Positions 1 to 22,073 of a stretch of 22,073 bases of DNA are shown here, one piece after another. Each line of letters begins with the position of its first letter. The stretch's first letter is position 1. This DNA is from a virus. The translations under genes were made by a program, and so were the position numbers. The stretch lies in IMG/VR virus record IMGVR_UViG_3300030110_005288, positions 1-22,073 of that record; one strand, written 5' to 3'. The notes beneath the pieces were generated by a model. The model made no database searches. It was not told the origin of the DNA and saw nothing but the letters and a program-made list of their open reading frames with translations.

Positions 1-15
1 ATTCTTTAAAACTTA

Positions 16-1626
16 TCATCTTCTAGACATTTGCATTAACCTTTGCCCGCCTTTTACTTGACCACGTGGTTCAGGAAGAGGCTCTCCTGTGTTAGGATTT
101 ATACCATAAGGAGCTTCGACTTCAGTTTCAGTTTCAGTATCTGAAATTTCTTCGGTACCTGCTGTAGGCGTACCTTGACCCATATCCATTAATCTAGGTT
201 GACTATCAGCATATTGTTGCATAGTAGCTTGCACTTCTGGGTTATTCATATCAGCAGTATCACTATAATCCATTCCTGCACCTGCTGTACCTAGTGGTGC
301 TGCAGGAGTTTCAACTGCAGTATCTACTGCTTCTTCGCCCCCACTACCAAACATTGCTTCTGCACCCGTACCTAGTGCTGCACCTTGTAAGGCATGTTTA
401 CCTACCGGTGCTTGAAAAAATGATTTAGCTTTTTGTCCTTTGGGTGCTTCTAAACCAGTTTTAGCGGCCCCACCTAAAGCTTTTCCTAAAGCAGCTCCAC
501 CTATTGTCCCAGCTGGGCCTAAAAGACTACCTGCTGCGCCTCCTAATGCTGCTCCAGCCAATGGTAAAGCTCCCTTTGCTAACCTTGATAATACACCTGG
601 TTTTTTGGGTGGTACCGGAGCAGACGCACTAACGGTTTCAGTATCTTTTACCTCTTCTACATCTTTTACCGGGCCTCTTGCAGCTGCTGACATTCTATCA
701 GCTAAACCTTGATCTGTTGCTGCTGCTTGAGCTTGAGCTTGAGCACCTTGTTTTTGTTGGTTAGCCATTTGCTGCATCAACTGAGAAAACATTTGCATTT
801 GTTGTCGCATTTGTTCCTGTTGTGCATCTGACTGAGCTTTTTGTTGTGCAGACATTGCAGCTTCTTTAGCTTCCATGTCTTGAATAGTTTTTGCAAGCTG
901 ATCATTTTTATCTTGCATATCACGCATTTGCTGCTGTTGTTTAATCTGAGCAGCAGTTGGTTGGCCCTGCTGCGCTTGGAGCTTTTTTATTTGAGCTTCC
1001 TGATCTCTTAACTGTTGTTGTTGTTTAATTTGAGCTGCGTTTGGTTGTGCAACATTGCGTGATGCTGGAATCGCTACTTCTGTATCTGTAGTAATTGTTT
1101 CTGTTGCTCCGCCTCCTTTTATATTTGCGTTATTAGCAGCAAAAATCTCACCGGTATCAAGCTTAACTTGTGTTGTACCCGGAGCAGATGCTTTACCTGT
1201 TAAAGTAGCATTTCTTGGACCTCTTTTAGTATTAACAATTACCGTTTCGGTTTGCTCTAATAATATATCGCTTTCGTATAATAAAATATCGGCACATATA
1301 CTTTCAAAAATAGTTTTTACGCTTTCATAAGCATCTCTATCTGAAACACTTTTAGTAGATTCTTGTAATATATCAAAAGCTTGTTTATTAGATAATTGTG
1401 TATTCTCGTTAACTAATCCAGGAGAACCTATATCATACATTTCTCTTAGTTTAGTTTTATAGAGTTCAAAAATATATTTTATTTTAATATTTTTTAGAGG
1501 TGCGAGATGATCGTTATTTTCAATAACATATTCAAAAAATTCTTTATCTCTTTTAAAGGATTCACCGGGTGTTACATCCCATGAACCTTGATAACTTTCA
1601 AAAATAGTGCGGATATCTTTATCCAT
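16..1626 (-). CDS. Gln-rich coiled-coil protein with glycine zipper, likely internal virion protein
   Basis: I do not recognise a family for this 536-residue protein. Residues 1-125 are helical and begin with a leader ending in IFE at 8-10; the same TIFES string recurs at 105-109. Residues 133-170 look like a small KOW/SH3-type beta module. Residues 195-300 are Gln/Ala/Met-rich coiled coil with an internal duplication (AAQIKQQQQ at about 197 and 225). Residues 345-391 form a glycine zipper of GxxxG and AxxxG spacing, a type often seen in membrane-inserting segments. The tail is acidic, Pro-rich and probably disordered. It has its own late promoter motif 5 nt upstream of the ATG and no Shine-Dalgarno. 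The coiled coil plus zipper suggests a virion protein that is ejected or touches membrane, but this is inference; a tail or baseplate component is an alternative. Confidence 0.75.
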   Translation of the reverse strand: MDKDIRTIFESYQGSWDVTPGESFKRDKEFFEYVIENNDHLAPLKNIKIKYIFELYKTKLREMYDIGSPGLVNENTQLSNKQAFDILQESTKSVSDRDAYESVKTIFESICADILLYESDILLEQTETVIVNTKRGPRNATLTGKASAPGTTQVKLDTGEIFAANNANIKGGGATETITTDTEVAIPASRNVAQPNAAQIKQQQQLRDQEAQIKKLQAQQGQPTAAQIKQQQQMRDMQDKNDQLAKTIQDMEAKEAAMSAQQKAQSDAQQEQMRQQMQMFSQLMQQMANQQKQGAQAQAQAAATDQGLADRMSAAARGPVKDVEEVKDTETVSASAPVPPKKPGVLSRLAKGALPLAGAALGGAAGSLLGPAGTIGGAALGKALGGAAKTGLEAPKGQKAKSFFQAPVGKHALQGAALGTGAEAMFGSGGEEAVDTAVETPAAPLGTAGAGMDYSDTADMNNPEVQATMQQYADSQPRLMDMGQGTPTAGTEEISDTETETEVEAPYGINPNTGEPLPEPRGQVKGGQRLMQMSRR

Positions 1627-1631
1627 GTCTA

Positions 1632-1638
1632 TATTTAA
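1632..1638 (-). promoter_or_regulatory. T4-type late promoter motif for the 536-residue protein
   Basis: TTAAATA on the minus strand, followed by TAGAC and then the ATG. The 5-nt spacing would put the expected late transcription start on the start codon. Confidence 0.5.
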
Positions 1639-2274
1639 TCAATCTGTAGTGAATAAACTATTACAAAAATCCCAATTGACTACTTTAAAATAACGGTCCA
1701 TAAACTCTTTGTTAAAAGGCCCGTCATCTAAGTAATAAGCATGTTCCCACATATCATTACCAAAAACAGGTTGACCTTGACCGTTCATAATTGGGTTATC
1801 TTGATTAGGAGTAGTGATCACTTCAAGTTTGTCTTTATTTTTGACTAACCATACCCAACCACTTCCGTATATGGAAGTACCTTTATCAACAAATTCCTTT
1901 CTGAAATTACTAAAAGAACCAAAAGTAGATTTTATTGCTTTTCCTAATTCCATTTTAGTTGTTAAAGTTGAACCACCGGGGGTCATAAACTTCCAATATA
2001 ATGAATGATTATAATACCCTCCTGCATTATGATTCACTTTTGCATCATACTTCTTAATATTTTTTAAAAGTTCGTGAATAGGTGGTTTAGGTCTGTTACC
2101 AAGTGCTTCATTCAAATTTTTAGTAAAATTACGATAGTGAACATCGTAATGAAATTTCATTGTCTGTTTACTAATATGGGGTTCCAAATCTTTAAATGCA
2201 TACCCAAGTTTGTCCATATAATATTTGGACGTATTTGCTTCTAAAATTAAATCTGCGTATTTTTCAAAACTCAT
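1639..2274 (-). CDS. sodA: Mn-type superoxide dismutase with an N-terminal leader
   Basis: Fe/Mn superoxide dismutase, converting superoxide to oxygen and hydrogen peroxide. Both halves of the fold are present. Metal ligands can be placed as His42 (FHYDVH), His90 (NHSLYW), Asp174 and His178 (DMWEHAYY). Position 86 is Gly where iron enzymes have the active-site Gln, and a Gln appears in the later NQDNP segment (Gln158), as in manganese enzymes, so manganese or cambialistic use is predicted. The enzyme core starts near residue 18; the first 17 residues, containing DLILE, are an extension absent from usual bacterial enzymes and resemble a T4 capsid-targeting leader. The ATG overlaps the upstream gene's stop (ATGA), with AAAGGTGG nine bases upstream as ribosome binding site. 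The family is certain; packaging is inference. Confidence 0.95.
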   Translation of the reverse strand: MSFEKYADLILEANTSKYYMDKLGYAFKDLEPHISKQTMKFHYDVHYRNFTKNLNEALGNRPKPPIHELLKNIKKYDAKVNHNAGGYYNHSLYWKFMTPGGSTLTTKMELGKAIKSTFGSFSNFRKEFVDKGTSIYGSGWVWLVKNKDKLEVITTPNQDNPIMNGQGQPVFGNDMWEHAYYLDDGPFNKEFMDRYFKVVNWDFCNSLFTTD

Positions 2275-2720
2275 TTCTTTTTACCACCTTTCATGTTAGC
2301 ACACCAATGATACATTTTACCCTTTTCTCCACCTGCTTTTTTAGCTTTAGCTCTTAATGATGTAACCGAACCTTTACAACTAGCCCCTGATCTTTTTACT
2401 CTACCAGGTCTACTTTTACCTTTCTTCTTACCATCAGCATAATTTTCATTCAATTTTTTTAACTGAATTTCTGTTTTATCTAAAATATCACCTTTTTTAT
2501 ATGTAGGTCCATTATTTAAAACCTTATATCTTATATATTTACCTACAGTATTGTCTTTATCAGGTTGTTCGATATCAAATACTTTTAAAATCTTGCCTTT
2601 ACTTTTATAGTGAGTGCATTCAGGATTTATATTCAGACAAACATCCCCTTCTTTTAGTTCATTAGCATCTAAATTAGTTTTCTCAAGTAATTCTTTACAT
2701 CTTTTAGAGAATCTGGTCAT
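2271..2720 (-). CDS. Basic Cys-containing phage module protein
   Basis: This 149-residue hypothetical protein starts with a leader ending in LLE at 11-13. A middle part of about 25-92 has a beta-rich look with KGDILDKTEI. A strongly basic C-terminal module from about 94 contains GRVKRSGASC, SLRAKAKK and MYHWCANMKGG. From memory, this module recurs at the ends of proteins in marine T4-like phages; I know no function. Two conserved Cys and many Lys/Arg suggest nucleic-acid or metal binding, or a structural role. It is first in a two-gene unit with superoxide dismutase, with an exact TATAAATA late promoter six bases before the ATG. Leader plus basic tail suits an internal, DNA-associated virion protein, which is inference. 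Confidence 0.8.
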   Translation of the reverse strand: MTRFSKRCKELLEKTNLDANELKEGDVCLNINPECTHYKSKGKILKVFDIEQPDKDNTVGKYIRYKVLNNGPTYKKGDILDKTEIQLKKLNENYADGKKKGKSRPGRVKRSGASCKGSVTSLRAKAKKAGGEKGKMYHWCANMKGGKKK

Positions 2721-2726
2721 CTTATA

Positions 2727-2734
2727 TATTTATA
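2727..2734 (-). promoter_or_regulatory. Exact TATAAATA late promoter
   Basis: A perfect T4 late promoter octamer on the minus strand, six bases (TATAAG) before the ATG of the gene ending at 2271. No Shine-Dalgarno lies between. Confidence 0.6.
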
Positions 2735-2745
2735 AAGTGTAACCT

Positions 2746-3741
2746 TTATTCCCAGGCATCGTCCCAGTACCATCCCCAGGAGTCATACATTTTAGGTTGC
2801 CCGAAAGGGTCTCCCATATCTCTTAGATTCCATTCGCGAACATATCGACCTATACCACCACCCATCCAACCTTTCCATGGGTGGGTATTAGGATCAGGAT
2901 AAACGGCTCTATCTTGTAACCATTTAATATCTCTATTGTTTGGACTTAATACTGTATCCAAACTTGTATTAGGGTTCTTAACGTGTTCTGGTATATTTTT
3001 AGTGATCTCTTCTAACCATCTTCTAAACTCGACATGACCATCAGTAAAAGATACAACTGATCCATTTACATGATATATACCTGGCCAGTCCATAGAAAAA
3101 ATAGACTCTTTACCTTTTAATGTTGGTACAATTCTAAAGTTACCTGCATTTATTGATTCAGCTGGCATCTCAATAAAAGTAAACATCTTACTTGGATCAT
3201 TTACATCTGCATATTTATGATGTACTTTGTATTGATTATCATGCATAAAAGGCCATCCTGACCAACCACCCATAAAGATATTCATACTATAAGATCGAGC
3301 ACGCGATACTGTTGTAGTATTATTAGTATCACCAGGATACGGAGGAACCATTCCCCATCTCTCACCGTCCCAAGTTACTGTAGACTTATCTTGAGGACAT
3401 TTATATATACCTTTACCTGCATATTCAAATAAAGGAGACCATATTAAAGATCTTTCAGTTTGAGCCCATTTACTCCATCTACTATCACCTGACATACTAT
3501 CAGCTACCCATGCTCTTGGGGCAGTAGGTTCGTTGTGCCAAGCTGACGCATATGCTATTTTATCATCTGAATCTATTGCCAACTGACTCATAGCATAGTT
3601 TAACTGCTGTTGATTAGAAATACAAAGAGCTTTAGATGCAGACTGTTTTGACTTAGCTAAGGAAGGTAATAATAAGGCGGCTAGAATTGCTATAATAGCA
3701 ATAACTACTAGTAATTCAATTAGACTAAATGCCTTTTCCAT
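2746..3741 (-). CDS. Pseudopilin-like protein with prepilin leader and H-X9-DG motif
   Basis: A 331-residue protein with a type III prepilin leader: MEKA, predicted cleavage before Phe5, Glu at +5, then one hydrophobic helix (residues 5-27) that would anchor it in the inner membrane before assembly. The rest matches the large PulG-like proteins abundant in Verrucomicrobiota, Lentisphaerota and Planctomycetota: YKCPQD at 113-118, RSYSMN at 149-154, and His224 followed nine residues later by Asp-Gly (234-235), the H-X9-DG signature. In hosts such proteins are substrates of type II secretion or type IV pilus machinery. It stands alone between phage genes, with a late promoter motif six bases upstream of the ATG. 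It probably came from the host lineage; whether it enters host pseudopili or sits on the virion cannot be told. Confidence 0.9.
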   Translation of the reverse strand: MEKAFSLIELLVVIAIIAILAALLLPSLAKSKQSASKALCISNQQQLNYAMSQLAIDSDDKIAYASAWHNEPTAPRAWVADSMSGDSRWSKWAQTERSLIWSPLFEYAGKGIYKCPQDKSTVTWDGERWGMVPPYPGDTNNTTTVSRARSYSMNIFMGGWSGWPFMHDNQYKVHHKYADVNDPSKMFTFIEMPAESINAGNFRIVPTLKGKESIFSMDWPGIYHVNGSVVSFTDGHVEFRRWLEEITKNIPEHVKNPNTSLDTVLSPNNRDIKWLQDRAVYPDPNTHPWKGWMGGGIGRYVREWNLRDMGDPFGQPKMYDSWGWYWDDAWE

Positions 3742-3747
3742 TAAAAG

Positions 3748-3754
3748 TATTTAT
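3748..3754 (-). promoter_or_regulatory. Late promoter motif for the pseudopilin
   Basis: ATAAATA on the minus strand (GAATAAATAC in context), six bases before the ATG. It implies that the pseudopilin is expressed late. Confidence 0.5.
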
Positions 3755-3779
3755 TCAGCATAGAATAAAGGAATACTTG

Positions 3780-4472
3780 TTAAATTTTAAATATATCTTG
3801 TTTAGGGTATTTTAATTTCTTTTCAATCCATTTAACTTTTTCTTTATTTCCATTACCTGCTTCTGTTTCGTCGCAAAATTCTCTTGGACTATAAGTACCT
3901 AAACATTCACCAGCCCAGCAAGGATGAAATATCCAATCACTATTATGATTAAAATAATTCGATTCGTATAATTGAACTATTCTATTATAAAAAAACGAAG
4001 CTTTTTTAAATTCTTCATGAATACCATTTTGTTCCCAATTTCTTTTATCATACCAATATACACTTTGAGGGTTGTTTATTACATTATCAATAAATTGAAT
4101 AGTAAATTCGTTTCTTTCCAAATACATTACACCGGTATTGGTATGATGTAATTTTTTTGCATTACCAATACCATCACAACATATATGAATACTTTTACCT
4201 TTCTTTTTTAAATCAGTTATATTTTTTTCTTTATCAATAACTAATGCATCACCATCTATTAATAATATTTCATCATAACCTTCTTTAAAGAGATGTTGTA
4301 TTGAATACATTTTAAGCCAAGCAGGAGCTCTTGATATATCGAAATAATTTTTATGTAAAATATATTCGAAACCTATTTTAGAAGCATATTCAGCATTATG
4401 AGGGCTGGTAAGATTTATTAAATCTTCGTAATTGTTACAAACCGACTGTAAAACTGCTCTTTTATTCGACAT
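3780..4472 (-). CDS. GT-A fold glycosyltransferase (galactosyltransferase-like)
   Basis: Predicted glycosyltransferase that would move a sugar from a nucleotide donor to an unknown acceptor. The metal- and nucleotide-binding DxD motif is LLIDGDALVI (Asp73, Asp75), preceded by the expected YDEI strand; HTNTGVMYLERNE (about 110-122) is the conserved segment often found in these enzymes, and RAPAWLKMY (48-56) resembles the GT34/GT8-type region before the DxD. No signal peptide or membrane segment is seen. The start overlaps the end of the DUF1796-like gene by 11 bases, so the two are probably translated together. Donor and acceptor cannot be predicted. Confidence 0.8.
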   Translation of the reverse strand: MSNKRAVLQSVCNNYEDLINLTSPHNAEYASKIGFEYILHKNYFDISRAPAWLKMYSIQHLFKEGYDEILLIDGDALVIDKEKNITDLKKKGKSIHICCDGIGNAKKLHHTNTGVMYLERNEFTIQFIDNVINNPQSVYWYDKRNWEQNGIHEEFKKASFFYNRIVQLYESNYFNHNSDWIFHPCWAGECLGTYSPREFCDETEAGNGNKEKVKWIEKKLKYPKQDIFKI

Positions 4473-5313
4473 CTATGTTCCGAGATAATTTAATTTTTTG
4501 ATAACCATACGGTAATTCAAAATCGTGAACATCGGACAACTTAACAAATGAATTTATTGCACTACACATAGCATTACCTTCTACCCTAACATTACCTGGT
4601 TTAACCACCACAGGTGTAATGTTTTTATCTTTAAAACCTAACTGTTCGACATAGGTAAACTCTTTAGCTTGTTCTTGCTGAGTTACCCCGTCTGGAAGTT
4701 TAAATGATTCTTGAGGGTACTCACCCTTTTCATCCCATTTAAATTCTTTAAACTCTGACATATCCTGATAAACGTACATAATTTGAAATTTATCATTTTT
4801 ATATTTTTCTTTAATACTATCAGATACTTTAACTAATTGATCTAAATCGTGTTTAACTGAATTTCCGTCATATTGAGCTCCATGATCAGGCCATTTGGAC
4901 CAATACCAGACATACTTATGACGTACGAAAAGTAATCTGCGTTCATTCTCCTTAAGGAGCTTAACTAATCTTTGACTTCTTCTATTATAAATTTCCCAAG
5001 TAGCTTCTTCGTTTATTTTATCAGTTTCCTGATCATTTTCATCTTGATAATAAATTACATGTGCAAAATCTACGCCACTATCGGGATAAAAATTTTTAAA
5101 TTCGTTATCAAAAATATTTGGTAAAACGTTAATATTAGTTACTTGCCAATCAAAAGGAAATGATGATTTCCTCATGTAATTTAAAGCTTGACCTACACAA
5201 CATCTATGACCTAAACTTACCAAGTAATCAAATTCTCTATCAAATAAAGAATCTTCTGGTGTTTTGTGAAAATTAGGAACTACCCAACCATGAGATGAAT
5301 CATATTCGCTCAT
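4462..5313 (-). CDS. DUF1796-like protein (putative papain-like cysteine peptidase fold)
   Basis: 283 residues. The N-terminal signature LVSLGHRCCVGQALNYMRKSS...FPFDW (31-56) fits the DUF1796 family, whose members have been proposed to be papain-like cysteine peptidases; Cys38 or Cys39 would be the nucleophile. Family proteins often lie near glycosyltransferases and polysaccharide genes, and here the gene lies between queE and a glycosyltransferase, overlapping the latter by 11 bases. The activity is unproven in the family. The start has only an AT-rich context (TAAAATATTAT before ATG). Confidence 0.7.
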   Translation of the reverse strand: MSEYDSSHGWVVPNFHKTPEDSLFDREFDYLVSLGHRCCVGQALNYMRKSSFPFDWQVTNINVLPNIFDNEFKNFYPDSGVDFAHVIYYQDENDQETDKINEEATWEIYNRRSQRLVKLLKENERRLLFVRHKYVWYWSKWPDHGAQYDGNSVKHDLDQLVKVSDSIKEKYKNDKFQIMYVYQDMSEFKEFKWDEKGEYPQESFKLPDGVTQQEQAKEFTYVEQLGFKDKNITPVVVKPGNVRVEGNAMCSAINSFVKLSDVHDFELPYGYQKIKLSRNIDVE

Positions 5314-5347
5314 ATAATATTTTACTTAAATCTTTTACTAACTCCAG

Positions 5348-6097
5348 CTATACTTTTAATGCCATATCCCATACTAATAAATGCAATCTAGGACTAAAGT
5401 TAAAATGGTGCTTTTTAGCTAACTCAGCAACCATTGGAGCAACTTCAATATGTTCTTTTCTACTACCCGCACAAGGCATTAGCCAAACTCTACCTGTTGG
5501 TATATCAAACGGGTCAATATACTTTTCAAATATTTCATCTAAGTCAGATTCTTTACTAACCACAAACTTAAATCCTGAGTTTTGCATTGCATGCCATTCT
5601 AACACTGCAGGTTTATATCTTCTATCTTCTGGGTCACCATTATTACTAAGCTTAGGCGATGTTGTAAATGTAGCATCAAGTCTAACCCATTCTTTATCTG
5701 GCATAATTGTTGCGTTCGTTTCAAAATCAATACGTGGAACCCAACCCCATTCAATATCCATATGTTCTATAAATCTTAGTAATGCTGGTTGTTGCACTAA
5801 CGGCTCCCCACCTGTAATTTTTAATATTGCACCATTCTTAAGATGATCAGTATGACCTTGTTCATCTAACATGCTAAGAATTTCATTATTTGTCATTTTA
5901 TTCTTAACACTCCATGAAATAAAACTATCACACCCATGAGGTGAATCTTCTGAAGCAAATCCTTGACAAGTAAGATTGCACATTGATAATCTCATAAAGA
6001 CTGAAGGATACCCAACATATTCACCTTCACCTTCAACGGTATAAAATACTTTATCATCACTAAGAAACATCTTTGAATCGCCTAAACTCATATACAT
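5348..6097 (-). CDS. queE: 7-carboxy-7-deazaguanine synthase QueE (radical SAM)
   Basis: QueE converts 6-carboxy-tetrahydropterin to 7-carboxy-7-deazaguanine with S-adenosylmethionine and a 4Fe-4S cluster. Visible are VFYTVEGEGEYVGYPSVF (17-34), the usual QueE N-terminus; cluster cysteines Cys40 and Cys44 in CNLTC; and KITGGEPLVQQP, the SAM-binding GGEP motif. The third cysteine appears to be Cys56 (CDSF), giving Cx3Cx11C rather than the classical Cx3Cx2C; QueE is known to tolerate inserts in this loop. The start could also be Met3 or Met10, since homology begins near residue 16. It is divergent from phoH across a 44-base spacer and leads a unit with the DUF1796 and glycosyltransferase genes. 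With queD and folE2 it supplies phage 7-deazaguanine or host queuosine synthesis. Confidence 0.92.
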   Translation of the reverse strand: MYMSLGDSKMFLSDDKVFYTVEGEGEYVGYPSVFMRLSMCNLTCQGFASEDSPHGCDSFISWSVKNKMTNNEILSMLDEQGHTDHLKNGAILKITGGEPLVQQPALLRFIEHMDIEWGWVPRIDFETNATIMPDKEWVRLDATFTTSPKLSNNGDPEDRRYKPAVLEWHAMQNSGFKFVVSKESDLDEIFEKYIDPFDIPTGRVWLMPCAGSRKEHIEVAPMVAELAKKHHFNFSPRLHLLVWDMALKV

Positions 6098-6129
6098 CTA
6101 TATTAATTACAACAATAGAGTTATCAAGA

Positions 6130-6136
6130 TTAAATA
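6130..6136 (+). promoter_or_regulatory. Late promoter motif for phoH
   Basis: TTAAATA followed by TTCAT and then the ATG at 6142; 5-nt spacing and no Shine-Dalgarno. Confidence 0.45.
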
Positions 6137-6141
6137 TTCAT

Positions 6142-6879
6142 ATGGCAACGAAACGTTCGCGGTTAGCCGCAGTTTTCGAGTCGGAACAGTTACAGACCAA
6201 TGATTTGCACGGTAACTGGGATTTAAACTTTAATGTAAGAAATAAGTTTGATTTTACGCAAAATCAAAAAAACTTTATACAAACTATTCTTGCTGAAGAT
6301 ACAAAAATAGTTTTTGCCGACGGGGCGGCTGGCACAGCAAAAACTTACTTATCTGTTTTCGGTGGTCTTACATTACTTGCTGCTAATAAAAACGAACAAA
6401 TAATATATTTGCGAAGTGTAGTTGAATCAGCTAATCAAAAGATAGGTCATTTACCAGGACAATTAGATGAAAAATTCCTTCCTTACTCGTTACCTTTAAT
6501 GGATAAGTTAGATGAATTGGTAACAAAAACAACAGCTAATTCTCTATTCAAAAAAGAATATATAAAATGTTTACCGGTTAATTTTACAAGAGGTTTAACA
6601 TTTAATAAATCAATAGTTATAGTAGATGAAGCTCAAAACTTAACTAAACAGGAAATAACGACCATTTTAACAAGATTTGGTGAAGGTTCAAAATATATAG
6701 TTGTTGGTGATTCTAATCAATCTGATATTAACGGTAAATCAGGGTTTGCCCCTATAATAAAAGCTTTTGATAATGATATTAGTAAAGAAAAAGGAATTAG
6801 TTCCTTTTATTTTGGAAATGAAGATATTGTAAGAAGTAAAATACTTAAACACATTGTTCATGTGTTATCAGATATTTGA
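6142..6879 (+). CDS. phoH: PhoH-like P-loop ATPase
   Basis: PhoH family ATPase of about 245 residues. Walker A is GAAGTAKT, the family block RSVVESANQKIGHLPGQLDEK follows, and Walker B is IVIVDEAQN. PhoH is common in marine phages; host regulation by phosphate is known, but the biochemical role in phages is not settled (RNA metabolism has been proposed). The frame is open from 6073, but the ATG at 6142 (MATKRSR) is chosen because it sits five bases after a late promoter motif and the upstream residues look random. It is the only plus-strand gene between QueE and the QueD unit, and a terminator follows 35 bases after the stop. Confidence 0.93.
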   Translation: MATKRSRLAAVFESEQLQTNDLHGNWDLNFNVRNKFDFTQNQKNFIQTILAEDTKIVFADGAAGTAKTYLSVFGGLTLLAANKNEQIIYLRSVVESANQKIGHLPGQLDEKFLPYSLPLMDKLDELVTKTTANSLFKKEYIKCLPVNFTRGLTFNKSIVIVDEAQNLTKQEITTILTRFGEGSKYIVVGDSNQSDINGKSGFAPIIKAFDNDISKEKGISSFYFGNEDIVRSKILKHIVHVLSDI

Positions 6880-7049
6880 TTATCTTTTTCTAATTCTAAT
6901 AACTCCTTCATTGCAGCTTCCGGGCCTACAACATTAAGACCCGGAAGCTCTTTTTCTTTATCCTCAAAAGGCTTACCTATTTCAGCCATTTTTGAAAAAA
7001 CATCCCCTGCTAATTTTTCAATTTTAGGGTCTTTTTCTTTTTTTATCAT
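6858..7049 (-). CDS. Small hypothetical protein, coupled to queD
   Basis: 63 residues, charged, helical, no recognised family. The ATG shares its first base with the last base of the queD stop (TAATG), and AAGAGG just upstream can act as ribosome binding site, so it is probably translated by coupling. The 3' end overlaps the convergent phoH gene by 22 bases, and codons around residues 35-45 also encode the stem of the phoH terminator, which constrains both. The context is the best argument that it is real. Confidence 0.6.
   Translation of the reverse strand: MIKKEKDPKIEKLAGDVFSKMAEIGKPFEDKEKELPGLNVVGPEAAMKELLELEKDNQISDNT
6915..6959 (+). terminator. Rho-independent terminator of phoH
   Basis: The 10-bp stem AGCTTCCGGG / CCCGGAAGCT (6915-6924 with 6940-6949) has a 15-base loop and is followed by a T-rich run (CTTTTTCTTT). 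It lies 35 bases after the phoH stop, inside the convergent 63-residue gene. Confidence 0.75.
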
Positions 7050-7870
7050 TAGCCTCTTTTAGGTGCATATGGATCACCCTTAATATCAGCTCCCCAACTT
7101 GTTCCTGCAAATGGGTCTGCTGGGTTATTTGATTTAGGACCTGCACCTACACGAGCACCTATAGGTTTATTTTTATCTCTTGCAGCACCAGGTAAATTGC
7201 GTTGTTCTTCCTCATGATCTGCTTGAGTTTTAGGACCTTCAGCAGGGCCACTTTCTTTTACCACTTTAGGTTGATCAATAGGATCATTTGATTCACCTAA
7301 TTCATGTAAAGGTGTTGATTTTATAAAATCTTTAGGATCTTGTTGCGGTCCACATGCTTCTGCTTCTCTATATGCATCCCAATCAACCGCATCTAACGGT
7401 ACGTCGTCATTAGCAAAAATAGTTTTTTGTACTAATCGATTAGTATAAGTTGCACTATTCTTATCATGTTCCCAAACCTCAACCTTTTCTACCCAACATC
7501 TATCTTCTGTAGCAGCTTTAATAAATGAATCAGCAATATCAAATACATATTGAGCTGTTTTCTCAATACCCACACCGGACATTACTCTTAAATCAATAAC
7601 ACCAAGTGAATCGAGTTCTTTAAATTTTTCTAAATATGGGTCATCCTTATCAATACAAGTTGTATGATCAAATTGGTTTTCTAATTTTTCTTTTAAACCT
7701 TTGAGACTACCAAAATCTACCACCCAGTTATTCTCATCTAATTTATTTGCACCAAACCAAAGTTTTGATTGTAACCTATATCCATGAAGAAATCTGCAGT
7801 GTGACTTAGCTTTAGGTTGTCTGAAAGCACAACTACCTAACTCAATAATTTTTGTACTATTAAAGCTCAT
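7049..7870 (-). CDS. queD: QueD-like 6-carboxy-tetrahydropterin synthase with a long tail
   Basis: QueD/PTPS-fold enzyme that would convert dihydroneopterin triphosphate to 6-carboxy-tetrahydropterin, upstream of QueE. Recognisable are CAFRQPKAKSHCRFLHGY (14-31) with catalytic-type Cys25, VVDFGSLKG, FDHTT, a GIEKTAQYVF helix and VEKVEVWEH. The zinc site is unusual: the usual HGH is His29-Gly-Tyr31 and the usual first His (AAHRL) is absent, while His24 adjoins the Cys. From memory, this AFRQ...HGY version occurs in marine phages and relatives. The domain ends near residue 150; the remaining 120 or so residues are Pro/Gly/Asp-rich and probably disordered, which is unusual for QueD. It is third in a unit with two hypothetical genes and coupled to the 63-residue gene. 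Confidence 0.85.
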   Translation of the reverse strand: MSFNSTKIIELGSCAFRQPKAKSHCRFLHGYRLQSKLWFGANKLDENNWVVDFGSLKGLKEKLENQFDHTTCIDKDDPYLEKFKELDSLGVIDLRVMSGVGIEKTAQYVFDIADSFIKAATEDRCWVEKVEVWEHDKNSATYTNRLVQKTIFANDDVPLDAVDWDAYREAEACGPQQDPKDFIKSTPLHELGESNDPIDQPKVVKESGPAEGPKTQADHEEEQRNLPGAARDKNKPIGARVGAGPKSNNPADPFAGTSWGADIKGDPYAPKRG

Positions 7871-7907
7871 ATCAAAATAATAAATTATGAGCTAAGAAGA
7901 TCAACTA

Positions 7908-8396
7908 TTAAAGTGAAGTATTAATTTCTCTTTCCATAGGTGTATTGCCATACTCATCTTGATCACCTTTTAATTGTTGGAAACCACCTTTAGCTTCTTC
8001 GTTTTCGCTTTTTCTTTTTTTCTTTTTAAAAGGCCTTGGACAAGGTGTTCCTTTTACATGTACATGTCCACAACGACCACATAGAGTAGCTTTTTTAGCC
8101 TTTTCAATAACCATTTTACCTACATATTTTTTAGCAATTTCATCCATTTTAGATAAAGGAAGAGTAAGTTGGTCTTTATCATCCTTACTTTTTTTATCAA
8201 TAATTTGCTTTAAAAGTGATACCTCATCATTAGTTAACTCGTATGTTTTGTTGTTTATTTCAACCGTTACTGTTTCTTCATTCTCTGCAGTATTCAAAGC
8301 AATAGCAACTGCCTGCTTTTGAGGATAACCTTCTCCTTTTAGCATAGAAATATTTTTTCCTATTATTTCGTCTGTTTTTCCTTTTTTAAGCGGCAT
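7908..8396 (-). CDS. Hypothetical protein with phage MPLKKGK N-terminus and Cys/His knuckle
   Basis: 162 residues, no assigned function. Residues 1-36 ([16 protein letters not shown]...[11 protein letters not shown]) match a short motif that recurs at the start of many phage proteins. The middle is helical and charged. Cys106, Cys109, His111, His113 and Cys119 form a small CxxC-HxH-C cluster that could bind zinc, followed by a basic KKKKRK stretch and a polar tail. It overlaps the upstream gene by 11 bases and has no clear Shine-Dalgarno, so translational coupling is likely. The gap to queD is 37 bases. Confidence 0.7.
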
Positions 8397-8826
8397 TCTT
8401 TAAAAGTGTTTTATATATTTTAATTAAGTCTTTATCATCTACCCCACCGTGTTTAAGATATGACTCAATATCATCTATATCGTTGGTATTTTTTATTTGT
8501 TCAAATTCTTTACTGCTTATTTTGTCTTTAAGTTTTTTAGCAATATATTTTTTAAACATTCTTACAGAATTAGGTTTTGAAGGTGTGAGTACTGGTTTCT
8601 TTACATTAAAAATACCTGGTAATGGACCACCCGGCATTAAAACTTTTAGTAACGGGGGTAAAGCGGGTCCACAATTTTCTAAGCTCAGTTCTTGTAGTAC
8701 GAATCCTTCATAACTTTCGGATTCTTCAAATCCTTTATTTAAAGTAGGGTCTACTTTGAACCGTATATATTTTAAGCCTTTGGTTTTTAAACACTCGGCC
8801 AAAATGGTGTCAAAGTTTTTCATCAT
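8386..8826 (-). CDS. Hypothetical protein with capsid-targeting-like leader
   Basis: 146 residues, unrecognised. The N-terminus [12 protein letters not shown] ends a hydrophobic stretch in LAE at 9-11, very like the T4 internal protein leader. A central Pro/Gly-rich hydrophobic segment ([20 protein letters not shown], about 54-73) is followed by a helical, lysine-rich C-terminal half with possible helix-hairpin-helix spacing ([21 protein letters not shown]). It leads a four-gene unit with the 162-residue gene, queD and the 63-residue gene. It has a late promoter motif 5 nt before the first of two adjacent ATG codons; that spacing favours the first. Confidence 0.7.
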
Positions 8827-8831
8827 ATTAG

Positions 8832-8838
8832 TATTTAA
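8832..8838 (-). promoter_or_regulatory. Late promoter motif of the queD unit
   Basis: TTAAATA, then CTAAT, then ATG, on the minus strand; close to the T4 late consensus TATAAATACTATT with the start codon at +1. Confidence 0.5.
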
Positions 8839-9918
8839 TCAATTTTCATAATTAATAATGTCTAATATAGTGGTGTAGAATGGCTTTTTACCCATAGTAT
8901 GACAACAAGGTTCATCTTCTTTATCATGAGACCATGCATCAAACCAAAATAAGTTATAATTATACACTTCAGCGATAATACTATAAAACGGTTCCTCAGT
9001 AAAAGGGTGAGCATCAGTATTATCTGTAAAAATATCAAGTAATTCCATATAAAGAGGAAATATTACTTCATCTAATTCTTTAAAACTTCCCCCAAATATA
9101 GTACCAACCGTCCACGCAGGGTATTCGCACTTTATTGGAGATTTTACATTTTTAACTTTAGGTTCTTTAACTTCAAATACTCGTTTTTCGGGATCTTCAC
9201 AGTCATATTGACCACCAACTTTCCAATCAAATTTATCTTTTAATACTTTTGATACAAAACGTTTATTTTCTTTCCAGTCATATTCTGCAAGTCTATCATT
9301 CGAACAACCTTGTGTTAAATTAAACCATTTTTTATCTTTCCATATACGCTTTAAACCATTTGTAAATTTGGGGGTAAATATGTTATTTTTATTTTTTGGA
9401 TAATAATGCGAATCGGGGTATTTTTCTCCCATAGCACCATTCATACTATACACATATTCTGCCCCACCTAATGATACTGGTACTTTACACCATTCTGTAA
9501 CACCAGCGTCTATCCACACTACTTTATCGCAGCCCCATTCATTATCTTTTGCTCTTCTACACCATTCAAGTTTCCAGTGACATAAGAGTTCGTTCCTTGG
9601 AGCAAATAAGTATCTATTACCATCGTCTTTTCCATCTTGAAGTTTATGCCAAACAAACTTATTTTTTGTCTCTAATATCTCATAAGATCTTGGCCATTCA
9701 AATAAGTCTAATCCTATCACTTTAAATTCTTTAAAATGACGCTCTACTATTTTTGTTAATAACTCTACTCTCCATGGCCAGCAATATAAATGCATAGGCA
9801 TGCCTAAATTAGAGAGATTTTTTAATGAAGTTTCATATAATTCTTCGTCATTATCTTTACCCCCTACAAGCCAATCAGATCTTGAATCGTATACACAGGT
9901 AACTAAGATAGGTTTCAT
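8839..9918 (-). CDS. HtrL/YibB-like glycosyltransferase
   Basis: 359 residues resembling the HtrL/YibB family of putative glycosyltransferases. The N-terminus MKPILVTCVYDSR is a first Rossmann-like strand, RNELLCHWKLEWCRRA fits the family's helix, and VVWIDAGV (133-140) takes the place of the DxD motif. The C-terminal part (FGGSFKELDEVIFPLYMELLDIF) resembles the family's acceptor-side segment, ending in ...HTMGKKPFYTTILDIINYEN. The start overlaps the sulfotransferase stop by four bases (ATGA), so the two probably act together on a glycan. Donor and acceptor are unknown. Confidence 0.7.
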   Translation of the reverse strand: MKPILVTCVYDSRSDWLVGGKDNDEELYETSLKNLSNLGMPMHLYCWPWRVELLTKIVERHFKEFKVIGLDLFEWPRSYEILETKNKFVWHKLQDGKDDGNRYLFAPRNELLCHWKLEWCRRAKDNEWGCDKVVWIDAGVTEWCKVPVSLGGAEYVYSMNGAMGEKYPDSHYYPKNKNNIFTPKFTNGLKRIWKDKKWFNLTQGCSNDRLAEYDWKENKRFVSKVLKDKFDWKVGGQYDCEDPEKRVFEVKEPKVKNVKSPIKCEYPAWTVGTIFGGSFKELDEVIFPLYMELLDIFTDNTDAHPFTEEPFYSIIAEVYNYNLFWFDAWSHDKEDEPCCHTMGKKPFYTTILDIINYEN

Positions 9919-10526
9919 AGTAATGATTTATATCCAAAATTGGTAAAATCATCTATATAAATGTCATATAAAAATTTTTTACTTTTTTCGGATAGTAAAG
10001 GTAAACAGGATTTAGAATTAAGATTTGATTTATTAATGTGAGGTAAACCTATAGGTATATTAAGATCTTTGCACATTTTATTAAATCCCCTTTTTAACGA
10101 TTCAAATTTTAATACAAAATCATAGTTTATATCTTCAAAATAAGTGCTTTGAGGGAGTAAGTGATCACATTTAGATAAAGTAAATTTACACCACCATTCA
10201 TAAAAATGATTATCATTAAATTCTGTTACTTCTTGTTCTCTAAAGAAATATTCAGAAATAGCTCTGGTATAAGGATTTCTAACTATTGTAAATTTTTTAT
10301 AAAGTTTGTAAAATTCACCATAATACTCTTTTATTAAGCTAGGTGTAAAGTGTTGCGGAGAGAAAATTAGATCGCTATTTGTTTCTTCGCAGAAATATTT
10401 TAATTCTTCATATCTAAAGCATGCATTTAAATTATTATCCGATATATTAAATTTTTTGAGAACAGAAGTACCACCACACTTAGGAATATGAACAAATAGT
10501 AAATTATGTTCATGAATAAAAGGCAT
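9915..10526 (-). CDS. Sulfotransferase family protein 1
   Basis: 203-residue PAPS-dependent sulfotransferase fold. LLFVHIPKCGGTS (9-21) is the 5'-phosphosulfate loop and KFTIVRNPYTRAISEYFF (78-95) the 3'-phosphate segment with its Arg and Ser. It would transfer sulfate from PAPS to a carbohydrate or other hydroxyl acceptor. No membrane segment is seen, so it should act in the cytoplasm. It is first in a two-gene unit with the HtrL-like glycosyltransferase, with a late promoter motif five bases upstream. It differs clearly from the second sulfotransferase at 16882, so the pair is not a recent duplication. Confidence 0.85.
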   Translation of the reverse strand: MPFIHEHNLLFVHIPKCGGTSVLKKFNISDNNLNACFRYEELKYFCEETNSDLIFSPQHFTPSLIKEYYGEFYKLYKKFTIVRNPYTRAISEYFFREQEVTEFNDNHFYEWWCKFTLSKCDHLLPQSTYFEDINYDFVLKFESLKRGFNKMCKDLNIPIGLPHINKSNLNSKSCLPLLSEKSKKFLYDIYIDDFTNFGYKSLL

Positions 10527-10531
10527 TTAGT

Positions 10532-10538
10532 TATTTAA
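10532..10538 (-). promoter_or_regulatory. Late promoter motif of sulfotransferase 1
   Basis: TTAAATA, then ACTAA, then ATG on the minus strand; 5-nt spacing and no Shine-Dalgarno. Confidence 0.45.
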
Positions 10539-10577
10539 ATGGTTGATTCTAAAAGTAAAGATACTATCATTTAGTTG

Positions 10578-11621
10578 ATGTCCGATAAAAATAAAAGTTA
10601 CGAATGGTTAGGTGAGGATGATGAACTTACTGGAGAAAAAGACATTATTGCTCAAGAAATAATGGGCAATGAATTTAGTAAGAGTTATTATCCACCAATT
10701 CGAGTTTATGATAGAACGGTAAAAGCTGATAAAAAATATATTTCTTCTTTACCCGATCTTCAAAATGGACCTTCTAGTTTAATTCAAGGTGCAGCAGTAC
10801 CTATTCAACAAGTAGGTATTCATAATTTTAAATTACCTCTCAATTATAAAAAGAGAAACGGTAAAACTATAGAGCTAGAAACAAGCGTTACTGGTAGTGT
10901 TAGTTTAGAAGCACATAAGAAAGGTATTAACATGTCTCGTATTATGAGAAGTTTTTATGATCATAAGGACGAAGTATTCAGTATTAGTAAGATTAAAGAC
11001 GTGTTAGAAACATACAGAAAGAATTTAAAATGTTTTGACTCTCGTATAATGTTAAAGATATCCTACCCTATTAAGCAAAAAAGTTTGCGTAGTGGGTTGG
11101 AAGGTTATCAATATTATGATGTAGTTTTTGAAGGAGATCTAACTAAAGATGGTGAATTCAAAAAATATATTCATTTTGATTTTGTTTATTCATCTGCATG
11201 TCCATGTAGTTTTGAATTAAGCGAACATGCTGAAAAATATCGTAATAGAGCAACTGTTCCGCATAGTCAAAGAAGTGTAGCTCGTGTTAGTGTTAAGTTT
11301 GATGAAATGCTATGGATCGAAGATCTTCAAGAGTTATGCTTAGAAGCTCTTCAAACTGAAACGCAAGTTATGGTAAAGAGAGAAGATGAACAAGCATTTG
11401 CAGAAAAGAATGGATCTTATCTTAAGTTTGTAGAAGATGCAGTAAGGTTAATGTATGAAAAGCTTTCTAGTGAATCTCGTATTACAGACTTTAAGATTGT
11501 AGCTTCACATAATGAAAGTCTTCATAGTCATAATGCAGTATCGGTTATTGTAAAAGGTGTTGAAGGTGGCTTTACTGCAGGTGTACCTAGAGACGTATTT
11601 GAATCAACAGGTTTGAGATAA
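10578..11621 (+). CDS. folE2: GTP cyclohydrolase type IB (FolE2)
   Basis: FolE2 makes 7,8-dihydroneopterin triphosphate from GTP, the entry step for folate and 7-deazaguanine synthesis. Family blocks are clear: [29 protein letters not shown] with the catalytic Cys, [41 protein letters not shown] and [12 protein letters not shown]. Length (about 347 residues) is somewhat longer than typical bacterial FolE2, mainly at the N-terminus. The ATG at 10578 is preferred over the TTG at 10575. It is followed after 24 bases by an unknown gene with its own promoter motif. With queD and queE it gives three consecutive steps to 7-carboxy-7-deazaguanine; queC is not in this window. Confidence 0.93.
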
Positions 11622-11633
11622 GGTAACAAATAG

Positions 11634-11640
11634 CTAAATA
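11634..11640 (+). promoter_or_regulatory. Late promoter motif before the 185-residue gene
   Basis: CTAAATA, then CTGTT, then the GTG start at 11646. The match to T4 AAATACTATT is good and the 5-nt spacing supports the GTG start. Confidence 0.45.
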
Positions 11641-11645
11641 CTGTT

Positions 11646-12203
11646 GTGGCTAAAAATAAAAAAGAAGATTCTCACGGATTTGAAAAAGCTATTTTAAAAG
11701 TTTGTAGTTTAAGAGAACGCAAACTTTATGGACCTGCTTCAAAAGCAGCTGAAGACCCAGAAACAGGAATAGTTATTAAACAAAAACCAGCATATTTCGT
11801 TATTAAAGATTGTGCTACTATAACGAAAAAATATTTGTTTATTATGTGTTATGGGTCTTTAACTGATCCTATTGGTCAACTAAAAGGAAAAGTAAGTGTA
11901 GAAGATATTGAAGATTTTGTAGGAAGAAGTAAAAATAAAGCTGACTACGAAACCAAACAACTTTTTAACTTAGTTTTTCATGACATTGCTGAATATATTC
12001 CTCAATTGCATTCAGATTCAGATGATTTAAATATTACGTTTGATGTAATAGACGAAGAAAATGTTTATGGTGATTATGAGGATATGGGTAATGAGCGTCT
12101 AAAAGAAATGGAAAAATTAGAAGCTCAAGAAAAAACAAAAATAGATTTATCCAACGATCAAGCAGTTATCGATAAACTTGTAGAAGTATTTGTATTGGAT
12201 TAA
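11646..12203 (+). CDS. Hypothetical protein downstream of folE2
   Basis: 185 residues, no recognised family. It begins MAKNKKEDSHGFEKAILKVCSL from a GTG codon, supported by the promoter spacing. Residues 40-70 look like beta strands (AYFVIKDCATITKKYLFIMCYGSL), the middle is helical and acidic, and the C-terminus is an acidic coiled-coil-like helix (NERLKEMEKLEAQEKT). No signal peptide or membrane segment is seen. It ends two bases before the convergent membrane protein gene. It may share transcripts with folE2, but a role in base synthesis is not shown. Confidence 0.75.
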   Translation: MAKNKKEDSHGFEKAILKVCSLRERKLYGPASKAAEDPETGIVIKQKPAYFVIKDCATITKKYLFIMCYGSLTDPIGQLKGKVSVEDIEDFVGRSKNKADYETKQLFNLVFHDIAEYIPQLHSDSDDLNITFDVIDEENVYGDYEDMGNERLKEMEKLEAQEKTKIDLSNDQAVIDKLVEVFVLD

Positions 12204-12204
12204 T

Positions 12205-12603
12205 TTATCTTATTCCCCCACCTTCTGTTTTCCTAGGTGCCCCGGTTTTTGGTAAAAATGGGTGAGGTGGATTATGTAATTCTTCTTGTTGAACAGCTTT
12301 AATTCTTAATGTATCTACATGGGCTTCCATAACTTCCATATCTTTTTCAATAAACCTTAAACGCATATTTTGTTCTGCATCATCCGGTAATGCTCCAAGT
12401 TGACCTAAAGGCCATTTTACTCTAAAATCAGAATTCATTTCAACAGCATCTTTCATTCTTAAAACATCTATTTCTAATTGTGCAATTTTTGAAGTTATTC
12501 CAAAATAACCCCATACAGCCATAGCAGCAACTACGACTATCTGTATTAACCATTTTAAATTGATACCCAGACTCGTATCATCATTAACTTTTGGAGCATC
12601 CAT
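12205..12603 (-). CDS. Single-span membrane protein with coiled coil
   Basis: 132 residues: a short polar N-terminus, one transmembrane helix (about 17-36, WLIQIVVVAAMAVWGYFGI), a heptad-like helix (38-58), the segment FRVKWPLGQLGALPDDAEQNMRLRFIEKDME, then a second coiled coil and a Pro/Gly-rich tail. Proteins with this layout and the WP.G..G.LP.DAEQ segment occur in marine T4-like phages, as far as I remember, without a known function. One membrane helix followed by coiled coil would also fit an inner-membrane spanin. It is a single-gene unit with a late promoter motif five bases upstream. Confidence 0.75.
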   Translation of the reverse strand: MDAPKVNDDTSLGINLKWLIQIVVVAAMAVWGYFGITSKIAQLEIDVLRMKDAVEMNSDFRVKWPLGQLGALPDDAEQNMRLRFIEKDMEVMEAHVDTLRIKAVQQEELHNPPHPFLPKTGAPRKTEGGGIR

Positions 12604-12608
12604 GAGAT

Positions 12609-12615
12609 TATTTAA
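12609..12615 (-). promoter_or_regulatory. Late promoter motif of the membrane protein
   Basis: TTAAATA, then ATCTC, then ATG on the minus strand; 5-nt spacing. It overlaps the end of the upstream oxygenase gene. Confidence 0.45.
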
Positions 12616-13349
12616 TAAATGTGATGCGTTAATTGATCAGGACTACCAGCAGCACCTCTTATCATTACGTTAAATGATAAAGTTACTCTAAATTCGTCTT
12701 TATTCTCTTGTTGAGGAAAATAAGGGGTTGCTGCATGTCTAAGCCATGATGGAAAAATAACCATCATGTTTTCTTTAAGTTCGGGTTTAACACTCGGTGT
12801 ATAATAGGGTGAACCTCTTTCACTTACAGAAGGAGCAATAACAAAATTTTGATTTAATGGATTAAAAAATGTCGTGCCTCCTAAATTTGTAGTTACACCG
12901 TTATGTGGTCTTACAGAAGGGTCTCTTATACATACAACACCACTTAAAAAGCTATTAGGGTGAAAATGTTCAGGGTTAGTACCATTAGGTCTATATATAT
13001 TAGACCACATTAAACTAATATCGTAAGTCTCTACATTTATTTTGGTGTGTTCTTCCCAGTTTCTACAAGCTTCAAATATAATATCATTAAAAAAAGCAAA
13101 TTCTTCTTTTGTTTGAAGATTAGGTGTAGATTGGTAGCTAGAAACACCGGAATTTTTACAAAACCCTAATAATACATTTAAGTCGAGTACTTTATGATCT
13201 GCTTTATAATGGGTATCAGGATCATCGCAATTATTTTTATATTCCTTTGTAATTGCTTTTTCAAGTTTTTTAATAGATTTTTTATCTATTGTATTAAATT
13301 GAAAAGGAACCGGAAAAAGGTCTATTACTTCGTGTTTTACTATACCCAC
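12612..13349 (-). CDS. 2OG-Fe(II) oxygenase (2OG-FeII_Oxy_5 type)
   Basis: 245 residues of the putative 2-oxoglutarate-dependent dioxygenase family widespread in marine phages. The N-terminus VIDLFPVPF is typical. PEHFHPNSFLSGVVCI (126-141) supplies the first iron His (His128 or His130), FPSWLRHAATPY (199-210) the distal His205, and FRVTLSFN (220-227) the Arg that would hold 2-oxoglutarate. The segment TTFFNP (159-164) stands where the family usually has an F.DPR-like sequence. The enzyme may hydroxylate a protein or nucleic acid; the substrate is unknown. The start is GTG, just after the upstream protease stop, with TTAAATC five bases before it. It is last in a unit with the MscS-like, Hc1-like and protease genes. 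Confidence 0.85.
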   Translation of the reverse strand: MGIVKHEVIDLFPVPFQFNTIDKKSIKKLEKAITKEYKNNCDDPDTHYKADHKVLDLNVLLGFCKNSGVSSYQSTPNLQTKEEFAFFNDIIFEACRNWEEHTKINVETYDISLMWSNIYRPNGTNPEHFHPNSFLSGVVCIRDPSVRPHNGVTTNLGGTTFFNPLNQNFVIAPSVSERGSPYYTPSVKPELKENMMVIFPSWLRHAATPYFPQQENKDEFRVTLSFNVMIRGAAGSPDQLTHHIY

Positions 13350-13357
13350 TACAAGAT

Positions 13358-13807
13358 TTAATCTTGCTCGTATTCTTTATCAACGTCAATTAGTTTATCA
13401 ATTTTAGATAAGAATAATTTACCTATTAAAACTGGGTATTCATTTTCGCTTCTATCAGCAATTGAAAATGGTACGTCTTTATATTCTTCATCACCAAGTT
13501 TAATGTCAAATAAAACTACCGGTCTATCTTCTTTAACCCCTGAACCGATATGGATGATAATTGTATCGACAACTTTTTTCTTTAGCTTTTTACCACCTAT
13601 CGTTTTTACAATAATATTATCGCCTCTTTTACTGACGACCTCACCGTTTATAACATTATATGCTCCATTACCGGAATCTATTTTAGCATCTACTTCACCT
13701 ATATCTTCTATATAAATTTTTTCTACTAAACCTACAATATCATCATCGTCAACGTTTATTTCTTGAACGATGTACCTACGATATATTTTTGAGAAATTGC
13801 TAATCAT
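13358..13807 (-). CDS. Retropepsin-fold protease of the RimK-associated (Zn_protease) family, with leader
   Basis: 149 residues matching the family annotated as ATP-dependent zinc protease, which has a retropepsin-like fold. VDAKIDSGNGAYNVI (39-53) holds the D-[ST]-G active-site motif at Asp44, and EDRPVVLFDIKLG...VPFSIADRS...YPVLIGKLFL (94-133) is the second family block. Homology begins near residue 24 (IVGLVEKIYI); the residues before it (MISNFSKIYRRYIVQE) form a leader with VQE at 14-16 like those on several other proteins here. The gene overlaps the Hc1-like gene by eight bases. A single DSG per chain implies a dimer, as in retroviral proteases. Its substrate is unknown. Confidence 0.82.
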   Translation of the reverse strand: MISNFSKIYRRYIVQEINVDDDDIVGLVEKIYIEDIGEVDAKIDSGNGAYNVINGEVVSKRGDNIIVKTIGGKKLKKKVVDTIIIHIGSGVKEDRPVVLFDIKLGDEEYKDVPFSIADRSENEYPVLIGKLFLSKIDKLIDVDKEYEQD

Positions 13808-13982
13808 TTGTTTTTCGAGATTCTAAAATAGCTTTTCGCTCATCTCTACAAAGTTTTACTAAATCTGCTAATGCTTTTCGTGCTCGTGTTGAAGCAGACT
13901 TGTTGTTCTTTTCAGTATATAAATCTACATTCTTAATGTAATTTGCCACCGTATCTAAAATGAGTTGTTTTTGACTATCCAT
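13800..13982 (-). CDS. Histone H1-like (Hc1-type) small DNA-binding protein
   Basis: 60 residues. Residues 20-52 (DLYTEKNNKSASTRARKALADL...) match the Hc1-like motif YxKxNKxAxTRARKALxxL found in many marine phages and bacteria, predicted to bind DNA through a basic helix. This short form lacks the Lys/Ala-rich tail of chlamydial Hc1. It may condense phage or host DNA. It lies in a tight unit between the MscS-like and protease genes. Confidence 0.78.
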   Translation of the reverse strand: MDSQKQLILDTVANYIKNVDLYTEKNNKSASTRARKALADLVKLCRDERKAILESRKTND

Positions 13983-14003
13983 AAGAATATATATGTTCTT
14001 TTT

Positions 14004-14393
14004 TTATTTATCAATCTCCATCTTATCTGACTCATCATACTCAGGATCATTACCTTTAAGCAAATAACTTTTACCGTTCATAGGTAACTTTCTTTCAATG
14101 GTTAAAAACTTAAGCTGCTCATTAGGAACAATCATTTTTGTTTTCCTATCAGTCATATAAAAAACAGTTGCTTTAAATCCTTTTCTTACAACTCTAGCTT
14201 GACGACCACTTATATAAATGATATCATCGTTTTCTATATTAGAACCTAAAAAGACTAGCATGCCTTGCACAAAGTTCATTATAAGATCTCTACAAAAGAA
14301 GGTTACTGCAACACCAATAGCAACCCATAGGTATTCGTTACCCAAGTTTTGTATTACCTGTTCAAGGTGTTGTTTGTTTAAACCTTCTTCCAT
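14004..14393 (-). CDS. Minimal MscS-like mechanosensitive channel domain protein
   Basis: 129 residues from the ATG at 14393; the frame is open to a TTG at 14408, but the ATG is favoured because it lies five bases after a late promoter motif. Residues 20-50 form one or two hydrophobic stretches, equivalent to MscS TM3 (LIMNFVQGMLVFLGSNIENDDII), and 51-104 match the MscS beta domain: GD.I-like DDIIYISGRQARVVRKGFKATVF, then KMIVPNEQLKFLTIERKLP. The first two MscS membrane helices and the C-terminal alpha/beta cage are absent, so it may assemble as a small pore or mix with host MscS subunits. An acidic tail follows. It is first in the unit running to the oxygenase. Confidence 0.75.
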   Translation of the reverse strand: MEEGLNKQHLEQVIQNLGNEYLWVAIGVAVTFFCRDLIMNFVQGMLVFLGSNIENDDIIYISGRQARVVRKGFKATVFYMTDRKTKMIVPNEQLKFLTIERKLPMNGKSYLLKGNDPEYDESDKMEIDK

Positions 14394-14398
14394 ATTAA

Positions 14399-14405
14399 TA
14401 TTTAT
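14399..14405 (-). promoter_or_regulatory. Late promoter motif of the MscS-like gene
   Basis: ATAAATA, then TTAAT, then ATG at 14393, on the minus strand. It decides for the ATG rather than the upstream in-frame TTG. Confidence 0.45.
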
Positions 14406-14427
14406 CAATTGACATGTGTGGATTTGA

Positions 14428-14434
14428 ATAAATA
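14428..14434 (+). promoter_or_regulatory. Late promoter motif of the outer-membrane barrel gene
   Basis: ATAAATA (GAATAAATAA in context), eight bases before the ATG at 14443; spacing is longer than at the other sites. It is divergent from the MscS-like promoter. Confidence 0.4.
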
Positions 14435-14442
14435 ATATTCAT

Positions 14443-15135
14443 ATGAAAAAAGCATTATCTTTTCTCATTATGTCGGCTGTGTGTTTATTCACGCAAGTAA
14501 ATGTTAAAGCTGAGGGTTTATCCTTGGTAGGAACTCTTCAATATGAAACCGAGCATTATGTTCGAGGTCTAAACTATTCTGATGACGCTCTAGGCGTTGG
14601 AGTTAACGGTAGTTATGATCTTGGATTTGCTAATGCTTTTGGTGGAGTATACAATATTCCTCGCCTAGGTGGCAATGACAGCGTTAACCATTCGGTATTA
14701 GGTTTGAGTCGTTCTTTTGAACTGATCGGTCTTACACTTGATAGTTCAATCGAAGTTCAGCATCATAATGCTGCGGTTGATAGTACAGAAGTTGGCCTAG
14801 GTGTTTCTATTCCCAATCTACCTTTGATTGGTGATTATGCAAGCGTTGGTTTAACTTTATGGGATAATCAAGATATTGATTATTCTGGTATTACAATTGA
14901 CATTACTGGTAATCCTTATGATTTACCTGTTCTAAGTGACCTAAGCTTGACACCGTATATTGAATTAGGTTCATTCGATTTACATGACTACCAGAAATTT
15001 GGCGGTACATTAAATTACAATGGGCTTGATTCTTTGAGCCCGTATGTGAATGTTTTCTATCTTAATAGTGATGATTCACCTTGGGGAGATGAAAACGGTA
15101 TAACCGTATCAGCCGGTATCAATGTTTCTTTCTAA
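14443..15135 (+). CDS. Predicted outer-membrane beta-barrel protein
   Basis: 230 residues with a classical signal peptide (MKKALSFLIMSAVCLFTQVNVKA, cleavage before Glu24). The mature part is a series of alternating amphipathic strands rich in Gly, Asp, Tyr and Leu (LVGTLQYETEHYVRGLNY, LGVGVNGSYDLGF, TPYIELGSF), and it ends in Phe (GINVSF), the usual barrel-assembly signal. About eight to ten strands fit the length. I cannot name a family. It stands alone between minus-strand units, with its own promoter motif and a strong terminator. In phages, barrel proteins of this kind have been linked to superinfection exclusion or envelope change (for example lambda Lom), which is a guess here. Confidence 0.85.
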   Translation: MKKALSFLIMSAVCLFTQVNVKAEGLSLVGTLQYETEHYVRGLNYSDDALGVGVNGSYDLGFANAFGGVYNIPRLGGNDSVNHSVLGLSRSFELIGLTLDSSIEVQHHNAAVDSTEVGLGVSIPNLPLIGDYASVGLTLWDNQDIDYSGITIDITGNPYDLPVLSDLSLTPYIELGSFDLHDYQKFGGTLNYNGLDSLSPYVNVFYLNSDDSPWGDENGITVSAGINVSF

Positions 15136-15141
15136 TAGCTA

Positions 15142-15402
15142 TTAGTTAGAATGGGGAGTCAGGGGCTTGCGTAAGCGAGCCCTTTTTTTATGGGTCGTGT
15201 TTTTCCCCGGGTCTTCTTGTTTCTGCTGGGGGATTTTGGGGTGGTCGTCCGGGTACCGGTAAAGGTCTAGAAGGTGGTGTGGGTCTAACTCTCGGTGTAT
15301 ACGGTTCAGATGATCTATCTCTTTTACGTCTTGAATCATGCCTATGATGATGGTGATCAACAACATAAACAGTATGGCTAGTATGATGAATATGTCCTCC
15401 AC
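15142..15402 (-). CDS. Possible overlapping inner-membrane gene (spanin-like), low confidence
   Basis: An 86-residue frame starting at GTG and lying mostly inside the lipoprotein gene in another frame. Residues 4-23 (IFIILAILFMLLITIIIGMI) would be a transmembrane helix, followed by a charged, helical then basic segment: the layout of an Rz-type inner-membrane spanin. The nested partner is a Pro-rich lipoprotein, as in lambda Rz/Rz1. Against it: the hydrophobic run arises partly because His codons (CAT) read as Ile/Met in the shifted frame, and the start has no well-placed ribosome binding site. Confidence 0.3.
   Translation of the reverse strand: MEDIFIILAILFMLLITIIIGMIQDVKEIDHLNRIHRELDPHHLLDLYRYPDDHPKIPQQKQEDPGKNTTHKKRARLRKPLTPHSN
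15163..15189 (+). terminator. Rho-independent terminator of the barrel gene
   Basis: The 8-bp stem GGGCTTGC / GCGAGCCC (one T-G wobble) has a GTAA tetraloop and is followed directly by seven T. It begins 27 bases after the stop codon. Confidence 0.88.
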
Positions 15403-15478
15403 AACAATGATCTGATTCTACTACTTCCCAATTAGCACACCCAGTAAAAAGCAAGACTATTGGGATTAGTATTCTCAT
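15188..15478 (-). CDS. His- and Pro-rich lipoprotein (possible outer-membrane spanin)
   Basis: 96 residues. The N-terminus MRILIPIVLLFTGC is a short lipoprotein signal with lipobox FTGC; Cys14 would be acylated. Residues 24-47 hold ten His plus two adjacent Cys (DHCCGGHIHHTSH...DHHHHRH), which could bind metal ions. Residues 48-57 are basic and 60-96 strongly Pro-rich. A small Pro-rich lipoprotein is typical of Rz1-type spanins, but the His cluster is not. The ATG overlaps the upstream stop by four bases (ATGA) with GGAA just before it. It is last in the unit of three Cys-module genes and ends at the T-run of the barrel gene's terminator. Confidence 0.7.
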   Translation of the reverse strand: MRILIPIVLLFTGCANWEVVESDHCCGGHIHHTSHTVYVVDHHHHRHDSRRKRDRSSEPYTPRVRPTPPSRPLPVPGRPPQNPPAETRRPGEKHDP

Positions 15479-15738
15479 TTTTTCCAGTTTACCCTCTTAG
15501 GTCCTTTTTTCTTATACATCTTTCCTTTTATACTCTTACAAGCTGATTTGGTAGGTCTACATGCTGGATAGCTGCCGCCCGACTTTTTAGATTTACGACC
15601 ACAAGGTCCCCCGGTTTTACAATTTACCCAACCGGAAAACTTTTTACCAGTTTTTGGGTCCTTTCCGCCTCTTTTAAACCATTGATGTAAATTATCTGAA
15701 GCTTCGTAAAACTGTTTAAATGTTATTTTTTCTTCCAT
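15475..15738 (-). CDS. Basic Cys-rich small phage protein (DUF5872-like)
   Basis: 87 residues. After the leader MEEKITFKQFYEAS (FYE at 10-12) comes a compact basic module: GGKDPKTGKKFSGWVNCKTGGPCGRK, then YPACRPTKSACKS and MYKKKGPKRVNWK. The PCGRK...YPACRPT pattern resembles DUF5872, known from phages and large DNA viruses without a function. Four Cys could bind zinc or form disulfides. AAAGGTGAT two bases before the ATG is a good Shine-Dalgarno. It overlaps the upstream gene by 16 bases and the lipoprotein gene by four. Confidence 0.78.
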   Translation of the reverse strand: MEEKITFKQFYEASDNLHQWFKRGGKDPKTGKKFSGWVNCKTGGPCGRKSKKSGGSYPACRPTKSACKSIKGKMYKKKGPKRVNWKK

Positions 15739-16172
15739 ATATCACCTTTACGACATCTAACTATCGCTCCAGACTTATATGCAGATGTTTTACCACCATA
15801 TACAGAATCAGCTTTACGTTTGCAGCGATCTTCTGCTTCTTCTTCATTATCTTCATCATGCTGAAGTTTATCTATTTTACGAGTCAGCATTCTTTTGTAT
15901 TTTTCAACTGAGCCGTAATTTTTTTCTGCATGTCTTTTATCAGGATTTGCTCTTAAAGCTTTTAAACTTTCTATGTCCTTTTGTCTATCTGTTTTTTGCT
16001 CTTCACCTTCTTCGCCAGGTATTGCTTCATCAGTGTCAGCAGTAGAGCCAGTGTAGGTATCATCTTCTGGGTCAAATGTATCGCCGTGTTGGTTTTGAGT
16101 TTGCATATTAAGAACACCACGGTTATATTCTTTTAACAAACTATCTATTTTACTATTAAATTTTATATTCAT
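15723..16172 (-). CDS. Acidic/basic hypothetical protein with SAYKSGAIVRCRKG module
   Basis: 149 residues. The leader MNIKFNSKIDSLLKEY has LKE at 13-15. Residues 25-60 are acidic and probably disordered, 60-110 are charged and helical, and the C-terminus (RCKRKADSVYGGKTSAYKSGAIVRCRKGDIWKKK) is a short two-Cys basic module that, from memory, recurs at the ends of marine phage proteins. Function is unknown. It starts one base after the preceding gene's stop, with TTGGTAAT before the ATG. An internal virion or DNA-binding role is inferred only from the leader and basic tail. Confidence 0.75.
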   Translation of the reverse strand: MNIKFNSKIDSLLKEYNRGVLNMQTQNQHGDTFDPEDDTYTGSTADTDEAIPGEEGEEQKTDRQKDIESLKALRANPDKRHAEKNYGSVEKYKRMLTRKIDKLQHDEDNEEEAEDRCKRKADSVYGGKTSAYKSGAIVRCRKGDIWKKK

Positions 16173-16173
16173 A

Positions 16174-16476
16174 TTACCAATTTTTACAACTTAAATATCG
16201 AGCTGTTCCTGGTTTAGCTGAAGAACATTTATGTCTTGCTCTAAAGCTTTTACGTCTTTTAGGGTTGCTCTTTTTAATTCGTCTCTTTGGGTCTCCGTAG
16301 TGTATCCGTTTGTATCCCTTACCGGAAGGATTCTTTACACACTTCATATACTTCTTACTATCCAAGTAAGAGCTAGCTTGTTTTGTTACCTTAGTGCATC
16401 GAGATCCTTTCTTTTCTAAAAGATCCATATAATCCCAATCGTCTTCACAAAGCATTAATATGTCATCAAAAGTCAC
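16174..16476 (-). CDS. Small basic protein with SFRARHKC...SCKNW module
   Basis: 100 residues from a GTG start. The leader MTFDDILMLCED has LCE at 9-11. The rest is very basic with Cys27, Cys46, Cys84 and Cys97; residues about 63-100 (GDPKRRIKKSNPKRRKSFRARHKC...ARYLSCKNW) form a module that I recall from C-termini of many marine phage proteins, function unknown. The GTG is supported by a late promoter motif five bases upstream. It is first in the unit of three Cys-module genes plus the lipoprotein, and divergent from the 130-residue gene. Confidence 0.75.
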   Translation of the reverse strand: MTFDDILMLCEDDWDYMDLLEKKGSRCTKVTKQASSYLDSKKYMKCVKNPSGKGYKRIHYGDPKRRIKKSNPKRRKSFRARHKCSSAKPGTARYLSCKNW

Positions 16477-16481
16477 ACAAT

Positions 16482-16488
16482 TATTTAA
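16482..16488 (-). promoter_or_regulatory. Late promoter motif of the Cys-module unit
   Basis: TTAAATA, then ATTGT, then GTG on the minus strand. It shares its outer base with the divergent plus-strand motif at 16488-16494. Confidence 0.45.
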
Positions 16489-16494
16489 TAAATA
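16488..16494 (+). promoter_or_regulatory. Late promoter motif of the 130-residue gene
   Basis: ATAAATA, then CTGAT, then ATG at 16500; close to T4 TATAAATACTATT. It is immediately back to back with the minus-strand motif. Confidence 0.5.
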
Positions 16495-16499
16495 CTGAT

Positions 16500-16892
16500 A
16501 TGAATCGAGACGTTCGCAATCTACAAAAGTTAATGGAATCAGGAGGTCTTGCTTTTAATAGTGGCCCACATTGGGGAGACTTTGCAGATTACCCACAATC
16601 TAATGTTACTGTATTGAAACCAAGCGAAAAAGACGAAGAAGAAGATGACCCAAAATCTATTATATATAGTTTTATAGATAGTGAATTACAAAAAGCAAAA
16701 GGATATCTTACTACCGGTAAACACGGTGATATACCCGACTTTAAAGCTAACGTTATCGACAGTATTAACAGAGCATTAGCACCGTTTTCTGATATTATCA
16801 CTGATATGAATTTAGAAAGTGAAATATCTGATTATATAGAAAAATCTATTAATATGTTAACTGGAAGAAGAATACAAAACCCTATGAGGTAA
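16500..16892 (+). CDS. Hypothetical protein, acidic
   Basis: 130 residues, no family recognised. It begins MNRDVRNLQKLMESGG, with LME at 11-13 as in the leader pattern, then SGPHWGDFADYPQ, an acidic stretch (EKDEEEDD, about 43-50) and a helical C-terminal domain (60-122) ending in TGRRIQNPMR. The start is supported by the promoter spacing. It is the only plus-strand gene in this part and its end overlaps the convergent sulfotransferase gene by 11 bases. Confidence 0.7.
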   Translation: MNRDVRNLQKLMESGGLAFNSGPHWGDFADYPQSNVTVLKPSEKDEEEDDPKSIIYSFIDSELQKAKGYLTTGKHGDIPDFKANVIDSINRALAPFSDIITDMNLESEISDYIEKSINMLTGRRIQNPMR

Positions 16893-17529
16893 ATTTATAG
16901 TTAAATTTTTCTATTTCATTTTTAGAAACAGCTTCTACCATTTCTTTAGATTCATTATCATACCATTCTGAATAGTGTTTTGGGTAAGTGAAATTAAAAA
17001 TATTTTTATGTTCTTTTGAATTGTTAACATCAGGTAAAGTGTTCCTGTTATAATTAAATCTATCACATAATTCATCCCAACTATCTTGCAATTCTTCAAA
17101 TTTAAACATTTTATCAATTTTAAATTCGGGGTCTTTAAAAGTATAATTTTCTTGAGGGTCGTATTTGTTTTCTAAATACCATTTAAAATTTTTCCAATCT
17201 AAAGATTGCTGATAACCATCTAATTTTAAAAATTTGTCTTTATGAATCCAATGAAAATAATAACTTAATGCATGAGACCAGGGATTTCTTACATAACAAA
17301 ATTTGTAATAACTCATTAGTGTATCAAATTCATCTTTTGTGTTTTTATCTGTTTTTAGCATAGAAAAACTACCATGCATTCCTAGATAAAATTCCCAATA
17401 TTCTCTTTCTATAGTTTCGGGTGTTTCGTGTTTAAATCTTTCATGTCTAGACATTGCTAAATGAATAGCAGTACCACCAGTTTTTGGGATATGAAAGAAA
17501 AGTGCCTTATGGTGATGATTAACGTTCAC
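16882..17529 (-). CDS. Sulfotransferase family protein 2
   Basis: 215 residues. KALFFHIPKTGGTAIH (8-23) is the 5'-phosphosulfate loop of PAPS sulfotransferases and YKFCYVRNPWSHALSYYFHW (75-94) the 3'-phosphate segment. MFKFEELQDSWDEL and a late ...PKHYSEWYDNESKEMVEAV helix are typical of the bacterial and phage members. The start is GTG, three bases after the stop of the nucleotidyltransferase gene; a run of His (NHHH) near the N-terminus is not a family feature. It is expected to act in the cytoplasm on a carbohydrate or lipid-linked acceptor. It is far in sequence from sulfotransferase 1. Confidence 0.85.
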   Translation of the reverse strand: MNVNHHHKALFFHIPKTGGTAIHLAMSRHERFKHETPETIEREYWEFYLGMHGSFSMLKTDKNTKDEFDTLMSYYKFCYVRNPWSHALSYYFHWIHKDKFLKLDGYQQSLDWKNFKWYLENKYDPQENYTFKDPEFKIDKMFKFEELQDSWDELCDRFNYNRNTLPDVNNSKEHKNIFNFTYPKHYSEWYDNESKEMVEAVSKNEIEKFNYKFTS

Positions 17530-17532
17530 ACA

Positions 17533-18162
17533 CTAATTTATCGTAGTGGGAAGGCTTGTCAATAATTGATATACTTCATCTACAACTGTTTTATTATCTC
17601 TCAACCTATCAGGTATATAAGGTAATAAATCTTCAATTTGCAAATTATCTAATTTATTTCTGATATCAGATGCACTTAATGGTTTGTCGCCTCCTACAGT
17701 TGAAAATACATCAATATCAAATTCTACACCCTCAGGGGCATATTTAGCGGCATTTTTATATCTTGCTGCATCTTCACCTTTACCACCCACACCTAATATA
17801 ACTTTGTCTCCAGGTTGGGTTCTTTCTGCAAAATAATCATAAACAAACTTTACTGGAGCAGGGTCGGTTAAAAATGTTATATTTCTTATATTTTCGTTTT
17901 CAGCGTATATTTCAAATATTTTCTTTGCTACATCAGCGGGTATATATTTTCCTGAATCTGTAGTTCTAATACTTTTTGGATTTTGTGGATCACTTATAAC
18001 AACTATTACCCTGTCTGCTTTATCAGCATAATTTTTAAACATTTCAAAATGCCCTTTATGTGGTGGTTTAAAACTACCTGGCACAAGAGCAACTGTTCTA
18101 AAGTTTACATCTTTATCAGGTATATCTTGTTCACCAAGAAAGAACTGTTTAAATGTTTTCAT
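17533..18162 (-). CDS. HxGH nucleotidyltransferase (cytidylyl/NMN adenylyltransferase-like) with leader
   Basis: 209 residues. VALVPGSFKPPHKGHFEMFKNY (24-45) is the first strand and HxGH motif (His35-Lys-Gly-His38) of the cytidylyltransferase superfamily; KPLSASDIRNKL (160-171) corresponds to the ISSTxxR nucleotide-binding motif. Such enzymes join a nucleotide to NMN, phosphopantetheine, glycerol phosphate or similar; the substrate here is uncertain. The conserved fold starts at residue 23, and the 22 residues before it (MKTFKQFFLGEQDI...) look strikingly like the T4 internal-protein leader MKTYQEFIAEA, with LGE at 9-11. It has a late promoter motif six bases upstream and leads a unit with sulfotransferase 2. 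Confidence 0.85.
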   Translation of the reverse strand: MKTFKQFFLGEQDIPDKDVNFRTVALVPGSFKPPHKGHFEMFKNYADKADRVIVVISDPQNPKSIRTTDSGKYIPADVAKKIFEIYAENENIRNITFLTDPAPVKFVYDYFAERTQPGDKVILGVGGKGEDAARYKNAAKYAPEGVEFDIDVFSTVGGDKPLSASDIRNKLDNLQIEDLLPYIPDRLRDNKTVVDEVYQLLTSLPTTIN

Positions 18163-18163
18163 T

Positions 18164-19450
18164 TTAATTATTTAAGCTTCGATAATAGTTGTCATATCGT
18201 AACTTAAATTTCTTATCAAACAGTTTACAAACTTCTTGAATATAATCAACGAACATTTCCCCCCTGGCACCTTTTTGAATCAATTCGGGGTTAGCAGCTT
18301 CTTTAAAAATGGAATAATCTGGAATTAAATCTAGTCTTGTTATAAATTCTTCTAAATCTTCCCCAAACAATATATCATATAAAAATAATTCTATATTATG
18401 AAACTTTTGTAAAAGATTTATAAAAAATTGATATCTTATATTTTTTAAAGTTCTAACGTCATTATCATATACACAATCCATATATTCTTCATATGCTTCT
18501 TCAATTATTTGTCGTGTTTGTTTTCTATGTTCATCTGAAGGTACTAACGAATAAGGTATCGTTTTCCAATATCTTGATCTAAAAAGATTTATATTGTTTT
18601 TATCTACCATGTATTGAGGAGCTCTTGTAATTTTTATAGATGGTACCCCATTAACACCAAACTCGGTATCACGAATAGTGTTAAATACTAAGCCATCTAA
18701 AGATAAACCAATACCTTTTTTATCTAATATTAGTTCTGTTAAATCTTCTTGATCATATCTTATTTCTTCCCAAGAAAGTTTATTACTGCTATGTATAGCG
18801 TCAAAAACTATAGGTCTGTTACTAGTACTTGCACCACCATAAAAAAGAAATTTACCCGATTTTAAATTCTTTTTGTGTTTTTTTCTTTTTTCAACTTGCA
18901 TTTCTGGGGTTGAATGTCTTAAAGCATATAGTTTATGAAAACTTTCACACATAAAACCTTGTTTGCAAAATTTAAATTCTCTAAATCTATCAAAACTTTC
19001 TTCATCTTCTTCCGGTACTACATAACCAATAGAATGATAAACTAATTTATAACTAATATCATCTGTATACATCCAATCAGGTTGTACATGTATTTCACCG
19101 TGATAAAAATTTTCTTCTTTTTGAGCATAAACTATAATATTAGATTCATCAAAACCGTGTAATCTTAAATCTTGCTCTATTTTAGCTTTAAACTCTGGGT
19201 AACTTCCATTTACGTAACATTCAGGTAATACTATTTGTTTTGGTTTTAATTTTTCTATTTCTTTAAAAAAATAATACCAATCAATATCATGGATTCTACC
19301 ACCTAAATTTGGAGCTATATATCCCCCCATTTTATGTTCATAAACTACAGGCCCATCTTCACATAGTAAATAGACAGTATCGTAGTTAAAAATGGTACAA
19401 TCTGGTCTTTGATCATCCCCTATTCTAGGGTGATACTTTACGAAACCCAT
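18164..19450 (-). CDS. Exostosin/GT47-like glycosyltransferase
   Basis: 428 residues. The C-terminal half resembles GT-B glycosyltransferases of the exostosin/CgeB type: KFLFYGGASTSNRP (200-213) opens the second Rossmann domain, and GIGLSLDGLVFNTIRDTEFGVNGVPSIKI (246-274) matches the nucleotide-sugar binding region (usually LSLDG...RD.E....G.P.I). The N-terminal half (PDCTIFNYDTVYLLCEDGP, IVLPECYVNGSY) may be the acceptor domain. No membrane segment is seen. It lies 15 bases after the ligase-fold gene, so it is probably co-transcribed with it, and is followed by the nucleotidyltransferase and sulfotransferase 2. Sugar and acceptor are unknown. Confidence 0.6.
   Translation of the reverse strand: MGFVKYHPRIGDDQRPDCTIFNYDTVYLLCEDGPVVYEHKMGGYIAPNLGGRIHDIDWYYFFKEIEKLKPKQIVLPECYVNGSYPEFKAKIEQDLRLHGFDESNIIVYAQKEENFYHGEIHVQPDWMYTDDISYKLVYHSIGYVVPEEDEESFDRFREFKFCKQGFMCESFHKLYALRHSTPEMQVEKRKKHKKNLKSGKFLFYGGASTSNRPIVFDAIHSSNKLSWEEIRYDQEDLTELILDKKGIGLSLDGLVFNTIRDTEFGVNGVPSIKITRAPQYMVDKNNINLFRSRYWKTIPYSLVPSDEHRKQTRQIIEEAYEEYMDCVYDNDVRTLKNIRYQFFINLLQKFHNIELFLYDILFGEDLEEFITRLDLIPDYSIFKEAANPELIQKGARGEMFVDYIQEVCKLFDKKFKLRYDNYYRSLNN
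18169..18175 (-). promoter_or_regulatory. Late promoter motif of the nucleotidyltransferase unit
   Basis: TTAAATA, then ATTAAA, then ATG on the minus strand. It lies inside the last codons of the upstream glycosyltransferase gene. Confidence 0.4.
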
Positions 19451-19464
19451 ACTAGTAGTTAATA

Positions 19465-20799
19465 CTATCTTTCTGCATTACCACCGGTTGCTCTACCCGG
19501 TCCGGGGTATTTGGAGTATGGAGTACCTCCTGGGTCTTTAGAACTTGCAGCATAATTTACTGCTTGAGCATTTGGGTATTCCATTCTACCACCACCGTAA
19601 TTTATACTAGGGGCAGATTGATCATCTTCATCAGTAGATCTAAATCTACTTGTCATCCCATCTAAAATAAACCTACCCGTTATTTTATAAGGTGGGTTAG
19701 TTGGTATAACAATTCCTTCATGACCACTTGCTTTTCCTAAAATAGATTCGTAATTTTCTAGAAGTTCTTCTCCAAGTCTAACAGTGGCATGATACATCAT
19801 AGCACCATTAACTGCTGTTTCAATATCTGATTCTTGATATATTTCATCTAAAGGTTGTTCACCCAGTACATTCATATAATTTTGTTTACTTACAGCACCA
19901 ATTCTTCTCCCTTCATTTGTAGTAATCATGGCCTCGCGAGGATTTTTTGCATTATCTAACCAAACGTTTAAAGGTTGTGTAACATCTTCTCCTAAAGAAA
20001 AGTTCACAGTAAAGGGTTCTGATAAAATTTTATTAAAATCAGGTCTACCTGTTGATTTTACAGGGGCACTAGTAATGACATCAAAATTATATTCTTTAGC
20101 AACAGGTTCTATTTTTTCTTTTAATTCTTCTAAAGCATCTTTGTTATAAGCAACTGGTTTAGAAGACCCCTTTTCAAGTTGTTCTTGACCTGTAATTTGA
20201 TTTTTAGTGGTTTGTCTTTCCATACCAGGTCTTACCAATTCACCTTGTCTGTTATATTTTTCTAAAAATTGATTTATACCATGTAAAGCTAAAAAGTCTT
20301 GATCACCATAATCTATAACATTAGTGTGGCCTTGAACAAATTCAGCATTTATAAATTTTGTTGGATCGTTATATAAACCCAATTTTTCTAACTCAGGTCT
20401 AATAGTAGGTAAGGCTTGATTAAAAATAGATAGAATTATTTTCCCGCTATTAACCATTCCATGAGGTGTACCATCTTTTGTTATAAATCTGTCTTCTAAT
20501 TTATCTACGGTAACACCGTTTACGTCTAATTCAGACATGGAACCTCTGTCTAAAGCAAATTGTTTATTTCCAAATTCATCTGTAATAACTTTTATACTAA
20601 CATTTGTTCCATCAATTTTTATAGACCCACCCTCATCGTCTAATATATCAACTGTTTCATCAAATTTACGTATTAAATCATTCCCTGATCTAACATCTGG
20701 TAAATCAAATGGGTGAGCCATATGACCTGCAGCACCCCCCTCGTTAACCAAAACTCCTTTAGTATAACTTTCAAATATTAATTCATGTTCAAATTTCAT
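19465..20799 (-). CDS. Nucleic-acid-ligase-fold (covalent nucleotidyltransferase) protein with leader
   Basis: 444 residues. Motif I of ATP-dependent DNA/RNA ligases and capping enzymes is GSIKIDGTNVSIK, with Lys61 as the adenylated residue; FALDRGS gives the conserved Arg85; FINAEFVQG is a motif III candidate (Glu153); HEGIVIP (360-366) is motif IV and PYKITGRF (370-377) motif V with Lys372. The nucleotidyltransferase domain carries a long insert between motifs III and IV and no recognised accessory domain; the last 60 residues are Gly/Pro-rich and disordered. The N-terminus MKFEHELIFESY has IFE at 8-10, followed by the phage segment GGAAGHMAHPFDLPD. The start overlaps the upstream stop (TAATG). 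It could be a DNA or RNA ligase. Confidence 0.75.
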   Translation of the reverse strand: MKFEHELIFESYTKGVLVNEGGAAGHMAHPFDLPDVRSGNDLIRKFDETVDILDDEGGSIKIDGTNVSIKVITDEFGNKQFALDRGSMSELDVNGVTVDKLEDRFITKDGTPHGMVNSGKIILSIFNQALPTIRPELEKLGLYNDPTKFINAEFVQGHTNVIDYGDQDFLALHGINQFLEKYNRQGELVRPGMERQTTKNQITGQEQLEKGSSKPVAYNKDALEELKEKIEPVAKEYNFDVITSAPVKSTGRPDFNKILSEPFTVNFSLGEDVTQPLNVWLDNAKNPREAMITTNEGRRIGAVSKQNYMNVLGEQPLDEIYQESDIETAVNGAMMYHATVRLGEELLENYESILGKASGHEGIVIPTNPPYKITGRFILDGMTSRFRSTDEDDQSAPSINYGGGRMEYPNAQAVNYAASSKDPGGTPYSKYPGPGRATGGNAER

Positions 20800-22061
20800 T
20801 ATTGTGTAAATTCAAAGCTTACGCCTTTATTTCTTGGGTCTAATGATAATGTTACTCTTAAAGCTCCAAGCCCTATCAAGTTATTAATTCTATCATAATG
20901 ATTAATTACTTTTTCGAATAAGTTATCACCTTCGTATGTAAGAGGTAATGCTTCGTGAGTTGATGAATTAACCAACAACATTATAGGAAACCCTTCATGT
21001 AAATGATATAATACAGAATGAATAGTTCCAACTATTGCTGATAAAACGCGCTTACCATTTGGACCTTGTAAACTATTAATAGTATTATCATCAAGAATAA
21101 TATTAAGAGCTTCTTTAAGTTCTGCTTCAGACTGAGAATTTAAATTTTCGTTTGCTAAAACAACAAACCCATCTATAAGATCATCTTTAGTTAATCCCCA
21201 ATCACCTGTAAAATACTGTTTTACAATATCACCCCAAGAATAAGATTCTTCATCGGGGGTAAGAGTTTTTCTGTCTTTTGATTTTATAAAATCTTGAAAT
21301 GCATTAGTTAATTTTTCGAGTCTTTTCTTTGCAGCATTTAACTGTTGGTTTCTTAGACCAGAACCGTTAATAGCTTTTTCTAAATTAAATTTAAATTCAT
21401 ACAAATCTTGATATGTGATATTTTTTTGATTTCCTGGTTCGGTAAATGTTTCTATATAGTCAGATATTTCTGATAAATTATTAGCTACTTCAGGTTCGTT
21501 CTTTTCTATTTGATTATTAACGTATGTTTTTAAATCGTTTATACTCACCGTTAAGTTAGCAAGATATTTTTGTATCTCTTTACCGGTAAAAATGTTTTGA
21601 CCTTTTTCTTTTAACATCTGAGGTAAAAGTTTCATAGCACTGTATGCGGTACCCCCTGTTTTACCTGGTCTTCCTTTTGTACCTTTTACTTCTACTTCAC
21701 CTATACCATCTATGAATAAATCACCTTTTTTACCTTTTACGGCATTTGAAAATAATGTAGCTACTAGCTCACCTTTTCCTACCGATACACCTGATTGTTG
21801 GTAATCTAATGCAAATAATTTGCTTAACAATTCAGGAACGTTTCCTTTAAATGCAATGTCTGCAGCTCCTTGTAAAGCAGCGTTGTAGTTAAAAGAGTCA
21901 TTTGATTCAACCGCTTGTTGTAACGCATCAGAAAACCCAGTTAAAGATTTTTTACCTTTAATTAGTTCTTTTAATCCATTAACGTCAATATCTTCAGGAA
22001 TGTTTATAAAAGCTTCTAAAGCTGGTAATAAAATTTTATCTTTATATTCAGCATCTTTCAT
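20799..22061 (-). CDS. Possible PD-(D/E)xK nuclease-fold protein, perhaps 5'-incomplete
   Basis: 420 residues from the ATG at 22061, but the frame stays open to the window end, so the true start may lie outside. No family is recognised. Residues 96-130 contain GKGELVATLF then KKGDLFIDGIGEVEVKGTKG: Glu98, Asp114 and Glu124-Val-Lys126 have the order and spacing of the E...D...ExK site of PD-(D/E)xK nucleases, and a Gly/Lys-rich loop follows. The rest is mostly helical, with a coiled-coil-like middle (170-260) and a C-terminal alpha/beta part (HSVLYHLHEGFPIMLLVN). The gene is coupled to the ligase-fold gene by a TAATG overlap, suggesting joint action on nucleic acid. The nuclease call is moderate; a structural protein is the alternative. 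Confidence 0.7.
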   Translation of the reverse strand: MKDAEYKDKILLPALEAFINIPEDIDVNGLKELIKGKKSLTGFSDALQQAVESNDSFNYNAALQGAADIAFKGNVPELLSKLFALDYQQSGVSVGKGELVATLFSNAVKGKKGDLFIDGIGEVEVKGTKGRPGKTGGTAYSAMKLLPQMLKEKGQNIFTGKEIQKYLANLTVSINDLKTYVNNQIEKNEPEVANNLSEISDYIETFTEPGNQKNITYQDLYEFKFNLEKAINGSGLRNQQLNAAKKRLEKLTNAFQDFIKSKDRKTLTPDEESYSWGDIVKQYFTGDWGLTKDDLIDGFVVLANENLNSQSEAELKEALNIILDDNTINSLQGPNGKRVLSAIVGTIHSVLYHLHEGFPIMLLVNSSTHEALPLTYEGDNLFEKVINHYDRINNLIGLGALRVTLSLDPRNKGVSFEFTQ

Positions 22062-22073
22062 ACCTGCACTCCA

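Follow-up and report, generated by a model that had tools for sequence, protein, structure and literature searches.

The gene at positions 1639-2274 of the 22-kb virus fragment analyzed here (the whole fragment is called the window below) raises the question of why a phage superoxide dismutase (SOD) should carry additional residues ahead of its fold. By sequence it encodes a complete Mn-type superoxide dismutase. The open reading frame is bounded exactly by these positions on the minus strand and begins with ATG, and its product matched Pfam Sod_Fe_N (1.2e-18, from residue 17) and Sod_Fe_C (1.1e-31). Alignment placed the metal ligands at H42, H90, D174 and H178 and set the Mn-type residues G86 and Q158 opposite G77 and Q146 of E. 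coli SodA, bearing out both the complete four-ligand enzyme and the Mn-type Gly and Gln read in an initial annotation of the locus; H30, W169, E170 and Y174 (SodA numbering) were also kept. The structure was predicted by AlphaFold with a nine-sequence alignment (mean pLDDT 87), and the closest solved structures were mostly MnSODs (TM approx. 0.82-0.90). Residue 18 of the query aligned with chain residue 2 of E. coli MnSOD, an extension of approx. 16 residues for which the earlier count of about 17 was fair, and the DLILE reported within it was found at residues 8-12. The start codon shares an ATGA overlap with the stop of the upstream gene, and translation from residue 1 is therefore plausible; an internal start at Met20 was ruled out by this overlap and by the lack of a Met at that place in the diverged orthologue on contig G018.

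The leader of the window SOD resembles a T4 capsid-targeting sequence in being short and amphipathic with L/I-X-E at its end, MSFEKYADLILE↓A (arrows mark cut sites, which for the phage SODs are predicted). The T4 prohead protease gp21 cleaves after L/I-X-E, and in the T4 internal protein IPIII the first ten residues are enough for packaging, residues 4 and 7 being important for targeting and residues 8 and 10 for processing (PMC9026906). IPII and IPIII both start MKTYQEFIAE↓A, and Y6, L9, I10 and E12 of the window leader are in register with the key positions of IPIII. Close orthologues carried MSFEKYADLILE↓A, MNFEKYADLIVE↓A, MNYEYKIQELLE↓A and MNYEYKIQRILE↓A and an orthologue of 42% identity carried MKYDQIADLILE↓K, while the leader of L002 fitted the T4 register more poorly and kept LLE. 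The predicted cut after E12 leaves ten residues ahead of the fold as compared with seven in ordinary bacterial SODs, and such a cut would give back an ordinary SOD N-terminus. In the AlphaFold model residues 1-15 were mostly helix at low confidence (pLDDT approx. 49) before a well-predicted fold (approx. 90), so that the leader, rather than lying within the fold, is predicted to be outside it and separable from the body.

N-termini were compared for 80 bacterial and 80 viral SOD loci, both being the best-scoring 80 of more matches, and only distinct leaders with a recognizable fold start were counted. L/I-X-E ended 7-11 residues ahead of the fold in 48 of the 50 viral leaders and in 0 of the 48 bacterial leaders, counts which are not independent events because the sequences share descent. 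When E was swapped for D, K or Q the viral counts were 0, 0 and 1. The motif is short and common, and looser regular-expression counts gave the same trend; as these were partly post hoc, the published motif and the other-residue controls were adopted. The phage-type extension, which in a close bacterial homologue would have counted against the reading of the initial annotation, was not found in any close homologue among the 80 bacterial loci. Most of these relatives begin approx. 7 residues before the fold or bear lipoprotein-like or Tat-like signals. Bacterial SodA-type MnSODs have the same fold, four ligands and Mn-type Gly and Gln as the window SOD, which differs from them in its sequence (37%-44% identical), its added leader, a Phe in place of Tyr34 and its place in a separate phage group of the tree. 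That tree, a quick build without bootstrap, grouped the phage SODs away from the bacterial ones (SH-aLRT 93), a single phage sequence, L262, falling at the border; it had been proposed as a way to the donor lineage and separated the phage group, but no particular donor was found. Several SOD matches in phage records look like host DNA and were left out; they sit in unannotated contigs or, for MW462191, next to ordinary bacterial genes.

Two classes of phage SOD were seen, one with short leaders and one of approx. 510 residues with additional C-terminal sequence (L004:9899-11443, L008:9539-11635 and most of L211-L285). The L008 protein also has an N-terminal metallopeptidase-like part. Sites of the L/I-X-E type lie between the parts of these longer proteins, which are possibly polyproteins cut by the prohead protease.

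Comparison of orthologues suggested that leaders and bodies have separate histories. Between the window and L002 proteins residues 23-211 were 93% identical and residues 2-10 only 11%, with L/I-X-E kept (DNA identity 84% in the body, 41% in the leader), whereas the DNA of L003 gave the reversed pattern with the leader at 93% and the body at 80%. From these opposite identities, leaders have probably been exchanged between SOD bodies with the cleavage site retained. The window and G018 likewise have small basic proteins with common bodies and differing leaders, and relatives of the ligase-like protein in Table 1 have varied leaders with a hydrophobic-X-E site right before GGAAGHM, a point at which the L043 protein simply starts (M-GGAAGHM). 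As a separate observation, the basic Cys-containing domain (KGKSRPGRVKRSGASCKG...) of the protein at 2271-2720 was also found in L117:8739-8942, reused behind a different leader, and the upstream genes of G001 and G011, which are shorter, lack it.

By its relatives, which bear T4-type core genes, the window phage is an uncultured T4-like phage; annotated phage records held few or no near relatives of the window proteins. The gp20 portal was found on G011 (7.7e-105), and G018 and G031 had the portal, the S77 prohead protease and gp23. On G031 one strand carries portal, S77 protease, scaffold, gp23 and then SOD, which comes directly behind gp21-gp22-gp23 and starts approx. 80 bp beyond the gp23 stop. 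The protein in the scaffold position of G018 contained 27 hydrophobic-X-E sites where shuffled versions gave 11.7, an excess that would fit a protein cut many times. No head gene or protease was found within the 22-kb window fragment itself; S77 is present in its relatives G018 and G031, which have the same kind of SOD. Searches for S77 and gp23 gave no match in the first nine contigs, all of them fragments, and matches in longer relatives, and S77 was present in G018 and in 7 of 20 further SOD-bearing contigs, the other records of which may be incomplete.

Several proteins of the window phage, the SOD among them, probably carry a label of this kind (Table 1). An L/I-X-E with its E at positions 8-16 was found in 12 of the 32 window proteins against 2.8 expected from internal stretches, and controls with D, Q, K, N or S at the same positions showed no excess. 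An excess of E was also seen in G002, G010, G011 (where D and S were somewhat high too) and G018, which are related to the window and so give only partly independent support. The basic C-terminal domain of the protein just upstream of SOD lies behind another leader in G018, and the G018 homologue of the protein at 15475..15738 shows INE↓ASD in the corresponding place after a different leader. The ligase-like protein was named by motif alone and had no Pfam match. One further protein (8386-8826) was considered as leader-bearing cargo and set aside as weak, the Glu being absent at that place in G002.

Table 1. Features of the window discussed in the text (↓, predicted cut; CTS, capsid targeting sequence)
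Feature	Position	Strand	Basis or remark
SOD precursor gene, 211 aa	1639..2274	(-)	Pfam Sod_Fe_N and Sod_Fe_C, MnSOD fold match, ligands and second-sphere residues
Proposed capsid-targeting leader, residues 1-12, MSFEKYADLILE	2239..2274	(-)	Absent in bacterial SODs; predicted outside fold; probably exchanged between orthologues
Proposed prohead-protease site, I10-L11-E12↓A13	2236..2247	(-)	Fits published T4 gp21 motif L/I-X-E (PMC9026906); predicted cut
F50 in place of usual gateway Tyr34	2125..2127	(-)	Alignment of viral and bacterial loci
Small basic protein, net charge +21, MTRFSKRCKELLE↓K, just upstream of SOD; candidate second CTS cargo	2271..2720	(-)	
536-aa protein downstream of SOD, MDKDIRTIFE↓S; candidate CTS cargo	16..1626	(-)	Site kept in G011 and in same-place G002 protein
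Zn_protease-family protein (PF05618), MISNFSKIYRRYIVQE↓I; weak candidate	13358..13807	(-)	P3 = Val
Small basic Cys protein, net charge +20, MEEKITFKQFYE↓A; candidate CTS cargo	15475..15738	(-)	P3 = Phe
149-aa protein, MNIKFNSKIDSLLKE↓Y; candidate CTS cargo	15723..16172	(-)	
Small basic Cys protein, GTG start, MTFDDILMLCE↓D; candidate CTS cargo	16174..16476	(-)	Start uncertain
130-aa protein, MNRDVRNLQKLME↓S; candidate CTS cargo	16500..16892	(+)	G010 homologue MNPDDFKMQKIFE↓S
Nucleotidyltransferase (CTP_transf_like), MKTFKQFFLGE↓Q; candidate CTS cargo	17533..18162	(-)	G002 homologue MITFKKFFLKE↓N
KxDG ligase-like protein, MKFEHELIFE↓S...VLVNE↓GGAAGHM; candidate CTS cargo	19465..20799	(-)	Varied leaders of relatives

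Other genes of the window were noted in passing. QueE (5348-6097), QueD (7049-7870) and FolE2 (10575-11621) occur together, which suggests a 7-deazaguanine pathway, perhaps for DNA modification. FolE2 shared 95.7% identity with its homologue in G002 and 91% with the one in G018, where most neighboring proteins shared 40%-80%, and appears from these values to be unusually conserved or recently exchanged. At 2746-3741 there is a prepilin-like protein (N_methyl motif) with an H-X9-DG-like stretch; its place is taken by an epimerase-like gene in G002 and by nothing in G001 and G011. Prepilin-like proteins of the H-X9-DG type are often seen in Planctomycetes and Verrucomicrobia, and this one is a possible hint to the host.

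Taken with the leader and its site, we consider it likely, and hold with good confidence, that the Mn-type SOD precursor is a T4-like internal head protein whose leader targets it to the prohead and is cut off after E12. By analogy with T4, residues 1-12 would form an amphipathic targeting helix which joins the scaffold core during prohead assembly. An S77 prohead protease of the gp21 type would then cleave at the site present after E12, leaving an SOD of normal length in the head, and DNA would be packaged around it afterwards. The enzyme might, more speculatively, remain as virion cargo or be ejected with the DNA and clear superoxide before phage genes are expressed. Carriage inside the particle is well supported by inference, and the packaged dismutase which the initial annotation had guessed at, giving no mechanism, gains support from the T4-type targeting and cleavage signature. 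Ejection into the host with the DNA we would put at about even chances. The T4 portal channel is approx. 30 Angstrom, and a folded SOD dimer therefore could not pass without unfolding. Protection of virion, DNA or cell against superoxide is a speculative role.

Other explanations of the leader have to be set against these data. The protein could be an ordinary auxiliary metabolic SOD used in the infected cell, its leader being neutral or stabilizing and its L/I-X-E arising by chance or for another role; the conserved enzyme core would indeed work in the cytoplasm, and Vibrio phage 2.275.O has an SOD-like protein without such a leader despite an S77 protease in its genome. We regard this as improbable given the fixed distance of the site from the fold in the phage leaders and not in the bacterial ones (best-scoring 80 loci each), the swapping of leader sequence with retention of the site, and the SOD gene inside the head block of G031. 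Still harder to credit, and in our view very improbable indeed, is a secretion or membrane signal directing the protein to the periplasm or surface. Lipoprotein-like or Tat-like signals do occur on some bacterial relatives, but the window leader has no hydrophobic core, lipobox or twin Arg, and its peak mean hydropathy (10-residue window) was 0.37 as compared with 2.7-3.8 in the signal-type N-termini compared, so the leader is too polar for such a signal and this reading was dropped.

The SOD might instead be packaged and cut and then serve a structural or DNA-associated role rather than an enzymatic one. Its similarly led neighbors include small basic proteins, and the gateway Tyr34 has been lost in the window clade: Phe is confined to the SODs of the window, L002, L003, L113 and L206, with Tyr present in the remaining 79 viral loci and in every one of the 80 bacterial loci compared (the best-scoring of more). 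This Phe could reduce SOD activity. In human MnSOD Y34F nearly abolishes the fast pathway, while in the D. radiodurans enzyme the same change is mild, and Tyr34 is not needed for the fold nor for all activity (PMC9208312). A non-enzymatic role is also at odds with the net charge of the window SOD, only +3, and with the sequences: all 80 viral loci (the best-scoring 80 of more) retain the metal ligands and, apart from the gateway Tyr34, the other second-sphere residues. We think such a role unlikely.

The internal-head-protein reading has its closest parallel in T4 IPI, IPII, IPIII and Alt, which like the window SOD have a short N-terminal propeptide ending in L/I-X-E, cut in T4 by gp21. Further likenesses are the T4-type core genes, including the S77 protease in relatives of the window, and the occurrence of several cargo bodies behind similar leaders. 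The window system differs in that its cargo is an SOD, the phage SOD leaders are more varied, and packaging and cutting are here predicted; IPI-IPIII are anti-restriction proteins and Alt is an ADP-ribosyltransferase (PMC12373910, PMC9026906). In phiKZ and SPN3US, N-terminal propeptides of ejected or inner-head proteins are cleaved after Glu by S80-type proteases (PMC5694885), but these propeptides have another motif (S/A-X-E in phiKZ) and are often much longer than the window leader.

A possible precedent for a packaged phage SOD is gp223 of the cultured Pseudomonas jumbo phage PA5oct (L299:1492-2040; NC_071039.1 172979-173527), annotated as hypothetical. Like the window SOD it has SOD domains and a leader, MNDSIKKYISIAE↓A (ISIAE↓A), with an S77 protease in the genome (84157-84588 of the record), but it is diverged (24% identical) and the Gln of its Mn-type motif is seemingly replaced by His. 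The record of gp223 carries an ESI-MS/MS note, but ribonucleotide reductase and other ordinary enzymes bear it too, which leaves room for contamination and makes a virion location unsure. The PA5oct protein named 'head maturation protease' (L301:30350-31021) was rejected as the prohead protease, being ClpP-like (CLP_protease, 8e-60). A virus-encoded Cu-Zn SOD has been reported in virions of Chlorovirus PBCV-1; it belongs to an unrelated enzyme family in a eukaryotic virus and is without the T4-type leader. In a search of the open literature, which left subscription journals outside its scope, no paper was found with both 'capsid targeting sequence' and 'superoxide dismutase'.

It is common to assume that phage metabolic genes act solely after expression in the infected cell. 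If the proposed reading is true, the particle itself would carry a metabolic enzyme, namely an SOD whose capsid label can be removed. Our broader suggestion is more tentative and falls short of an expectation: T4-like phages may widely carry capsid-addressed SODs, nucleotidyltransferases and small basic proteins and inject them with the DNA, shifting the redox and nucleotide state of the host before the first transcription. Since the label is recognizable in sequence, lists of candidate proteins for packaging, and possibly for injection, can be drawn up for uncultured T4-like phages. Most genes of these phages lack a known function, and the L/I-X-E label, if the reading is true, would reveal much of their packaged proteome from sequence alone.

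Follow-up and report, generated by a model that had tools for sequence, protein, structure and literature searches.

What do small, strongly basic, cysteine-containing proteins encoded by a tight cluster of genes do for the phage that makes them? The question is raised by the 22,073-base virus record IMGVR_UViG_3300030110_005288, the whole of which (positions 1 to 22,073) is called the window below. Three of its ORFs, A, B and C, run head to tail on the minus strand, A and B overlapping by 16 bp and B and C being separated by 1 bp; a fourth, D, lies on the same strand but elsewhere in the window (Table 1). Each of the four ends in a different short basic Cys module with 2-4 Cys, named after its ORF, and the predicted mature parts are 36-79 aa long, with a pI of 10.0-10.8 (10.5 for A) and a net charge of +21 for A, +8 for B, +25 for C and +17 for D. 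A preliminary description of this DNA had reported three packed genes plus D, each encoding a basic protein with characteristic motifs and 2-5 Cys, and all of this was borne out: the ORF coordinates are exact, the spacing is tight, every quoted motif is found in the four ORFs, and the proteins contain 4 (A), 2 (B), 5 (C) and 5 (D) Cys. Pfam and PHROG searches with the four window proteins alone returned weak matches at most.

The reading that we consider likely is that A-D of this marine phage are precursors of basic Cys modules that would be targeted to a T4-like prohead, released by a gp21-type protease, kept among the DNA and ejected. That is, a short N-terminal capsid-targeting sequence would bring the precursor into the prohead core, and the gp21-type prohead protease would cleave after [L/I/V/F/M]-x-E, taking off the leader; where a carrier domain or another module precedes, the protease would cut at the module boundary too. 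The products would be strongly basic peptides of about 35-80 aa with Cys pairs, located among the packaged DNA, which they would probably neutralise and organise and with which they would be ejected. In compact phages in which a gp21-type protease was not detected, the same units would be made directly as separate small genes.

Table 1. Features of the window in order of position; an arrow (↓) marks a predicted or candidate cut site.
Feature	Coordinates	Strand	Remarks
536-aa protein	16..1626	-	leader MDKDIRTIFE↓S, PWM 4.7
Fe/Mn superoxide dismutase	1639..2274	-	Pfam Sod_Fe_N/C; leader MSFEKYADLILE↓A, PWM 6.7
ORF D, 149 aa	2271..2720	-	leader MTRFSKRCKELLE↓, middle domain of about 79 aa, then module D
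Module D	2274-2444		residues 93-149
Internal site of ORF D	about 2445		KKLNE↓NYADG, after residue 92
Prepilin-type protein	2746-3741		N-terminal methylation motif (PF07963); SFTDGHVEF motif
QueE-like protein	5348-6097		Fer4_12/radical-SAM
PTPS/QueD-like protein	7049-7870		PF01242
ORF with further basic Cys unit	7908..8396	-	no N-terminal leader; N-terminal 40 aa match phrog_2423
Sulfotransferase-like protein	9915-10526		by eye
FolE2	10578-11621		PF02649
2OG-Fe(II) oxygenase	12612-13349		PF13759
Putative ATP-dependent zinc protease (match)	13358-13807		PF05618; possible leader YIVQE↓I
ORF with N-terminal membrane helix	15142-15402		overlaps next ORF in other frame
Lipoprotein-like ORF	15188-15478		lipobox LFTGC
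ORF A, 87 aa	15475..15738	-	leader MEEKITFKQFYE↓ predicted as capsid-targeting, then module A
Module A	15478-15702		residues 13-87; 75-aa basic peptide, 4 Cys (GWVNC..GPCGRK..YPACRPT..C)
ORF B, 149 aa	15723..16172	-	possible leader MNIKFNSKIDSLLKE↓ (moderate), acidic linker, module B at C-terminus
Module B	about 15726-15833		residues about 114-149; reads DRC..SAYKSGAIVRCRKGDIWKKK
ORF C, 100 aa	16174..16476	-	weak leader; candidates LCE↓D after residue 11, LLE↓K after residue 21
Module C	16177-16413		reaches C-terminus of ORF C; motifs ..SFRARHKC..ARYLSCKNW
130-aa protein	16500..16892	+	leader MNRDVRNLQKLME↓S, PWM 5.7
Sulfotransferase	16882-17529		PF03567
Cytidylyltransferase/NMNAT-like protein	17533..18162	-	Pfam CTP_transf_like 4.7e-6; T4-like N-terminus MKTFKQFFLGE↓Q, PWM only -3.5
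IKIDGTN-motif protein, RNA/DNA-ligase-like by eye	19465..20799	-	leader MKFEHELIFE↓S, PWM 7.4; no Pfam match

Scans of viral contigs yielded confirmed relatives of every module (at least 584 for C, 285 for A, 592 for D and 30 for B), and profiles built from the listed relatives found at least 532 module ORFs in their loci. Among the matches listed, 57 A loci extend for 1.5 kb or more to either side of A; in 56 of these, module B was present within 500 bp of A on the same strand, and in 43, module C within 1.5 kb of A; the background away from seed modules was under about 0.025 per kb for both B and C. When C served as seed, A was within 1.5 kb in 8 of 59 loci, and D as seed was also less often near the others, indicating that the tight cassette is A-B, with C as a frequent companion and D more loosely associated. 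Two or more modules are combined in 48 ORFs, and in many phages B and A are fused into one ORF, both orders being seen. The modules generally occupy the C-terminal position, ending no more than 25 aa from the end of the protein (C in 195 of 197 cases, D in 81 of 90, B in 114 of 125 and A in 99 of 120). The partner sequences that precede them form 62 clusters, with carrier domains that include NT5C nucleotidase, NUDIX, poly(A)-polymerase/tRNA nucleotidyltransferase, GNAT and cytidylyltransferase, and the earlier impression that the modules are interchangeable across phage proteins was thereby supported. A D-module carrier (L176) also matches a phage superoxide-dismutase family. Further basic Cys modules of like style, SIDCKNPKGFSQ[RK]AHCQGRKK, CW[DP]GYEKKG[MT]K..NCVKK and SFCARMKG (DUF6321-like by eye), were seen in L125, L130 and L131, in S-SCSM1 ORF29 and in S-CREM2 gp137 and gp160, so that the set exceeds four; a CxxCGH motif ahead of module C in L264 is similar to the additional basic Cys unit of the window.

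Among cultured phages, A was found in 353 and B in 366 records, nearly all of them from cyanomyoviruses, with an A-B spacing of 0.3-1.6 kb in genomes such as S-RIM2 and P-SSM2. A and B make up one protein in Flavobacterium phage immuto, and Roseobacter phages CRP-901/902 also carry A and B; in CRP-902, three separate genes without leaders, B, A and C, lie between the portal and major head genes. No annotated feature covers the module A ORF of CRP-902 (L004, 7950-8216) or the CRP-901 match, so that gene callers miss these small genes. In several phages the cassettes are located near terminase, portal or head genes. A tblastn search for module D in cultured phages gave no match with either the window form or a Cys-less form. 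Nor did the modules turn out to reside mainly in non-virion proteins, the finding that would have spoken against the preliminary description: a search of 84,980 cellular genomes for module C returned 45 loci. Nearly all of these are on metagenome-assembled-genome contigs, and a cellular origin of module C was rejected.

How would such proteins reach the head? Of 228 non-redundant module proteins in which 15 or more residues precede the module, 71% carry [hydrophobic]-x-E somewhere in residues 4-28, compared with 43% for shuffled N-termini (maximum 50% in 200 shuffles) and 45% for internal windows. The leader PWM, trained on module proteins of viral contigs with the window ORFs in the training pool, reads F-x-[E/Q]-[L/F/I]-[L/I]-x-E↓[S/A/N]. 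In T4, gp21 cleaves after L/I-X-E, and internal proteins have capsid-targeting sequences of 10-19 residues (PMC9026906); the leaders of the module proteins fit this rule. Set against the T4-type pattern of an N-terminal propeptide of ~7-19 residues ending in (L/I)-x-E, the candidate leader of the window proteins is strong in A (12 aa, FYE), readable in D (LLE) and B (LKE) and weak in C (LCE or LLE). The preliminary description had ascribed the same type of leader to all four proteins, which held well for A (PWM 7.7), moderately for D (3.8) and B (2.9), and poorly for C (-3.0), although C does have LCE↓D and LLE↓K. Judging from their sequences, two further proteins of the window are probably packaged as well, namely the superoxide dismutase, as an antioxidant enzyme, and the ligase-like protein, also as an enzyme. 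Homologues of the NMNAT-like protein have been detected in virions of S-SCSM1 and S-CREM2.

The window contains several other genes. FolE2, QueD-like and QueE-like proteins jointly point to a 7-deazaguanine pathway that may serve DNA modification, and the sulfotransferases and the 2OG-Fe(II) oxygenase are glycan or small-molecule modification genes. The overlapping pair of membrane-helix and lipoprotein-like ORFs directly downstream of ORF A recalls nested spanin genes. The prepilin-type protein is host-like and unusual in a phage, and may hint at a host of the Verrucomicrobiota/Lentisphaerota/Planctomycetota type.

Three aspects were absent from the preliminary description: a link to families of eukaryotic viruses, internal cut sites, and the loss of leaders in compact phages. 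Regarding the first, 27 of 43 aligned C modules match Pfam PF19058 DUF5754 (Tlr6F), with a best E of 2.8e-12; window ORF C alone has no DUF5754 match at E<=1, being below the Pfam threshold, and it aligns with family members. On this profile evidence module C appears to be homologous to Tlr6F. Likewise, all 12 fused B-A tandem proteins match PF19197 DUF5872 over both modules (best E 1.4e-7, 32.5 bits versus a curated cut-off of 27.5), the first half of the family corresponding to module B and the second half to module A; in the window, where B and A are two overlapping genes, neither alone matches DUF5872 at E<=1. DUF5754 and DUF5872 are orphan families of eukaryotic DNA viruses. Tlr6F was reported in 2015 from nearly all polinton-like viruses, several virophages, many Megavirales and some phages, its function being unknown (PMC4642659); it is also covered, without known function, in PMC12220804, and the alga virus CpV-BQ1 encodes both DUF5872 and DUF5754 (PMC12085832). 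A literature search for DUF5754/Tlr6F proteomics gave nothing direct. The AlphaFold2 model of module C (pLDDT 91) consists of a beta-hairpin and two helices, for which Foldseek found no significant match in the PDB; the archaeal chromatin protein Cren7, a weak partial match with E above 3, was set aside. The model resembles predicted phage proteins (E down to 1e-6); its resemblance to predicted proteins of Tunisvirus and Chrysochromulina ericina virus is weaker. The BA model was of low confidence (pLDDT 54), and a PDB sequence search gave nothing useful.

These relationships bear on what the peptides would do. They could be packaged and processed in the way outlined above and yet be injected effectors acting in anti-restriction or host takeover, like T4 IPI* or Alt, their charge merely letting them travel with the DNA. 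The T4 internal proteins are indeed small, basic and capsid-targeted, and IPI* inhibits a restriction enzyme (PMC3012670, PMC9026906); moreover, carriers of the modules are enzymes (e.g. NT5C, NUDIX, poly(A) polymerase and GNAT), and the diversity and reshuffling of the modules would suit an arms race. However, the A-B(-C) set has been conserved in phages that differ greatly from one another and in their hosts, and eukaryotic viruses encode relatives of C and B-A; neither is typical of narrow, fast-changing anti-defence proteins, so that an effector role is possible but rather unlikely. Broad conservation and reuse outside T4-like phages rather favour a general DNA-related role, and the charge of the modules suggests that they may bind DNA. 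By analogy with T4, the peptides may be retained with the DNA and ejected.

The second aspect concerns the boundaries between modules and preceding sequences. Nearly all D modules collected start with E↓N[FY]ADG, and the sequence upstream is variable. Boundary patterns were set by eye after viewing the alignments, requiring Glu at P1 and the following residues while leaving P3 free, and they cover 98 of 105 D, 69 of 197 C, 33 of 128 A and 12 of 152 B modules. A hydrophobic residue was found at P3, two positions before the Glu, in 58 of 74 non-redundant D boundaries (78% versus a background of 22% for the remaining Glu residues of these proteins, p=2e-22), in 37 of 38 C boundaries (97% versus 30%, p=8e-18), in 12 of 12 A boundaries (p=9e-8) and in 6 of 6 B boundaries (p=1e-3), and there was no hydrophobic enrichment at P2, P4 or P5. 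The E↓N[FY]ADG start is identical after a bare leader (L127, MKDFKSFYVE↓NFADG; L228; L203) and after long unrelated domains. In Gp23 capsid proteins of the same contigs, the matching sites QVVAE↓AN, QLVTE↓AN and WCFQE↓AN were recognised by eye near the expected propeptide end. S-SCSM1 ORF29 reads as a string of units, between which stand VSE↓G, MTE↓G, FNE↓D and again VSE↓G; in S-CREM2 gp160, LSE↓A, LEE↓K and ISE↓G stand between the units. A precedent for multi-site processing is provided by T4, which cuts gp22 and gp67 into pieces (PMC9026906). In window ORF B, a clear internal cut site immediately upstream of module B was not found.

If the modules were instead permanent C-terminal DNA-binding tags that hold carrier enzymes on the packaged genome, the sites at the boundaries would remain unused. 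Such tags would be expected to be C-terminal, as the modules are in nearly all carriers, many of which are enzymes, but a gp21-type site is conserved right at the boundary, where P3 alone is enriched, and many precursors consist of a leader and a module with no carrier to anchor, making this explanation improbable. Modules shared in many combinations across marine phages and bearing head-protease sites are most likely peptides packed in the head with the DNA, where cleavage at these sites would release them.

The gp21-type (S77) prohead protease, PF03420, was found in 16 of 50 module-bearing contigs, including 10 of the 11 with a length of at least 135 kb. For the window and its closest relatives, all of them fragments, gp21, gp20 and gp23 genes were not detected where searched; the nearest contig with a T4-type portal has a module A of 74% identity, and Portal_T4 was found on the L114 contig. 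In nine compact contigs (47-82 kb), A, B and C are short ORFs starting directly at the module, and neither PF03420 nor Gp23 was detected in these nine. In a wider compact-locus set, a leader was present in none of 81 module ORFs, a count that is not independent because the set was hand-picked partly by appearance, and none of the 48 fusions occurs there, an absence less affected by this choice. The median module ORF is 77 aa in the compact-locus set versus 155 aa elsewhere.

Are such proteins present in virions? Gp160 of the Synechococcus phage S-CREM2, which contains A-like, CW..NC and B units, is listed in the published virion proteome (PMC10665884, Table 3), and ORF29 of S-SCSM1, likewise a Synechococcus phage with a published virion proteome, has A, B, CW..NC and SFCARM units and is labelled a virion protein. 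A profile search of the complete S-CREM2 protein set found one A/B-module protein, the virion-detected gp160; for S-SCSM1 a subset of proteins was profiled, ORF29 being the module protein located by the B search. The leader PWM was run on all 219 S-CREM2 proteins, the core structural set being excluded from the 28 detected ones. At PWM >= 5, 5 of 28 virion-detected non-core proteins versus 3 of 167 undetected proteins scored positive (p=0.002), in a test with few positives and with gp160 relatives in the PWM training set. The difference held at thresholds 3, 4 and 6 (p=0.003-0.02), was not significant at 7, and was seen by rank as well (p=0.008, AUC 0.64). High scorers include the prohead protease (in the structural set), NMNAT and gp160. 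The authors of the proteome point out that abundant non-virion proteins may co-purify (PMC10665884). Gp12, gp6 and gp14 of S-CREM2 (L282), being a Cas9-like nuclease, a SAM hydrolase and a kinase, are also virion-detected; leaders of capsid-targeting type are present in gp6 (MKDFDSFLE↓E) and gp14 (MKRFDAFLTE↓E), while in gp12 a comparable FASFMAE↓A is found around residue 24. With homologues detected in virions, leaders following the gp21 L/I-x-E rule and the outcome of the S-CREM2 leader test, the earlier view that the layout is that of internal virion proteins is supported. The same sequence features and proteomes of relatives support entry into the prohead and trimming and release by the protease.

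Module A occurs with 2, 4 or 6 Cys. Cys 19 and Cys 46 are retained or lost jointly, while Cys 25 and Cys 39 never vary, and an extra CxxC..CxxC pair, DCNTCR..KCKPCGR, is present in longer forms; this pattern suggests two Cys pairs (disulfide or metal). In the D family, many members are without Cys, so that Cys are not essential there. A zinc finger as a universal explanation was rejected, A having 2, 4 or 6 Cys and D often none. The extra CxxC pairs of the longer A variants resemble zinc knuckles, but that the proteins are intracellular nucleic-acid-binding, zinc-ribbon-like regulators, not purposely packaged and with coincidental leaders, is highly improbable in view of the virion mass spectrometry of homologues, the leader and boundary statistics and the head-region gene context.

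The occurrence of Tlr6F and DUF5872 in a cassette with head leaders and protease sites, together with A/B homologues in virions, gives these families a testable role as internal virion peptides. The T4 internal-protein system, so far a handful of idiosyncratic proteins, would grow to include a large set of precursor-released modules, and the leader plus the [hydrophobic]-x-E boundary rule predicts contents of marine phage heads, including superoxide dismutase and NMNAT. A bolder extension, which we put forward as doubtful, is that the heads of marine phages contain a mixture of small basic peptides with Cys pairs, which the capsid protease would cut out of reshuffled polyproteins, and that Tlr6F/DUF5872 would be one ancient class of virion core peptide common to tailed phages, polinton-like viruses, virophages and giant viruses, with a job like that of the protease-processed adenovirus VII/mu and with peptide-DNA complexes that are locked by Cys pairs in the oxidising virion.

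Neither capsid-targeting sequences nor gp21 processing nor packaged multidomain proteins are new. In a literature search covering few subscription papers, no account was found of basic Cys modules that are reshuffled and set free from precursors, nor of Tlr6F/DUF5872 as substrates of a prohead protease; beyond T4/SPN3US reviews, no paper was found that links the prohead protease to polyproteins or to capsid targeting in cyanophages. Compared with T4 IPI, IPII, IPIII and Alt (PMC9026906, PMC3012670), the proteins described here have in common a short leader ending in L/I-x-E, a small basic mature protein and, on part of the module-bearing contigs, a T4-type prohead protease, whereas the mature sequences are unrelated and consist of shared conserved modules with Cys pairs, often several per precursor with cut sites between them, and leaderless forms exist in compact phages. 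Unlike Tlr6F/DUF5754, phage module C has two near-invariant Cys and occurs with A/B modules, leaders and protease sites; unlike the DUF5872 tandem, B and A are separate overlapping genes in the window, and phage A has 2-, 4- and 6-Cys forms. The internal proteins of phiKZ/SPN3US, which are ejected and whose propeptides are cut by a prohead protease (PMC10052503, PMC9026906), are comparable, but protease, motif and substrates differ. Polyvalent proteins (Iyer et al. 2017, PMC5512222; the word cyanophage is absent from its text) are likewise carriers with several domains, among them NUDIX, GNAT and ParB-like ones; packaging and injection have been predicted for them, and some are processed before packaging (P1 DdrB, for which an in-chain metallopeptidase was proposed; PMC5512222). 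They are defined by two or more effector or enzymatic domains; A-C have one module each and D has one unknown domain plus a module, and the relatives L221, L202 and L183 would qualify. Unlike in polyvalent proteins, the sites described here match a T4-type prohead protease and would release conserved basic Cys modules.
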